A DNA stretch of 64,000 nt. It comes from Microbulbifer sediminum. Its GTDB lineage: Bacteria; Pseudomonadota; Gammaproteobacteria; Pseudomonadales; Cellvibrionaceae. The stretch's first letter is position 1. Each line of letters starts with the position of its first letter. Below, piece by piece: positions 1-64,000 of this stretch. A program made the translations under genes and the position numbers. The stretch spans positions 558,001 through 622,000 of the forward strand of contig NZ_JAJSAP010000001.1 of NCBI RefSeq assembly GCF_021729035.1, read 5' to 3'. The notes beneath the pieces were generated by a model that was given only the letters and a program-made list of their open reading frames with translations, was not told the DNA's origin and ran no database searches.

Positions 1-1
1 G

Positions 2-778
2 GAACTGCGCACCAGCCACCGCTACCTGGTGCAGAAAGCCCTGACCCTGAGCACCCAGGGCGACATGGAAAACGCCAGGCCATTGCTGCTGGAGGCTCTG
101 GAGATCGACGAAAACAACATGAGTGTGATCTCCCTGCTGGCCGCCAACGAGCTCGACAGTGGACGCCCGCAAGAGACCATCCGCCTGCTGCAGAATGCCG
201 GTACCGGCCAGCTGGGGACCATGGATACCTACAACCTGTGCCTGGCCTATTACATCGAGAAACAGTTCGAGCGGGCCCAGGCCTGCTTCGCCGGCGTATC
301 GGAACGGGCACCGCGGGATGCCGACTCCGTGCTGTACCAGTCTGAGATCGCCCGTGTCCGGGGAAAGCCGGACCAGGCCCGGCAACTGGCAGAGAAAGCC
401 CTGTCGCTGACAGAAGGGCGAGACGACTGGGAGGGGCTGCTGATGCGCGCCCGCGCCTATGCCGAACTGGGGCTGCCGGACAGGGCAATCAGCACCCTGA
501 TGCAGATTCGCCGTTCCGCCCCGGATGACCTCTACGTAAACTACGCCCGCGCCCAGGTCTACATCGCCAGCGGCGACCTGGTCTCCACCCGGGCACACGT
601 GCAGAAAACCCTCGAACAGGGGCTCTCGCCCATCTGGTACAACACCGCCCGCTTCGCGCCCATCTGCAGCAACCGCAAGTTCGCCCAGCTGCGCAAGGAG
701 CACCCGGTGCTGTGCCAGCCGCGGCAACAGGAACCCACCCGCATGGCGCGGGGCCAATCCACCGGGGGCCAGGGCTAG
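2..778 (+). CDS. TPR-repeat protein, 5' end outside the window
   Basis: The reading frame is open to the left edge of the window, so the true start lies upstream and only the C-terminal part (about 258 residues) is visible. It consists of degenerate tetratricopeptide helices (for example around the stretches NLCLAYYIEKQFERAQACF and RARAYAELGLPDRAI) and has no signal peptide or membrane segment in view. Its last 50 residues (TLEQGLSPIWYNTARF followed by a conserved Cys) resemble the C-terminus of the kinase gene that follows (TLLKNGMGPKFFILPVFKKLC). I infer that this is the C-terminal end of a paralogous TPR kinase or a related TPR protein in tandem. TPR arrays mediate protein-protein contacts; the partner is unknown. 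Confidence 0.75.
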   Translation, partial: ELRTSHRYLVQKALTLSTQGDMENARPLLLEALEIDENNMSVISLLAANELDSGRPQETIRLLQNAGTGQLGTMDTYNLCLAYYIEKQFERAQACFAGVSERAPRDADSVLYQSEIARVRGKPDQARQLAEKALSLTEGRDDWEGLLMRARAYAELGLPDRAISTLMQIRRSAPDDLYVNYARAQVYIASGDLVSTRAHVQKTLEQGLSPIWYNTARFAPICSNRKFAQLRKEHPVLCQPRQQEPTRMARGQSTGGQG

Positions 779-828
779 CGCCGGGGCGCCGCCACAGGAA
801 AAGCAAAGAAACACAACAGTACCCGGCC

Positions 829-869
829 AGGAACAGGAACAGGAACAGGAACAGGAACAGGAACAGGAA
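829..869 (+). repeat. Hexanucleotide tandem repeat (AGGAAC)n
   Basis: Six perfect copies of AGGAAC plus five bases of a seventh occupy positions 829-869. They lie in the 204-base gap between the TPR gene and the kinase gene, about 114 bases before the kinase start. No gene lies in this gap. Copy-number change would alter promoter or leader spacing without affecting any reading frame. Confidence 0.9.
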
Positions 870-982
870 ATAGTACCGCCATCTTAAAAGCGGTACACTG
901 CTGCCAAGTCGCCCGCAGGCAACCAGGAGCACGGCCTGCAAGGGCGGGGATGTACCGGACCTGTCGTCTCCAACAAGAATAA

Positions 983-3553
983 ATGGCCATGGAAATCGCC
1001 GAACCACCACAGTCCCTGCTCGGTCGCTACCGGGTCGAGCGCGCGCTCGGCGCCGGCGGTATGGGCGTGGTGTACCTGGCCCGCGACACCCAGCTGCAGC
1101 GCCCGGTGGCCATCAAGCAGCTGCGCGCTGACGCCACCACCGAGTCCGCCGGCGCCCGCATCCGCTCCGAGGCCCGCCTGCTGGCCCAGCTCAACCACCC
1201 CAATATTGTCCAGCTGTACGACGTGATCGAGCGCGATGGCGATATCGCGCTGGTAATGGAGTACGTGGAGGGCACCACCCTCAAGGAGTGGATGCGCGAG
1301 CGCACCCCCACCCTGCGGGAGAAGCTGGACCTGCTGATGCAGATCTGCCGCGGTCTGTCCGAGGCCCACAGCCTGGGCATCGTCCACCGCGACCTGAAGC
1401 CGGACAATATTCTGCTGGCCATCGGCACCGGCGGGGTCACGGCCAAGATCACCGATTTTGGCATCGCCAAGTCGCTGCAGCAGGAAAGTACCGATATCAC
1501 CCGCGAGGACCATGTGGCCGGCACCGTGGACGCCATGTCCCCGGAACAGCTGCAGGGCCAGACCCTGTGCCCGCGCAGCGACCTGTTCAGCCTGGGCGCC
1601 ATCGCCTACCAGCTGCTGTGCAACGCCCGCCCGCTCGACAAGGGCGACGGCGGCAGCCTGGCACTGGCCCACAAGGTAATTCACGAACCGCATATCCCGC
1701 CGCAGCAGGCCTGCCCCGAACTGCCGGAGCCCCTGGCCGCCCTGCTCGACCGCCTGCTGGCCAAGCAGCCCGGGGCACGCCCGGAATCCGCCCAGCAGGT
1801 CTACGAGGCGCTGGCCTTCCTGCACCAGCACCAGGCCGCCGACACCGACAGCGACGAATTCTCCGCCACCGTCACCGCCCTGCTGCGCAAGCCCCCCAGC
1901 CAGCGCCGCAAGCTGTACAAACGGCTCGGCTACACCGCCGCCCTGGGCGCCCTCACCGTCGCCGGCTACTTCGGCTGGGAATACGCCACCCGCCTGGAGC
2001 CGCAATATATCGCCGTCATGCCGGTGGAAATCAGCGGCGAGGTACGTGGCGAGGACAACGCCAAAGCCCTCACCGCCACCATGGTGCGCCAGGCGCTGAT
2101 GAATTCCGTCTCACAACTGAAAGCCAGCGCGCTGGTGAGCTTTACCCCGAAAGAGGGGCAGGATTTTGACGCACAACTGCAGGCATTGCGGGACAAGGGC
2201 GTGACGGATGCGCTGTTTGCGCGGCTGGAGTGTGCGCGGGTGCGGTGTGAGATTGAGTTGCAACGGATTGGGCCGATAGACAGTCAAATACGTAACCAAG
2301 CTGGCATGACGCTATTGGCGAGCAAGCAACGGGAATCAAGCTACTCATTGACAAATATAGCTCTTAGTCTTTTTGACAAGCAGTATCATGGCCCAGCCAA
2401 TTCCGCACAAATGCTTTCTATAGCGGATTACCAAACATATATTGCCATACTGTCAAGAACTGAAAACAAGGACATACGGGAAGAAGACCTTAATACCCTT
2501 AGAAAATTATTAAACAAAAACCCTGAAAACCTCAACCTTTACAGACTATTCACCAAGCTTTCCTGGCAAACATTTACGATCACTAATGATAGATCGTATA
2601 TCTTTGAGGGCCTCACGTTACTTAAAAACCTGGGCTCCAATATCGACAACAAAAAAATAATACTTGAGCTTGAGCTTGTCTTAAGAGGTTTTCTAAACGA
2701 CGAAGAAAAATTCGATAGCACAATCAAAGAGTTACAGACTGAAGGATTCCCATCCGCACATTTATTAACCCAACGAGCAAGATTTTCAAGAAACCAAGGA
2801 AATTACGAGCAAAGCTTAAATTATGCCAAGCAGGCCAATCAGCTAAACCCATCAGCAGAAAACCATTACCTGATTGCGCTCAACCAATACCATATGGGCA
2901 ACTATCAGTCCTCAATCGAGCAATTAACCAAAATCATAAATAAACACCCAAATCACTGGACCTCATATAAAACCTTGGGTGCAATCTTTCTCGAATCAGG
3001 TGAATATGAAAAGGCCAAAAACATCTACAAAAAAATACCTGACGGCTTTCGCACCTGGCACATGTACACCAACATTGGAACCGCATACTTTCTTGAAGGA
3101 AATTACACAGCCGCCTTGCAGAGCTACGACCGCTCTCTCAAACTATCAAAAAACGATCCAAGCACACTAGGTAATATTGCAGAAATATACCTAATAACTG
3201 GCAAATCAGAAAAGGCGCTAGAATCGTTCAAAAGACTACAATCGATAACATCGAAGCAGGACAGCCCGACCTCGAAGAGGTATTACGCCCTTTCCACCGC
3301 TTATCTTGGGGAGAAATCTAGATCAATTGAACTAGCACACAAGCTTATTAATAAATATCCAGATGACCCCAATATCAAATTTACTGCCGCTCAAATATAT
3401 TTACTGGCAGATGAATACAGATCTGCCAACTACTTTGTTGAAACACTTTTAAAAAACGGGATGGGCCCAAAGTTTTTTATACTACCTGTATTTAAAAAAC
3501 TTTGCGGCCTACCCGAGACTTCAAAAATAGTAAATGAACAACTCTGCAATTGA
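983..3553 (+). CDS. Membrane-anchored Ser/Thr protein kinase with C-terminal TPR domain
   Basis: This 856-residue Hanks-type (PknB-like) kinase phosphorylates Ser/Thr on unknown proteins. The kinase domain spans about residues 15-275 and is complete: glycine loop GAGGMGVVY (23-31), Lys45, Glu63, the catalytic loop HRDLKPDN (135-142), DFG (158-160), and GTVDAMSPEQ in the activation segment. A single membrane helix lies at about 314-332, so the kinase would be cytoplasmic and the remainder periplasmic. The C-terminal half (about 440-850) is a TPR-type helical array. Base composition changes abruptly inside the gene: the 60 bases from 1741 hold 45 G+C, the 60 bases from 2641 only 19. The AT-rich half begins near 2280-2340, suggesting a recombined or horizontally acquired C-terminal region. 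The start at 983 places the glycine loop at a normal distance from the N-terminus. Confidence 0.93.
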   Translation: MAMEIAEPPQSLLGRYRVERALGAGGMGVVYLARDTQLQRPVAIKQLRADATTESAGARIRSEARLLAQLNHPNIVQLYDVIERDGDIALVMEYVEGTTLKEWMRERTPTLREKLDLLMQICRGLSEAHSLGIVHRDLKPDNILLAIGTGGVTAKITDFGIAKSLQQESTDITREDHVAGTVDAMSPEQLQGQTLCPRSDLFSLGAIAYQLLCNARPLDKGDGGSLALAHKVIHEPHIPPQQACPELPEPLAALLDRLLAKQPGARPESAQQVYEALAFLHQHQAADTDSDEFSATVTALLRKPPSQRRKLYKRLGYTAALGALTVAGYFGWEYATRLEPQYIAVMPVEISGEVRGEDNAKALTATMVRQALMNSVSQLKASALVSFTPKEGQDFDAQLQALRDKGVTDALFARLECARVRCEIELQRIGPIDSQIRNQAGMTLLASKQRESSYSLTNIALSLFDKQYHGPANSAQMLSIADYQTYIAILSRTENKDIREEDLNTLRKLLNKNPENLNLYRLFTKLSWQTFTITNDRSYIFEGLTLLKNLGSNIDNKKIILELELVLRGFLNDEEKFDSTIKELQTEGFPSAHLLTQRARFSRNQGNYEQSLNYAKQANQLNPSAENHYLIALNQYHMGNYQSSIEQLTKIINKHPNHWTSYKTLGAIFLESGEYEKAKNIYKKIPDGFRTWHMYTNIGTAYFLEGNYTAALQSYDRSLKLSKNDPSTLGNIAEIYLITGKSEKALESFKRLQSITSKQDSPTSKRYYALSTAYLGEKSRSIELAHKLINKYPDDPNIKFTAAQIYLLADEYRSANYFVETLLKNGMGPKFFILPVFKKLCGLPETSKIVNEQLCN

Positions 3554-3559
3554 CGAGAA

Positions 3560-4027
3560 TTAACTAGGCTCTACCACAACCGCCGGATCCTCAGACTTGT
3601 ATTTATGCCCATTTCGTCTCGCCACCCAACAGAACTGATATCGCCGCTGCGCTCCATTCTCCTTACGCTTTGGATCAAGCTCCAGATACAGCACTTGTCC
3701 ATCCTCTTCATCTACATAACTTTGAAACTCTGAGCGCACGCGCGGTGATTTGGGACGGCTACAGAAGTTGATACCCGGAATCCGGTTCCGGCCACACGAC
3801 TTGAAGTCCCAACTCCAACCCGCACCCTCGAGGGTAAACTTCAGAATGGCAGTCCCATAACCTCGCCCATCATTATTTAGGCTCTTGAATTCGGCCAGGA
3901 TATCGTCAACCACTTCCCCTTTGTCGTCAGTGATTACCCACTTCTGGTCATTCTGGGCCACCGGTGTCACCGTAAAGTTACGGGATACCAGCTCCTCCGC
4001 AGGCACGTCGATTTTGCATTCTTTCAT
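3560..4027 (-). CDS. Hypothetical protein, 155 aa
   Basis: The gene converges on the kinase gene with only six bases between the two stop codons. The 155-residue product has no signal peptide, no membrane segment and no family motif I recognise. It has a charged, probably soluble composition with four cysteines (residue 4, two near the middle in SCGRNR and NFCSRP, and FCWVAR near the C-terminus). Codon use is more moderate in GC than in core genes of the window, like the adjacent AT-rich half of the kinase, so both could have arrived together. Function unknown; an accessory or immunity-like role for the neighbouring kinase would be speculation. Confidence 0.6.
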   Translation of the reverse strand: MKECKIDVPAEELVSRNFTVTPVAQNDQKWVITDDKGEVVDDILAEFKSLNNDGRGYGTAILKFTLEGAGWSWDFKSCGRNRIPGINFCSRPKSPRVRSEFQSYVDEEDGQVLYLELDPKRKENGAQRRYQFCWVARRNGHKYKSEDPAVVVEPS

Positions 4028-4399
4028 TTTGTTTTATCCCCAATTCCCTATCCATTAGAAAAGATGAACCCGCACGCCCTTCCACCCGGCACCAAAGCTG
4101 CCTGGGCCAAGAGGGAACCTGTATCGAATTCGCAGAATTTTTGTGACGTGCGGCACGCGCACCAATGTACCATCAGCGCAGGGATCGCAGAAGCAAAATC
4201 AATTACAGGGGATTACATCTGCTTTTTAGAAAGGCCAGTGCAAACTTTGCAAGGTCATAACGCAGAGATTCCAACGGTAGAGGTTAGTAATTGACCACTG
4301 ACATCCGCAGCGGACTCCGGCCCACTGCCGGTTTTTGGTGCGTGCAGGAAGCAGTAATTCCGGACGCCACCCCATACAGGCTAGTAGGTGAGTGAAAAT

Positions 4400-4434
4400 A
4401 AAAAAAAACCGGCAGCAACCAGGTTACTGCCGGT
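4400..4434 (-). terminator. Intrinsic terminator on the minus strand
   Basis: ACCGGCAG (4408-4415) pairs with CTGCCGGT (4427-4434), and an inner AACC/GGTT pair extends the stem. On the minus strand the hairpin is followed by a run of T residues (the A-run at 4401-4408). No minus-strand gene lies to the right to supply a transcript, so it may end an unannotated small RNA. Confidence 0.75.
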
Positions 4435-4505
4435 CCGAATGATGGTCCCAGCCATCGACGGTTACAACAACACTATCAAGAGCGAAATGGAGCCTCCTTG
4501 CCCCG

Positions 4506-4586
4506 CGTCAGGCCCTTCCCCACACCCCGGCATTCAAAGGCTCTGTGAAAGCCGGGGCCGGCCTGACGATTCAGCTTGCGCTGAAT
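4506..4586. other. Nested inverted repeats, possible structured RNA
   Basis: CGTCAGGCC (4506-4514) pairs with GGCCTGACG (4560-4568) and encloses a second perfect stem, CCCCGGC (4525-4531) with GCCGGGG (4551-4557). Directly after it, ATTCAGC (4569-4575) pairs with GCTGAAT (4580-4586) over a TTGC loop. The arrangement resembles a structured RNA, but it matches no riboswitch consensus I know. It could be read from either strand: as the leader of the PLP-enzyme gene at 4945 or as part of a minus-strand RNA ending at 4400. Confidence 0.5.
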
Positions 4587-4944
4587 GGGTTTCCGCGCCA
4601 CGCCGGGTTTCCCGGGCTTGGCATATCGGATACAGCGGTCAGGGAACGGGCGTCCTGCGCGGACACATCACAGTGGCAATGTCCCCCCTGAACCATGACA
4701 GCTACTCTACGGGCCGGGGCATTACAGGTCGATCACACAGAATTACAGGCAATTACACCCGCCGGGCACAGGACAAACCGGTCAGGGGATCCCGCGTCGT
4801 CCGCAGGCCGCCCCCTGTTATTGCTCTGTCTCGTGGTGGCAACAGGTATCGGTGGCGGGATCCCCACCGCGCGCTGCCCGAACTGCCTGTGGTCAGCGGG
4901 TCTACGCTTGTGGCTGGCAAGGGCTCTGACCACAGGGGCGACCA

Positions 4945-6729
4945 ATGAACGAATCCATCGACCGGGCGCGGATACTGTCCCCGCGCCGCAACAGCTCGCA
5001 GGCCGGGGATATCCCGGCCCTGGCGCGGGAGCAACTGGCGCATTTCCATATCGACCCGGACAGCGAGCACGGCGGGCTGCTGCTGGACACGGCGGAGCAA
5101 CTGTACCGGGCCCAGGGCAATATCGCCGCTATGGTGGCACAGAGCGCCCGCATCCTCGGCGGCCTGGACCGGCGCGACCGTATTGCCTATTTCAACGCCA
5201 AGCGCTTTATGAGTTTCCAGCTGGCCAAGCTGTTGCACGAATTACAGGGCCCGCTGCGCGACAGCTTCCGCGGGCTGCAGGGGCAGCAGGAATTCAATGC
5301 CGCCACTCGCGGCGGCTACCCGTTGTTCGACAATATCCCCGCCGTGTTTGCCGCCACCCCGGTGATTGCCCGCACCGCCACTTACATCTACGCCTGCACC
5401 GAGTGGATCGGCGACGCTTTCCGCGGCCGCGAGCCCAGCCACGATATCTATTCCCGCCTTTTGAACCCCACCGCCATCGCGCTGGCCAACGCCATGGTGG
5501 GCCTGGAGTGCGGCCCCTATGCCGGCGACTACCTGGCGTGGAATTTCAATTCCGGGATGGCGGCGGTGGATGCATTGCTGGCCAACCAGCTGCGCCACGG
5601 GGATATCCTGGTTGTCTCGCGCCACGTCTACGGCGGCGTGCACCAGATACTGCAGGACCATTATGCCCGGGAGGACAAGCTGGCCATCCGGCTGGTGTGG
5701 TTCGATGGCACCAGCGGGGAGGAATTCGAGCAGTGCCTGCGGGCGGCGCGCGGCGCGCATGAGGAAGCACTCACTTCCGGGGCGCGGATGAGCGTCTACC
5801 TGGAGTCCCCCTGCAATCCGCACGGCACCATGCTCGACGTTCCCGCGATCTGCGCGGCGGCCCACCGCAGCGGGCTGACGGTCATGCTGGATTCCACCCT
5901 GGCCACGCCATTCCTCAACCGGCCGCTGCAGCGGCGCGACCCGGTGGAGCGGCCGGACTTTGTGCTGCACTCCTACACCAAGGATATCGGCGGCACCGGT
6001 GCCGCCACCGCCGGCGTGGTCATCGGCACGGCGCACCGCATGTTTATTCCCAAGGGCGAGACGGCGAATGGGCTGGACTGGAGCGCATGCCTGTTCTGGG
6101 ATGTGTATTACATCAAGGGCGCGTTCCTGGATGCGGACAAGGCCTGGCAGGTGCACGAGGGCCTGCGCACCCTGGAAATGCGCATGCTGAAGAAGTGCAT
6201 CAACACCCTGTGCCTGGCCCACTTTTTTGCCAGCCACCCCCAGGTCCGGGTCAACAGCCACGCACTGGAAAACGACGCCAACGCACCGCTGCGGGAAAAG
6301 CTGCTGCACCTGGGGCTGCCGGTGCCGCTGTTCACCATTGATATGGAGGGCGCCGGCCTGCCCACCGGTGCCTTCCAGCGCTTTTTCGATTCGCTCGAGC
6401 CCGGCTTCGGCCAGATGGTGAGCCTGGGGCAGACCAATACCATGGTGCTGTGCCCGGCACTCACCTCCCACTCTGAACTGAGTGAAGAGGCGCAGCGCGC
6501 CGCACACATCTATCCCACCACCCTGCGCATCTCGGTGGGCGACGAGGATATGGCGCCGCTCGTGGCCCAGGTGCTTCTCTGCGCCCGCTTGCACCTGGAC
6601 CCGGACAGCCCCGGCTTCAGCGCGGGCTTTATGTCCCCGGAAGATGCGGACGCCATGTTTGCGCGTTTTTATACGCAAGTGCACGGGCGGGTGGCGCGGG
6701 AATTTCCACAGGTGGCGGATTACCTCTGA
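4945..6729 (+). CDS. Cys/Met-metabolism PLP-dependent enzyme, long form
   Basis: The central and C-terminal parts belong to the cystathionine gamma-synthase/gamma-lyase fold-type I family. They contain the aromatic-flanked YLESPCNP segment, the aspartate of VMLDSTLATPF that contacts the PLP ring nitrogen, and the Schiff-base lysine in HSYTKDIGG (Lys346). At 594 residues it is about 200 longer than classical family members; the extra length is an N-terminal region of about 150 residues with no recognised domain. Reactions in the family are beta/gamma eliminations or replacements on sulfur amino acids; the exact substrate cannot be read from sequence. The ATG at 4945 follows a purine-rich AGGGGCG. 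No methionine or cysteine biosynthesis genes are adjacent. Confidence 0.85.
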   Translation: MNESIDRARILSPRRNSSQAGDIPALAREQLAHFHIDPDSEHGGLLLDTAEQLYRAQGNIAAMVAQSARILGGLDRRDRIAYFNAKRFMSFQLAKLLHELQGPLRDSFRGLQGQQEFNAATRGGYPLFDNIPAVFAATPVIARTATYIYACTEWIGDAFRGREPSHDIYSRLLNPTAIALANAMVGLECGPYAGDYLAWNFNSGMAAVDALLANQLRHGDILVVSRHVYGGVHQILQDHYAREDKLAIRLVWFDGTSGEEFEQCLRAARGAHEEALTSGARMSVYLESPCNPHGTMLDVPAICAAAHRSGLTVMLDSTLATPFLNRPLQRRDPVERPDFVLHSYTKDIGGTGAATAGVVIGTAHRMFIPKGETANGLDWSACLFWDVYYIKGAFLDADKAWQVHEGLRTLEMRMLKKCINTLCLAHFFASHPQVRVNSHALENDANAPLREKLLHLGLPVPLFTIDMEGAGLPTGAFQRFFDSLEPGFGQMVSLGQTNTMVLCPALTSHSELSEEAQRAAHIYPTTLRISVGDEDMAPLVAQVLLCARLHLDPDSPGFSAGFMSPEDADAMFARFYTQVHGRVAREFPQVADYL

Positions 6730-6795
6730 CCGCAACAGGCTGCGCCGGCGACTGCTGTTGCCATAACTTTACCAGTGGGGGCTGTGTGGCGCCGC

Positions 6796-6824
6796 TTGTT
6801 GCACTATCTTATATCCCGTAATAT
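6796..6824 (+). promoter_or_regulatory. Candidate sigma-70 promoter for the protease-FHA-hisC unit
   Basis: TTGTTG (6796-6801) and TAATAT (6819-6824) are separated by 17 bases, a good match in spacing. They lie about 35 bases before the ATG of the secreted protease, in an otherwise empty 129-base gap. Confidence 0.45.
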
Positions 6825-6858
6825 CCACGGCCTTCTGCCCATAATTTAATCACACATA

Positions 6859-8157
6859 ATGCCCAGAATTTGCATGCGCCTACTGATACTGCTGTTGTGC
6901 TGTTTTTCCGGTTTCGCCGCGGCGCAGAGCTACGAGCAACTGTACAGCGACTATCGCGACACACTGTACCAGATCCGCCTGATCGAGAAGACTTCCAATT
7001 CCAAGGCCGCGATCGGCTCGGCCTTCCAGATTTCCGCCGATGGCCTGCTGGCCACCAACTACCACGTGGTGGCGGAAGCCGTCAGCGACCCGGACAAGTA
7101 CCTGCTGGAATTTGTTTCGGTGGACGGGGACAAGGGCAACCTGAAGCTGCTGGATATCGACGTGATCAACGACCTGGCGATCCTGCGCCTGGAGCGGCCC
7201 GGCAAGTCCCACCTGCAGCTGGCCAGTGACACCCCGAAACGGGGCGAGACCATCGTCTCGCTGGGCAACCCGCTGGATCTGGGCATGACCCTGATTCCCG
7301 GCACCTATAACGGGATTGCCACCGGCAGCTTCTACGACCGCATTCACTTTGCCGGCTCCATCAACCCCGGTATGAGCGGCGGCCCCGCCATCAATACCCG
7401 CGGCCAGGTAGTGGGCATCAACGTGGCCACCGCGGGCAACCAGGTGAGTTTCCTGGTACCGGTGGAGAAACTCTCCCGCCTGCTGTCCCACTACCGCAGG
7501 GAGGCAAACTCCGTCGACCTGCACGCGGTCACCAGCCAGCAACTGAAGGCCAACCAGCAGCGCATCATCGAAGCCATCCTCGGCGCCGAGTGGAAAAAGC
7601 GCGCCCTGGGTGAGGCCAAGGTAGTCGGGGAGATCATTCCCGCCATCCAGTGCTGGGGCAATACAGAGGAAGACGAGGACAACCCGGTCAAGCGTATCGA
7701 CAAGGGCTGCACCGGCCAGGACGTGGTGTTCCTCGCCGATGACTTCAATACCGGGCGGGTGGAATACGAGTTTTTCTGGTTCGAGGCCGAGGACCTGCTG
7801 CCCGCCCGTTTCTACAGCGAATACGAGCGCCAGATGAGCACCTTCTTCCCCGGCAACGACGCCGGCGAGGAGGATGTCACCAACTTCAAGTGCAAGCAGT
7901 CATTCACCGCCCAGCCGCGTAACGGCCGGCCGGGGGTACCCAAGGCCGAGAACAACAAGCCACCGGTGATCGCCCGCACCAGCTACTGCGTGCGCCGCTA
8001 CAAGGATTTCCCCGACCTCTATGACATCTTCTACCTGAGCCTGAGCGTCGACCGGGAGAACAACGCGCTGGTGAGCCACTTCACCCTGTCCGGCTTTACC
8101 CAGGAATCCGCCGAGGCGTTTACCGAGAAGTTTACGAGCGAGATCCAATGGCACTGA
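6859..8157 (+). CDS. Secreted trypsin-like serine protease (S1C-like)
   Basis: The 432-residue product has a cleavable signal peptide (residues 1-22, hydrophobic core then AAAQS). A chymotrypsin-fold protease domain follows, with the catalytic triad visible as His69 in TNYHVV, Asp105 in NDLAIL and Ser173 in GMSGGP, the pattern of DegP/HtrA-like and S1C peptidases. No PDZ domain follows; instead there is about 200 residues of unrecognised C-terminal sequence with several cysteines (for example CWGN, GCTGQD, FKCKQS, YCVRRY). It acts in the periplasm or outside the cell. Its stop overlaps the start of the FHA gene by 10 bases, so the two are translationally coupled. Confidence 0.85.
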   Translation: MPRICMRLLILLLCCFSGFAAAQSYEQLYSDYRDTLYQIRLIEKTSNSKAAIGSAFQISADGLLATNYHVVAEAVSDPDKYLLEFVSVDGDKGNLKLLDIDVINDLAILRLERPGKSHLQLASDTPKRGETIVSLGNPLDLGMTLIPGTYNGIATGSFYDRIHFAGSINPGMSGGPAINTRGQVVGINVATAGNQVSFLVPVEKLSRLLSHYRREANSVDLHAVTSQQLKANQQRIIEAILGAEWKKRALGEAKVVGEIIPAIQCWGNTEEDEDNPVKRIDKGCTGQDVVFLADDFNTGRVEYEFFWFEAEDLLPARFYSEYERQMSTFFPGNDAGEEDVTNFKCKQSFTAQPRNGRPGVPKAENNKPPVIARTSYCVRRYKDFPDLYDIFYLSLSVDRENNALVSHFTLSGFTQESAEAFTEKFTSEIQWH

Positions 8158-9218
8158 TAATCGAAGAGCTGAACCGCGCCCGCCACGTGCAGGCGCGCTA
8201 CCGCATGGACGGCGAGCGCCTGACGCTGGGCCGGGGCTACGGTAACGATGTGATTATCGAGGATGTGCACGCGGATCCCACCCATGCGGAAATCCTGCGC
8301 GACGAGGACGGCGGTTTTGTCCTGCACGACCTGGACACCGTCAACGGAACCCAGCTGGTGCGCAACCTGTACGACAGCTCGATCAAGAGCGAGGAAGTGA
8401 ACCGGCGCCAGATCGAGTCCGGTGACGAGATCCAGGTGGGCCGTACCCACCTGCGCATCAGCCATTCCGAATCGGCGGTGCCGCCGGCAGTGCCCCTGCA
8501 CTCCCTGGAAGGCATACTGGAGCGGCTGTCGCACCCGGCCAAGGCCATCAGCCTGCTGGCAGTGGTGGCGGTACTGACCCTGCTGCTGGCGTACCTGAAT
8601 TTTGCCGGCCGGCTGGAGTGGACCGCGGTCATCAACCTGGCCATCGGCAGCCTGGCCGGGTTGCTGCTCTATGCCGGTGCCTGGGCGTTTATCGGCCGCG
8701 TGGTGCGCCACGACACACGCTTCTTTGCCCACCTGTCCATCGCCGCACTGGGTGCCCTGGCCTATACCTGCTGGGAGTGGTTCCGCAGCCTGCTGGATTT
8801 CAATTTCGCCATCGGCAAGACCATGCCGCTGCTGAACTTTGCCGTGCTGGCGGTGATCCTGCCCACCATGCTGTGGTGTGCCTGTTACCTGGCGCTGAAT
8901 ATATCCCGCGGCTGGCGCTGGGCCGTCTCGCTGCTGCTGCCGCTGGGCTTCCTTGGCCTGGGACTGGCCGAGGAAATTGCCGGCATGGCCGAATTCAGCG
9001 GCATCCCGCAGATATCCACCACGCTCAAGTACGAGGATCTCCTCCTGCGCGAACCGCAGCCGATGCAGGAATTCCTGGCGGAATCATCCGGCCTGTACGA
9101 TATCGAGATCCCGCAGGAAGAGTCCGCCGCCGGGGACAACGGGGAAACCGCCGCGCCGGGGGAGTCCCCGGCCACGGAAGATGAGGCCACGCAGGAACCC
9201 GGCATGGAGGAACAGTGA
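8148..9218 (+). CDS. FHA-domain membrane protein
   Basis: The N-terminal forkhead-associated domain (about residues 5-108) binds phosphothreonine peptides: GRG (28-30), PTHAEI (44-49) and NGT (66-68) occupy the usual loop positions. Five hydrophobic segments follow (about 125-145, 155-180, 188-210, 222-247, 252-275), then an acidic, low-complexity tail rich in Glu, Pro and Ala. The FHA domain would face the cytoplasm and could read phosphorylation by a Ser/Thr kinase such as the one at 983; that link is inference. The gene overlaps the protease gene upstream by 10 bases and hisC downstream by one base (TGATG). Confidence 0.85.
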   Translation: MALIIEELNRARHVQARYRMDGERLTLGRGYGNDVIIEDVHADPTHAEILRDEDGGFVLHDLDTVNGTQLVRNLYDSSIKSEEVNRRQIESGDEIQVGRTHLRISHSESAVPPAVPLHSLEGILERLSHPAKAISLLAVVAVLTLLLAYLNFAGRLEWTAVINLAIGSLAGLLLYAGAWAFIGRVVRHDTRFFAHLSIAALGALAYTCWEWFRSLLDFNFAIGKTMPLLNFAVLAVILPTMLWCACYLALNISRGWRWAVSLLLPLGFLGLGLAEEIAGMAEFSGIPQISTTLKYEDLLLREPQPMQEFLAESSGLYDIEIPQEESAAGDNGETAAPGESPATEDEATQEPGMEEQ

Positions 9219-10312
9219 TGAGCAGTCCTTTCTGGAGCCCGGCCCTGGCGGCGCTGGAGCCCTATGTGCCGGGCGAGCAGCCCCGCGGCACGCGCCTGGT
9301 CAAGCTGAATACCAACGAGAACCCCTACCCGCCCTCGGCCCGGGCCATGGAGGTGCTAGCGGACCCGCAGCTGCCGGATGCCCTGCGCCGCTACCCGGAT
9401 CCCGAGTCCACGGAACTGTGTGCCGCCATCGCCGCGGCCGAGGACCTGGACCCGGCCCAGGTGTTCGTGGGCAACGGCTCCGATGAGGTGCTGGCCCACG
9501 CCTTCTACAGCTTCTTCCGCCGCGGAACCGACGAGCCACTGCTGTTCCCGGATATCACCTACAGCTTTTACCCGGTGTACTGCCAGCTGTACGACATCCC
9601 CCACCGCCGGCCGGCGCTGCGGGAAGATTTCAGTGTTGCAGTGGAGGACTACGCCGGCCCTGCCGCCGGGGTGATCCTGCCCAATCCCAACGCCCCCACG
9701 GGCCGCTTCCTGCCGCTGGCGGAAATCGAGCAGCTGCTGCAGCTGCAGTCCGGGCGCGTGGTGGCGATCGACGAGGCCTATATCGATTTCGGTGGCGACA
9801 GCGCCGCGCAGCTGATCGACCGCTACCCCAACCTGCTGGTGATCCGCACCCTGTCCAAGTCCCACGCCCTGGCCGGATTGCGCCTGGGCTACGCACTGGG
9901 CCAGCCGCACCTGATCGAGGGCCTGCTGCGCACCAAGAATTCCTTCAACTCCTATCCCATCGACAGCGTGGCGCAGCGCCTGGCCGCCGCGGCCATCAGC
10001 GACGCCGGCTGGCTGCGGGAAACCAGCGCCAAAGTGATTGCCACCCGCGAGCGGGTGACCGCCGACCTGGCGGCACTCGATTTTGAGGTGGTGCCGTCGC
10101 TGGCCAATTTTGTCCTGGCGCGCCCCCGGGCGATCGACGCGGAGTCACTGTACCTGCAGTTGCGCGAACGGCAGATCCTGGTGCGCTATTTCAACAAGCC
10201 CCGCATCGGCGATTACCTGCGCATCAGTATCGGCACCGATGCGGAGATGGATGCGTTACTGGAGGCCTGCAGGGAAATCCAGGCGACAAAAGACAAGTCA
10301 CAGACCCGATAA
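9218..10312 (+). CDS. hisC: Histidinol-phosphate aminotransferase
   Basis: HisC converts imidazole-acetol phosphate and glutamate to histidinol phosphate in histidine synthesis; some homologues also act on aromatic amino acids. Family signs are LNTNENPYPPS near the N-terminus, the aspartate of AIDEAYIDFG, and the PLP lysine in TLSKSHALAGLRLGY (Lys214). The C-terminal motif YLRISIGT is present. Length (364 aa) is normal. I use the ATG at 9218, which overlaps the FHA stop codon as TGATG; the GTG one codon earlier is also open. No other his genes are nearby, and the coupling to a protease and an FHA protein is unusual. Confidence 0.9.
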   Translation: MSSPFWSPALAALEPYVPGEQPRGTRLVKLNTNENPYPPSARAMEVLADPQLPDALRRYPDPESTELCAAIAAAEDLDPAQVFVGNGSDEVLAHAFYSFFRRGTDEPLLFPDITYSFYPVYCQLYDIPHRRPALREDFSVAVEDYAGPAAGVILPNPNAPTGRFLPLAEIEQLLQLQSGRVVAIDEAYIDFGGDSAAQLIDRYPNLLVIRTLSKSHALAGLRLGYALGQPHLIEGLLRTKNSFNSYPIDSVAQRLAAAAISDAGWLRETSAKVIATRERVTADLAALDFEVVPSLANFVLARPRAIDAESLYLQLRERQILVRYFNKPRIGDYLRISIGTDAEMDALLEACREIQATKDKSQTR

Positions 10313-10347
10313 CCGGAGCCTCTATAATGTGCTCTGGAGTCAGCACT

Positions 10348-10614
10348 AGTGTGATGTAAGGTACTAAATGCGGATATCAGAGCCCCCCAAATTGTTCACA
10401 GCAAGGCGTCGCTCGCAGGGAATGGTGGTTCCATTTGCAAGAGCGGCAACGCCGCTGTGGGCGATTTGGGGGGCTCCCTTCGGGCGGGCCGCTAAGCAGC
10501 CATCTGCGGTGTTGCATTCGCTTGCCGTAGAACCACTACGCCTGCGCAAATGCGCCTTGCATCTGGCCGCTCAGCGGCCCGCTGATATCAGCGTTTAGTA
10601 CCTTACACCACACT
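10348..10614. repeat. Long palindromic repeat element (MITE-like), 267 bp
   Basis: Terminal inverted repeats of 33 bases (10348-10380 and 10582-10614) match at 30 positions; both carry GTAAGGTACTAAA or its complement and GATATCAG. The interior also folds back on itself: GCAAGGCG after the left repeat pairs with CGCCTTGC before the right one, and GTGGTTC pairs with GAACCAC, so the whole unit can form one long imperfect hairpin. It encodes nothing credible. A perfect TATAAT (10323-10328) lies just outside its left end. It fills the gap between hisC and mepA. No clear target-site duplication is seen. Only one copy is in this window. Confidence 0.8.
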
Positions 10615-10623
10615 CGAGCGCTT

Positions 10624-11490
10624 ATGTTTACCAGAAAAATCGCATCCCTGTTGCTCGGCGGCGCCATCGCGGCCGCCGGTCCCGCGGCTGCCGGTCCCGC
10701 CGGCGGCAACCCCTGGGAGGAGGTGGGGCAGCCCTCCACCCTGTCTCCCGCCAGTATCGGCACCTACACCAATGGCTGCCTCAGTGGCGCCCGGCAGATG
10801 CCCCTGCGCGGCGAGGGCTTCCAGCTGGTGCGCACCGGTCGCGACCGCCATTACGGCCATCCCGAGACGGTAAGCTTCCTGGAGGACTTTTCCCGCCGGG
10901 TGGCCCGGCAGGACCTGGGTCGCCTGCAGATCGGCGATATGTCCATGGCCCGCGGCGGGCCCTTTTCCTCCGGGCACCGCAGCCACCAGGTGGGACTGGA
11001 TGTGGACATCTGGTATTCGCAGGACAGGCGCGCCGGGAAGCGGGCGCTGACTGCCTGGGAGCGCGACAATATTTCCGCCATCCCCATGGCTGACACCGAG
11101 CAGCACCGCCTGATCGAAAAAAACTGGGACGAGCGAATTCCGTCTATCCTGCGGATAGCGGCGGAAGATGAACGGGTGGAGCGAATTTTTGTCCACCCAA
11201 CCATCAAGCGCAAAATGTGCAACATGGCCGGGTCGGACAACGAGTGGCTGCGCAAGGTGCGTCCCTGGTGGGGCCACAATTACCATTTCCATGTGCGGCT
11301 GGCCTGCCCCGAGGGCGAGGCCAACTGCAAACCGCAGCGCCCGCCCCGCGGCGCGCCTTGCGGCAGTGACCTGGACTGGTGGTTCAGCGATGAGTTTTAC
11401 GCGCTGCTGCGGGCACCGGAAGAGCCGGCGCCGAAGAAGAAACCCCGGCCCATGCCGGAACAGTGCGCCCGGGTGCTGACCGCGCCCTGA
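10624..11490 (+). CDS. mepA: Penicillin-insensitive murein endopeptidase
   Basis: MepA is a periplasmic zinc metallopeptidase that cuts D-Ala-meso-DAP cross-links in peptidoglycan. The 288-residue product begins with a signal peptide (about 24 residues, ending AAAGPA). It carries the family metal-binding core SSGHRSHQVGLDVDIW (His121 and Asp128) and the C-terminal GHNYHFHVRL with further ligand histidines. Length and order match the family. It lies directly after the palindromic element and 26 bases before ddl; both are cell-wall genes and may be co-transcribed. Confidence 0.93.
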   Translation: MFTRKIASLLLGGAIAAAGPAAAGPAGGNPWEEVGQPSTLSPASIGTYTNGCLSGARQMPLRGEGFQLVRTGRDRHYGHPETVSFLEDFSRRVARQDLGRLQIGDMSMARGGPFSSGHRSHQVGLDVDIWYSQDRRAGKRALTAWERDNISAIPMADTEQHRLIEKNWDERIPSILRIAAEDERVERIFVHPTIKRKMCNMAGSDNEWLRKVRPWWGHNYHFHVRLACPEGEANCKPQRPPRGAPCGSDLDWWFSDEFYALLRAPEEPAPKKKPRPMPEQCARVLTAP

Positions 11491-11516
11491 GGGCGCCTGA
11501 AACAGGGAATACAACG

Positions 11517-12515
11517 ATGATCAATACCCTGCTGATCTGCGGCGGTGGCGGCAGCGAACACGAAGTATCGGTGCGTACCGCGGAATTTATCCAGCGACAG
11601 CTGCAGGCGTTCGACGACCTGGAAATCATCCCCGTGGAGATGGACGGCAACGGTCGCCTGGCGGATACTGCCGGACGCGTTTTCCGGCTGGGCCAGGATC
11701 GCCACCTGCGCGGCGACGACGGCAACAGCGATACCGAAATCCACTATGTGATCCCGGCGATCCACGGCTACCCGGGGGAAACCGGCGACCTGCAGTCGAT
11801 GCTGGAGCTCTACGGCATTCCCTATTTTGGTTGCGGGCCCGAGGCCAGCAAAACCTGCTTCAACAAGATCAGTACCAAGTTGTGGCTCAGCGCGCTGGGC
11901 ATCGACAACACCCCCTACCAGTTCCTGTGCAGTGGCGATGCGGAGGAACTGGGCAAGGCCACCATGGCACTGGAGCAATGGGGAGAGATTTTCGTCAAGG
12001 CATCCAACCAGGGCTCTTCCGTGGGCTGTTACAAGGTGACCTCGCGGGAGGAGCTGGACGATGCCCTGCAACAGGCCTTCGAGCTGTCTCCCTATGTGCT
12101 GGTGGAAAAATGCCTGAGAGTGCGGGAGCTGGAAGTGGCGGCCTATACCTATGACGGCGAGCTGGTGGTCACTCCGCCCGGCGAGGTCTGCGCCCCCTCG
12201 GATACTTTCTACAGTTACGAGGAGAAATATGCCGAGGGCAGCCGCGCGGTTACCCATGTCGAGGCGCAGGGCCTGAGCGACGCGCAGCTGGGCTGGATCC
12301 AGGCCGCCAGCCGCAAAGCCTTCAACGGGCTACAACTCAGGGACCTGTCGCGCATCGATTTCTTCCTCACCGATGATGGTGATATCTACCTGAACGAGGT
12401 CAATACCTTCCCCGGCATGACGCCGATTTCCATGTTTCCCAAAATGATGGAAAACGCCGGCCACGATTTTGGACAGTACCTGCATGGCCTGATCCGTGCC
12501 GCGACCGGCAACTGA
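11517..12515 (+). CDS. ddl: D-alanine--D-alanine ligase family protein
   Basis: An ATP-grasp ligase that joins two D-alanines for peptidoglycan precursors. Visible family elements are the N-terminal GGGGSEHEVS, IHGYPGETGDLQ, the ATP-grasp KASNQGSSVG, and the metal-binding end YLNEVNTFPGMTP. The ATG at 11517 starts the first beta strand of the family (MINTLLICGGGG) and follows mepA by 26 bases; an upstream extension to 11463 overlaps the mepA tail and is not credible. The 332-residue length is normal. The cell-division cluster that usually contains ddlB is absent, so this is probably the ddlA-type copy. Confidence 0.9.
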   Translation: MINTLLICGGGGSEHEVSVRTAEFIQRQLQAFDDLEIIPVEMDGNGRLADTAGRVFRLGQDRHLRGDDGNSDTEIHYVIPAIHGYPGETGDLQSMLELYGIPYFGCGPEASKTCFNKISTKLWLSALGIDNTPYQFLCSGDAEELGKATMALEQWGEIFVKASNQGSSVGCYKVTSREELDDALQQAFELSPYVLVEKCLRVRELEVAAYTYDGELVVTPPGEVCAPSDTFYSYEEKYAEGSRAVTHVEAQGLSDAQLGWIQAASRKAFNGLQLRDLSRIDFFLTDDGDIYLNEVNTFPGMTPISMFPKMMENAGHDFGQYLHGLIRAATGN

Positions 12516-12526
12516 CACCGCACGGC

Positions 12527-13096
12527 CTAGACCAGCCAGCCTTCCTTGCGCCCGCTGGAAAACTGCCCGCGCAGGAATTCCATCTGGTCGCCGCGGATCC
12601 GCTCACTGTTGATCAGCGCCAGGTACTCCGCGGCGTTGGGGCAGAATGGCAGCGCCAGCAGCTCCATATCGAGATTTTCCAGCAACCGGTTTCCCTTGTG
12701 CTGGTTGCAGCGGCGACAGGCAGTGACCACATTTTCCCAGACATCCCGACCGCCCCGGGAAACCGGGTGCACATGATCGCGGGTCAGCTCACCGGTGCGA
12801 AATTCGCTGCCACAGTAAAGGCAGGTATGGCGATCGCGGTAGAACAGCGCCCGGTTGGTGAGCGGCGGCCGGCGCCGCGGTCGCGCCATGCGCTCCCCAC
12901 CACAGGCGATGATCGCCGCCAGGTCGAGGCTGGAGCGCTCACCATGGCGGTTGATTCCGCCATGTACCCGCTGCACCACCCCGCCCAGGGACCAGGTCAC
13001 CAGCTCACGCACATAAAGGCAGGCTGCCTCCTGCCAGTTGAGCCACTCCAGCGGCTGCCCGGCCAGGTTGAGACGCAGTATTCTCGCTTCCGTCAT
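12527..13096 (-). CDS. HNH endonuclease family protein
   Basis: The 189-residue product carries an HNH nuclease fold in its second half. A zinc knuckle CLYC (around residue 92) and CRRC enclose TRDHVHPVSRGG and WENVVTACRRCN, with the Asp-His of the HNH core and the Asn-Val of the middle position. This stand-alone type, with an N-terminal region LNLAGQPLEWLNWQEAA, is widespread in proteobacterial chromosomes; its cellular role is not established. It converges on ddl with an 11-base gap. No methylase or other defence gene accompanies it. Confidence 0.88.
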   Translation of the reverse strand: MTEARILRLNLAGQPLEWLNWQEAACLYVRELVTWSLGGVVQRVHGGINRHGERSSLDLAAIIACGGERMARPRRRPPLTNRALFYRDRHTCLYCGSEFRTGELTRDHVHPVSRGGRDVWENVVTACRRCNQHKGNRLLENLDMELLALPFCPNAAEYLALINSERIRGDQMEFLRGQFSSGRKEGWLV

Positions 13097-13183
13097 GACA
13101 CCCCCACTCCATCATCCGCCCCAAGACCTTGTGCAGATACCGGCGCCCCCGGGCTCGGGACGCCGGAAACAACGGATTCCGGA

Positions 13184-13219
13184 AAACAAAAAGCCCCGCG
13201 GGCGAGCCGACGGGGCTTT
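13184..13219 (-). terminator. Intrinsic terminator, minus strand, upstream of the HNH gene
   Basis: GCCCCG (13193-13198) pairs with CGGGGC (13211-13216). On the minus strand the stem is followed by TTTTTGTTTT. It lies upstream of the HNH gene, so it cannot terminate that gene and must end some transcript started further right. Confidence 0.7.
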
Positions 13220-13481
13220 GGCTGAAAATCGACAGTGAGAGGGAGATGGCCCGCCGGAGTCAAGGAGGCTACAGGAGTGGCGGACGTTTCTGGCGCTGAA
13301 TTACGGAATGCTTCACCCTCCGCCGGCCGCATCAAAAAATGGCCGGTTCGTTGAGATTAAAGCGGAATATTGTTTCAATTTCCAGACAGGAAAATCGCAG
13401 GAAGAAAATGGCGACGGTGGTGCGGACCGTGTCGCTTTGCGGCGGCGCTTGCCGGCCCCCAAAAAAACCGTGCGCCCAAAT

Positions 13482-13516
13482 TAAAAACACCGCTCGGGCT
13501 TCCCGCCCGAACGGTG
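13482..13516 (-). terminator. Intrinsic terminator, minus strand, no known gene
   Basis: CACCG and TCGGGC (13488-13499) pair with GCCCGA and CGGTG (13505-13516) over a five-base loop, an 11-bp stem with one mismatch. The minus strand continues with TTTTTAATTT. No minus-strand gene lies between here and 20668. Confidence 0.75.
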
Positions 13517-13609
13517 CGTCTCACAGGATGGTGCCCAATTCCCTGGGCGGAGCGGCTCATCTATCCATGCATCCCTTGCCGCTGTGGTCAGTCCCTTTCG
13601 CGTCCTTGC
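13482..13609 (-). ncRNA. Candidate small RNA on the minus strand
   Basis: The inference rests on the strong terminator at 13482-13516 and a CATAAT -10-like hexamer (complement of 13616-13621), giving a predicted RNA of about 128 bases. The -35 region is poor. The interval holds no reading frame with a ribosome-binding site and does not match an RNA family I recognise. It lies in the 676-base gap between the HNH gene and the sugar dehydrogenase. Confidence 0.3.
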
Positions 13610-13666
13610 AATTACATTATGGACAGGGGGGAAAAATTTAACAGGGGAAATCGGCTGAATTTCGTG

Positions 13667-13700
13667 TGCGAGATATCCTACAAGCGTAGGAGATATCGCA
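13667..13700. promoter_or_regulatory. Strong hairpin/operator-like inverted repeat
   Basis: The 15-base arms 13667-13681 and 13686-13700 pair at 13 of 15 positions over the loop AAGC. Each arm contains GAGATATC, which therefore also appears as a direct repeat. It is about 130-165 bases upstream of the sugar dehydrogenase, before a -10-like TACAAT near 13804. It could bind a dimeric regulator or act as a transcript structure. Two further direct copies of GTTGCGCA lie at 13752 and 13761. Confidence 0.45.
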
Positions 13701-13832
13701 CGCAGATGAGGCTGACTGGAAGAATCCGGGCCCCGGGGGAAGGGGAAATGCGTTGCGCAGGTTGCGCACAACGTGTCCACGACCGTTACTCTATTACAAA
13801 CCATTACAATATCAAGAAAAGGCATAACCAAC

Positions 13833-15341
13833 TTGTTGAAATACGCGCTAACTTTTTTCGTCACGCTGGCCACAGGCCTCGCTGCCCTGGTGTTCCTCAC
13901 CCCCGGAGTCGATATTCCGTGGAAACAGCTGACCGGGGGCGGGGACACCGATGAGCAGGTGGTCAAGCACCAGTTGCGCGTGGCAGAGGGCTACCGCGTG
14001 GACCTGTTTGCCGACGACCTGCCCAACGCACGCTGGCTTGCCGTCACACGCCGCGGGGACCTGCTGGTGTCCCAGCCGATGCGCGGCCAGGTATCGTTGC
14101 TGCATGCGGACAGTGATCGCGATGGCCGCAGCGACGGGCGGCGCATCCTGATCGAGAACCTGAGCCGCCCCCACGGCCTGGTACTGCATGAGGACTGGCT
14201 TTATATCGCCGAGAGCGATGCCGTCGGCCGTGTCGCCTTCGATCACTCGGACGGGCGCCTGGCCGGCAGCTACCAGCGCATCGTCACCGGCCTGGGGGAC
14301 TCCGGAAACCACTGGACCAAGACCATCGGCATGGGACCGGATGGCTGGCTGTACCTGAGCAGCGGCTCCACCTGCAATGTCTGCGAGGAAGAGGATCCGC
14401 AGCGCGCCACCATCATGCGCTTTCGCCCCGACGGCAGTGGGCTGGAAATATTCGCCACGGGACTGCGCAACAGCGTCGGCTTTGACTGGTCACCGGTCGA
14501 CGGCGCCCTCTACGCCACCGACAACGGCCGCGACTGGCTCGGTGATGATTTCCCGCCCTGTGAACTGAACCTGGTGGAGCAAGGTGCCTTCTACGGCTGG
14601 CCCTTCGCCAATGGCAACCGCATCCCGGACCCGGACCTGGGTGTCGATGCCGGGCCGGAGATACAGGCGAAGATCGCCAACTCCCGCAATCCTGTGCACA
14701 ATTTCCCCGCACACAACGCACCGCTGGGGATCCAGTTCCTGCGCAGCCCGGCCCAGCCCGAGAATTACCGCGATGTGGCCCTGGTGGCACTGCACGGCTC
14801 ATGGAACCGCTCGGTGAAGGACGGCTATAAGGTTGTTTCCCTGCACTGGGATGACAGTGGCGAGATCCGGCAGCGGGACTTCCTCTGGGGTTTCCTCGGC
14901 CCGCAACGGGAAGAGGTCTTCGGCCGCCCGGTGGCTATTGCCGAGGACGCCGCAGGCAATATCTACATTTCCGATGACTACGCCGGAGCCATTTACAGGG
15001 TCACCACCGGACAACAGGCCGGGGCGGTGACCGCTGCCGGACGCGCCCCCCGGATACAGGCCCCACCCAAACCCGTGGCCATCGACAGCGATGCCGCCCA
15101 GCGTGGTGGCGAGCTCTATCGACGGCACAACTGTGGCCAATGCCATGCGGAACAGGTGGTGCTGGAGAACCTGTCGGGCAAATACACCCTCAGCTCCCTG
15201 GCGGATTATTTCGATACCCCGACACCACCGATGCCCAAGTACGATTTCAGTGGCACCGAGAAACGCGCCCTGGCGCATTACCTAATGTCCCTGGAGGAGG
15301 AGACGGACATCACCCTGCCGGGAACCGAGCCCGGCAGCTGA
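13833..15341 (+). CDS. PQQ-dependent sugar dehydrogenase fused to cytochrome c
   Basis: The main part (about residues 45-400) is a six-bladed beta-propeller of the soluble glucose/sorbosone dehydrogenase family, which oxidises aldoses with PQQ. Visible segments are RPHGLVLHEDWLYIAE, IGMGPDGWLYLSSGS, ATGLRNSVGFDW and ALHGSWNRS. The C-terminal 90 residues form a c-type cytochrome domain with the haem site CGQCH and a likely Met ligand in PPMPKYDF. Electrons would pass directly from PQQ to haem and on to the respiratory chain in the periplasm. The start is uncertain: TTG at 13833 gives a clean signal peptide (LKYALTFFVTLATGLAALVF) with AAAAGG ten bases before it; GTG at 13773 is the longer option. 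Confidence 0.85.
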   Translation: MLKYALTFFVTLATGLAALVFLTPGVDIPWKQLTGGGDTDEQVVKHQLRVAEGYRVDLFADDLPNARWLAVTRRGDLLVSQPMRGQVSLLHADSDRDGRSDGRRILIENLSRPHGLVLHEDWLYIAESDAVGRVAFDHSDGRLAGSYQRIVTGLGDSGNHWTKTIGMGPDGWLYLSSGSTCNVCEEEDPQRATIMRFRPDGSGLEIFATGLRNSVGFDWSPVDGALYATDNGRDWLGDDFPPCELNLVEQGAFYGWPFANGNRIPDPDLGVDAGPEIQAKIANSRNPVHNFPAHNAPLGIQFLRSPAQPENYRDVALVALHGSWNRSVKDGYKVVSLHWDDSGEIRQRDFLWGFLGPQREEVFGRPVAIAEDAAGNIYISDDYAGAIYRVTTGQQAGAVTAAGRAPRIQAPPKPVAIDSDAAQRGGELYRRHNCGQCHAEQVVLENLSGKYTLSSLADYFDTPTPPMPKYDFSGTEKRALAHYLMSLEEETDITLPGTEPGS

Positions 15342-15431
15342 ACCGGGCGGGGTCGGCGAGATTGACCGTGGACGCGGCAGCGGCTAAGGTTGCCGCGGCG
15401 CAATATACCACCGGGCTGAGGCAACAGGCTT

Positions 15432-15695
15432 ATGGCAGCAAAAGAAAAACCCGCGACTTTCGAGCAGGCTCTGGGAGAGCTGGAACAGCTGGTAGAACGC
15501 CTGGAAGCGGGCGACCTGCCGCTGGAGGATGCCCTGGCTGATTTTGAGCGCGGCGTAAAGCTGACCCGGGAATGCCAGCAGAAGCTGGCCAGCGCCGAGC
15601 AGAAGGTCAAGGTGCTGATGGAGGAAAACGGCGAGGTCCGCGAGCAGACCTTTGATGCCGGCAGCGCCGCCGACGACCGCGGGGACGGCACCTGA
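15432..15695 (+). CDS. xseB: Exodeoxyribonuclease VII small subunit
   Basis: XseB joins XseA to form exonuclease VII, which degrades single-stranded DNA from both ends. The 87-residue product has the family signature [23 protein letters not shown] within a two-helix coiled coil, ending in an acidic tail. It is followed with no gap by ispA and then dxs, the conserved xseB-ispA-dxs order of gammaproteobacteria. xseA is not in the window. Confidence 0.95.
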
Positions 15696-16607
15696 GTGAC
15701 CACGCCAGCACATTCCGCCAGTGGACTGCAGGCATTCCTGAAAGAGTCCGCTGACCGGGTCGAGGGACAACTGCAAAGCGCCCTGGCCCGTGCCGAGCCC
15801 GGCGCGGAAACCCTGTATGAGGCCATGCGCTACGCGGCGCTTGGGCCTGGCAAGCGGCTGCGTCCCGCGCTGGTTTATGCCAGCGCCGCTGCCATCGACA
15901 GCAGTGCCCGCCACCGGGAGCTGTGCGACATCGCCGCCGCCGCCCTGGAATGCATCCACGCCTATTCACTGGTCCACGACGACCTCCCGGCCATGGACGA
16001 CGACGACCTGCGCCGCGGTCGGCCCACCTGTCATATCCGCTTTGACGAAGCCACCGCCATCCTGGCCGGTGACGCCCTGCAGACCCGCGCATTTGAATTG
16101 CTCGCCGGCTGCGATGCACCGGCCGAGCTGCGCCTGCAACTGCTGCAGGAACTTGCCCGGGCCTCGGGCGCCTGCGGCATGGTGGCGGGCCAGGCCATCG
16201 ACCTGGCGGCGGTCAACCAACAGCCGGGCCTGGCCCAGCTGGAACAGATGCACCGCCTCAAGACCGGCGCACTGATCCGCGCCAGCGCCCGTATCGGTGC
16301 CCTGATCGCCGGCGCCGACCGCCAGCACCTGGACGCAGTAACCACCTACGCCGACGCCATCGGTCTCGCCTTCCAGGTACAGGATGACATCCTCGATGTC
16401 ACTGCCGATACCGCCACCCTGGGCAAGACACAGGGCGCGGATGCCGCCCGCAACAAGCCCACCTATGTTTCCCTGCTGGGGCTGGACGGCGCACGCGACA
16501 AACTGGCCGCCCTGCACCGACAGGCCCTGGATAACCTGGCGGGGCTGGGCGGCAACTGCCGCCTGCTGGAGCAGCTGGCAGACTTTATCGTCCAACGCGG
16601 TCACTGA
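15696..16607 (+). CDS. ispA: Farnesyl diphosphate synthase
   Basis: A trans-prenyltransferase that condenses dimethylallyl diphosphate with two isopentenyl diphosphates to farnesyl diphosphate for quinones, undecaprenol and other isoprenoids. The first Asp-rich motif is in VHDDLPAMDDDD and the second in QVQDDILDV; GPGKRLRPALVYA is the N-terminal substrate segment. The 303-residue length fits. Translation starts at a GTG placed immediately after the xseB stop codon (TGAGTG), implying coupling. The next gene, dxs, supplies the precursor pathway. Confidence 0.95.
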   Translation: MTTPAHSASGLQAFLKESADRVEGQLQSALARAEPGAETLYEAMRYAALGPGKRLRPALVYASAAAIDSSARHRELCDIAAAALECIHAYSLVHDDLPAMDDDDLRRGRPTCHIRFDEATAILAGDALQTRAFELLAGCDAPAELRLQLLQELARASGACGMVAGQAIDLAAVNQQPGLAQLEQMHRLKTGALIRASARIGALIAGADRQHLDAVTTYADAIGLAFQVQDDILDVTADTATLGKTQGADAARNKPTYVSLLGLDGARDKLAALHRQALDNLAGLGGNCRLLEQLADFIVQRGH

Positions 16608-16757
16608 CCCGCCGGACAGCGCTGTCGGCCCCGCCAACCGGGATGCATTCTGCCCCCCACAGGCATACAATCCCCTGTTTGAATCGTTGCAATTGATACC
16701 ATGGCACGACAGGCCCCTCGCGGCGGCGCGCGCCCTGGTGGAGTTACAGGACACTTG

Positions 16758-18671
16758 ATGTTCGACGAAATCCCCCGTAAACGCCCGGATACCCCGCTGC
16801 TGGACACCATTGACGAACCGGCGCAACTGCGCGCGCTCGACGAGCGCCAGCTGCCCGAGCTCGCCTCGCAGCTGCGCGAGTACCTGCTTTACAGTGTCGG
16901 CCAGAGCGGCGGGCACTTTGGTGCCGGGCTGGGCGTGGTGGAGCTGACCATCGCCCTTCACTACATCTACAACACCCCGGAGGACCGGCTGGTGTGGGAC
17001 GTGGGTCACCAGACCTACCCGCACAAGATCCTGACCGGCCGCCGCGAGCAGATGCACACCATGCGCCAGCAGGGCGGCCTGTCCGGCTTCCCGAAGCGCA
17101 GCGAGAGTCCCTACGACACCTTCGGCGTGGGCCACTCCAGCACCTCCATCAGCGCGGCCCTGGGCATGGCCCTGGGATCCCCGGAGGAGCGCAAGGTGGT
17201 GGCCGTGATTGGCGACGGCGCCATGACCGCCGGCATGGCCTTCGAGGCCCTGAACCACGCCGCCCATACCGGGCGCGACATGCTGGTGGTCCTGAACGAC
17301 AACCGCATGTCCATTTCGAAGAACGTGGGCGGCCTGGCCACCTACTTTGCCCGTATCCTCGCCAGCAAGACCTACCTGAGCATGCGCGAGGGCAGCCGCA
17401 GGATCCTGTCGGTGATCCCCAAGGCCTGGCAGCTGGCGCGACGCACCGAGGAGCATGTAAAGGGCATGATCACCCCGGGGACGCTGTTCGAGGAGCTGGG
17501 CTTCAACTATGTCGGTCCCCTGGACGGCCACAACCTCCACGACCTGGTGCACACCCTGCGCAACCTGCGCAGCCAGCGCGGCCCGCAGCTGCTGCACATC
17601 GTCACCACCAAGGGCAAGGGCTTCGGCCCCGCCGAGGAAGACCCGGTGGGCTATCACGCGCTGAACAAGCTGGAACCCGAACCCAAGGTACAGGTCGCCG
17701 TGCCCGGCGAGCGCAAGCTGCCCAAATACCAGCAGGTGTTCGGCCAGTGGCTGTGCGACATGGCGGAGCAGGATGACAAGCTGGTCGCCATCACGCCGGC
17801 AATGTGCGAAGGCTCCGGCATGGTGGAGTTCGCCGAGCGCTTCCCCGACCGCTTCCACGATGTGGCCATCGCCGAACAGCACGCGGTGACCCTGGGCGCG
17901 GGCCTGGCCTGTGAGGGCCAGAAACCCGTGGTGGCGATCTACTCCACCTTCCTGCAGCGCGGTTACGACCAGCTGGTGCACGATGTCGCCATCCAGGACC
18001 TGGATGTTACCTTCGCCATCGACCGCGCCGGCCTGGTCGGCGAGGACGGACAGACCCACGCCGGCAGTTTCGACCTCACCTTTATGCGCTGCCTGCCCAA
18101 CATGGTGATCGCCGCTCCCAGCGACGAAAACGAATGCCGCCAGCTGCTGTACACCACCTACCAGCATGAGGGCCCGGCTGCAGTGCGCTACCCCCGCGGT
18201 ACCGGTACCGGCGTCGCGATCGAGGAAAAAATGCAGGCCCTGCCCATCGGGCGTGGGCGTCGCGTGCGCGACGGGCGCCGGGTTGCCATCCTCAACTTCG
18301 GCACCCTGCTGGCCCCGGCCCTGGAAGCCGCGTCGCGCCTGGATGCCACCGTGGCCGATATGCGCTGGGTAAAACCCCTGGACGAGGACCTGATCGATGA
18401 ACTGGTGGCCGGGCACGAGCTGCTCGTCACCGTGGAGGAAAACACCATTGCCGGTGGTGCCGGCAGCGCGGTGGCCGAGTACCTGAACGCCCGCGGCACA
18501 CTGGTACCACTGGCGCAGCTGGGGCTGCCGGACCGCACCATTGAACACGGCAAGCACAAGGACCTGCTGGCCGGCATCGGCCTCGACGCGGACGGCATGG
18601 AACAACAGATCCGCCGCCGGCTGGAGCAACTCGACGACAAGAACATAAAGGGCCAGGCGGCGGCGTTTTAA
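16758..18671 (+). CDS. dxs: 1-Deoxy-D-xylulose-5-phosphate synthase
   Basis: The thiamine-diphosphate enzyme that opens the methylerythritol phosphate isoprenoid pathway by joining pyruvate and glyceraldehyde 3-phosphate. Domain I carries [18 protein letters not shown] and the ThDP/Mg motif [14 protein letters not shown]; the transketolase-like middle domain has [16 protein letters not shown] with the catalytic Glu; the C-terminal transketolase domain ends the protein. I place the start at the ATG at 16758, matching the family N-terminus and following ACAGGA. The in-frame ATG at 16701 would add 19 low-complexity residues. 637 residues is a usual length. Confidence 0.96.
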
Positions 18672-18718
18672 CCGCCCGCCCCGCAGCGCCCCAGAATAAT
18701 CCGCACCGAGAGGTACTC

Positions 18719-20578
18719 ATGTCCTTTTTCCGCAAATCCCTGCTCGCCGCCATCGGCCTGTGCGCTGCAACCGGCACTACCGCAATGGAAGAGCGCGCCT
18801 TTAACGAAGCGTTTGCCGAACTGCCCGCCGAGGGCGCCACGGCCCGGCTCAAGGGTCTTCAGGACCTGCGCTACCGCTGGATCATGGAGAGCTATCCCGC
18901 CAGTGCCACCTACCGCGGCTACCCCGGGATGGACGATCGCTGGACCGATAATTCGCTGGAGGGCATCAAGCGCCGCCGCGAACAGACCCGTCGCATGCTG
19001 GCCGCGAGCCGCCAGCTGGACGACTCCGCACTGCCCGGTGAACTGCAGCTGGATTACCAGTTGCTTTACCAGGACCTGCTGACCGAAGTGAAAGGCTTCC
19101 AGTTTCCGGACCACCTGCTGCCGGTTACCCATATGAGTGGTATCCAGCGCAATGTCCCGGGCGTCCTGAATGCCATGGCCACCGGTTCAGTGGCCGACTA
19201 CCAGAACATCCTCAGCCGCCTGGAAAAGCTCCCCGCACTGGTGCAGCAGACCCGCGAACTGATGGAGCGCGGGCTGGAGCAGGAGATCACCCCCCCACAG
19301 ATCACCCTGCGTGACCTGCCGGCACAGATCCGCGCACTGATCCCGGAAAACCCGGAAGACAGCCCGCTGCTCAAACCATTCAACGAGATGCGCGACAGCA
19401 TTCCCGTTGCCCAGCAGCGCCGCCTGAAAAAGCGTGCCCACGCGCTCTACCGCGATGAGCTGGTACCGGCCTGGCGCGTGATGGCGGAATTTGTCGAGCG
19501 TGACTATATCCCCGGTGCCGTCACCGATACCGCTTTCACGAGCCGCCCCGACGGCCTGCGCTGGTACGCGCACAAGGTGCGGGAGAACACCACTACCGCC
19601 CTGAGCCCCGCCGAGATTCACCGCATCGGCCTCAACGAGGTGAAGCGTATCCGCGGGGAGATGGACAAGATCATTGCCGAAACCGGCTTTGAGGGCGATT
19701 TCAAGGCATTCACGGAATTCCTGCGCACCGACCCGCGCTTCTTCCACACCAGCCGGGAAGCGCTGATGCGCGATTACCGGGATATCGCCAAGCGCATCGA
19801 CGGCGAGCTGCCGAAGCTGTTCCGCACCCTGCCCCGCCTGCCGTACGGGGTAAAGCGGATCCCGGAGTACTCGGAAAAATCCCAGACCACCGCTTACTAC
19901 ATGCCCGGCTCGATCGAGGCGGGCCGCGCCGGGGTCTTCTTCGCCAACACCTACGCCCTGGACAGCCGCCCCAAATGGGAGATGGAAGCGCTGACCGTAC
20001 ATGAGGCCATGCCCGGCCACCACCTACAGATTGCCCTGGCACAGGAACTGGAAGGCGTGCACCCGCTGCGCCGGCTGGGCGGTTACACCGCCTTCGTCGA
20101 GGGCTGGGGCCTCTATTCCGAGAGCCTGGGGCATGACCTGGGACTGTACCGGGATCCCTACAGCCGCTTCGGCGCTCTGACTTACGACATGTGGCGCGCG
20201 GTGCGGCTGGTGGTGGACACCGGCATGCACCAGCTGGGCTGGAGCCGCGAGCAGGCGATCGAGTATTTCATGAATAACAGCGCCAAACCCAGGCACGATG
20301 TCACCGTGGAAATCGACCGCTACCTGGTCTGGCCGGGACAGGCCCTGGCGTACAAGCTGGGCCAGCTGAAGATCAAGGAACTGCGCGCGGCAGCTGAGGA
20401 AGAACTCGGCGACAGCTTCGATATCCGCGCCTTCCACGACCACCTGCTGGGTGCCGGCGCCGTGCCGCTGAACGTGCTGGAAAGCCGCATGACCGCCTGG
20501 ATCGAAACCCAGGCCTCTCAGCGAGCCGGCAACGACGCCGAGGAGAGCAGCGCCGGCCAGGCCGCCGCTTCCCTGTAA
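18719..20578 (+). CDS. DUF885 family protein, putative secreted metallopeptidase
   Basis: The 619-residue product belongs to the DUF885 family, distantly related to M32-type metallopeptidases. The zinc-site motif HEAMPGHH is present in LTVHEAMPGHHLQ, followed by a downstream glutamate in FVEGWGLYSE. A signal peptide (about residues 1-22) predicts periplasmic or lipid-linked export. The substrate is unknown; related proteins are considered peptidases or hydrolases. The gene follows dxs by 47 bases on the same strand and is preceded by GAGAGGT before the ATG. Confidence 0.85.
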   Translation: MSFFRKSLLAAIGLCAATGTTAMEERAFNEAFAELPAEGATARLKGLQDLRYRWIMESYPASATYRGYPGMDDRWTDNSLEGIKRRREQTRRMLAASRQLDDSALPGELQLDYQLLYQDLLTEVKGFQFPDHLLPVTHMSGIQRNVPGVLNAMATGSVADYQNILSRLEKLPALVQQTRELMERGLEQEITPPQITLRDLPAQIRALIPENPEDSPLLKPFNEMRDSIPVAQQRRLKKRAHALYRDELVPAWRVMAEFVERDYIPGAVTDTAFTSRPDGLRWYAHKVRENTTTALSPAEIHRIGLNEVKRIRGEMDKIIAETGFEGDFKAFTEFLRTDPRFFHTSREALMRDYRDIAKRIDGELPKLFRTLPRLPYGVKRIPEYSEKSQTTAYYMPGSIEAGRAGVFFANTYALDSRPKWEMEALTVHEAMPGHHLQIALAQELEGVHPLRRLGGYTAFVEGWGLYSESLGHDLGLYRDPYSRFGALTYDMWRAVRLVVDTGMHQLGWSREQAIEYFMNNSAKPRHDVTVEIDRYLVWPGQALAYKLGQLKIKELRAAAEEELGDSFDIRAFHDHLLGAGAVPLNVLESRMTAWIETQASQRAGNDAEESSAGQAAASL

Positions 20579-20667
20579 TTTCCCGGGGCGGGTCCCGCTG
20601 CCCGCCCAGCCCGCAGTCTCACGCTCCCCCGCTCCGGGGGGAGAATGCGCACAGGGAGAGCGAGCTG

Positions 20668-21813
20668 TCAGTCTCCGCGCTGCTTGCGATTCCGCGCGTG
20701 CCCCTGCACCGCCCGGTACAGCTGCCCCAGGGCCCTGTCGCCGGCACGCTGCTCCGCCAGGGTGCGGTTGTTCCGCGCCACTTCCCGCTCCAGCTTGCGC
20801 CAGTTGCCCAGGCGCCGCTCGTCCAGCTCACCGCGCTCCAGAGCCGCCAGAACCGCGCAGCCGGGTTCAGACTCGTGCCGGCAGTCGCCGAAGCGGCACC
20901 TGGCCGACAGCGCGCCGATATCACCAAACGCCTGCTCGAGTCCCCCTTCCACACCGGCGGGGCCCAGCTCGCGCATGCCCGGGCTGTCCAGCAGCAGGGC
21001 GCCCCCGGGTAGCGGATACAGCTCGCGATGCCGGGTTGTATGGCGTCCCTTGCTGTCGTCTTCACGGATACCGGCCGTGGCGGCGCGTGTTTCGCCGCCC
21101 AGCGTATTGAGCAGGGTGGACTTGCCCACGCCGGAAGATCCCAGCAAGGCCACCGTCTCACCGGCGCCGCACCAGTTCCGCAGCGGTTCCACCCCGCCCG
21201 GGTCAGTGGCATCCACGGCCAGTGCCTGGATACCGGGCAACGCCCGCAGCCTGTCCAGGTAAACCGACGGGTCGTCACACAGATCGGCTTTAGTCAGTAC
21301 CACCAGCGGGCTGGCGCCGGCGGCCTGCACCAGCGCCAGGTAACGCTCGATACGCGACAGGTTGAAGTCATGATTACAGGAGGACACCACCACCGCGGTA
21401 TCCACATTGGCCGCGATCAACTGGGCGCGCTGCGCCCCGGGCGCCATGCGCTGGAACAAGCTCTGCCGCTCCAGGGTGCGCTGCGGCCGTCGGGACGCCC
21501 GATCCAGCAGCAGCCAGTCGCCCACGGTGATCCGCTGTCCTCCTGTATCACTGGAGGCTGGCTCGTTGAAAAATGTGCCGCCCAGCGCCAGGACTTCCTC
21601 ACCCCGCTCTCCGGCCAGTAAAAGCCGGTCCCGGTGTACGGCCATGACCCGGAGCGGGTCGCAGGCCTCCAGCTCCTCAAGAACCAGTTGTTGCTGGAAG
21701 AAAGGCTTCCAACCCAGCAGTTGCAGTGGGGAAAGTGATGGCGCCGCAGCGCGGCCATTGGTCACGCTTCCGCGCCGGTGGCCCGGACGGCGTGAAATCA
21801 GTGATTTGCTCAT
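20668..21813 (-). CDS. rsgA: Ribosome small-subunit biogenesis GTPase RsgA
   Basis: RsgA is a circularly permuted GTPase that checks late 30S maturation. The order is typical: an N-terminal OB-fold (about residues 40-120), then the GTPase with G4 motif LTKADL before the P-loop GSSGVGKST (around residues 223-231), switch region RHTTRHRELYPLP, DSPGMRELG, and a C-terminal zinc finger CRFGDCRHESEPGC. At 381 residues with a basic N-terminal tail it is slightly longer than the Escherichia coli protein and may be a paralogue (YjeQ-like second copy). It converges on the DUF885 gene; a GC-rich inverted repeat near 20622-20642 lies between them. Confidence 0.92.
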   Translation of the reverse strand: MSKSLISRRPGHRRGSVTNGRAAAPSLSPLQLLGWKPFFQQQLVLEELEACDPLRVMAVHRDRLLLAGERGEEVLALGGTFFNEPASSDTGGQRITVGDWLLLDRASRRPQRTLERQSLFQRMAPGAQRAQLIAANVDTAVVVSSCNHDFNLSRIERYLALVQAAGASPLVVLTKADLCDDPSVYLDRLRALPGIQALAVDATDPGGVEPLRNWCGAGETVALLGSSGVGKSTLLNTLGGETRAATAGIREDDSKGRHTTRHRELYPLPGGALLLDSPGMRELGPAGVEGGLEQAFGDIGALSARCRFGDCRHESEPGCAVLAALERGELDERRLGNWRKLEREVARNNRTLAEQRAGDRALGQLYRAVQGHARNRKQRGD

Positions 21814-22516
21814 TGCTGTAATCCCGGTATTGCGCGTATGCGCAAGTCAGCCACACCCAAACAGGTGGCGGGCGGGTTTCCGGTAACAGGGAAACCCGGC
21901 GAATCTATGGAAACTGGTCGCCGGGTGGAAAGCGCCGGTTCACTGGCGCGGGGCAGGTGCAGGAACCTGCCCGGTTGCGCGGGGAACGGATCTGGCGCTA
22001 CGCGTCCCGGCGGAGACTGACAACAATCATCTGGAGTCCTCCGCAGCAATTCAAGGACAGGGATAAGCCTCACGGAAATTAGCACCGGGCGCCGGCGCCC
22101 GCAAGTCGCCGGACGGGAGCACAAAAAAATTTCCGCCGGTGAGCGGAAACGAAAAAGCCGGCGAAACGCCGGCCTTTTTACCCGACTGCAGCGAGTGCAT
22201 CACCTTTCTCGACTCGCCACAACCAGATGGACTGAGTATAGACAATGCTCAGCTCCTGCATTGCCTTGCTCGCCAACAATATTCCCCTGCCCGCGTTTCC
22301 GCCTCGTGACGGTTTTATAAAACTTATGTGACATCGGTCATCAGAAAAGATGTAGCAAACGCCAAAAGCGCTCACTTAGTACCTCCGCCCCCCGGGGTGG
22401 GAGGAGCCTGCTGCAGAGGTGGGGTTCAATGGTGCCAGGGGGGAAGATTCGAGACGCTCCCCGCGCGATCCAGAAACAAAAAACCTCAATAACAATAAAC
22501 CTGAGGAACCACATCT
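21814..22516. other. Gene-free stretch before pullulanase
   Basis: About 700 bases without a credible gene. It contains several GC-rich hairpins (for example TTTCCG-CCGGTGAG-CGGAAA near 22131-22149), a bidirectional terminator at 22152-22179 and a perfect 12-base palindrome GTTTTATAAAAC at 22312-22323. The stretch from about 22190 to 22516 is likely the pullulanase promoter and leader; just before pulA, CCTCCGCCC can pair with GGGTGGGAGG at 22382-22409. Confidence 0.5.
22152..22179. terminator. Bidirectional intrinsic terminator without assigned gene
   Basis: GCCGGC (22157-22162) pairs with GCCGGC (22168-22173) over GAAAC, with five A residues before and five T residues after, so it can work on both strands. 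Neither rsgA (starts at 21813 and reads away) nor pulA (starts at 22517) should end here. Confidence 0.75.
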
Positions 22517-25500
22517 ATGCGAACCATGAGAGTCCTCTCGATACCGGCGCGTCCCGAACTCCTGGCCCTGGCAATCGCCGCCGGCATGCTGGCCACCAAC
22601 CTCCCGGCCCGTGCCAGCGACACACCCGCTCCCACCGCTGTGAATATTCCCGGCACTGTCCAGAGCCCCATCGGTTGCCCCGGTGACTGGCAACCGGAAT
22701 GTGCCGCCAGCATGCTGGGCTACGACAACGCCGACGACAAATGGCAGGGCAGCTTCCCGTTGCCCGCCGGTGACTACGAGTACAAGGCCGCCCTGAACAG
22801 CAGCTGGGAGGAAAACTATGGCCAAGGTGCGATCCGCAACGGCGCCAACATTCCCCTGCAGCTGGATACTGCCCGCGAGGTAAAGTTTTATTACGACCAC
22901 GAAACCCACTGGATTACCGACAACGTCAGCAGCACCATCGCCACTGTGGCCGGCAACTTCCAGTCCGAGCTGGGCTGCCCCGGCGACTGGCAGCCGGACT
23001 GCCTGCGCAGCTGGATGCAGGACGAGGACGGCGACGGCATCTACACCTTCCTCAGCACGGATATTCCCGCAGGCAGATACGAGTTCAAGGTGGCCCTGGA
23101 CGAGCGATGGAATGAAAGCTACGGCAACAACGGCGGCAATGTGCCATTCACCGTGGCAGCCGACGGCGACGAAATCTATTTCGCCTTCGATACCCATACC
23201 CGCCAGGTAACCGTCAGCACTGACGGTATTCCCCGCGGCGACCTGGGACTCGACAGGGCACACTGGGTCGACAGGCAGACCTTCGCCTGGAATATTTCTG
23301 TCGACGAGGGTGACACGGTAATGCTGCATTACAGCGACAGCGCCGGGCTGGCGCTGGGGCCCGACGGTGTCAGCGGTGACGGCGCCATTGCGCTGCGGCA
23401 GATCAGCGGGTTGCCCGCGGCAGCGCGGGAAAAATTCCGCCACCTGTCCGGCTATACCACCCTGGCCCTGCCGGCGGATGCGCCCCCGATCGAATCCCTG
23501 GTGCAGAAGCAGCTGGCATTGGCTGTCTATGACAAGGCCGGCAAGGTGCGCGATGCCACCGGTATCCAGTTGCCCGGCGCGCTGGACGATGCGTTTGCCT
23601 ATGACGGCAAGCTGGGCGCCGAGGTGCTCGACGACCGGGTTGTTTTCCGCCTGTGGGCGCCCACCGCCCGTTCACTCAACTTGCAATTGTTCAGCACTTC
23701 CGGCAAGGACAAAGCCGACATGGTTGTTCCCATGCAGCGCAACCCGGCTACTGGCGTGTGGACCGCCGAGGTGAGCCGGGAGTGGGACCGCAAATTCTAT
23801 CTCTACGAGGTGGAGGTCTACTCCTACTTCAGCCGCGATATCGAAACCAACCGGGTGACGGACCCCTACTCACTCAGCCTGTCGCTGAACAGTGGCAAAA
23901 GCCAGGTGATCAACCTCGACGACTCTGACCTGAAACCCAATGGCTGGGACCGCCTGCGCAAATCCACCCTGGCGCAGCCGGAGGATATCTCCCTGTACGA
24001 GCTGCACGTGCGCGACTTCAGTATCGAAGACGATACTGTCCCCGACGGCGCACGCGGTACGTTCAAAGCCTTTGGCCAGCGCAACAGCAACGGCATGCGT
24101 CACCTGCGGGCCCTGGCGCAGTCCGGCCTGAGCCACGTACACCTGTTACCCGCTTTCGACTTCGCCACCGTTAACGAGGACCGCTCACAGCAGGCGCAGT
24201 CCCCGGACCTCAGCATCTACGCGCCGGACAGCCCGGAACAGCAGGCCGCGGTCAACGCCATTCGTGATACCGATGGCTTCAACTGGGGCTACGACCCGCT
24301 GCATTTCACCGTGCCCGAGGGCAGCTACAGCACCGCCCCCGACGGTGCCGCCCGCATTCGCGAGTTCCGCGAGATGGTCCAGGGCCTGGGCAAAAGCGGA
24401 CTGCGGATGGTGATGGATGTGGTCTACAACCACACCAGCTCCTTCGGCCAGTACCAGAATTCGGTGCTGGATAAGATCGTCCCCGGCTATTACCACCGGC
24501 GCAACAGCGATGGCGGCGTGGAGATGAGTAGCTGCTGTGCCAACACCGCCAGTGAGCACGCCATGATGGAAAAGCTGATGATCGATTCCATGCTGGTGTG
24601 GGCCCGCGACTACAAGGTGGACGGTTTCCGCTTCGACCTGATGGGTCACCACAGCCTGGATAATATCCTCAACACCAGCGAGGCACTGGGGGCGCTGACC
24701 CCGGAGCAGGACGGTGTCGACGGCGACAGCATCTACCTCTACGGCGAGGGCTGGAACTTCGGTGAGGTTGCCGACGATGCCCGATTCAAGCAGGCGCGCC
24801 AGTGGAATATGGCCGGCACCGGCGTGGGCACCTTCAATGACCGGCTGCGCGACAGTGTGCGCGGCGGCAATCCCTTCGGCGGCTACGAGGAACAGGGCTT
24901 CGGTACCGGCCTCTATACCGACTCCAACGGCAAGTTCAGCGGCAGCGATGAGCGCGCCACCCTGCTGACGCTGGCGGACAAGGTGCGGGTTTCCCTGGCC
25001 GGCAACCTGGCCGATTTCCCGCTGATTGATTCCCACGGCAATGTGATTACCGGCGCGGAGCTGGTCTATAACGGCCAGCCCACCGGTTACACCAGCGACC
25101 CGCAGGAGTCCATCAACTATATCGCCGCGCACGACAACGAAACCCTGTTCGACGGTATCCAGATCAAGGCCAGCAGCAGCGCCACTATCGACGAGCGTGT
25201 GCGCATGCAGGCCTTCAGCAACTCACTGGTGCTGTTTGCCCAGGGGGTGCCGTTTATCCACGCCGGCCAGGAATTCCTGCGCTCCAAGTCCATGGACCGG
25301 GACAGCTACAACTCCGGTGACTGGTTCAATGCACTGGACTTCAGCTTCAGGACAGGTAACTGGGGCGCGGGCCTGCCGGTCGCCGACAAGAACGAGGACA
25401 AGTGGCCGCTGATGGCTCCGCTGCTGGCCGACCCGGATATCGCTCCGCAGCGGAAACACCGTCTCGATACGATTGCGCTGTTCCGCGAGCAGCTGGCCAT

Positions 25501-25855
25501 CCGCAACAGCTCGCGCCTGTTCCGCCTGCCCAATGCCGACGCGGTGGTGGAGCATGTGCGGTTCCTGAATATGGGGCCGGACCAGGTGCCGGGCCTGATC
25601 GCCATGCAGCTGCTGGACGAGGAGGGCCATTTCGACCGTCGCCACAAGGAGATCCTGGTGCTGTTCAACGGCGATGACGCAACAGTGGAGTTTGCCAGTG
25701 AGGAACTGCAGGGCAAGACTTTCGTGCTGCACCCGCGCCAGCGCCATTCCACGGACCAGCGACTGCGCGAGGTGGATTTCGATCGCCAGTCCGGGAGAGT
25801 CTCGATTCCGGGGCGAACCACTGCGGTACTGGTGAATTACCGCGGTTCGCACTGA
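22517..25855 (+). CDS. pulA: Pullulanase-type alpha-1,6-glucosidase, secreted
   Basis: A GH13 debranching enzyme that cuts alpha-1,6 links in pullulan, starch or glycogen. A signal peptide ends near residue 35 (LPARAS). Two tandem X25-like starch-binding modules follow (about 40-130 and 140-235), each with a GCPGDWQP-C motif and DYEYKAAL or RYEFKVAL. Then come a CBM48-like domain ([15 protein letters not shown]) and the catalytic barrel: [10 protein letters not shown], the nucleophile Asp in [10 protein letters not shown], the acid Glu in [11 protein letters not shown], and the third acid in [11 protein letters not shown]. The C-terminal all-beta domain closes the 1112-residue chain. It stands alone with its own terminator; no other mal or amy gene is close. 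Confidence 0.95.
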
Positions 25856-25881
25856 TCGAAAAAACAGGCATCAATCCGAGA

Positions 25882-25906
25882 GGGCCGGCATTACGCCGGC
25901 CTTTTT
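25882..25906 (+). terminator. Intrinsic terminator of pulA
   Basis: GCCGGC (25884-25889) pairs with GCCGGC (25895-25900) over ATTAC and is followed by CTTTTTC. It lies 27 bases after the pullulanase stop codon. Confidence 0.85.
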
Positions 25907-26068
25907 CACTGGTAACTCCCTGCGCTCAGCCGAAGACCAGACCCTTTTTGCCCCCCGGGGGAACGCTATGCTGTAATTTCATCAGGCTGCAACCGCCGGC
26001 CGCTAGCCAGGCGTGGCCGGACCGGCAGGAATCCATCTACCTTTGCCACAGGCCCGGAGGGCTTACGT

Positions 26069-27142
26069 ATGACGCTATTGCAAAAACTGCTTGTTGGCGG
26101 CACTTCCACGCTGCTTTTCATTGCCAATGGCCACTGTGCAGATACTGGCCCAGCGGCGGCGGAAAAGGTCAGTGCCATCCGCGGGGTACAGACGACCGGT
26201 GTCACCGTTACCGACGCTGGCAGGATCTTTACCAATGCGCCCAACTGGCGTGATGGCATTCCCTTCGCAGTCGCAGAGGTCAATCCCGACACCGGCAAGT
26301 ACCGGCCCTACCCCAATGCCGCCATGAATCGCTGCATGGCAGACAGCACTGCCCGGGATGACTGCTTCCTGGCGGTGCAGTCTGTGGTGGCCTATGGCGA
26401 CAAGCTCTATGCCCTTGATACGCGCAACCCCAAATTCCAGGGTGTTGTGGACGCCCCGCGTATTTTTGTCTTCGACCTGGACAGCAACAAGCTGGAGCGC
26501 GTGCTGTTGCTCGGCGATGCCGGTTATCACCCGGACTCCTACATCAATGACCTGCGTATCGACGAAGCGGCGGGCCGGATTTACATGACGGACTCCAACC
26601 ACCCGGGACTGGTGGTTTACGAGCTGGGCCAGGAAGAGAATGGGGAGAAAGGGAAGAGTTACCGGGTGCTGGACGATCATAAGAGCACACGGGCGGAACA
26701 GGACTACCTGACCATCGACGGCAAACGCTGGAACAACACGGTGCACAGCGATGGTATAGCCCTCGACCTGGAGAATCAGCGGCTCTACTTCCATGCGCTG
26801 ACCGGCTACACCCTCTATGCGATCGGGACCCGCCACCTGGATCCCGATAGTGACGCTGCCGGCCATGTCCGCGAGGTGGCGAAGACCAGCGCTCCCGATG
26901 GCATGATCCTGGACCAGCAAGGCAACCTGTATTTCGCCGACCTGGAAAACCACAAGATCCTCTATCGCGATCCCGCCGGCGAGACACATGTCCTGGTGGA
27001 GGGGGACAGGGTCCGCTGGGCCGACACCTTCAGCATTCACGACGGCATGCTGTATTACACCAACAGCCGTATCCACGAGGCCACCGGTGCTATAGACGAT
27101 ATGGAGTTCGGTATCTACCGGGTGCGCCTGCCGGAGAGCTGA
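26069..27142 (+). CDS. Major royal jelly/yellow-family secreted protein
   Basis: The 357-residue product begins with a signal peptide (about 24 residues, ending NGHCADT) and continues as a beta-propeller of the major royal jelly protein/yellow family (L-dopachrome tautomerase-related in insects). Family segments are GVTVTDAGRIFTNAPNW, YINDLRIDEAAGRIYMTDS and HSDGIALDLENQRLYFHALTGYTLYAI. Bacterial members occur sporadically, usually with unknown substrates, and are thought to bind small ligands or act as lactonase- or isomerase-like enzymes. The ATG follows a strong GGAGGG. It is not in an obvious operon. Confidence 0.85.
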   Translation: MTLLQKLLVGGTSTLLFIANGHCADTGPAAAEKVSAIRGVQTTGVTVTDAGRIFTNAPNWRDGIPFAVAEVNPDTGKYRPYPNAAMNRCMADSTARDDCFLAVQSVVAYGDKLYALDTRNPKFQGVVDAPRIFVFDLDSNKLERVLLLGDAGYHPDSYINDLRIDEAAGRIYMTDSNHPGLVVYELGQEENGEKGKSYRVLDDHKSTRAEQDYLTIDGKRWNNTVHSDGIALDLENQRLYFHALTGYTLYAIGTRHLDPDSDAAGHVREVAKTSAPDGMILDQQGNLYFADLENHKILYRDPAGETHVLVEGDRVRWADTFSIHDGMLYYTNSRIHEATGAIDDMEFGIYRVRLPES

Positions 27143-27239
27143 GAGGAGCACCGCTCGAATAGAACGTTGGGGACGCCGGCCCTGCAGGCGAGCACACCGG
27201 CACCGTGTTTGCGGGGAGAGGGGTTACCGCGTGGGGTAC

Positions 27240-27260
27240 GGGCGGATACAAGGTCCGCCC
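27240..27260. repeat. REP-like hairpin
   Basis: GGGCGGA (27240-27246) pairs with TCCGCCC (27254-27260), flanked by GTAC and CTAC. It belongs to a loose family of GTAGGGGC/GCCCCTAC-type hairpins between genes in this window (see 30560 and 32282). Confidence 0.5.
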
Positions 27261-27303
27261 CTACGAGCGAAAAACAGCAATCAGTGGGGAAGGCGGGGAA
27301 GGC

Positions 27304-27918
27304 TCAGGAGTCCGGGCCATCCTCCTCCTCGTCATTGAGCAGGTGCCCAAGCTTGCCCCGCTTGGTGGAGAGGTACTTGATATTATGCGGGTTGCGCCCG
27401 GTCTGGTGGGGCAGCCGCTCCACCACTTTCACTCCCAGCTCTTCCAACGCCTTCACCTTGCGCGGGTTGTTGGTCATCAGGCGGATGGAACCGATATGCA
27501 GGTGCTCGATCATGGCCTTCAGGATCGAGTAATCGCGCATATCCGCACCGAAGCCCAACTGTTCATTGGCTTCGACGGTGTCGGCACCGCAATCCTGCAG
27601 CTTGTAGGCGCGGATCTTGTTCAGCAGGCCGATGCCCCGTCCCTCCTGGCGCAGGTAAAATACCGCCCCGCGGCCCTCCATTGCGATCCGGTGCAGGGCG
27701 TGCTGCAACTGTGCACCGCAATCACAGCGCAATGAGAACAGGGCGTCGCCGGTCAGGCACTCGGAATGAATCCGGGCCAGCACCGGCTCATCGGTATCCA
27801 GGTCCCCCATGGTCAGCACCAGGTGTTCCTTGCCGGTATCGGTTTCCTCAAACCCGTGCATCTCGAACATGCCCCAGGGTGTAGGCAGCTTGGAGGACTC
27901 CACAAAGCGAATGGTCAA
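27304..27918 (-). CDS. ribA: GTP cyclohydrolase II
   Basis: RibA converts GTP to 2,5-diamino-6-ribosylamino-pyrimidinone 5'-phosphate, the first step of riboflavin synthesis. The zinc cysteines are visible in [17 protein letters not shown], and the catalytic region in [21 protein letters not shown]; the GTP-binding C-terminal part has MTNNPRKV. The 204-residue length is normal for the stand-alone enzyme. It is the last gene of the minus-strand rib array, 15 bases after the retropepsin gene. A degenerate second GCH II domain sits in ribBA upstream, so this copy should carry the activity. Confidence 0.96.
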
Positions 27919-27933
27919 GTTCTTACCTCATCA

Positions 27934-28572
27934 TCAGTTGCGCGCGCGCAGGATCAGCATGCCGCGCTGCTGCTCCATATCCACCCGGCTCAGGAAGCTG
28001 TTGCCCAGCAGGGTGATATGGGGGAAATTGTCGGCGTGGACGGTGGCGTCGATATTATGCAGCTTGATTCCGCCCACGGTGACGCTCGACAGCGTCACTT
28101 GGTAGGCTCGGGCGATACCATTGGCGGTGGCGACACGTACGGCCCGGGCATTGTCCAGGTTCAACCCCAGGCGCTGGGCCGTCGGGTAATTCAGGGCAAT
28201 GCTGGTCGCGCCGGTGTCCACCATTACCGGCACCCGGCGGCCATTGACCCACGCATCCGTGCTGAAGTGCCCACGGCTGTCCGCAACCAGGCGCACCTCC
28301 GTGCGCGCGGCCTCGGCATAGCGCGCCGCCACCGGCGCATCCAGGGTCAGTTTCTGTACGCGGCCGTCGACCTTTACCCGGGCGAAGCTGCTGTTGGCCT
28401 CGAGCAGCCGCACCCCTTCCGGCGAGGTTTCGCCGCTCTTGAGCAGCCTCTGCTTACCATCCACTTGAAGCATGGCACTGGTTCCGAACAACGCCTTGAG
28501 CTGGACCTGCTGCGCCCATACCGGCGACGAACAGAGAAGGAAGCAACAGGCGAGCAGGCGACGAATATTCAC
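27934..28572 (-). CDS. Retropepsin-like aspartic protease, secreted
   Basis: The 212-residue product has a signal peptide (NIRRLLACCFLLCSSPVWAQ) and a C-terminal single-lobed aspartic protease domain of the clan AA/TIGR02281 type, with the active-site triplet in VDTGATSIALN and the hydrophobic flap and LLGNSFLSR segment. Such enzymes dimerise to form one active site; the substrate is unknown. I start at the GTG at 28572 because AAAGGGG lies eight bases before it; a GTG six codons earlier is open but has no such site. It is embedded in the rib-thiL-pgpA array, where it probably follows pgpA for transcription rather than function. Confidence 0.88.
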   Translation of the reverse strand: MNIRRLLACCFLLCSSPVWAQQVQLKALFGTSAMLQVDGKQRLLKSGETSPEGVRLLEANSSFARVKVDGRVQKLTLDAPVAARYAEAARTEVRLVADSRGHFSTDAWVNGRRVPVMVDTGATSIALNYPTAQRLGLNLDNARAVRVATANGIARAYQVTLSSVTVGGIKLHNIDATVHADNFPHITLLGNSFLSRVDMEQQRGMLILRARN

Positions 28573-28606
28573 GGTGCGATCCCCTTTCACCGACCGGCAA
28601 GCCGGT

Positions 28607-29101
28607 CTACCCGATCCATGCCGCGGTCAGCTGTAATACCAGCGCCGCGTACCCGGCAGCCAGTATATCGTCGAGCATAATACCGACACCACCGTGGACG
28701 CGGCGGTCCACCCAGCCAATGGGCTGCGGCTTGGCAATATCGAACAGGCGGAACAGCACCAGCCCGTACAGCGCCCATCCCCAGCCTGCCGGGGCCAGGA
28801 ACATGGTCAGCCAGTAACCCACCATCTCATCCCAGACGATGCCGCCATGGTCGTGTACTCCCAGCGCCCGGGAGGCGGCGCCACACAGGTAGCAGCCCAC
28901 CACGGCACCGACCACCACCACCGCCAGGTACTGGGCCGGAGGCAGGTGCTGCAGCAGCCACCAGAACGGCAACGCCATCAGGGTTCCGAAGGTACCGGGC
29001 GCCTTCGGCGCCAGCCCGGAACCGAAGCCGAAGGCCAGCAACATGGTGGGGCTGCGCAGCAGCTGGGCGGCGGTGGGCTGGGGAATGGAGGTATCAGTCA
29101 T
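28607..29101 (-). CDS. pgpA: Phosphatidylglycerophosphatase A
   Basis: PgpA is an inner-membrane phosphatase that dephosphorylates phosphatidylglycerophosphate. The N-terminal signature FGSGLAPKAPGTFGTLMALP is present, as is the acidic VHDHGGIVWDEMVGYW segment; four hydrophobic stretches make up the membrane part. At 164 residues it matches the family. It lies three bases downstream of thiL, the usual thiL-pgpA order. Confidence 0.94.
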   Translation of the reverse strand: MTDTSIPQPTAAQLLRSPTMLLAFGFGSGLAPKAPGTFGTLMALPFWWLLQHLPPAQYLAVVVVGAVVGCYLCGAASRALGVHDHGGIVWDEMVGYWLTMFLAPAGWGWALYGLVLFRLFDIAKPQPIGWVDRRVHGGVGIMLDDILAAGYAALVLQLTAAWIG

Positions 29102-29104
29102 AGT

Positions 29105-30082
29105 TCAAAAATGCCGGTATCCGGGCCTTGCGGCCTGCCACTCCTCGCCATTGAGAAAGCAGCGCACACGCGCCCGGTCCTGCGCCCCGGGCGTCCGTGC
29201 CACCAGGGTGCCAATTTGCACCGGCGCGGACTCGCCCCCGGCGCAGCGTTCTTTTACCGCGTCCACCATTGCCGGTGGAACGGTGAAGCAGAGCTGGTAA
29301 TCATCGCCTCCGGTGGCCGCCAGCTCCAGCGCGCGGCTGCCCGCCAGCTCGACCGCCAGTGGATCCACCGGCAGGTCTTCCATCACCAGCTCCGCGTCCA
29401 GGTTGCTGGCGGCGCAGATATGGCCCAGATCGGCCAGCAAGCCGTCGGAGATATCCAGCGCGCTGCTGGCAAGGCCGGAGAGGGCAGCAGCCGTTTGCAG
29501 TTGCGGCTCCGGTGCGTAGTAAGCGCTTACCGCCCGCTGAAAACAACCTGGCTCCACCGTGCGCTCGCCGAGGATTACCGGCAGCGCCGCGGCGGCCGCG
29601 CCCAGGGGCCCACTGACGAAGACCGCGTCCCCGGCCCGGGCCCCATCACGCCGCAGCGGCGCTGCGGTGGCGCCGGTCACCTGGACGGTGATCGTGAGGG
29701 GGCCCCTGGTCGTGTCGCCTCCCACCAGGGAGATACCGTAAGCCCGCGCCGTTTGCAGTAGGCCGTCGGCGAAGCCTCGCAGCCATGTCCGGTCGCTTTC
29801 CGGGATCGTCAGGGCCAGGGTAAACCACAGCGGGCGCGCGTTCATTGCCGCCAGGTCACTCAGGTTCACCCGCAGCGCCCTTCCCGCCACCAGTGCCGGG
29901 TCGGCCCCCTCGGGGAAGTGCCGTCCTGCCACCAGGGTATCCACGCTGGTGGCGAGCTGTTCCCCGGCGGGCGGCTGCAACAGCGCACAGTCGTCGCCAA
30001 TGCCCAGCACGACCCCTTCTCCGCACGGGGCTCCGGCAAAGTACTCGCGGATAATCTCGAATTCGCCGGGAGCTGCCCGCAT
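29105..30082 (-). CDS. thiL: Thiamine-monophosphate kinase
   Basis: ThiL phosphorylates thiamine monophosphate to the diphosphate cofactor. The family N-terminus FEIIREYF, the metal site GIGDDCALL, SVDTLVAGRHFP, the LSDLAAMNARP strand and VGGDTTRGPL are all visible, and the C-terminal half carries DISDGLLADLGH. The 325-residue length is usual. It follows nusB by 12 bases and is the source of ThDP for enzymes such as Dxs. Confidence 0.95.
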   Translation of the reverse strand: MRAAPGEFEIIREYFAGAPCGEGVVLGIGDDCALLQPPAGEQLATSVDTLVAGRHFPEGADPALVAGRALRVNLSDLAAMNARPLWFTLALTIPESDRTWLRGFADGLLQTARAYGISLVGGDTTRGPLTITVQVTGATAAPLRRDGARAGDAVFVSGPLGAAAAALPVILGERTVEPGCFQRAVSAYYAPEPQLQTAAALSGLASSALDISDGLLADLGHICAASNLDAELVMEDLPVDPLAVELAGSRALELAATGGDDYQLCFTVPPAMVDAVKERCAGGESAPVQIGTLVARTPGAQDRARVRCFLNGEEWQAARPGYRHF

Positions 30083-30094
30083 GGTCCGGCTTTC

Positions 30095-30538
30095 TCAGCC
30101 CTGCTTGTCGGCTTTGACTTCCGCCGCACGTACGTCTGCAGCAGTCTTGTCGAGTATGCCGTTGATATATTTGAACGCGTCGGTGGGGCCAAACTTCTTG
30201 GCCAGCGCCACCGCCTCATTGATCACAACCTTGTAGGGCACATCGACGCGGTTCTGCAGCTCGTAAGTGGACATCCGCAACAGTGCCCGGGATACCGGGT
30301 CCAGGTCCTCGATGCTGCGGTCCAGGTGTGGACCGAAAGCCCCCTCGACGTCATCGAGGTTTTTCGCCACGCCGTGGAAAATGTCGCGAAAATACTCCAC
30401 GTCAGTCTTGCTCATGTCGTTGTCGGCGCGGAACTCGGCCTCGATGGCATTCAGGCTGGCGCCCGCCATCTGCCACTGGTACAGCGCCTGCATGGCGTAG
30501 TGGCGCGCCTTGCGGCGCGCGGATGCGGTAACGGTCAT
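30095..30538 (-). CDS. nusB: Transcription antitermination factor NusB
   Basis: NusB binds NusE (S10) and boxA RNA during rRNA transcription. The all-helical 147-residue product shows RRKARHYAMQALYQWQ, the DLDPVSRALLRMSTYEL helix and VINEAVALAKKFG, all standard. I start at the ATG at 30538, preceded by GGAATCGGA; the TTG six codons upstream is unlikely. The ribH-nusB order is conserved in proteobacteria. Confidence 0.95.
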   Translation of the reverse strand: MTVTASARRKARHYAMQALYQWQMAGASLNAIEAEFRADNDMSKTDVEYFRDIFHGVAKNLDDVEGAFGPHLDRSIEDLDPVSRALLRMSTYELQNRVDVPYKVVINEAVALAKKFGPTDAFKYINGILDKTAADVRAAEVKADKQG

Positions 30539-30559
30539 TATCAATTCCGATTCCAAACT

Positions 30560-30579
30560 GTAGGGGCAGCCGCCCCTAC
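30560..30579. repeat. REP-like hairpin between ribH and nusB
   Basis: GTAGGGGC (30560-30567) pairs perfectly with GCCCCTAC (30572-30579) over AGCC. It sits in the 72-base gap within the rib operon and lacks a T-run, so it may act as an RNA-processing or attenuating structure rather than a terminator. Confidence 0.6.
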
Positions 30580-30610
30580 ATGGTTATCCACTAACCGGCG
30601 TTACCCGGTG

Positions 30611-31081
30611 TTAAACCTTGCCCAGCAGGGAAACCATTTCCAGCGCGGTTTCCGCTGCTTCACAGCCCTTGTTACCGGCCTTGGTGCCGGAACGCTCGAT
30701 GGCCTGCTCGATTGAGTCAACAGTCAGCACACCAAAGGTCACCGGTACACCGCTGTCCAGGGATACCTGTGCAAGGCCCTTGGTGCACTCGCCCGCCACA
30801 TACTCGAAGTGCGGGGTGCCACCGCGGATTACCGCGCCCAGGGCGATGATGGCATCGTAGCGACCGCTGGCCGCCAGCTTTTTTGCCGCCAGCGGGAACT
30901 CGAAAGCTCCCGGTGCATAGTAGATGGTGATGTCCTCTTCCTTGATGCCCTTGCGGCGCAGGGTATCCAGCGCCCCGTCTTTAAGGCTCTCCACCACAAA
31001 GCTGTTCCACCGGCTCACCAGCAGTGCGTACTTGCCCTGGCAGCCGACGAAATCCCCTTCGATAACCTTGATCTTGCTCAT
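30611..31081 (-). CDS. ribH: 6,7-Dimethyl-8-ribityllumazine synthase
   Basis: RibH condenses the ribitylamino-pyrimidine with dihydroxybutanone phosphate to lumazine, the substrate of riboflavin synthase. Key segments are [11 protein letters not shown], the substrate loop [13 protein letters not shown], and [16 protein letters not shown] with the catalytic His. The start ATG at 31081 gives the family N-terminus MSKIKVIEG; the TTG four codons earlier is unlikely. 156 residues. Confidence 0.96.
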
Positions 31082-31147
31082 CGTGTATTCCAAATGTGTT
31101 CTTTTGTTTTGCCATTGCCCACACAGGCAATCAACGGCCCGGAGGAC

Positions 31148-32263
31148 TCAGTCCTCTTCTGAGTTCAGGTACTCTTCCACTTCCAGGTCAAAGCCGGAAA
31201 TGGCACTGAAACGGAAAGGCGCGCTCATCAGGCGCATCTTGCGCACATTGAGGTCCCGCAGGATCTGCGAGCCGGTCCCTACCTGCTTGTAGACCAGGTC
31301 CTGGCTGGGGCGCTGCTGCTTGCCGCTGATGAGCCAGTCGATGCTTTCCTCGATCTCCTCGGTGGTTTCATTGTGGCAAATCAGTACCACCACACCCTTG
31401 CCCTCTTGTTCCACCCGCTGCATGGCGCGGCGGAAGGTCCAGGGGGTGTATTTCTCATCGCCACGGCGGATGGTGAGCACGTCCCGCAGGGTATTGCCCA
31501 CGTGCACCCGTACCAGGGTCGGCTCCTCCGGGCTGGGCTCGCCCTTGATGAAGGCGAAGTGACGCTCGCGCCGTGCCTTGTCCAGGTAGGTTCGCAGCCT
31601 GAAATTACCGTACTCGGTCTGCACCTGGCGTTCGTTGGTGCACTCCACGGTGGTCTCATTCAGCGCCCGGTAGTTAATCAGGTCGGCGATGGTGCCGATC
31701 TTCAGGTTATGGGTTTTGGCAAAGGTTTCCAGGTCCGGGCGCCGGGCCATGGTGCCATCTTCATTCATGATCTCGACGATCACCGCCGCCGACTCGAAAC
31801 CCGCCAGGCGCGCCAGGTCACAACTTGCCTCGGTGTGGCCGGCACGGCTCAGTACACCACCGGGCTGGGCCATGATCGGGAAGATATGTCCCGGCTGGAC
31901 GATGTCCCGCGGCTTGGCGTTGCGCGCCACCGCCGCACGGACGGTGCGGGCGCGGTCGGCGGCGGAGATACCCGTGGTCACGCCCTCGGCCGCCTCGATG
32001 GAGACGGTGAAATTGGTGCTGAACTGGGCGCCGTTGTCCTGGGACATCAGCGGCAGGTCGAGCTGCTCACAGCGCTCCCGGGACATGGGCAGGCAGATCA
32101 GGCCGCGGGCGTGGGTGGCCATGAAGTTGATATCCTCGGCGCGTACCTGCTCTGCTGCCATCACCAGGTCGCCCTCGTTCTCCCGATCCTCGTCGTCCAT
32201 CAGGATCACCATCTTGCCCTGGCGGATATCGTCGATCAGTTCTTCAACCGTGTTCAGTTCCAT
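31148..32263 (-). CDS. ribB: 3,4-Dihydroxy-2-butanone 4-phosphate synthase with degenerate GCH II domain
   Basis: The N-terminal half (about 1-200) is a full DHBP synthase, which makes the four-carbon unit of riboflavin from ribulose 5-phosphate: DDEDRENEGDLVMAAE, the FSTNFTVSIEA strand and GHTEASCDLARLAG. The C-terminal half (about 205-371) has the GTP cyclohydrolase II fold but lacks the zinc cysteines (VHVGNTLRDVLTIRRGDE instead of a Cys-X-Asp...CDC pattern) and the catalytic RQEGRG. It is therefore not a working RibA; the intact ribA at 27304 supplies that step. Such RibB-RibX fusions are known in proteobacteria. Often annotated as ribBA. Confidence 0.93.
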   Translation of the reverse strand: MELNTVEELIDDIRQGKMVILMDDEDRENEGDLVMAAEQVRAEDINFMATHARGLICLPMSRERCEQLDLPLMSQDNGAQFSTNFTVSIEAAEGVTTGISAADRARTVRAAVARNAKPRDIVQPGHIFPIMAQPGGVLSRAGHTEASCDLARLAGFESAAVIVEIMNEDGTMARRPDLETFAKTHNLKIGTIADLINYRALNETTVECTNERQVQTEYGNFRLRTYLDKARRERHFAFIKGEPSPEEPTLVRVHVGNTLRDVLTIRRGDEKYTPWTFRRAMQRVEQEGKGVVVLICHNETTEEIEESIDWLISGKQQRPSQDLVYKQVGTGSQILRDLNVRKMRLMSAPFRFSAISGFDLEVEEYLNSEED

Positions 32264-32281
32264 AAATCTCTCTTTGTGTTC

Positions 32282-32295
32282 GCCTGCAAGCAGGC
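32282..32295. repeat. REP-like palindrome between ribE and ribB
   Basis: GCCTGC (32282-32287) pairs with GCAGGC (32290-32295) over AA, followed by TCCTACAG, a layout similar to REP sequences of pseudomonads. A second small stem, ACTCC/GGAGT, follows within 35 bases. No FMN riboswitch is recognisable in this gap. Confidence 0.45.
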
Positions 32296-32336
32296 TCCTA
32301 CAGTCAGGTCTCGTACTCCCGCAGGAGTCTTGGCGT

Positions 32337-32999
32337 TCAGCCCTTGTAAAAACCGTGCCGGGCCAGGAATTCCACCGTCAGGCCCTCGCTGTCGGGCTGG
32401 GCGGCCTTGTCACCGAGCAGCAATCGCTCCAGGTAGCGGGCGATCAGGTCCACCTCGAGGTTTACCCTTGTCCCCGCCTGGTAGCCGCCCATCACCGTCT
32501 CCTGCAGGGTGTGCGGGACGATGGTCAGCTCGAACTCCGCGCCGTCGACAGCATTGACGGTGAGACTGGTGCCGTCCACCGTGATGGACCCCTTGTGGGC
32601 AATATACCTGGCCAGCTGCTCCGGTGCGCGCAGGCGGAAGCGCTCGGCACGGGCTTCCTTCTTGCGCCAGACCACCTCGCCGATGCCATCCACATGGCCG
32701 CTGACAATATGCCCGCCCAGGCGCGTCTGCGGTGTCAGGGCTTTCTCCAGGTTGACCCGGTCCCCCTTCTTCCAGCCGCTGACACTGGTGACATCCATGG
32801 TCTCCGCGGACACATCTGCCCAGTAGCCGTCGCCGGGCAGATCCACCACCGTCAGGCAAACGCCGTTGGTGGCAATGCTGTCGCCCAGTTGCACATCGGA
32901 CAGGTCCAGCTTGCCGCTCTTTACCCGCACCCGCAGGTCACCGCCCACGGGCTTCAGTTCGGTGATTTCGCCTACGGCTTCCACAATACCGGTAAACAT
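32337..32999 (-). CDS. ribE: Riboflavin synthase, alpha subunit
   Basis: The trimeric enzyme that dismutates two lumazines to riboflavin. It has two similar lumazine-binding halves: MFTGIVEAVGEI with SIATNGVCLTVV in the first, and HIVSGHVDGIGEV with GSITVDGTSLTV in the second. At 220 residues it has the normal length. It lies between ribD and ribB on the minus strand. Confidence 0.96.
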   Translation of the reverse strand: MFTGIVEAVGEITELKPVGGDLRVRVKSGKLDLSDVQLGDSIATNGVCLTVVDLPGDGYWADVSAETMDVTSVSGWKKGDRVNLEKALTPQTRLGGHIVSGHVDGIGEVVWRKKEARAERFRLRAPEQLARYIAHKGSITVDGTSLTVNAVDGAEFELTIVPHTLQETVMGGYQAGTRVNLEVDLIARYLERLLLGDKAAQPDSEGLTVEFLARHGFYKG

Positions 33000-33025
33000 C
33001 GGGAAAAATCTCCAGTTGGCTGGCG

Positions 33026-34159
33026 CTACCGCTCGATATCCGTGGTGGCGGTAATACGCCAGTCGTGCCCGACTGCGCGCATGTCGGTTATGGTAATCGG
33101 GAGCACCGAGCCCATCCGCTCGATCGGCAGCTCGAACAGCGGCCGCGCCGTGCTGCCGAGCAATTTGGGCGCCATGTAAACGATGATCTCGTCCACATGC
33201 CCGCGGTAGAGGAATTCGCCCGACAGGGTCGCACCGCTCTCTACCAGTACCTCGTTACACTCCCGCCGCGCCAGCTCCTGCAGCAGCGCCAGCAGGTCGA
33301 CGCGGCCGTCGCTGCCAGCCGGCAGCACCAGCACCTCAGCCCCGGCTTTTTCCAGTCGCTCGCGGCGCTCCGGCTCGGCCTGCGCGGTCGTGCACACCAG
33401 TGTGGGGGCATCGCCCTGCAATATAAAGGCCCTGGCTGGCGTGCGCAGACGACTGTCGACAATGACCCGCAGTGGCTGCACTTCCGCGGCAGCCTCGGCG
33501 GCAAGCAACTCCAGCGCCATTTCGTCGGCGCGCACGTTCAGGTTGGGATTGTCGAACCGCACCGTATCCACACCGGTGACAATCGCACAACTGCGCGCCC
33601 GCAGCCGCTGCACATCGGCACGTGCCGCGGGCCCGGTGACCCACTTCGATTCACCACTGGCCATGCCCGTGCGACCGTCCAGGCTCATGGCCGACTTGCT
33701 GCGCACCAGTGGCAGACCAAGGGTCATGCGCTTGATAAACCCGGGGTTCAGAGCCCGACAGGCCTCTTCCAGCAGCGGCCCTTCAACCTCAATTCCGGCG
33801 TCCCGCAGCACCTGCAGGCCCTGGCCGCTGACGGCGGGATTCGGGTCTTCCATACCGTAGACGACACGTGCCACGCCCGCCTCGACCAACGCGTGGGCAC
33901 AGGGCCCGGTTTTACCGGTATGGCTGCACGGCTCGAGAGTGACGTAGGCAGTGGCACCGCGGGCACGCTCACCGGCATCGCGCAGCGCCTCGATTTCGGC
34001 GTGGGGCAGGCCCGCGCGGCGGTGCCAGCCCTCACCCACGATGGCGCCACTATCATCGACGATGACACAACCGACGCGGGGGTTGGGCATGGTGGTGTAG
34101 AGACCGCGCCCTGCCAGGTACACGGCACGGTTCATCAGGGCCTGGGGATTGTGGGTCAT
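33026..34159 (-). CDS. ribD: Riboflavin biosynthesis deaminase/reductase
   Basis: A two-domain enzyme for the second and third steps of riboflavin synthesis. The N-terminal cytidine-deaminase-like half has the zinc ligands in [10 protein letters not shown] and [18 protein letters not shown]. The C-terminal reductase half begins near residue 148 ([18 protein letters not shown]) and includes ITGVDTV-like and GATLSGEFL segments. The 377-residue length fits. Its start overlaps the nrdR stop by four bases (ATGA), the standard nrdR-ribD coupling. Confidence 0.96.
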
Positions 34160-34620
34160 TGCGGCTCCGTCGGCTTCGTCAGGCGCTCGATTTCCTGGCT
34201 GAAGTCACTCACATCCTCAAAGCGGCGGTAGACCGAGGCAAAACGCACGTAGGCCACCTGGTCCAGCTCGCGCAGCTGCTCCATCACCAGCTCGCCAACC
34301 TGCATGGCCGGCAACTCGCGTTCGCCGGTGGCCTGCAGGGCGTGTTTGATCTGCGCCACTGCAGACTCGACCCGTTCGGTACTCACCGGGCGCTTTTCCA
34401 CCGCGCGCTGGATTCCGGCCCGCAGCTTGTCCTCGTTAAAGGGCTCGCGCTGCCCGTTCTGCTTGATCACGCGGGGCAGCAGTAGTTCGGCGGTCTCGAA
34501 TGTGGTGAAGCGCTCGTGGCAGTCGAGGCACTCACGGCGTCGACGCACCTGATCGCCCTCCGCCACCAGGCGGGAGTCGACGACCTTGGTTTCTTCTGCG
34601 CTGCAGAAAGGACAGTGCAT
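34156..34620 (-). CDS. nrdR: Transcriptional repressor NrdR
   Basis: NrdR senses ATP/dATP and represses ribonucleotide reductase genes by binding NrdR boxes. The N-terminal zinc ribbon is [15 protein letters not shown] with [12 protein letters not shown]; the ATP-cone occupies about residues 48-138. I start at the ATG giving MHCPFC, 14 codons inside the longest frame. The 154-residue length is standard. It is the first gene of the rib array. Confidence 0.95.
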
Positions 34621-34722
34621 GGGGAAGTGGGCCCTGTAGAAAAACGGGCCGCAGTTTAACACAGGCGGCGCCCGGGGGCGCCACCAGCGCGTCCCGCCGT
34701 GTGGAGTGGCACAACCGCAGGC

Positions 34723-34748
34723 AAAAAAAAGCGGCCCCAGTGGGCCGC
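34723..34748 (-). terminator. Intrinsic terminator of glyA
   Basis: GCGGCCC (34731-34737) pairs with GGGCCGC (34742-34748), followed on the minus strand by eight T residues. It lies 30 bases after the glyA stop codon and separates glyA from nrdR. Confidence 0.9.
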
Positions 34749-34778
34749 CTTGGATGAAGTGCCTGGACCGGCTGCAGG

Positions 34779-36044
34779 TTACTTCTGGTACACCGGGAAT
34801 TTGGCGCAGATATCCAGCACCTTCTGCTTCACCTCGGCAATGGTGCCCTCGGCGTCGCCCTTCTCCAGCGCATCCAGCACATCGCAGATCCAGTGGGTCA
34901 GCTGCCGGGTCTCCTCCACCCCGAAACCGCGGGTGGTGATGGCCGGGGTGCCAACCCGCAGGCCAGAGGTGATGAACGGCGAGCGCGGGTCATTGGGTAC
35001 CGCGTTCTTGTTGACGGTGATATTGGCCCGGCCCAGCGCCTCATCCGCATCCTTACCGGTGTACTCCTTGCCGATCAGGTCCACCAGCATCAGGTGGTCG
35101 TCGGTACCGCCCGAAACTATGTTGATGCCGCGATCGAGGAAGGTATCGGCCATGGCACGGGCATTCTCAACCACCTTCTTCTGGTACTGCTTGTATTCCG
35201 GGGTCATGGCTTCCTTGAAGGACACCGCCTTGGCCGCGATCACGTGCATCAGCGGGCCGCCCTGGCCACCGGGGAATACCGCGGAGTTGAGCTTCTTCTC
35301 GATCTCTTCGTTGGCCTTTGCCAGGATGATGCCACCGCGCGGGCCGCGCAGTGTCTTGTGGGTGGTAGAGGTCACCACATCGGCGTGGGGAATCGGCGAC
35401 GGGTATTCACCGGCGGCCACCAGGCCGGCCACGTGGGCCATGTCCACCAGCAGGTAGGCGCCCACCTTGTCGGCGATCTCGCGGAAACGAGCCCAGTCCA
35501 TGATGCGGCTGTAGGCAGAGAAGCCGCCCACGATCATCTTCGGCTTGTGCTCCAGCGCCAGGCGCTCCACCTCCTCGTAGTCCACCTCGCCGGTGTCCGG
35601 GTTCAGCCCGTACTGCACCGCGTTGTAGATCTTGCCGGAGAAATTCACCCGCGCACCGTGGGTCAGGTGGCCACCGTGGGCCAGGCTCATGCCCAGCACG
35701 GTGTCGCCCGGGGCGCACAGGGCCTGGTAGACCGCAGCGTTGGCCTGGGAACCGGAATGCGGCTGGACATTGGCGTAATCGGCGCCGAACAGCTCCTTGG
35801 CGCGCTCGATCGCCAGCACTTCCACCTTGTCCACATACTCACAGCCACCGTAGTAACGCTTGCCAGGGTATCCCTCGGCGTACTTGTTGGTCATGGTGCT
35901 GCCCTGCGCCTCCATCACCAGTGGGCTGGTGTAGTTTTCGGAGGCGATCAGCTCGATATGCTCTTCCTGGCGGCGGTCCTCTTCCTGGATGGCTTCCCAG
36001 ACTTCCGGGTCGTAAGAGGAGAGTGTGACTGATGGATCAAACAT
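34779..36044 (-). CDS. glyA: Serine hydroxymethyltransferase
   Basis: The PLP enzyme that interconverts serine and glycine and supplies 5,10-methylene-tetrahydrofolate. Family segments include [46 protein letters not shown] and the PLP lysine (Lys230) in [14 protein letters not shown]. At 421 residues it has the expected length. It is monocistronic, with its own terminator and about 230 bases of leader before the next gene. Confidence 0.97.
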
Positions 36045-36240
36045 GGTTTTCCCTCAATGAATCGGGCTGTGGACGCTGCACCGATGGGCACAGGAGCCAT
36101 TAGCACAACTGTAGAAAGGCGCGCATTGTACACCAAGGGAAAGTGGTCTGCGCCCCAATTTATGCGGCGTCGAACGGGATAAACAGCGCTCTTGACCGGA
36201 GGGTCTGGCAGCCGGCGTGCCGGAGAGGCAGGGAGGGAAG

Positions 36241-36264
36241 GACGCGGCCGTGGCCGGCCGCGTC
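36241..36264 (-). terminator. Strong GC hairpin after the outer-membrane protein gene
   Basis: GACGCGGCC (36241-36249) pairs perfectly with GGCCGCGTC (36256-36264). It lies 10 bases beyond the stop codon of the minus-strand barrel gene but lacks a T-run, so it may stabilise the 3' end of the message or assist termination. Confidence 0.5.
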
Positions 36265-36274
36265 GCGAAGGGGA

Positions 36275-36766
36275 TCAGAAGGTCAGGATCATGGTGCCGG
36301 ACCAGAAATTCACGTCCTCTTCGATCATGGTGTACTCGAACTCGACATTGGTGTTCGGGCTCAGGTTCAGGCCGATGCCACCGCCTACGGAGATGCCGGT
36401 GTCGTCGCTGCTGTAGCCGCCCACGCTCACGTCTTCGTAGATCAGGCCCAGGCGGCCCTTGAAGTAGACGTCACCGAAGGAGCGGTAAGTGCCGTAGCCA
36501 CCCAGGGTCTGGATATCCACATCGATGTCGCGGCCGTCGAAGGCATCCGCCTCGCCGCTGATCAGGGAATCGGTGAACTCACCCTCGAAGCCCCACCCGG
36601 AGGAGAAGGTGTAGCCGCCGCGCAGGCCGAAGTTGATCGGGTCGTCAACGGTGTTGGCGTCAACCGTCATCAGGCCGGCTGTGGCGCCCCAGTAGCCGCC
36701 CTCGGCGTTCGCTGCAGAAGAACAAACCAGTGCCAGGGCCGCCAGGCCCGTCGCCAATTTACGCAT
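36275..36766 (-). CDS. Small outer-membrane beta-barrel protein
   Basis: The 163-residue product has a signal peptide (residues 1-20, LVCSSAANAEGG) followed by alternating beta strands typical of an eight-stranded OmpA/OmpX-like barrel (GLRGGYTFSSGWGFEGEF, FKGRLGLIYEDV, GGGIGLNLSPNTNVEFEYTM). It ends in Phe (MILTF), the usual BAM recognition signal. The ATG at 36766 starts the signal peptide; a TTG five codons upstream is less likely. Function unknown. Confidence 0.85.
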   Translation of the reverse strand: MRKLATGLAALALVCSSAANAEGGYWGATAGLMTVDANTVDDPINFGLRGGYTFSSGWGFEGEFTDSLISGEADAFDGRDIDVDIQTLGGYGTYRSFGDVYFKGRLGLIYEDVSVGGYSSDDTGISVGGGIGLNLSPNTNVEFEYTMIEEDVNFWSGTMILTF

Positions 36767-37158
36767 AAGGAAAATCCCCAAGTTGTTGTGGTGATCGAAT
36801 TTGCGCGGATTCTATCCGCCTTTTCCTGGTCCAGCCAGTCACCTGTTCACATCCCAAGGGGTGTACAGGTCTCAGGCTGGCAATAGACCCGGCTGTCGCG
36901 AGAATCGTTCCACCGGTAGGGGAAAAAGTCACAATTCAGCCGCAATCGCCCCCGCTGGCGCCATAAGCCTCTCACTCACTGCTACATTGAGTTGGCTCCG
37001 GAGTTGTCGCCCGATAAAGGACAAACCGACGTCAAGACCCCGGAAGTCCCTGCCCGACATTTTGACCACTGGTGATTAACAGAACCTGAACAGAACCAGA
37101 CAATGACATTTCACGGATCGATGCGTTAACAGCTCAATACCAAGAGACGGAGACAGCG
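36767..37158. other. Intergenic region between divergent genes
   Basis: About 390 bases between the barrel gene and the first hemerythrin, presumably carrying both promoters. No reading frame is credible. A partial palindrome ACCACTGGT lies at 37065-37073 within TTTTGACCACTGGTGATTAA. It shares TTGAC with half of an FNR site but lacks the second half, so I do not call it an FNR box. Confidence 0.4.
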
Positions 37159-37725
37159 ATGGACAGCATCTACGTACAATTGTGCCAGGATCACGGGAAT
37201 ATCCAGCAGGTGCTCGACGCCTTCGAACAACTGCTGGTGGACATGGCGCGCGAGGACCGCGACCCGTCAACCCTCGACCTGATCATCGATGCGCTGGATT
37301 ACATCGCCATCTACCCGGAAAAGTGGCATCACCCGGTAGAGGATATTACCTGCGAGCTACTGCTTGCCAAGCCCGGGATTGAGCCGGAGCCGATTCTCCG
37401 CGCCCGCGAGGAACATCGTCGCCTGGCGCAGGAAACACGCAAGATGAAGGAATTGTTTTACACCGTCGCCAATGATTGCGCAGTGGAGCGGGATCACCTG
37501 TATGGGGCGGCGCGCCAATATTTGGCGGCCCAGCGCTCCCATATCCTGATGGAAAACCACTGTGTCTTTCCATTAATGGAACGCTACCTGGATGCGGCCG
37601 ACTGGGAGCAGGTGCGCGCACGACTGGGCGACCGCGTGGACCCACTGTTCGGGCCGGCAATGCGCGACCAGTACGATGCCATGCAGCGGTATGTCAGCGA
37701 CCTCCGGACAACGGCACCCGCCTGA
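37159..37725 (+). CDS. Hemerythrin-domain protein (first copy)
   Basis: The 188-residue helical protein has the histidine/carboxylate pattern of a hemerythrin HHE domain, which binds a di-iron centre for O2, NO or redox sensing: QDHGNIQQVLDAFEQLL (His12), YPEKWHHPVEDI, REEHRRLAQ and QRSHILMENHCVFPLME. It is cytoplasmic, with no signal peptide. The ATG follows GACGGAGACAGCG. It lies next to, and converges on, the FNR-type regulator gene and is a clear paralogue of the hemerythrin at 41048 (shared LYRQLC/IYVQLC start, LDALDYI(A/S)(I/V)YP and WHHPVED). Confidence 0.9.
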   Translation: MDSIYVQLCQDHGNIQQVLDAFEQLLVDMAREDRDPSTLDLIIDALDYIAIYPEKWHHPVEDITCELLLAKPGIEPEPILRAREEHRRLAQETRKMKELFYTVANDCAVERDHLYGAARQYLAAQRSHILMENHCVFPLMERYLDAADWEQVRARLGDRVDPLFGPAMRDQYDAMQRYVSDLRTTAPA

Positions 37726-37765
37726 CTGGAACAGGTGCCAGCGTCCGAACGGGGGTAGGAATCTT

Positions 37766-38521
37766 TCAGACGGTCGCCGAACGGCGACCGATTTCACTCT
37801 CATCATAGCCGCAGTGGGTGCCGGCCAGTTCACTGAGCCCGATCAGGTCGAGCACTTCCACCTCACGCCCGCTCACCCGGATCAGCCCGTCTTTCTGCAG
37901 CGCCTTGAACAGGCGGCTCACCGTTTCCGGCGTCAGCCCCAGGTAATTGGCGATATCCGTGCGCGGCATTGAGAGTACGAACCGGCTGGCGGAATATCCG
38001 CGCCGGGCATAGCGGCTGGAAATATTCACCAGCAGCGCCGCCAGGCGGGCGTTGGCCGCGCGCTTGCCCAGTAGCAGCAGGATCTCGTTCTCCTGCCGCA
38101 ACTCTTCCGAGAAGATACTGTAGATCTGCTGTTGCAGGGCGGGAACTTCCTGCGCCAGGCTTTCCAGCTGGCTGAAGGGCAGCACACAGATACTGCTGTC
38201 CTCCAGCGCCTCGGCGTAACTGGGATGGGTGCGGCTGCTGTAGGCATCCAGCCCGAGCAGTTCCCCGGGCAGCGCGAAATGCGTGACCTGGGTATCCCCG
38301 TCGGACGCGATCACGGCGGTCTTGAAGCTGCCGGAGCGGATGGCATAGAGATTGTGGAAGGAATCGCCGCTGCGGTAGAGCGTCTCCCCCGCCTTCACCA
38401 GCCGCTTGTTGCGCGTCACCCGCTCGAGACGGTCGATATCTTCCACCGGAAGCCCGGCGGGCAGGCACAGGCGACGCACCGAGCATTCACTGCACTTTAC
38501 TGCGTGGCGACTGTCTTTCAT
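37766..38521 (-). CDS. FNR/Anr-type oxygen-responsive regulator
   Basis: A CRP/FNR-family regulator of 251 residues. The N-terminus has Cys10, Cys13 and Cys19 in the CxxCxxxxxC spacing of FNR, and Cys112 in SSICVLPF provides the fourth ligand of an oxygen-labile [4Fe-4S] cluster. The cyclic-nucleotide-fold sensor (about 25-150) is followed by a dimerisation helix and a helix-turn-helix with recognition segment LTPETVSRLFKAL, whose Glu, Ser and Arg match the residues that read TTGAT-N4-ATCAA. Two such sites lie at 40891 and 40971. Known as fnr, anr or etrA in related bacteria. It is likely transcribed after hemN (98-base gap). Confidence 0.94.
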   Translation of the reverse strand: MKDSRHAVKCSECSVRRLCLPAGLPVEDIDRLERVTRNKRLVKAGETLYRSGDSFHNLYAIRSGSFKTAVIASDGDTQVTHFALPGELLGLDAYSSRTHPSYAEALEDSSICVLPFSQLESLAQEVPALQQQIYSIFSEELRQENEILLLLGKRAANARLAALLVNISSRYARRGYSASRFVLSMPRTDIANYLGLTPETVSRLFKALQKDGLIRVSGREVEVLDLIGLSELAGTHCGYDESEIGRRSATV

Positions 38522-38619
38522 GGGCTGGCCCCGGATTGGCTAGAAAAACGCCATTGTAGCGGCTCGGGAACCTGTCGTCTCGGTCGATTTACGCGCCCCC
38601 AGGCAACCGGTTGCACGAC

Positions 38620-40005
38620 TCAGAGTACCCGGGAGTAACGCCGCTCACCGGCAGGTTCGTGCAGGTAGGCATCGAAGGCCGCCGCCACATTGCGCGTGAA
38701 CCAGCGTCCGCGGTCGGTGATGACCAGGTCGCCGCCTTCCTCACGCACCAGGCCGTCAGCCATCAGCGGCTGCAGGCGCTCCAGCTCCGCGGCGAACGCC
38801 TCTGCCAGCGGCGCGCCGGCACGGTCTGCCACGGCCCGGTGGTCCAGCCGCATGCGGCACATCAGCTCCATGATCAGGTACTGGCGCAGGCGGTCATCCT
38901 CCGACATGGCCCAGCCACGGAAGCCGGCAAAGCCCCGCTCGCGAATGGCTTCCACATAGTCCTTCAGCCGGTGGTGGTTCTGCCAGTAACCGCCGGCGCT
39001 GTAGCTGATCGCGGAGGCACCCAGGCCGATCAGGGCATCCGCGGGCATCAGGGTATAGCCCTGGAAGTTGCGCCGCAGTTCGCCGGCGCGGGCAGCCCGG
39101 GCCAGTTCGTCGCCCGGCAGGGCAAAGTGGTCCATGCCCAGGAACTCGTAGCCCGCGTCCCCCAGCATTTCGACGGCTCCCACCTGCATGGCAATCTTGT
39201 CCGCCGGGGCCGGCATGGCGTCGGTATTGATCAGCCGCTGGGCCTTGAAGCGCTCCGGCAGGTGGGCGTAGTGGTAGAGCGCGATGCGGTCCGGCCCCAT
39301 CGCCACCACCCGGTCAAGGGTTTCCCGCAGGGTATCCACCGTCTGGTGCGGCAACCCGTGGATCAGGTCATAGGAAATAGAACGAAAGCCCCGTTCCCGG
39401 GCGGCGCAGGTAATCTGCTCCACCGCTTCCGGGGCGCAGATACGGTTGATGGCGCGCTGCACCTGCGGGTTGAAGTCCTGGATGCCGAGGCTCAGGCGGT
39501 TAAAGCCCAGCTCCCGCAGGGTGTCCAGGGTATCCAGGCGGAAGGTGCGCGGGTCGGCCTCGACACTGTACTCGACGCTGTCATCGCGGCGCAGGTCGAA
39601 GATCTCGCCCAGCCCCTCCACCAGCCGGTGCAAGTCCGAGTCGGTGAGGAAGGTTGGCGTGCCGCCGCCGAGGTGGAGCTGCACCACCGGGGCTGCGGCT
39701 ACCCGGTCGCGGTACCAGCGCGCCTCCTCCAGCACCCGGTCCAGGTAGCTGGACGCCAGCCCGTACTGGTTGGTGATGACCTTGTTGCACGCGCAGAAAT
39801 AGCACAGGGAGTGGCAGAACGGGATATGCACGTACAGCGACAGGCTGTCGATTTCCCGTAACGCATCCCAGGGGCGCATACCCTCCTGCAGCGGCACGAA
39901 GCGGTCCGCGGTCGGGTAGGAGGTGTAGCGGGGACAGGGGCCACTGTAGCGGGACAACAGGTCAGTCGAGAGTGCAGTATCGGCGTGTTGGTGGAGAGCG
40001 GTCAT
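38620..40005 (-). CDS. hemN: Oxygen-independent coproporphyrinogen III oxidase
   Basis: A radical SAM enzyme that oxidatively decarboxylates coproporphyrinogen III when oxygen is absent. The cluster cysteines Cys64, Cys68 and Cys71 are in HIPFCHSLCYFCAC; the N-terminal PCPRYTSYPTA and the glycine-rich LHLGGGTPTFL also match HemN. Length (461 aa) equals true HemN rather than the shorter HemW. It lies beside the FNR-type regulator, as in many pseudomonads and relatives. No FNR box is visible directly upstream (40006-40087). Confidence 0.96.
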   Translation of the reverse strand: MTALHQHADTALSTDLLSRYSGPCPRYTSYPTADRFVPLQEGMRPWDALREIDSLSLYVHIPFCHSLCYFCACNKVITNQYGLASSYLDRVLEEARWYRDRVAAAPVVQLHLGGGTPTFLTDSDLHRLVEGLGEIFDLRRDDSVEYSVEADPRTFRLDTLDTLRELGFNRLSLGIQDFNPQVQRAINRICAPEAVEQITCAARERGFRSISYDLIHGLPHQTVDTLRETLDRVVAMGPDRIALYHYAHLPERFKAQRLINTDAMPAPADKIAMQVGAVEMLGDAGYEFLGMDHFALPGDELARAARAGELRRNFQGYTLMPADALIGLGASAISYSAGGYWQNHHRLKDYVEAIRERGFAGFRGWAMSEDDRLRQYLIMELMCRMRLDHRAVADRAGAPLAEAFAAELERLQPLMADGLVREEGGDLVITDRGRWFTRNVAAAFDAYLHEPAGERRYSRVL

Positions 40006-40087
40006 CTTGGTTCATCCCGGAGCCGGGCCATCGTGCACCGGCTCCTCTATTGTCTGCAGTTCAGGGAAATTATCCGGCTCCTGGTGC

Positions 40088-40771
40088 TCAGAAGCGGTAG
40101 CCGAGCCCGGCCACGGTAACCAGCGGATCCAGTTCCACGTCCGCGGCGATGGTGCCGACGCCCGGCACGCGAACCTCGGCCTCGGTATCAATATCCATCC
40201 ACAGCACACTCAGGTTGAGCAGCCAGCGACGGTCCTGGCCGAAGCTGAAATCCACCCCTGCCTCTGCCGCGAGCCCCACGGAATTTTCGAGTGAAAGGTC
40301 GGCATCGCCAGTGGCGCCGAGCGCGGCAAAGAGTTCGTTTGCAGCGCCATCCACCTGCTCGTCGAAGAACGCGGTGTAGTTCACCCCCAGGCCGAGATAT
40401 GGCTGCAAGGGGGATCCCCCGAGGCGCGGATACCACTGCAGCAGCAGGGTGGGCGGCAGGTGGCGGGTCTCGCCAAGGGCAAAGGTGTCTCCCAGTCCCT
40501 CAACAGCGAGGTCGTGGCTGAACGGCGATGAAGCCACCAGCTCCACGCCCCAGGTATCCGTGAGCATATAGGTGGCCGTCAGGCCCAGTGCAGTACCGTC
40601 ATCCACATCGGCCGCGGTGCCGGCAAGCGCCACGCCGGACAGGGACAGCGGGCCCGAGCTGACATCCGGGCTGACGGTGGCCGCACCGCTGCGGAGGATG
40701 ACTTCACCGGGCTGGTACGCCACAGCGTGCAGGGAAACGAGAAGGCCGGCGACGGCGGCAAATACTTTCAT
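40088..40771 (-). CDS. ompW: OmpW-family outer-membrane protein (first copy)
   Basis: An eight-stranded outer-membrane barrel thought to admit small hydrophobic compounds. The signal peptide covers about residues 1-19 (LLVSLHAVAYQPG). Family segments are VILRSGAATVSPD, TYMLTDTWGVELVASSPFSHDL, RHLPPTLLLQWYP, LQPYLGLGVNYTAFFDE and a C-terminal Phe (GLGYRF). The ATG follows GGAG by eight bases. A perfect FNR box lies upstream with a -10 element at the class II distance (see 40865); E. coli ompW is also FNR-controlled. A paralogue is at 56785. Confidence 0.93.
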   Translation of the reverse strand: MKVFAAVAGLLVSLHAVAYQPGEVILRSGAATVSPDVSSGPLSLSGVALAGTAADVDDGTALGLTATYMLTDTWGVELVASSPFSHDLAVEGLGDTFALGETRHLPPTLLLQWYPRLGGSPLQPYLGLGVNYTAFFDEQVDGAANELFAALGATGDADLSLENSVGLAAEAGVDFSFGQDRRWLLNLSVLWMDIDTEAEVRVPGVGTIAADVELDPLVTVAGLGYRF

Positions 40772-40864
40772 TTTGGGTTCTCCATACCTGATACAAGCCG
40801 CCCGCCCGAAAACATCCTGTTATTACTTTTATTACTGCCTCACAGGCGAGCGGGACGGGCGCAG

Positions 40865-40904
40865 ATTATGTTGGAGCAGAACGCCCGCAATTGATGTAAA
40901 TCAA
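40865..40904 (-). promoter_or_regulatory. FNR-activated promoter of ompW
   Basis: The perfect FNR site TTGATGTAAATCAA occupies 40891-40904. On the minus strand CATAAT (complement of 40865-40870) lies with its centre 30 bases downstream of the box centre, the class II arrangement expected when FNR binds near -41. The predicted start is near 40858, about 87 bases before the ompW ATG. Confidence 0.85.
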
Positions 40905-40970
40905 TTGCGCGGCAAACAACGAGGCTGGCCTGCCCGAGCGCGGGCGCAGCGATGCCGAAGCGCCGGTCAC

Positions 40971-41012
40971 TTGATTCAGGTCAAGGCAGCATGAGCGTAC
41001 AGATCCAATACT
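40971..41012 (+). promoter_or_regulatory. FNR-activated promoter of the second hemerythrin
   Basis: TTGATTCAGGTCAA (40971-40984) matches the FNR consensus with one changed base. AATACT (41007-41012) is a four-of-six -10 match centred 32 bases downstream of the box centre, again the class II spacing. The predicted start near 41019 would give a leader of about 29 bases before the ATG at 41048. Confidence 0.75.
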
Positions 41013-41047
41013 GCGGCCAATAACCTGACCCGGGTATGGAGATCGCC

Positions 41048-41620
41048 ATGCACCACCTCTACCGGCAGCTTTGCCGCGACCACCGCCATATGCAGCAACT
41101 CCTGGATGCCTTTGACCAGCTGCTGCAGGATTTCGCCCGGCGCGAACGGGATCCCGGCACACTGGGGCTGATCCTCGATGCCCTCGACTACATCAGCGTC
41201 TATCCGGATCGCTGGCACCACCCGGTTGAGGACCTGGCCATGGAGCGCCTGCGCACCAGGCCGGGGGCCAGGCTAGCGCCGGTTAACAAGACCCTGGCGG
41301 AGCACCGGGCCATCACCGCCGCAACCCGTCGCATGAACACCCTCTTCTACGCCATTGCCAATGATGCGGCGGTGGAGCGGGAGCAACTGTTCGGGCCTGC
41401 GCGGGAGTATCTGTCGCTGCAGCGACAGCATATGGAGCGGGAGAACCGGGAAGTATTTCCCCAGTTCGAGCGGCTGTTAACAGAAGAGGATTGGCAGGCG
41501 ATCGAGCAGCAACTGCGCTTCCAGCAGGACCCGCTGTTCAACACCGATATCCGCGGCCTGTTCGAGTCACTGCAACACTACATCGCCAACCTGCACCTGG
41601 ATGCCTGTGTCGGCACATGA
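41048..41620 (+). CDS. Hemerythrin-domain protein (second copy)
   Basis: A 190-residue cytoplasmic di-iron HHE-domain protein, paralogous to the one at 37159: CRDHRHMQQLLDAFDQLLQD, YPDRWHHPVEDLAMERL, LAEHRAITAATRRMNTLFYAIAN and QRQHMERENREVFPQFERLL supply the histidine and acidic ligands. I start at the ATG at 41048, six bases after GGAG; the ATG at 41036 is the alternative. Two FNR sites lie upstream and the nearer one is well placed for activation, so expression under low oxygen is expected. Oxygen, NO or iron binding is inferred from the fold. A SpoIIAA-like gene follows by 37 bases. Confidence 0.92.
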   Translation: MHHLYRQLCRDHRHMQQLLDAFDQLLQDFARRERDPGTLGLILDALDYISVYPDRWHHPVEDLAMERLRTRPGARLAPVNKTLAEHRAITAATRRMNTLFYAIANDAAVEREQLFGPAREYLSLQRQHMERENREVFPQFERLLTEEDWQAIEQQLRFQQDPLFNTDIRGLFESLQHYIANLHLDACVGT

Positions 41621-41657
41621 ATTCTCAATCCAGCTGTCACAAACAAGGGAGACACCA

Positions 41658-42074
41658 ATGATGGATTTCCAGCGCCACGGCCTGTCTGTCGGTATCGAGC
41701 GGATCGGGTCGGAGTTTTTCCTGCTCATCCGGATAAGGGGTGACCTGACCCACTGGGATTACGAGATCATCACCCCGCTTCTCGAGCAGGCCCTGGACTC
41801 GGTCGCCCATCCACAGGTGAAAGCACTGGTGGATATCCGCGAGCTGCGGGGCTGGGAGTGGCGTGCAGCCTGGGACGACCTCCGCCTGGGATTGCGCCAC
41901 GGCAGTGAATTTTCCCAGGTCGCCCTGCTGGGGAATGGCAACTGGCAGGAGTTGGCCACCCGCGTGGCAAACTGGTTTACCGGCGCCGAACTGCGTTACT
42001 TCCGGGCGCAGGATGATGCCCTGCAATGGCTGGCAGAAGATCCGGAAGACAGGACGGAGCGGGCACAGGCCTGA
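41658..42074 (+). CDS. SpoIIAA-like (STAS-related) protein
   Basis: The 138-residue protein fits the SpoIIAA-like family (PF11964 type), compact alpha/beta proteins related to STAS domains. Typical segments are LTHWDYEIITPLLEQAL, VKALVDIRELRGWEWRAAWDDL and the C-terminal RYFRAQDDALQWL. Family members in marine bacteria are thought to bind hydrophobic or membrane-related ligands, but none is well understood. The ATG at 41658 follows AGGGAG. It lies directly after the second hemerythrin and is probably under the same FNR promoter. Confidence 0.85.
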   Translation: MMDFQRHGLSVGIERIGSEFFLLIRIRGDLTHWDYEIITPLLEQALDSVAHPQVKALVDIRELRGWEWRAAWDDLRLGLRHGSEFSQVALLGNGNWQELATRVANWFTGAELRYFRAQDDALQWLAEDPEDRTERAQA

Positions 42075-42109
42075 ACACCCGGCCTGCAGGTCCCGCAAGT
42101 AAAGAGCCG

Positions 42110-43009
42110 TTAATCCCCGGCGGGACGCCGGAACATGTTCTGGATGCTGGAGAAATCCAGCATCTGGTTATCCGGATCACCGCCATGCAGCTGGTAAAGG
42201 TTTTTCGCCAGTGCGCCCAGCGGCGTCGAGGAAGCACTACCTGCAGCAGTATCCATCGCCAGGCCCAGGTCCTTCAGCATCAGCTGTACCGAGAAACCAC
42301 CCTCGTAACCGCGCGATGCCGGCACTCCCTCCATTACACCCGGGTAGGGATTGTACTTCTCCAGTGACCAGTTGCCCCCGGAACTCGCCCGCATGATGTC
42401 GGAAACTACCTTCGGGTCCAGGCCGTTGTCGACCCCCATCTGCAGGGCCTCGGCGGTGCCGATCATATGGATCGCCAACAACATGTTGTTACAGATCTTT
42501 GCCACCTGGCCCGATCCTGCCGGTCCGGCATGGAAGACGTTGGCCCCCATTGCTTCCAGCAGCGGCCGCGCCGCATCCACCGCAGAAGCATCCCCACCGC
42601 ACATGAATGACAGGGTGCCCGCCTCGGCCGCGGCAGTGCCGCCTGAAACCGGGGCATCGATGGCCGGCAGGCTGCGCTCGCGGGCTGCGGACACCAGTTG
42701 CCGGGCGTCACTGGCGGCAATGGTGGAGCAATCAATGACCAGGGTGCCGTCATCCAGGGCCTGCAGCAGTCCCCGCGCGCCCAGGTAGATGCCCCTCACC
42801 ACCTCACCGGTGGTGAGCATTGAAATCACCGCATCGGCCCCGGCCGCCGCCTCGTGCGCACTTCCCCCCCGCTTGCAACCCTGCGCCTCAGCCTGCACCA
42901 GGGCCGCTTCCGACAGGTCAAAGGCGGTAACCGTAAATCCCGCTTTCACCAGGTTCGCTGCCATGGGGCCGCCCATATGACCCAGGCCGATAAAGGCAAC
43001 TTTTTGCAT
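42110..43009 (-). CDS. mmsB: 3-Hydroxyisobutyrate dehydrogenase family protein
   Basis: A beta-hydroxyacid dehydrogenase that oxidises 3-hydroxyisobutyrate to methylmalonate semialdehyde in valine breakdown. The Rossmann motif is FIGLGHMGGPMAANL; the substrate motif is DAPVSGGTAAAEAGTLSFMCGG; the catalytic Lys lies in GSGQVAKICNNM. It is 299 residues long, as expected. The preceding minus-strand gene encodes 3-hydroxyisobutyryl-CoA hydrolase, the step before it, which supports the assignment. Confidence 0.92.
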   Translation of the reverse strand: MQKVAFIGLGHMGGPMAANLVKAGFTVTAFDLSEAALVQAEAQGCKRGGSAHEAAAGADAVISMLTTGEVVRGIYLGARGLLQALDDGTLVIDCSTIAASDARQLVSAARERSLPAIDAPVSGGTAAAEAGTLSFMCGGDASAVDAARPLLEAMGANVFHAGPAGSGQVAKICNNMLLAIHMIGTAEALQMGVDNGLDPKVVSDIMRASSGGNWSLEKYNPYPGVMEGVPASRGYEGGFSVQLMLKDLGLAMDTAAGSASSTPLGALAKNLYQLHGGDPDNQMLDFSSIQNMFRRPAGD

Positions 43010-43083
43010 GTCTGTGCATCCTTCTTATTGTTGTATCTGTGTTTTGTGCGCAACCGCGCCCGGTTGCGGACCAGCGACCGGGA

Positions 43084-44226
43084 TCACAGGTCGCGCAGGG
43101 GGTGCACCGGCCAGGGATCGCGGAAACAGCACAGCACCTCGCCCAGGGGCACCTCCTCCAGCCTGGCCGGTTGCCATTGCGGATTGCGATCCTTGTCCAC
43201 CAGCAGTGCCCGCACCCCTTCGCGCAGGTGACCACTGTTACAGAGGTTGACTGCCAGGGCCAGCTCCATCCGGAATACGTCCACCAGCGACAGGTGCCGG
43301 GCACGCTGCAGCTGCTCCCAGACAACCCATGGGGTCATCGGTGAGCCACCAGCCAGTGTCTTTGCCGCTTTCTGCAACCAGCGATCCTCCCCCTCGTATC
43401 CCGTAATGGAGTGCCAGACGCCCGGCAGGGTGGGAAAATCGGTGAGCTGCTGGATAATGTCGTAATGCTCCCTGAGCACGGAGGCCGGCTGCTCTCCTAA
43501 AGGCAGCTGCAGGTCTTTCAGGCAGTCACTCACCAGCTGGTGGAACGTCTTGGCGGAACCGGTGAAATCCAGTCCGGCCACGGCTTCCAGCGCCCGTTCC
43601 CGGTCGCTGTCGGCCAGCATGCGGTCGGCCATGCCGGCAAACAGCGCATCGCTGCCGTTGAACTGGGCCCCGGTCAGTCCCAGGAACAGCCCCAGCCGCC
43701 CGGGCATACGGTTGAGGAACCAGCCGCTGCCCACATCCGGGAACAGGCCGATCGTGACCTCCGGCATGGCCATACGGGTGGACGGCGTCACGATACGGTG
43801 ACTGGCACCGGCCATGATGCCAATCCCACCGCCCATCACATAGCCACCTCCCCAGACCACGATGGGCTTTTCGAAGGTGTGGATACGGTGATCCAGCCGG
43901 TATTCGTGCGAGAAGAACGTCGTCGTGAACTCGGTACTCACCTCACCGGCAGTCGCCTCGGTATAGCTGGCGGATTCTTCATACAGCGCCACCACATCAC
44001 CGCCGGCACAGAACGCCTTGTCGCCACTGCCATCAATCCACACGCAGGCGACACTGTCGTCCTCGGCCCATGCCTCCAGCTGTGCCGACAACAGGTCAAT
44101 CATCTCGAGATTGAGGGCGTTGAGCGCCCGCGGCAGATTGAGGGTCGCCTGCGCCAGGGCGCCGTGGCGACGGAAAGTGACCGGTGACTCGCTTTGCGCT
44201 TCTCGCTCCATGTGTACTGCTCTCAT
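43084..44226 (-). CDS. 3-Hydroxyisobutyryl-CoA hydrolase, crotonase family
   Basis: A crotonase-fold enzyme of the HIBCH type, which releases 3-hydroxyisobutyrate from its CoA ester in valine degradation. Family segments include ALNLEMIDLLSAQLEAW, the CoA pocket DKAFCAGGDVVALY, KPIVVWGGGYVMGGGIGIMAGASHRI and the catalytic MPEVTIGLFPDVGSGWFLNRM. The C-terminal HIBCH extension brings it to 380 residues; an ATG five codons downstream is a possible start. It is followed after 74 bases by mmsB, forming a two-step valine module. Confidence 0.93.
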   Translation of the reverse strand: MRAVHMEREAQSESPVTFRRHGALAQATLNLPRALNALNLEMIDLLSAQLEAWAEDDSVACVWIDGSGDKAFCAGGDVVALYEESASYTEATAGEVSTEFTTTFFSHEYRLDHRIHTFEKPIVVWGGGYVMGGGIGIMAGASHRIVTPSTRMAMPEVTIGLFPDVGSGWFLNRMPGRLGLFLGLTGAQFNGSDALFAGMADRMLADSDRERALEAVAGLDFTGSAKTFHQLVSDCLKDLQLPLGEQPASVLREHYDIIQQLTDFPTLPGVWHSITGYEGEDRWLQKAAKTLAGGSPMTPWVVWEQLQRARHLSLVDVFRMELALAVNLCNSGHLREGVRALLVDKDRNPQWQPARLEEVPLGEVLCCFRDPWPVHPLRDL

Positions 44227-44393
44227 CTCGCTTTATGGGTATTCACTGCAGTTAACCATAGATCGACGTGCGGGTCAGCCGGGCCACAGAGGGCGGGATT
44301 GGCGGGCCGGCCGGTTGCACTTTTCCGGCAACCTGATAAGTTGCGCGCAATTTCTGACCGATCCTGCAACCGATTACAGGAAGCCCTCTATCA

Positions 44394-46058
<1,665 letters not shown>

Positions 46059-46080
46059 TTTCCAGGTACAACAGATCAAA

Positions 46081-46106
46081 GGGCGGCCTGCATGGCCGCC
46101 CTTTTT
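46081..46106 (+). terminator. Intrinsic terminator of ettA
   Basis: GGGCGGCC (46081-46088) pairs with GGCCGCCC (46094-46101) over TGCAT, followed by TTTTTA. It lies 22 bases after the ettA stop codon. Confidence 0.9.
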
Positions 46107-46135
46107 ATTTGTGCCCACCCCAAAGGAAAGCCGGC

Positions 46136-47356
46136 TTAGCGGGTCGCCCGGATCAGGATATTCCGCGGCGTAATTTCACGTGGGCAGAACTCGCCCACCT
46201 CTACCTGCGCCCCCTGCTCTTCGAGGAACAGGGCCCGGTCTAGCACCAGCCACAATTCCAGGGGCCGGCGGAAGATATGGGCCACCAGTTCCATGCGCCG
46301 CACCCGGTGCCGGCGCTGCAGCCCGCGCTCCAGCCAGTATTCCTCGTCGATCGTCGCCGGCAACGATAATTGCCGGCACTCAGCCGCCCAGCGGGCAAAA
46401 TCCGCAAAACGGCCGGCCAGCAGGCTCTTGCGTACATTGGGTACCGGCAGGTACTCGTCCACCCCGCGAGCTTCGCGCTGCAGCTCGTCGAATGCCATGC
46501 GCCAGTGCAGTTCACAATGGCGCAGCCGGCGTACGCCGGCACCGGCGGTGACCGTCTCCTGTAACGGCAGGTGCAGGTCATCGCGGGAGAGCTTTACCTG
46601 CCCGTTACGGGCAGTTTCCGAGAGCGGCGCGAACGCTTCGCCGCGCAGCAGGTGGTAACAGCAGGGGGACAGGCTCAGGGAGTGCCCGCCGTCGGCACTC
46701 CAGTGACGCATCAGGGTCGTATGCAGGTCGCCGCAGGCGTGCAGGGCCACCGCATCGGAACCCGCGACCCACTGCCCCGCGTCCGGCGCGAACGCATCGC
46801 AGTGCACGAAACGCATGGGAGCACCGCTGCGTTCCGCCAGCTCCCTACCCTCCTCACAGAGCCGTGCCTGCCACTCGAGGCTGGTCACCGGCCGCCCGTC
46901 GCAGGCGGCCAACAGCCGCCCCAGGTGGCCCTTGCCGGCACACCATTCCAGTAGCGGGGCATGAGTCTCCGGCAGGCGGGCGGCAAAGGCCAGGATCTGC
47001 TGCCACTTGCGCCCCGGCACGCCGTGGTCCAGGCGCGGTGGCGGGTGCAGCTCACGGGATTCGAGCAGGGGCAGGCGGCTGAGCTCAGACAGTTGGCGGG
47101 CGGGCAGCCAGGGGGACAGCCACGCACCCGCAGCCTCCATATCCGTCTCCAGTGAGGCCAGCTCTTCATCGGTCAGCGCATCCAGGGCCCGGCAGAGTTC
47201 CGGCTGACTGTCTCGCCAATACCACTGGCGGTGATGAAAGGGCCTGAACTGCCACCACTGGGCACCTGCAGCCAGCAACCCGTCCAGCCGCGCGAACCGC
47301 TGCCGCAGGGTGCCGGGCGTACCACCGGGGATTTCGCGTCCGATATCTGCGGCCAT
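46136..47356 (-). CDS. Methyltransferase-domain protein
   Basis: A 406-residue protein with a central SAM-dependent methyltransferase domain (Methyltransf_32-like): motif I in LEWCAGKGHLGRLLA, SLEWQARLCEEG, the acidic HCDAFA and SDAVALHACGDLHTTLM, then LSLSPCCYHLL. The N-terminal 120 residues include WWQFRPFHHRQWYW and are unrecognised. It resembles proteobacterial proteins annotated only as SAM-dependent methyltransferases; the substrate is unknown. It converges on ettA across the shared terminator region. Confidence 0.85.
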   Translation of the reverse strand: MAADIGREIPGGTPGTLRQRFARLDGLLAAGAQWWQFRPFHHRQWYWRDSQPELCRALDALTDEELASLETDMEAAGAWLSPWLPARQLSELSRLPLLESRELHPPPRLDHGVPGRKWQQILAFAARLPETHAPLLEWCAGKGHLGRLLAACDGRPVTSLEWQARLCEEGRELAERSGAPMRFVHCDAFAPDAGQWVAGSDAVALHACGDLHTTLMRHWSADGGHSLSLSPCCYHLLRGEAFAPLSETARNGQVKLSRDDLHLPLQETVTAGAGVRRLRHCELHWRMAFDELQREARGVDEYLPVPNVRKSLLAGRFADFARWAAECRQLSLPATIDEEYWLERGLQRRHRVRRMELVAHIFRRPLELWLVLDRALFLEEQGAQVEVGEFCPREITPRNILIRATR

Positions 47357-47436
47357 TGAAAGCCCCGTTCCAATTCCTGCTCAAAATGAGCAGCCATTTT
47401 ACCGGGGCTGCTGGAGGTACCAAAGCCCTCCGGGGA

Positions 47437-49122
47437 TCAGGACAGCCCGAGGGCCTCGGCGCCAGCGAAGCCCATTTGCACCCGGTCGCGCCCCTGTTGC
47501 TTGGCCCGGTATAGGGCGCGGTCCGCGGCGTCAAACAGCTGCATGGCCGAATCGAAATTGTGGCCATCGTAAGTCGCCACCCCGATGCTGATGGTCAGAG
47601 GGAGGTCAAACAGGCCCAGCTCCTTCACTTTTTGCAGTAGCCGCCCTGCCAGCACCTGCGCCTGCGCGGCGCCGGTCTGCGGCAGCAGGACCGCGAACTC
47701 CTCGCCCCCATAGCGGCAGGCGACCACCGGCCGGCGGGTCTGCTGCAGGATCAGTTGCCCGACTGCACGGATTGCCTCATCCCCCCGGGCGTGGCCATAG
47801 CGGTCGTTGATTGCCTTGAAGTGATCCAGGTCCATGAACAGCAGCGACAGCGGGGCGCCGGTGCGATCCACGTGGCTGAACTCCCGCGGCAGTCGCTGCT
47901 CGAAGAAGCGCCGGTTACACAGGCCCGACAGTTCGTCGGTATAGCCCCGCCGGCGTATCTCCCGCACCCGCGCCCCCAGCGCCAGCGACAGCAGCACCAT
48001 CTCAATCAGGGCGGCCACCTGGAAAGCGTTGTGGGTATAGGGGTTGTGAGGCAGCCAGCCAAATGTCTTCAGCACATACACGATCACGCTGGCGAGAAAG
48101 GTGCTCCAGCCGACCATGAAGTAGCGCGCCGGGACCGATCCGCGCCAGAGGCTTACTGCGCCGAGGATCAGCATCAGCACACTGGACAGCAGCACCTGTA
48201 CGGTGAGGACGGTGACCATCAGCCGGTAGCCGACGAAAGGCGCTATCACTGTCAGGGCGATGGTCAGGTACAGCAGCAGGCGTGCCACCCGGTCCACCCG
48301 CGGTGCCAGCTGGCGCCCGGAGCAGATAGTCCGGGCAAACTGGATTCCGAAGATAATGCTCAGGCCCAGCAGCACAAGCAGGCTTTCATTGGCAAGCCAG
48401 GGGTTGTCGGGCCATACGAACTGGAAAGAGACCCCGTTGAGCGCGCCGAAGTAAAGGCTGTAACTGAGGGCGTAGCCCATGTAGAAACCGTAGGCCGGAT
48501 CCCGGACCGCCAGGAACAGCAAGAGGTTGTAAATCACCAGCACCAGGAAGCCACCGTAATAGACTCCCAGCAGGAACTGCTCCAGCGTCAGGTGCGGAAT
48601 CAGCGAAACCTCGCTGCTGACGGAAAGGCCGATGTTCATGGCCCCCTGGGTGGCAAAACGCAGGTAGAAGGTGCGCTCGCTGGCCGGGGGAAGGGTCACC
48701 GGGAAAACGAATTCGCGCAGGGCCAGCGGGCGGGTGGAAAACGGCCGGCGATCCCCCGTCGCGACCTGCCGCCAGCCGCCACCGTCCCGGGGTTCCCAGA
48801 AATCCAGGAAATCGATCAGCGGGTAGTCCTGGCGGATAAGGAGCGGCAGGGCCTGGTCGGAGGGGTTGCGCAGGGTGAAGGCGACCCAATAGGCCGAGGA
48901 CGTGTAGCCAAAATTGGCAGAGTTTTCGTTCCAGGGCCTGAGCCCATCGGCGGCGTCGCGCAGCTCATCAAAGGCGAGCGAGCCATCGCGGTCTTCCAGC
49001 AGGCGCAGGTGTGGTGCCAGGGACACAGGCTGTTGGCCCGGAGCCACTGTCAGCGGCCCTGCCTGGCCATCCAGCGCCAGGCAGAACAGAAATATTCCCC
49101 ACAATATCCCGGCGACTCGCAT
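47437..49122 (-). CDS. 7TM-DISM diguanylate cyclase
   Basis: A membrane GGDEF enzyme that makes cyclic di-GMP. After the signal peptide (GILWGIFLFCLALDGQAGP) comes a periplasmic sensor domain of the 7TMR-DISM extracellular type (about 40-170, FGYTSSAYWVAFTLRNPS), then seven membrane helices (about 180-385). The GGDEF domain follows (about 400-555) with DELSGLCNRRFFEQ, FMDLDHFKAINDRYGH and the active-site loop GGEEF near residue 472. No RxxD inhibitory site is obvious. The periplasmic domain is thought to bind carbohydrate-like ligands in this family. Confidence 0.94.
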   Translation of the reverse strand: MRVAGILWGIFLFCLALDGQAGPLTVAPGQQPVSLAPHLRLLEDRDGSLAFDELRDAADGLRPWNENSANFGYTSSAYWVAFTLRNPSDQALPLLIRQDYPLIDFLDFWEPRDGGGWRQVATGDRRPFSTRPLALREFVFPVTLPPASERTFYLRFATQGAMNIGLSVSSEVSLIPHLTLEQFLLGVYYGGFLVLVIYNLLLFLAVRDPAYGFYMGYALSYSLYFGALNGVSFQFVWPDNPWLANESLLVLLGLSIIFGIQFARTICSGRQLAPRVDRVARLLLYLTIALTVIAPFVGYRLMVTVLTVQVLLSSVLMLILGAVSLWRGSVPARYFMVGWSTFLASVIVYVLKTFGWLPHNPYTHNAFQVAALIEMVLLSLALGARVREIRRRGYTDELSGLCNRRFFEQRLPREFSHVDRTGAPLSLLFMDLDHFKAINDRYGHARGDEAIRAVGQLILQQTRRPVVACRYGGEEFAVLLPQTGAAQAQVLAGRLLQKVKELGLFDLPLTISIGVATYDGHNFDSAMQLFDAADRALYRAKQQGRDRVQMGFAGAEALGLS

Positions 49123-49381
49123 CGCACTTTCCCGTTATTATTTTTTCAGCCAGCGCCGGCAACCCGGCATGAGCACGAGGCGCCCGTGCCGCAGGCCACA
49201 TGTCACGTCAAGACTGTGATCATATTAGAATTTCCGGGCCAGACAAATTACATCTGCCTACAGCCGAATGATATTGACACCAATGCGTGGAATGACAGGC
49301 TAGCCCTGCCGGTTCGCAGCAGGTGACCGGCTTTTGTGGCCCTTCGGCGCTACCGGGCACACGACCGCAGGACTCCCCCTT

Positions 49382-50191
49382 ATGCAGATTTCCGATCTTT
49401 TCCAGTTCCCGGTGAAGTCACTCCAGGGCTATCGCACCCGGGCCCTGGCCCTCGACCGGTTCGGTGCCGTCGATGACCGGCGGTGGATGCTGGTGGATAC
49501 CGATAACCAGTTCGTCACCCAACGCCGGCTCCGGCGCATGGCACAGCTCACCGCTTCCATCACCGCCAGCGGGATTCGCATCGCGAACCGCAAAGGCGAT
49601 GCGATAGAGGTTGCCCGGCCAGCGGATGGGGCGTCAACGCTAAGGGTAAGGGTCTGGGACGATGAGGTGGTCGCGCGGGATTCAGGCGACCTTGCCGCCC
49701 GGTGGCTCACCGAACAGCTGCATACGCAGGTGAGGCTGGTGGCAATTGGCGCCGAGTTCCGGCGGCCGCTGGCCGCGCCGCGCGCAGACCGGCAGGTGGG
49801 ATTCGCCGACGCAGCGCCTCTGCTGGTCGTCGGCCAGGCCTCGCTCGACGACCTCAACCGGCGGCTGGCAGAACCGGTCTCCGTGTTCAATTTCCGCCCC
49901 AACCTGGTGGTGAGTGGCTGCCCGGCCTTCGCCGAGGACCACTGGCAGCGGATGATCGTCCATACCCGCGACGGACCGGTGGAATTCGAATGCACCCACC
50001 CCTGCGCACGCTGTGCGATACCCGGCCTTGACCCACTGACCGGTGAGGTCCGCAGGGAACCGCTGCACACACTGGCCAAGTACCGCCGCGGCACCGATGG
50101 ACAGGTGTATTTTGGCATGAACCTGACGCCAGTCTTTGGCAACCCCGCGGGCCACACCATAAACTTGGGCGACAGCGTGGAAGCCCTGTAA
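49382..50191 (+). CDS. MOSC-domain protein
   Basis: A YcbX/mARC-like molybdenum-cofactor sulfurase-type protein. The N-terminal MOSC_N beta barrel (LFQFPVKSLQGYRTRAL, RRWMLVDTDNQFVTQR) is followed by the MOSC domain (from about residue 130) with FNFRPNLVVSG, FAEDHWQRM and a conserved cysteine in THPCARCAIPGLDP. Relatives reduce N-hydroxylated compounds. No C-terminal 2Fe-2S domain is present, unlike E. coli YcbX. The ATG at 49382 starts the family N-terminus. 269 residues. Confidence 0.93.
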   Translation: MQISDLFQFPVKSLQGYRTRALALDRFGAVDDRRWMLVDTDNQFVTQRRLRRMAQLTASITASGIRIANRKGDAIEVARPADGASTLRVRVWDDEVVARDSGDLAARWLTEQLHTQVRLVAIGAEFRRPLAAPRADRQVGFADAAPLLVVGQASLDDLNRRLAEPVSVFNFRPNLVVSGCPAFAEDHWQRMIVHTRDGPVEFECTHPCARCAIPGLDPLTGEVRREPLHTLAKYRRGTDGQVYFGMNLTPVFGNPAGHTINLGDSVEAL

Positions 50192-50227
50192 CGCCTTTTT
50201 TATCGATTGCCGAGCGGGAGGGAACGG

Positions 50228-51199
50228 ATGGCCATTACCCGATATTGCGCGGAACTGCTGGAGTCAGCGAGCCGCTTCCATGTCCACTACGGGGACCGGC
50301 TCGCCAACCACCTGCCCATGGTCCTGATTGCGCTGGACCAGATGGGCGCCACACGCGCACAACTTCAGTACGCGTTCGATCGATCTACCCCCCACCTGAA
50401 GTTACGCCCCGCGAGCCCCCTTAAACCCATTACGGATATAGCCGCATGCCGGCGTAGCGAGGAACTGTTTCCCAGTGCGCTGCGATATTATGAGCAGCAG
50501 CTCAAGCAACATGGCGTACAGGAATGCCTGCGCCGCGAAATCCCGCCGCTGTTACCCTCCATCGCCACCGCGGCCTTCCACGGCCTGATCCGGACCGCTT
50601 ATGGGATCGACGCCGGGCACCTGCAGGAAATCGCCATGGGGCTGGCCTACTGGAACCTGGAATATTACACACTGGAGTCGAGCAACGAGCACACCGATCT
50701 TTCTGCCGCCGAGGTCATTGAAGACGTAAGGCGCCGTTTTCCCCGGATAGAGGTGGCACCCGGAAATATCAGTGACCACATGCACGCGGTAACGGGTCAG
50801 GACGGATGGGCGGATACGCCAATACAGCCCAGCCAGTTAAGCCTGCAGGATATCGCGCGAACTGCACTCGACGCTTACTGTGGGACCAGGGATTTCACCC
50901 TGCTGCACGGGGTAACCGGATGCCATGCCTTGCGGTTGATCCTTCCTTTTTGTCCGGACCCGGAGGCTGCCATGCGCTATTTCTGGGAGGGACTGGTGAT
51001 CGCCTATCTCAGCACCGGACCAAAGGAAATCATCGGAAAGACGCTGGAGGTGGACAATGGCAGTTGGAAGGAGATCAAGGCTCTCGCCTGTCAGAGTGAC
51101 GACGACCACTTAATCAAACTGAGCTACTCCTGCGAGCAGGAGTTTCTGTATTACGGAGTCGAAAAATACACCAGAATGGCAAGTACGCTGTTCAACTGA
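50228..51199 (+). CDS. Questin-oxidase-like protein (DUF4243)
   Basis: The 323-residue product resembles the questin oxidase family (PF14027 type), whose fungal member GedK opens the anthraquinone questin by Baeyer-Villiger oxidation. Recognisable features are FHVHYGDRLANHLPMVLIAL near the N-terminus, TAAFHGLIRTAYGI, LLHGVTGCHALRLILPF and the closing DDDHLIKLSYSCEQEFLYYG. Bacterial substrates are unknown. I start at the ATG at 50228, preceded by GGGAGGGAA. It follows the MOSC gene by 36 bases, and the two may be co-transcribed. Confidence 0.8.
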   Translation: MAITRYCAELLESASRFHVHYGDRLANHLPMVLIALDQMGATRAQLQYAFDRSTPHLKLRPASPLKPITDIAACRRSEELFPSALRYYEQQLKQHGVQECLRREIPPLLPSIATAAFHGLIRTAYGIDAGHLQEIAMGLAYWNLEYYTLESSNEHTDLSAAEVIEDVRRRFPRIEVAPGNISDHMHAVTGQDGWADTPIQPSQLSLQDIARTALDAYCGTRDFTLLHGVTGCHALRLILPFCPDPEAAMRYFWEGLVIAYLSTGPKEIIGKTLEVDNGSWKEIKALACQSDDDHLIKLSYSCEQEFLYYGVEKYTRMASTLFN

Positions 51200-51260
51200 A
51201 CCTCGGTCGCTCAGCCCAAAACATAAGATGACTAAAGGGGAAGTGATAAAGGAAGCCCCT

Positions 51261-51650
51261 CTACTCCTGTCCTGACACCCCCTCTACTTGCCAGCGCTGC
51301 AATGCTGATAGCGACGAGAACATGTAAAGCTTCCCGTCCACAAGAAGGTAAATCAAGGGGTTCGCGGGCCTCCGAAAGCCTTCACGATAATTCGTGGCAC
51401 AAAGCCCTGAATATTGTGGGATAAAACGCTCCGGATTAGAGCTGAACTCTTCCAGGTTAGACTCCACGGAAAACCAGTAAGCCGTCCCCGCATGCGTGGC
51501 CACGAGGCGTCGCTTTCCTTTTTCTGGAAATGCCTTGAAATAACTCACGGGGTCATATCCACCCAGAGCCGGATTATCAGCCCCGGCATGAGCAGGGGAC
51601 TGCAACAGCAGGGCAATTACAACGAAGAAATAAGCGATATAAGCCTTCAC
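51261..51650 (-). CDS. Secreted YHS-domain protein
   Basis: A small protein (129 aa) with a signal peptide (KAYIAYFFVVIALLLQSPAHAG) and a YHS domain: ALGGYDPVSYFK, GTAYWFSVESNLEEFSSNPERFIPQYSG. YHS domains occur in metal-handling and copper-binding contexts; this stand-alone exported type is common next to redox genes, with unknown function. I use the GTG at 51650, which begins the signal peptide; the longest frame (TTG at 51704) would prefix charged residues. The gene converges on the questin-oxidase-like gene. Confidence 0.8.
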   Translation of the reverse strand: MKAYIAYFFVVIALLLQSPAHAGADNPALGGYDPVSYFKAFPEKGKRRLVATHAGTAYWFSVESNLEEFSSNPERFIPQYSGLCATNYREGFRRPANPLIYLLVDGKLYMFSSLSALQRWQVEGVSGQE

Positions 51651-51771
51651 GACACCAAGCCAATCTAGATAGTCCGGATCAACTATAGCTCGCGTCCACT
51701 CCAATCCCCCGGATGACCATCGCTCAAGGGAAACAATATCTGCCCTTTCTCGAATAACTAAAGCTCAAAAA

Positions 51772-51798
51772 CAAAAACCCCGCCAAATGGCGGGGTTT
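51772..51798 (-). terminator. Intrinsic terminator of the Oar-like receptor gene
   Basis: ACCCCGCC (51777-51784) pairs with GGCGGGGT (51789-51796) over AAAT, followed on the minus strand by TTTTTGTTTTT. It lies 34 bases after the stop codon of the TonB receptor. Confidence 0.9.
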
Positions 51799-51831
51799 CC
51801 GTCTAATAACTTCTAAGCAGAACTTCTAACC

Positions 51832-54828
51832 TTAGAAATTATAAGCAGCACCAAGACGAACGTAGAACGGACGCTGGTAGCTGGTGGTCAGGCCGTAGCG
51901 GGGATCCGCCACACCGACTTCTTGCTCCGCGAACTCATAGCTTTCGAGCTCAGAAGCCGCATTCAGGATATTAAATGCGTCAGCACGGAGCTCCAGCTCG
52001 CCGGAAGCCATCGGCATCACGTATACCGCGTTCAGGTCCAGCTGGCTAACCCAGTCGGTACGGCCCATATCGCCACGAGCGACCTGGGTATACTCCTGAG
52101 AACCGCTGTCCCACAGGTAGTAAGTATCACCGTAGGGCGCGGACCCCGGAACCGGATTGCCATCAGCATCATAGGTGGTGTAGTCAGGGTGACCCAAACC
52201 GAAGGCGTTGACCGGGCGACCGGACTTCAGTGAGAAGTTGGCACCCACGCGCAGATCTTGGGTTACCTGATAGGCACCAAACACTTTCACCTGGTGACGG
52301 CGGTCGTTCGGCAGGTAGCCTTTGGCGCCATCCATCAGGGCCGGGAAGTCAAAGTCCTGCAGAATGCCGGCATCGTCCTGGCCGTTGTCTGACTTCACGT
52401 AGCCTTCGGCATTACCGTAGGACTGAGACCAGGTGTAAGAACCTTTCAGGCTCCACACGCCGTCCCATACACGCTCAAAGCTCAGCTCTGCGCCGTTGTA
52501 GTAACGCTCGGCAGCCGGGTACTCCATCTCCGCAGCAGACAGGGTGATCGGCTCAACCTCTCCATCGCCATCAAGATCAGCGTAGGTTTCCACATCCGAA
52601 CCAGGGTTGGTCAGGATATACTGGTGAACGCTGGCACCGTACTTGCTCGCGACAGCGTGGTCGATCAGAACGTCCTCAATGGTGCTGCTCAGGTCACGAC
52701 GAACAATCTTCAGGCCTACCAGCCAGTCATCATTCAGGAAGGTTTCTGCACCGATGATGAACTCATCCTGATACATCGGCTCCAGGGTGGTATCCAGGGT
52801 GGAGCGGGTATCCGGCACAGTACCATCAGCACTTACCAGCGCGGAGCCCAGTTCCTGGCTGGTCGGCATCAGCTCAGCGTCAATGTTGATCGGCGCGCCG
52901 GTTACCGAATCGCGAGGACCTTCGTCAACGAAGAAACGCTGCACATCAGACTCGGCACCAGACAGACGGACGTTGGTGTTGTTGGCAATCGGCAGGTGGT
53001 AACGGCCATAGTTCGCGAAAAGACGAGTTTCGCCATTACCAAATACATCCCAGGACAGCCCCAGGCGCGGAGCCCACTGGTTATCCACCTCGATGAAGGA
53101 ATCACCCTCGGAGTTCTGGTTGTTAAAGTACTCATTCCGCAGACCAAGCACTGCGGTCAGGCTGCTGGTGATATCCCAGGTATCCTCAACATAGAAGGCC
53201 CTGGAGGTAGTCTCGAACATGCCACCGTTCGAGAACTGTCGGGTTCTGACCACATAGTTTACGCCGTCAGGAACGATAGCACCGTTAGCCAGTGCAGAGC
53301 CCGGGGCAACCTCGAGGTAGCGATAATACTGGCCACCGGAGTAGAAGGAGGCCGCATCGGAGGTGTTGATTTCCTGGTCAATACCGAACCGCAGCTGGTG
53401 GTTAGCCCCGACAAACCATTCGGCGTCAAGACGCATGGCTTCACGGGTATCTTCGCCCTGGTCAACCAGGGAGTTAACCCAGCAGCCGGGTGTAACGCCA
53501 TCCCAGTCCGGCTTGGAGAACTGAAGGTCAACAATAATCGGGCAGTTCACATCGTTGGATGAGAACGAGGTCAGGTTGTACTGGTTCTCGCCCCACATGG
53601 CGGATACGGCGAAGGTGTCAGTGATCTGACCGGTATAGTTGACGATCAGGTTGTCACCACCGCGCTCATCAGTCGCAGTACCAACTGACTCCAGTTTCTT
53701 ATCGTTCTCGTAATCGTAATCGAAGGTTTCAGTCACGATCTCACGTGCATCGGAGAATGCAGTGACCCGCATTGAGTGTCCGTCGATGATATTCCAGTCC
53801 AGGGTAACGCCCCAGAAATCGGTGTCGACTTCACGCTCGTTGAATCGATTCGGGCTACCTGTACTTGCGTATCCCTGAGTGTTCTGCTGAGGCGAGTACA
53901 TGGCGGAGAAAAACAGCTTATCCTTGATGATAGGACCGGCCGCATAGAGGTTTACTTCCGCATCATCCCAGGTGTTGTACTCATTGACATCATAAATGGT
54001 GCCATCCTCATAACGAGTGTTCGGGCTCGTGGCAGCCAGCGACTCCGGAGACATATAGGAGGAAATGCCGAATTCAAACTCGTTCGAACCGCTCTTGGTC
54101 ACTGCGTTCACGACACCACCGGTAGAGCGGCCGAACTCTGCAGAGTAGCCGCCGGTCTTGACCTGGAAGGCGTCATAGAACTGGAACGGAACGGTGCTGC
54201 CACCCAGACCGTTACGGAAGTTCGTGACGTTCATACCGTTAATGAAGTAAGTATTTTCCGCTACAGAGGCCCCGCCAAAGGAAGCCAGGTTGCCGAAGGC
54301 TCCATCGCCTTTCACGGTACCCGGAGCAAGCAGCGCAACATCGGTAATGGTGTGAGCAACCGGCAGGCGGTTCACTTCGTCGGCAGAGATGTTCAGTGCG
54401 CTCTCCACTGCAGAAGTGTCCATCTGCGTGATTTCACTGCCTACGACAACAACCTGCTCCATCTCCTCTGACGCCATGGGAATACCGATGGCAGTATCAG
54501 AACCGAGCCGCACCCTGATTTCAGCGATCTTGGTAACCTGATAGCCATCCTTGACCGCTGTCACGTCATAGGTGCCGACCGGCAGGTTGGACATCACAAA
54601 GGCACCGTTCTCGTCAGCGGTAACGGTACGAGTCAAACCAGTCTTTGAATTGGTTACAGTGATAGTGGCCCCTGCGATCTGGGCTTCACCAACGGAGACA
54701 ACACCTTTCAGGCCCCCGCTAGTATTGTTGCCTGCAGCCATGGCTGCGCCACTCACCATAGAAGCGCCGATAGCCAGCGCCAGAACACTCTTGGCAAGGT
54801 GCTTCTTGAGCTTGGTATTTGAGCTCAT
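51832..54828 (-). CDS. TonB-dependent receptor, Oar-like, with CarboxypepD-reg domain
   Basis: The 998-residue outer-membrane protein has a signal peptide (to about residue 32, GAAMAAG), then a carboxypeptidase-regulatory-like Ig fold (LKGVVSVGEAQIAGATITV to VKDGYQVT, about 38-110) and a TonB plug and barrel. EQVVVVGSE is the likely TonB box and FGRSTGGVVNAVTKSGSNEFEF the plug signature; it ends in Phe (AAYNF). This organisation is that of Oar-type receptors. The ligand is unknown, perhaps an oligosaccharide or peptide. The ATG at 54828 follows AAAGGGG. It has an AT-rich upstream region and its own terminator. Confidence 0.93.
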   Translation of the reverse strand: MSSNTKLKKHLAKSVLALAIGASMVSGAAMAAGNNTSGGLKGVVSVGEAQIAGATITVTNSKTGLTRTVTADENGAFVMSNLPVGTYDVTAVKDGYQVTKIAEIRVRLGSDTAIGIPMASEEMEQVVVVGSEITQMDTSAVESALNISADEVNRLPVAHTITDVALLAPGTVKGDGAFGNLASFGGASVAENTYFINGMNVTNFRNGLGGSTVPFQFYDAFQVKTGGYSAEFGRSTGGVVNAVTKSGSNEFEFGISSYMSPESLAATSPNTRYEDGTIYDVNEYNTWDDAEVNLYAAGPIIKDKLFFSAMYSPQQNTQGYASTGSPNRFNEREVDTDFWGVTLDWNIIDGHSMRVTAFSDAREIVTETFDYDYENDKKLESVGTATDERGGDNLIVNYTGQITDTFAVSAMWGENQYNLTSFSSNDVNCPIIVDLQFSKPDWDGVTPGCWVNSLVDQGEDTREAMRLDAEWFVGANHQLRFGIDQEINTSDAASFYSGGQYYRYLEVAPGSALANGAIVPDGVNYVVRTRQFSNGGMFETTSRAFYVEDTWDITSSLTAVLGLRNEYFNNQNSEGDSFIEVDNQWAPRLGLSWDVFGNGETRLFANYGRYHLPIANNTNVRLSGAESDVQRFFVDEGPRDSVTGAPINIDAELMPTSQELGSALVSADGTVPDTRSTLDTTLEPMYQDEFIIGAETFLNDDWLVGLKIVRRDLSSTIEDVLIDHAVASKYGASVHQYILTNPGSDVETYADLDGDGEVEPITLSAAEMEYPAAERYYNGAELSFERVWDGVWSLKGSYTWSQSYGNAEGYVKSDNGQDDAGILQDFDFPALMDGAKGYLPNDRRHQVKVFGAYQVTQDLRVGANFSLKSGRPVNAFGLGHPDYTTYDADGNPVPGSAPYGDTYYLWDSGSQEYTQVARGDMGRTDWVSQLDLNAVYVMPMASGELELRADAFNILNAASELESYEFAEQEVGVADPRYGLTTSYQRPFYVRLGAAYNF

Positions 54829-55329
54829 ATTGACCCCTTTCATTTGTTGTTTGTTTATCTACTTCTTATTGAATGGATGCGACCGCCCCCCAGCAGTCGC
54901 ATTCCCAACACAATAACTGGAACGAATAACCAAAGTGCGTACTCAAACCTTTTTTGAAAAAATTTCACCGAACAACAAGGTTTAATAAAAAATTTATCCG
55001 CATGAAAAGCCTTTATTTATGCCTCTACCTCTAACAAACCACTGAAATTAAACTGATTAATGATTTTTTGGCTCAAACTTAGGATGACATTGCAAAGCGA
55101 CCTTGGCCTGCAGGTTATGGACAATGTCATATTTAGTCACATAAGTTCAGCGAGATATCTCCCGGAATTCAGGCTTCCCAGCTCGGGCTCGCAAGCCGAA
55201 ATCCAGCGCGGGGGGGGGCTACAGGCACCTTCGCCATCAGCGAATTAACGCCCTGCTGCTAGCTTCCAGACACCGGGCTCCACTGCTATGCTGGCTCTCA
55301 AGCCATTGCAGCCAACCCTGGAAGAAGTA
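54829..55329. other. AT-rich intergenic region with an inverted repeat
   Basis: About 500 bases between the divergent TonB receptor and redoxin genes, unusually AT-rich for this window up to about 55080. A perfect inverted repeat ATGACATTG (55084-55092) and CAATGTCAT (55122-55130) spans 47 bases and may be an operator. A run of nine G residues lies at 55210-55218. No credible gene is present. Confidence 0.5.
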
Positions 55330-55878
55330 ATGTCCCTCACTCCCTCAAACATGAAGCCGCTCGGAACCCCGATGCCAGAATTCAGGCTCCCCGATGCCAC
55401 CGGCGAAATCGTGTCGAGTGAGAAGTTTTCCGGCAAACCGTTGCTGGTGATGTTTATCTGCAACCACTGCCCCTACGTAAAACATGTCGCTGCAGCATTG
55501 TCGGAATTTGCGGAGCAATACCTTCCTGCGGGGCTGGGTATCGTCGCCATCAACAGTAATGACTACGCCACCCATCCCGATGACAGCCCCGAAAAGATGC
55601 GTGAGGAGATCGCCGCGAGGGGCTATCGCTTCCCCTATTTGGTGGACGAAAGCCAGGAAGTGGCCAGGGCCTTCGGTGCCGCCTGCACGCCGGATTTCTT
55701 CCTGTTTGACCGGGAAGGCAGGCTCGCCTACCGGGGACAGTTCGACAGCAGCCGCCCGGGCAACGAAGAGCCTGTGGATGGCAGTGACCTTCGTGCCGCC
55801 TCAGATGCAGTTTTGAGAGGGGAGCAGCCGCAACTGGAACAGGTACCGTCCGTGGGCTGCAATATCAAGTGGAAGTGA
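55330..55878 (+). CDS. Thioredoxin-family redoxin with CxxC
   Basis: A 182-residue AhpC/TSA-Redoxin type protein: PMPEFRLPDATGEIV, then LLVMFICNHCPYVKHV with the cysteines at 44 and 47 spaced as CxxC, YPYLVDE-like and RAFGAACTPDFFLFD with the conserved cis-proline region. It has no signal peptide and acts in the cytoplasm as a thiol oxidoreductase; the partner is unknown. The ATG at 55330 follows GGAAGAA; the frame upstream to 55288 is unlikely. Possibly a stand-alone gene. Confidence 0.87.
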   Translation: MSLTPSNMKPLGTPMPEFRLPDATGEIVSSEKFSGKPLLVMFICNHCPYVKHVAAALSEFAEQYLPAGLGIVAINSNDYATHPDDSPEKMREEIAARGYRFPYLVDESQEVARAFGAACTPDFFLFDREGRLAYRGQFDSSRPGNEEPVDGSDLRAASDAVLRGEQPQLEQVPSVGCNIKWK

Positions 55879-55930
55879 TCTGTAGGTAGGAGCAGCCACG
55901 GGCCACCCCTACTACTGTGGCGGAGCCAGC

Positions 55931-56635
55931 TTACTGATTCCGCAGGAACTCCAGCATCCAACGGGCCACGGTGCTCTCGTGGATATCGTTTTGCAGTGAA
56001 GCCTGCCCTTTTTCCACCACATCCTCACCGAAAGCCTCGCGGCGTAATTCCATCAGGCTGTTTGAGTAGGGCTTGGTGAATTCCGGGTGGGCCTGGAAGG
56101 TGAGCATATGCTCATCCACCTGGACCATCGCCATCGGACAGAAATCGCTCGATGCCAGCACCCGCGCACCCGGGGGCAGCGCCTCGACCTGGTCTTGGTG
56201 GCTCACCAGCAGGCTGAAACGCTTCTGGGGCTCCGACATCCAGTTCGGCGTCTCCTGCAGCTCATAGCTGTGGACACCCACGCCCCAGCCCTTGTCTGAC
56301 TTACGGGCCCTGCCCCCCAGGGCCTGGGCAATCAGCTGGTGGCCGAAACAGATGCCAATGGTTGGCTTACCGCGCTCACGCAGGTTCCGCACAAACTCCA
56401 TCAGGGGGGCAATCCAGGGCTTGTCCTCGTAAACGCCGGTCTTGCTGCCGGTGATCAGGTAAGCATCCACTTCGTCAACGTCATCCGGGTAATGACCATG
56501 CTGCACTTCATAGGTCACGAATTCCAGGGAGGGGTCCTGGTCCCGCAGTAGCTGGGCAAACATCTCGGGGTATTCACCAAATTCACCCACCAGTTCCTTG
56601 CGGACATCGTCTGTTTTCAAAACGCCTATTTTCAT
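55931..56635 (-). CDS. Class I glutamine amidotransferase-like protein
   Basis: A 234-residue GATase1 domain resembling GMP-synthase-type glutaminases: the nucleophile Cys96 is in TIGICFGHQLIAQALGG and the His-Glu pair is in LTFQAHPEFTKPY. No synthetase domain is attached. Similar free-standing proteins are annotated as glutamine amidotransferases or gamma-glutamyl hydrolases acting on peptides or polyamine derivatives; the true substrate is unknown. It converges on the redoxin gene. Confidence 0.9.
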   Translation of the reverse strand: MKIGVLKTDDVRKELVGEFGEYPEMFAQLLRDQDPSLEFVTYEVQHGHYPDDVDEVDAYLITGSKTGVYEDKPWIAPLMEFVRNLRERGKPTIGICFGHQLIAQALGGRARKSDKGWGVGVHSYELQETPNWMSEPQKRFSLLVSHQDQVEALPPGARVLASSDFCPMAMVQVDEHMLTFQAHPEFTKPYSNSLMELRREAFGEDVVEKGQASLQNDIHESTVARWMLEFLRNQ

Positions 56636-56784
56636 TATCTCACCGCTGAGTTGACTACTGAGATGGCGGATTATGGCATATCCGAGCCCGGGCTGGCGCC
56701 CGATGCTTCGCTACAGGCAACGCCGATGCGGGCAGTGTCTAGACTGACGGTTGGAAACCGGAGTCTTCAGGGAGCGAAACAACG

Positions 56785-57516
56785 ATGAAACCCACGACAC
56801 TGCTCGCGTGCAGCCTCGCAGCGACCCTGCTGAGTGGTGGCGTACTGGCCGACAACCGCCAGGGTGATTTCATCGTGCGTGCCGGGGTCGGCGCAACAAT
56901 ACCGGACGACGAGTCGGAGGAACTCAGACTGAATGGGGTGAAGTTGCCGGGCAGCCGTGTACTGGTCGCAGACGGATATGCAGCCACCTTTACCGGCACC
57001 TGGGTTTTCGTCGACCACTGGGGGCTGGGGCTGCTGCTGGCCACCCCCTTTGAACACGACCTGGACGTCCGCGGTCTTCCCGACGAAGAAGGCCTCTCAA
57101 TCGGCACTGTTCCCCTGGGGGATATCAAGCACCTGCCACCGACCCTGACAGTACAGTGGTTCCCGGTCTGTGTGGAATCCCGGGTCCAGCCTTACGTCGG
57201 CTTCGGCGTCAACTACACCACTTTCATGGACGAGGATGTCACACGAATTGCCAATACTTACTTTAAAAGAAGACTCGGTGCTACGGCTGAATCGGACCTG
57301 GAGCTCGACGACTCCTGGGGTTTGGCCGGTGAGGTTGGCGTCGACGTGCAATTCGGCCCCGACAGCCGCTGGCTGTTTAATGCGGCGGTCTGGTACCTGG
57401 ATATCGACAGCGATGCGGAAATTCGCTTCCCAACAGACAATGGCGTTTCGCGAATCAAAACCGAGGTCGAGATCGACCCGTTTGTCTACAGCCTCGGGAT
57501 CGGCTATCGCTTCTGA
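56785..57516 (+). CDS. ompW: OmpW-family outer-membrane protein (second copy)
   Basis: A 243-residue paralogue of the OmpW at 40088. It has a signal peptide (about residues 1-22), then FIVRAGVGATIPDD, VDHWGLGLLLATPFEHDL, KHLPPTLTVQWFP, VQPYVGFGVNYTTFMDED, LAGEVGVDVQFGPDSRWLFNAAV and a C-terminal GIGYRF. Both copies carry the family VEL/LPPT strand pattern. No FNR box is visible upstream, so the two may respond to different signals. The ATG follows AGGGAGCG. Confidence 0.92.
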   Translation: MKPTTLLACSLAATLLSGGVLADNRQGDFIVRAGVGATIPDDESEELRLNGVKLPGSRVLVADGYAATFTGTWVFVDHWGLGLLLATPFEHDLDVRGLPDEEGLSIGTVPLGDIKHLPPTLTVQWFPVCVESRVQPYVGFGVNYTTFMDEDVTRIANTYFKRRLGATAESDLELDDSWGLAGEVGVDVQFGPDSRWLFNAAVWYLDIDSDAEIRFPTDNGVSRIKTEVEIDPFVYSLGIGYRF

Positions 57517-57616
57517 TAGCTGGCGCCCCAAAAAACCAAACCATCCCGCCAAAGTCGCATTTCAGCGATAAAGTTTCCTTTTATGCGCCCTTGCGGTAGC
57601 CGATTATTCTATATAT

Positions 57617-57636
57617 GGTGAAATAATTCTTTCACC
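57617..57636. promoter_or_regulatory. Perfect operator-like palindrome
   Basis: GGTGAAA (57617-57623) and TTTCACC (57630-57636) form a perfect 7-bp inverted repeat with a six-base spacer. It lies in the 402-base gap between ompW and the TonB receptor, about 283 bases before the receptor start, next to AT-rich TATTCTATATAT. It has the size and symmetry of a dimeric repressor site. Confidence 0.45.
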
Positions 57637-57918
57637 CGAAATGGAAATCGAGTCATCTTCAGCCTGGCTCAACAAGGGTGCCTGTTCGGGGCGCAGCGCC
57701 TGAAATCCCTGCGCTACCAGATTCTGCCAATCGCTGTTCACCAACAAGAACAACAGACAAATCCTTCTCTGCAGTCCATTACTGGAAACTTTGTATCCGT
57801 TGCAGACGCGTGCCCCAGTATTCGCTCAGCTGTAACCGACTGTAATAGCGTTGGCAAAGTACAAAAAGCAGAAAGTAAACGCTGCAAAAAATAATTAATG
57901 CACGACAAGGAGAGTACT

Positions 57919-60150
57919 ATGCATCGTTCCCCCGCCCCCCTGGCCCATGCCATCCGCCGCTGTATCTCCGGCAGCCGATTTGCCCCGACATTGCTGGCCG
58001 TGGCAATAGCGGGACCGGCCATGGCACAGCAGCAATCGGTCCTCGAAGAGGTTACGGTCACCGCCCAGAAACGCGAGCAGTCCATGCAGGATGTCTCGGT
58101 GGCTGTCAGCGCATTTTCCGGTGATGCCATCGAGAAAATGGGTTTCGAAGAGGGCCTGGATATTACCCAGCAGGTACCCAACATGAATTTCTTCGCCATC
58201 TTTGGCGAAGCTTCCAGTCCTTCGGTCAGCCTGCGCGGTATCAGCCTGGTGAATTTTTCCGATTCCTGGGAATCACCTGTGTCCATCTACGTGGATGACG
58301 TCTATCGCGGCAACCCCGCCGGGTCTGCAATCCAGCTGTTCGACCTGGAACGGGTGGAAGTATTGCGTGGGCCCCAGGGTACCCTTTACGGCCGCAACAC
58401 AACCGGCGGCCTGATGCACTACGTATCCCGCAAGCCCACCGACGAATTTACCGCAAGCGCGAGTGCCAGCCTCGGCAGCTATTCGGAGCAGATTCTGGAG
58501 GGAGCTGTGGGTGGCGCCCTGGCAGAGGGCGTGCGCGGGCGCTTCGCGTTCAAGAGCACCACCAACGACGGCTGGCAGACCAATACCGTAACCGGCGACA
58601 AGCTCAATGACACGGACAGCTTTGGCTACCGCGCCCAGCTCGACTTTGATCTCGGAGAAAGCGGTGGCCTGCTGCTTAATTTTCACGGCAGCGAGGCAGA
58701 CCAGAACTCAGTCGGCTTCGCCCACATGGGTTACCTGGAAGAGGGTAGTGAGGGTGCCGCAACCTGCCCGATTTCCCGTATCCAGGATGGCGGCTGTACC
58801 AGCAATACCTTCGGGTTTACCGGTGTAGAAGCAGTGGACGGTAAATTTGATCCCGAACACGTAGCCAGCGGCGCCGCCAACGGCCTGATCACCCAGATAG
58901 ACACGTACGGCACATCCGCCACCCTCGACTGGGAGTTCGAGAGTTTCACCCTGACCTCCATCACTGCCTACGAAGAGCTGGACAAGTTCCTCCAGGATGA
59001 TGGCGACGGCACCGAAGTGGTCTGGTTCGACGAACAGTATGCGGTGGACGCCGAGCAATATACCCAGGAATTACGGCTGGACGGTGCCACTGACAACGTT
59101 ACCTGGGTCACAGGTTTTTATTACTATAAGGATGACCGCGGACTGGTCACGGAAGCCCCCACAACCGCCGATGGCCTCTGGCACCAGGAAATCGTCGCCC
59201 TCGACAGCGAATCCTGGGCACTGTTCGGCCAGGTGGAATATGACCTTGCACCCACGCTGACCCTGGTAAGTGGCCTTCGCTATACGGAAGAGGAACGGCA
59301 GTTTTCCCAGGAATCCGGCCCCAGCTTCTACGACCCTCTTTCGGTACGCGACAGCCTCAGCGAAAGTGCCACCACAGGCCGCCTGGGTCTCGACTGGCGC
59401 CCGGACGATAACACGCTCGCATATGCCAGCTTCTCCACAGGATTCAAGAGCGGCGGGTTTTCCGGCAGCTACAACGCCTCTCTTGAAGCCACCCGCCCGG
59501 TGGGTGCCGAGGAAATCGCCAACTTCGAGGTGGGACTGAAAACCACCCTGGCAGAGGTATACCGGCTTAACGCGGCAGCCTTCCATTACACGGTGGAAGA
59601 CTACCAGGCACAGGTATTCCTGACGGTGGCGGATGGTAGTGTGATCACCAATGCGGGGGATGTGGACGGCACCGGGGCTGAAATCGAATTGACGGCACCA
59701 ATCACCGATAATTTTGAGGTGATCGCCGGTGCCGGCTGGCTTTCCACCGGGTTCGACTCCGAGCAGATCTTTTTTGTTGCCGGGGACAGCTATACCCTGG
59801 ATGGCAATGAGCTGCCCTCGGCCCCCGGATTCACCTACAACCTGGTGGCCCGTTACTACCAGAGCCTGGGCGGGTCCGGCGAGCTGGTATTCCAGGGTGA
59901 TTACTCCTGGCAGGACGACCACTACCTGCAGATCGAGAATGATCCCTACTCATTGCACAAAGCTTACGGCCTGGCCAATGCCAGCCTCAGCTGGTACTCC
60001 CCGTCAGAGCGTTACAGCGTACAGGCTTTTGTAAACAACCTGGCAGATGAGGAGTATTTCACCTACCAGAACACCCTGGGCAGCGACTGGGGTTACGGCG
60101 TCTGGGGCCAGCCGCGGACGGCGGGAATGCGTTTCAACTGGAAACTCTAA
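57919..60150 (+). CDS. TonB-dependent receptor
   Basis: A 743-residue outer-membrane receptor. The signal peptide ends near residue 34 (GPAMAQQ) and is followed by a TonB box and plug typical of the TBDT family (SVLEEVTVTAQKREQSMQDVSVAVSAFSG, PNMNFFAIFGEASSPSVSLRG, VEVLRGPQGTLYGRNTTGG); the barrel ends in FNWKL. This subfamily (iron complex or catechol/saccharide uptake) cannot be assigned a ligand. The ATG at 57919 follows AAGGAG by seven bases; an ATG seven codons upstream is less likely. Confidence 0.93.
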   Translation: MHRSPAPLAHAIRRCISGSRFAPTLLAVAIAGPAMAQQQSVLEEVTVTAQKREQSMQDVSVAVSAFSGDAIEKMGFEEGLDITQQVPNMNFFAIFGEASSPSVSLRGISLVNFSDSWESPVSIYVDDVYRGNPAGSAIQLFDLERVEVLRGPQGTLYGRNTTGGLMHYVSRKPTDEFTASASASLGSYSEQILEGAVGGALAEGVRGRFAFKSTTNDGWQTNTVTGDKLNDTDSFGYRAQLDFDLGESGGLLLNFHGSEADQNSVGFAHMGYLEEGSEGAATCPISRIQDGGCTSNTFGFTGVEAVDGKFDPEHVASGAANGLITQIDTYGTSATLDWEFESFTLTSITAYEELDKFLQDDGDGTEVVWFDEQYAVDAEQYTQELRLDGATDNVTWVTGFYYYKDDRGLVTEAPTTADGLWHQEIVALDSESWALFGQVEYDLAPTLTLVSGLRYTEEERQFSQESGPSFYDPLSVRDSLSESATTGRLGLDWRPDDNTLAYASFSTGFKSGGFSGSYNASLEATRPVGAEEIANFEVGLKTTLAEVYRLNAAAFHYTVEDYQAQVFLTVADGSVITNAGDVDGTGAEIELTAPITDNFEVIAGAGWLSTGFDSEQIFFVAGDSYTLDGNELPSAPGFTYNLVARYYQSLGGSGELVFQGDYSWQDDHYLQIENDPYSLHKAYGLANASLSWYSPSERYSVQAFVNNLADEEYFTYQNTLGSDWGYGVWGQPRTAGMRFNWKL

Positions 60151-60216
60151 CCTTGTCGTGTACTGCAGCTCCCCGTGACAACACGCTTGTCGCGGGGAGC
60201 TCAGACAACGGAAAAC

Positions 60217-60843
60217 TCACCACTCAATCCCCTTACGCGCGGAAACGCCCGCCTCAAAGGCGTGTTTTTCCGCGCGCATTTCCGTCACCGTATCGGCGAC
60301 ATCCTTCAGGTACTGCTTCGCCCCACGGCCGGTGATAATCACCGACTGTTCCCGCGGGCGGTTCGCAATCGCTTCAGTCACGGCATCGCGATCGAGCCAT
60401 TTGTAATTGAGCGCGTAAGTGAGCTCGTCCAGGACAACCAGGTAAACCGATGCATCCTCCAGGGCGTTCCGCAGTTTTTCCCAGAGCGCCAGTGCCGCTG
60501 CCTTGTCAGCCTCGAAATCCTGAGTTTCCCAGGTGAAATCGGTACCCATTTCATGCCACTGCAAGGGGCAGCGTTCCGCAGGGAGCCCGGTAAGCAGGTT
60601 TTTCTCCCCACACTCCCAGGCTCCCTTGATAAACTGCCCCACAACGACCTTGTAGCCATAGCCGAGGGCCCGGGTTACCGTGCCCACCGCCGCAGTGGTC
60701 TTGCCTTTTCCGTCGCCGGTATAAAGGATGACGATACCGCGCTCTTCCAGTGCTTTCGCGACACCGGCATCGACAATTTCCTTGCGTTGCTGCATGCGCT
60801 TCTTGTGGCGCTCGGCCTTTTTACCTGTGTCCGAATCGCTCAT
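60217..60843 (-). CDS. cobO: Corrinoid adenosyltransferase
   Basis: The BtuR/CobO-type enzyme that adenosylates cob(I)alamin or cob(I)yrinic acid diamide. The P-loop is GDGKGKTTAAVG, followed by the conserved VVVGQFIKGAWECGE and LVVLDELTYAL; RPREQSVIITGRGA closes the family motifs. 208 residues from the ATG at 60843, within the longer frame. It lies after btuB on the same strand (92-base gap), so it is probably in the same B12-regulated transcript. Also called btuR or cobA. Confidence 0.95.
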   Translation of the reverse strand: MSDSDTGKKAERHKKRMQQRKEIVDAGVAKALEERGIVILYTGDGKGKTTAAVGTVTRALGYGYKVVVGQFIKGAWECGEKNLLTGLPAERCPLQWHEMGTDFTWETQDFEADKAAALALWEKLRNALEDASVYLVVLDELTYALNYKWLDRDAVTEAIANRPREQSVIITGRGAKQYLKDVADTVTEMRAEKHAFEAGVSARKGIEW

Positions 60844-60935
60844 GGACAAAACCCCGCTTTTATAAATTACTCGCCATGGCACAGGCGGCGGCCGCTGACC
60901 GCGACCGCCTCCCGGCAATGGTGACAGCTGGGGGC

Positions 60936-62798
60936 CTAGAGCGTCAGCTCCAGCCCGGCATAAACCGCCGCCCCGGCCGTATTGTAGCCGGCCACTTCAC
61001 GGTAATCCTCATCGAGGACATTCTCACCACGCAGGTTCAGTTGCAGCGAGTCGGAGACCCGGAAGGAGGCCTTCAGGTCGAGAACGCCGTAATCATCCAG
61101 GGCGACCGCAGGACCGAAAAAATCCGGGTTCGGGCTCAGCCGGTTTGCCACCCGCCGCCAGTTTGCCCCCAGCGCGAGCCGCTCCCCCAGCAGGCGATAG
61201 CTGCCGCCCAGGTTGTAGACCTGCTGCGGCACCTGCAGGCGCTGGTTACCATCCGCGCTTTCGGCATCCAGGAAGGTTCCGTTGAAGTACCAGTCCAGCC
61301 TGTCCGCAAGGGTGCCCGACAGGGCCAGCTCGATCCCCTCGGAGCGGCTTTCTCCATCATCCTGCCCGTAGGCACCGAAACCGGAATTCCCCAGGCTGTA
61401 GTCAAAGATGATGGCATCCTGGATCTGCTGGTCAAAATACACCAGCTCCAGCTGCAGCCGCCCGGCAAGCCGGTATTCGCCAGCCAGTTCATAGCCATGG
61501 CTGGTTTCCGGCCCCACCGGCGCAGCCCCCTCGCCAACGTTGTACGCCAGCTCAAACGGACTGGGTGCCCGGTAACCGGTGCCGTAGCTGGCTCGCAGTT
61601 TGGCTTCGCTATGGTTGCCCAACAGGATTGGATAGGCGATGGAGCTACGCCAGCTATCGTGCCCCCCGGTTTCCAGGCTGTCGCGACGAATACCGACAGA
61701 GTAATGAACTGCCCCGCCCAGATCGGCCCGCCATTCGCTGAAGACTCCGAGGCTGTCCAGTTCCCGGGCATCGAAGGCGCTGGAGAATTCCTGCTGCTCG
61801 TACTCCGCCCCCCAAAGCAGCTCGCCACCGGCGAGTGCCGTGTTGCCCACATAGTTGAGTTCGTCGATACCACCATCAACAGCAAAGGTACTGGCTCCCA
61901 CCGCGATGCTGTCCCGCTCGATCTCCTGTCGTGCCACCGCCAGCTGGTTGGAGATGCCGGAAACCCGGTAGTCGGCACTCAGGCGATAGCTGCCCTGGGT
62001 GTATTCGTCGAGGCAATCATTGGAAGTGGAAAAGCCGGCGAAGCAGCCATCAAACTCCGACTCGGTGTCGGTATGGCGCACCTGCGCGCGCAGGGCCAGG
62101 CTTTCGCTGGGCTGGTACCCGAGCTGGGCGCTGGCAGTGCGATTGCGATAGCCGTCCCGTTCGCCGCGGGTATCCGCCACCTGACTGTTGTAGCCGTCGG
62201 TGTCGAACGCGCCCAGGTTGATGCGGTAATCCCATTGCTCACCCTCGCCATACAGGCTGGCACTGGTATCCCGACTGCCGTAGCGCCCCGCCTCGACCGC
62301 CAGGGATGCGCCAAGCGGGGCATCAGCTTTTTTGGTGATGATATTGATTACGCCGCCGGCACCAGCGCCATACATCATGCCCTGCGGGCCGCGCAGGACC
62401 TCCACGCGCTCGATATCGCCCGCCAGCAGGTGCTGGAACTGTGTAGCCACCTGGGTATTGGCAGGGTCGGCAATATTGACACCGTCCAGTAACACCAGGG
62501 TGCGGTAATTGCTCTCGCCGCGCAGGTAGAGATTGCTGACTTTGCCGGCGCCACCGTTATTGCTGACAGCGATTCCCGGCAGGCTGCGGAGGACATCCAG
62601 CAACCTGGCATAGCCCAGCCGTTCGATATCGGCAGTGGTAACGACCGATACCGATACCCCCAGTTCCTGTCGAGGTATTTCCACGCGGCTGGCAGTAACG
62701 GACATCTGTTCCAGTTCACCGCTGTCAGCGGCGGACACGGTCTGGCTGGCGGCAGCCAACAATGGCAGGACCGCCGCAGGGAGAAGAGTTTTGTTCAC
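60936..62798 (-). CDS. btuB: TonB-dependent vitamin B12 receptor
   Basis: A 620-residue outer-membrane cobalamin receptor: signal peptide (to about residue 25, SQTVSAADS), TonB box region LEQMSVTASRVEIP, plug LDVLRSLPGIAVSNNGGAGKVSNLYLRG and VEVLRGPQGMMYG, then the barrel ending LELTL. The assignment rests on the cobalamin riboswitch just upstream and the flanking btu genes. Translation starts at the GTG at 62798; the longer frame runs through the riboswitch and is excluded. The same transcript likely continues to cobO. Confidence 0.94.
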   Translation of the reverse strand: MNKTLLPAAVLPLLAAASQTVSAADSGELEQMSVTASRVEIPRQELGVSVSVVTTADIERLGYARLLDVLRSLPGIAVSNNGGAGKVSNLYLRGESNYRTLVLLDGVNIADPANTQVATQFQHLLAGDIERVEVLRGPQGMMYGAGAGGVINIITKKADAPLGASLAVEAGRYGSRDTSASLYGEGEQWDYRINLGAFDTDGYNSQVADTRGERDGYRNRTASAQLGYQPSESLALRAQVRHTDTESEFDGCFAGFSTSNDCLDEYTQGSYRLSADYRVSGISNQLAVARQEIERDSIAVGASTFAVDGGIDELNYVGNTALAGGELLWGAEYEQQEFSSAFDARELDSLGVFSEWRADLGGAVHYSVGIRRDSLETGGHDSWRSSIAYPILLGNHSEAKLRASYGTGYRAPSPFELAYNVGEGAAPVGPETSHGYELAGEYRLAGRLQLELVYFDQQIQDAIIFDYSLGNSGFGAYGQDDGESRSEGIELALSGTLADRLDWYFNGTFLDAESADGNQRLQVPQQVYNLGGSYRLLGERLALGANWRRVANRLSPNPDFFGPAVALDDYGVLDLKASFRVSDSLQLNLRGENVLDEDYREVAGYNTAGAAVYAGLELTL

Positions 62799-62929
62799 AG
62801 TGATTCCCCAATCTCGAAGAAGGACGGATTGAGGGAGGGTGAGTGCAATCGGTGCGTACCACAGGGACCGGAAGCGGGCTTCCAGGATCGCCTTGCACAG
62901 ACCAGACAAAGCCCTCCGCTTTATCCTAC

Positions 62930-63060
62930 GAATGCAGAGGGCCGGTATCGGGCTTACCGCGGTAGCGGCTCACCGTTGCGGGGGCAGCGCCGGAATTACT
63001 GTAACCAGTTCACCGGACTTCCCGTTTAACCCGACCAAGCGCAATTCCTACCGAGGGAAA
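62930..63060 (-). promoter_or_regulatory. Cobalamin riboswitch upstream of btuB
   Basis: Read on the minus strand, the segment shows the B12 aptamer hallmarks: TTAAACGGGAAGTCCGGTG, then CGGCGCTGCCCCCGCAAC, and the terminal AAGCCCGATACCGGCC. A downstream stem pairs GCCCTC (62937-62942) with GAGGGC (62909-62914) and may be part of the expression platform. A -10-like TATACT (complement of 63091-63096) could start its transcript. Binding of adenosylcobalamin should reduce btuB and cobO expression. Confidence 0.93.
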
Positions 63061-63114
63061 AGACACTGCCGGGCACCCAAAGCGGGCGGCAGTATAACAG
63101 TGAAGCGCCTGGGG

Positions 63115-63885
63115 CTACAGCAGGTCCAGCGGTACAAAATCCGCCACGCCGTCACGCCAGCGGAGCTCGCAGCTGATACCGTAAACCTCACCGATCAGTT
63201 CTGGCTTGAGAACATCCGCCGGTACGCCCTCGGCCCGCAGGCGTCCCCTCTCAAGCAGCAGGATTCGGTCACAGTAGCGGGCCGCCAGCGCCAGGTCGTG
63301 CAGCGCCAGCACCACCGTGCGCCCGCTGTCTGCCTGTCGGCGAAAGTTCTGCATCAGCTGCAGCTGGTGGCGGATATCCAGCGCCGCTGTGGGCTCGTCG
63401 GCAACCAGAAATGGCGCTTCGCCCACCAGCAACCGCGCCAGCTGTACCCGGCGCAACTCACCCCCGGACAGTTGCGTCACCGGGCGTTCGGAAAAACCCC
63501 GGGCATCCACCTGCCGCAGCGCCGCCGCCACCCGCCGCTGCCGGTCCACCCGTTTCCCCCAGGGCAGCAGTCCCAGGGCTACGAAATCGCGGACCGCCAG
63601 GCTCCAGGCGGGCACCTCCGCCTGGGGGAGATAGGCACATAACTGCGCGCGCCTGGCAACAGGGATTGCTGCCGAGTCCAACTCCCCGAAATCAATGCGC
63701 CCGGCGGCCGGGGACAACACTCCGGCCAGCGCCTGCAACAGGCTGCTCTTGCCCGCGCCGTTCGGGCCCACCACCGCAGTGAGCTCTCCCGGTTGCAGCC
63801 TGCAGCTGAAGCCCTCGATAACCCGCTCGCGGCGACGCTCAACAGCCAGCCCGTGACAGGAAACCACCAGGGTAGAGTTCCTCAT
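63115..63885 (-). CDS. btuD: ABC transporter ATPase for cobalamin (FecE/BtuD type)
   Basis: A 256-residue ABC ATPase: Walker A VGPNGAGKSSLLQALAG, Q-loop in AYLPQAEVPAW, signature LSGGELRRVQLARLL, Walker B FLVADEPTAALD and the switch His in VLALHDLALA. It pairs with the FecCD-type permease gene that overlaps its start by four bases (ATGA). By neighbourhood (B12 riboswitch, btuB, cobO) the cargo is cobalamin; the subfamily also carries haem and siderophores. Confidence 0.93.
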   Translation of the reverse strand: MRNSTLVVSCHGLAVERRRERVIEGFSCRLQPGELTAVVGPNGAGKSSLLQALAGVLSPAAGRIDFGELDSAAIPVARRAQLCAYLPQAEVPAWSLAVRDFVALGLLPWGKRVDRQRRVAAALRQVDARGFSERPVTQLSGGELRRVQLARLLVGEAPFLVADEPTAALDIRHQLQLMQNFRRQADSGRTVVLALHDLALAARYCDRILLLERGRLRAEGVPADVLKPELIGEVYGISCELRWRDGVADFVPLDLL

Positions 63886-64000
63886 AGTGTCCCCGCCCGA
63901 CGTGCGCTCACGATCAACCAGAAGAAAAATGGAGCGCCGATAAACGCGGTCACCGCACCGATGCGCAGCTCCTGCGCGCCAATAAAGTTAAGCACCAGGA
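63882..64000 (-). CDS. btuC: FecCD-family permease, 5' part outside the window
   Basis: Only the C-terminal 38 residues are visible (FIGAQELRIGAVTAF followed by GAPFFFWLIVSARR). The ELRIGAVTAFIGAPFF-like segment is the conserved end of FecCD/BtuC permeases, which line the inner-membrane pore for corrinoids or siderophores. The stop codon overlaps the btuD start (ATGA), giving tight coupling. Naming it btuC rests on the B12 context. Confidence 0.8.
   Translation of the reverse strand, partial: LVLNFIGAQELRIGAVTAFIGAPFFFWLIVSARRAGTL

Follow-up and report, generated by a model that had tools for sequence, protein, structure and literature searches.

What controls the 276-bp gap that separates two divergent genes of Microbulbifer sediminum, ompW and hhe2, and would it turn both on as oxygen falls? 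The gap belongs to a 64,000-nucleotide stretch of DNA (hereafter the window), with ompW (40088–40771, minus strand), which encodes an outer-membrane beta-barrel, on one side and hhe2 (41048–41620, plus strand), which encodes a single-domain HHE hemerythrin-like protein of 190 amino acids, on the other. The OmpW product scores 179.6 bits with PF03922 (OmpW; gathering score 24) and falls below the equivalog model NF008202 (188.4 versus 287). Hhe2 passes the PF01814 cut-off, and its start was moved from 41036 to 41048 on the basis of orthologue starts and an upstream GGAG.

Two sites close to the FNR box TTGATN4ATCAA sit in the gap, as the initial annotation had noticed: the ompW box (TTGATGTAAATCAA, 40891–40904, minus strand) is perfect, the hhe2 box (TTGATTCAGGTCAA, 40971–40984, plus strand) has one mismatch, and their centres are 80 bp apart. 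This pair is beyond chance: when the 276-bp gap was shuffled 20,000 times with its dinucleotides preserved, no shuffle held two boxes with at most one mismatch each, 141 held at least one such box and 5 held a perfect one. The whole 3.85-Mb genome has 95 sites with at most one mismatch and only three perfect sites, the ompW box among them. Read in one orientation, the 4-base spacer of the hhe and ompW boxes is mostly CCAR and thus more conserved than N4 implies, and an isolated A lies outside the box, 19.5 bp upstream of its centre (about −61), in 33 of 35 hhe promoters.

From its sequence, we conclude that the gap very probably comprises two independent class II FNR-dependent promoters that face in opposite directions. 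As oxygen falls, FNR, encoded just downstream of ompW–hemN, would keep its [4Fe-4S] cluster and dimerise; dimers would bind both boxes, each centred at about −41.5 in place of a −35 element, and each would recruit sigma-70 RNA polymerase. Leftward transcription would then cover ompW and read through into hemN, perhaps even into fnr; rightward transcription would cover hhe2 and a SpoIIAA-like gene. We infer the oxygen response, the transcription starts and the read-through into hemN, possibly as far as fnr. Simultaneous induction of ompW and hhe2 at low oxygen is what this arrangement predicts, and the kinetics of the two promoters need not match.

The boxes recur well beyond this one gap. A search of 96 genomes, including this one, recovered hhe in 50; Microbulbifer contributed 48 of the genomes searched, 35 of them with hhe. 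One locus was read per hhe-bearing genus genome (hhe2 in the window genome), and all 35, our own included, have a box with at most one mismatch upstream, its centre 52–84 bp before the gene match, although counts within the genus are not phylogenetically independent. Outside the genus, 14 of 16 matches were fetched (the two weakest were left out), and 8 of these 14 homologues have an upstream box. Among named genomes, a box occurs within 350 bp upstream in 20 of 20 leading Microbulbifer hhe loci and in 21 of 60 other hhe loci, being absent from that interval in the remaining 39 more distant loci, against a chance expectation of 0.034 per locus, estimated from the remainder of these sequences; three of these 60 have less than 350 bp of upstream DNA, at least three repeat genomes already read, and one, L171, is a second homologue from Microbulbifer. 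The Nitrosomonas hhe loci, which show only two boxes, both about 300 bp away, count against the generality of a boxed hhe.

For ompW, we searched 58 genomes, with genus genomes G037–G047 outside the search, and from the 30 best-ranked loci returned we counted the 23 with at least 61% identity, our own included. Within this set, 22 of 23 have a box with at most one mismatch. The sole boxless locus belongs to G026, where the best site within 420 bp upstream has two mismatches; it is a genome in which no FNR was detected, and the only FNR-less genome that offers an ompW orthologue for comparison.

Judged by gene order, the close pairing of the ompW and hhe2 promoters is lineage-specific, a feature of three species. 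Most clusters read have the order glyA< barrel< hhe> (SpoIIAA-like>) fnr< hemN< (ompW<), with ompW either absent or far from the hhe promoter, at the opposite end. Among the 35 genomes, hhe2 and ompW stand back to back at short range only in the window genome, G018 and G030, where the boxes are 80, 164 and 155 bp apart; in G011 and G035, hhe and ompW likewise diverge, with 689 and 628 bp between their boxes. In named records, the back-to-back order is seen in M. yueqingensis and strain YPW16. The initial annotation had taken the back-to-back geometry as the basis of co-induction. Because this geometry is not conserved, co-induction would follow from the shared regulator instead.

The same drift in box spacing favours two independent promoters over one composite device, in which the hhe2 box (about −121.5 relative to the ompW start) would also serve ompW, for example by repressing it at very low oxygen, so that ompW would peak at microoxia while hhe2 stays on. 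The E. coli ompW promoter is a precedent in that it shares direct FNR control through TTGATN4ATCAA-type sites, and there, according to PMC4886647, FNR activates at −81.5 and represses through −126.5, a distance similar to that of the hhe2 box; here, by contrast, the conserved site and a −10 that is likewise conserved are separated by the class II distance. A composite device is nevertheless improbable, given the varied spacing in the three species and the two looser ones, and given that most other ompW loci read have a single box and no hhe beside it.

The class II geometry is a matter of the −10 elements, whose position we express as d, the number of bp between the centres of box and hexamer. 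The initial annotation placed a −10 at class II distance from each box, and the hexamers and distances (30 and 32 bp) are as it described; its choice for ompW, CATAAT (40865–40870, minus strand; 5/6 match; d = 30), does not hold up in comparison. At that position the sister species read GTTAAC (d = 29, G018) and CTTAAT (d = 30, G030), and the comparison favours TAATCT (40863–40868, minus strand), which overlaps CATAAT by four bases. The pattern TA...T occurs in all 22 boxed ompW promoters, 17 of which have it at d = 32 and the other 5 at d = 31; none has it at the remaining distances scanned (29, 30 and 33), and exact TAAYCT at d = 32 is found in 14 of the 22. TAATCT would put the ompW box centre at −41.5 if transcription starts at 40856.

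On the other side, the −10 of hhe2 is AATACT (41007–41012, plus strand; d = 32) or CAATAC (41006–41011; d = 31), with a predicted start near 41019. Across the genus, hhe promoters carry.A..AT at d = 31 in 30 of 35 and at d = 32 in 2, with AACAAT itself accounting for 24 and 2 of these, respectively; elsewhere in the same 35 promoters,.A..AT turns up twice at d = 33 and never at d = 29 or 30. The three promoters that depart from this form, those of the window, G018 and G030, all read CAATACT, which preserves both A positions shared by all 35 promoters. Column by column, conservation is highest at the box and at a −10 block 28–35 bp further along, and the spacer that separates them varies more. 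Blocks at d = 31–32 would put the box centre near −41.5, the predicted class II distance.

Could the boxes be bound by FNR without serving as class II activator sites, with transcription starting elsewhere and FNR repressing or acting at a distance? The −10 hexamers are poor (3/6 matches for TAATCT and 4/6 for AATACT), a plain sigma-70 scan scored no promoter, and the lineage to which the window belongs (3 of the 35 promoters) departs from the genus form of the hhe −10, which speaks against the class II reading. In shuffled cases, a slot of five offsets gives a match of at least 4/6 in 12% and at least 5/6 in 1.9%; taken by themselves, the −10 matches count for little, and it is conservation that carries the case. 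A sigma-70 scan would not be expected to match an activator-dependent promoter that lacks a −35. Against this alternative, 32 of the 35 hhe promoters and all 22 boxed ompW promoters keep a −10 block at a constant distance from the box, with a spacer between them that varies; we rate the alternative less probable still than the composite device.

The regulator that would act on both promoters is encoded nearby. The product of fnr (37766–38521, minus strand) scores 249.9 bits with NF008365 (cut-off 228) and, when aligned with the solved FNR 5cvr/5e44, has each of the four cluster cysteines as well as the ExxSR recognition helix (ETVSR); its start at 38521 is about 2.3 kb from 40865, in keeping with the cluster-bearing FNR homologue that the initial annotation had placed 2.4 kb away. 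Three proteins in the genome pass the HTH_Crp_2 cut-off, FNR included, and the other two, one of them CRP-like and the other with MTRQGLHRV, lack both the Cys motif and ExxSR. By these sequence features, none of the Crp/Fnr-family proteins that we found, other than FNR, fits the boxes. The idea that a different member of the family, responsive to NO or cAMP rather than oxygen, uses the boxes can point to those three HTH_Crp_2 proteins and to the near-identical boxes recognised by Dnr/NnrR-type proteins, but it is highly improbable given that neither non-FNR protein has ExxSR and that the presence of hhe follows FNR.

Of the 48 genus genomes, 43 have a detected FNR, among them all 35 that bear hhe, and the five FNR-less genomes (G007, which is only 80% complete, G015, G016, G026 and G041) are without hhe, a co-occurrence with Fisher p = 0.00075 over the 48 genomes, uncorrected for kinship. 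Since hhe, hemN and fnr are neighbours, joint loss through one deletion is possible. Perfect FNR sites number 2–12 per genome in the five FNR-less genomes and 3–28 in the other 43, so that these counts were uninformative as a global test. Eleven genus genomes (G003, G004, G006, G009, G010, G013, G029, G036, G042, G043 and G044) have two FNR genes, 72–81% identical to the window FNR, and in 10 of the 11 the two genes share a contig and are a few kb apart at most.

How far would transcription from the two promoters extend? The gene for the oxygen-independent coproporphyrinogen III oxidase, hemN (38620–40005, minus strand; TIGR00538 over cut-off), has no FNR box of its own in the window. We compared 23 distinct clusters, which remained after removal of duplicate sequences, of loci whose HemN fell below 60% identity and of those with insufficient upstream DNA. 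All 10 clusters that lack ompW immediately before hemN have a separate hemN box, as do 4 of the 13 in which ompW takes that place (Fisher p = 0.0016, relatedness uncorrected), and the ompW–hemN gap measures 60–125 bp in the 9 clusters that lack the box, as against 160–215 bp in the 4 that have it; in the window it is 82 bp. Because hemN mostly lacks its own box where ompW is directly upstream, hemN is probably driven by the ompW box as well, and ompW–hemN would be one FNR-driven unit here. A G+C-rich hairpin with an 8-bp stem (GGAGCCGG/CCGGCUCC) falls in the ompW–hemN gap (40006–40087), just before hemN (z −2.2; 5 of 200 shuffles as stable); with no T-run, it was not called a terminator. In the other direction, the SpoIIAA-like gene (41658–42074, plus strand; PF11964 over cut-off) follows hhe in many, though not all, genus loci and is a probable partner in an hhe2 operon.

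FNR/Anr control is already established for ompW/oprG and for hemN; oprG is an OmpW-family gene. The Pseudomonas Anr regulon is similar to the present locus in that oprG and hemN are core Anr targets and anr and hemN lie close together (PMC6588701); no HHE gene is named for that core regulon in the passages considered. Unlike in Pseudomonas, ompW, hemN and fnr follow one another on a single strand here, and hhe2 diverges from them.

What the rightward promoter would supply depends on the nature of Hhe2. Its invariant residues are H12, H57xxxE61, H86 and H128xxxE132, in overlapping sets of 36 and 58 aligned sequences (the larger drawn from 79 candidates). Canonical O2-carrying bacteriohemerythrins use five His, a Glu and an Asp as ligands, in motifs that include HxxxH and HxxxxD; neither motif is among the invariant residues of Hhe2 in either set, and a role as O2 carrier is not supported. 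E61 and E132 correspond to the two Glu ligands of YtfE, and by sequence the ligand set is of the YtfE type, with four His and two Glu forming a candidate di-iron site. The initial annotation's label of 'oxygen/NO-binding' goes further than the sequence, whose ligand set is that of YtfE-type HHE proteins, and we infer that a role in iron/NO handling or Fe–S repair is likelier than O2 carriage.

YtfE/RIC itself has His ligands that follow the Hhe2 pattern (PMC9268430), and it shares the overall order H; HxxxE; H; HxxxE. It also has an N-terminal ScdA_N domain, which Hhe2 lacks (PF01814 was the only domain found), making Hhe2 YtfE-like and not a full RIC. Regulation differs as well, in that hhe2 has an FNR box, whereas E. 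coli ytfE is, according to the review PMC9268430, repressed by NsrR and without a recognised FNR site. P. aeruginosa mhr is a hemerythrin-type gene under Anr, an FNR homologue, at low oxygen, as predicted for hhe2; according to PMC12403760, mhr encodes an O2-binding hemerythrin, as opposed to the YtfE-like four-His, two-Glu set of Hhe2.

A profile search with Hhe2 finds YtfE, NMB1532, FBXL5 and PF0695, and an AlphaFold2 model is a helical bundle with a pLDDT of 92.7. VIA-align with this model ranks NMB1532 (Z 16.1) and PF0695 (Z 15.5) on top, followed by unrelated bundles at 12.4; YtfE is not among its best 50 rows, which excludes nothing. Foldseek with the model and an NCBIfam search each returned no match at E ≤ 0.001, and a single-sequence PDB search returned nothing below E 0.6.

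FNR/Anr control of ompW/oprG, of hemN and of a hemerythrin is known ground, and we regard the present locus as a well-supported new instance with a lineage-specific pairing. We found no paper that combines FNR, OmpW and hemerythrin, and in the papers that we found to mention both Microbulbifer and FNR, neither word stands in a title or abstract. For Microbulbifer, the outcome is a concrete group of genes around fnr that are predicted FNR targets throughout the genus, and the analysis would tie a small YtfE-like candidate di-iron protein to FNR. A bolder, unlikely idea is that the cluster is a self-tuning oxygen module, in which a YtfE-like Hhe, encoded next to fnr and induced by FNR, would donate iron to the [4Fe-4S] clusters of FNR and HemN, or clear O2 or NO from them, and so set FNR's own oxygen threshold. 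If true, this would explain why hhe lies beside fnr and why none was found in the five FNR-less genus genomes. Species with and without FNR, and hhe genes with and without a box, form a natural comparison that makes the role of Hhe testable.

One hhe without a box is close at hand. The paralogue hhe1 (37159–37725, plus strand; 48–49% identity to hhe2) occupies the usual genus position of hhe and has no FNR box with at most one mismatch in 3 of 3 species (window, G018 and G030), which counts against an FNR-linked reading of hhe; by its upstream sequence, hhe1 may be outside FNR control. In the tree, Hhe2 groups with the hhe products of G011, G021 and G035 (100/99), and Hhe1 falls outside the other genus sequences, weakly (90/87) and with long outgroup branches. 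A second outer-membrane barrel gene (36275–36781; PF13505) is divergent from hhe1, and the cluster thus holds two divergent barrel/hemerythrin pairs. Elsewhere in the window genome (G000) there are three more HHE-domain genes, at C11:361625–362041, C8:254153–254554 and C10:83501–83893, the first of which matches PF01814 much better than hhe2 does.
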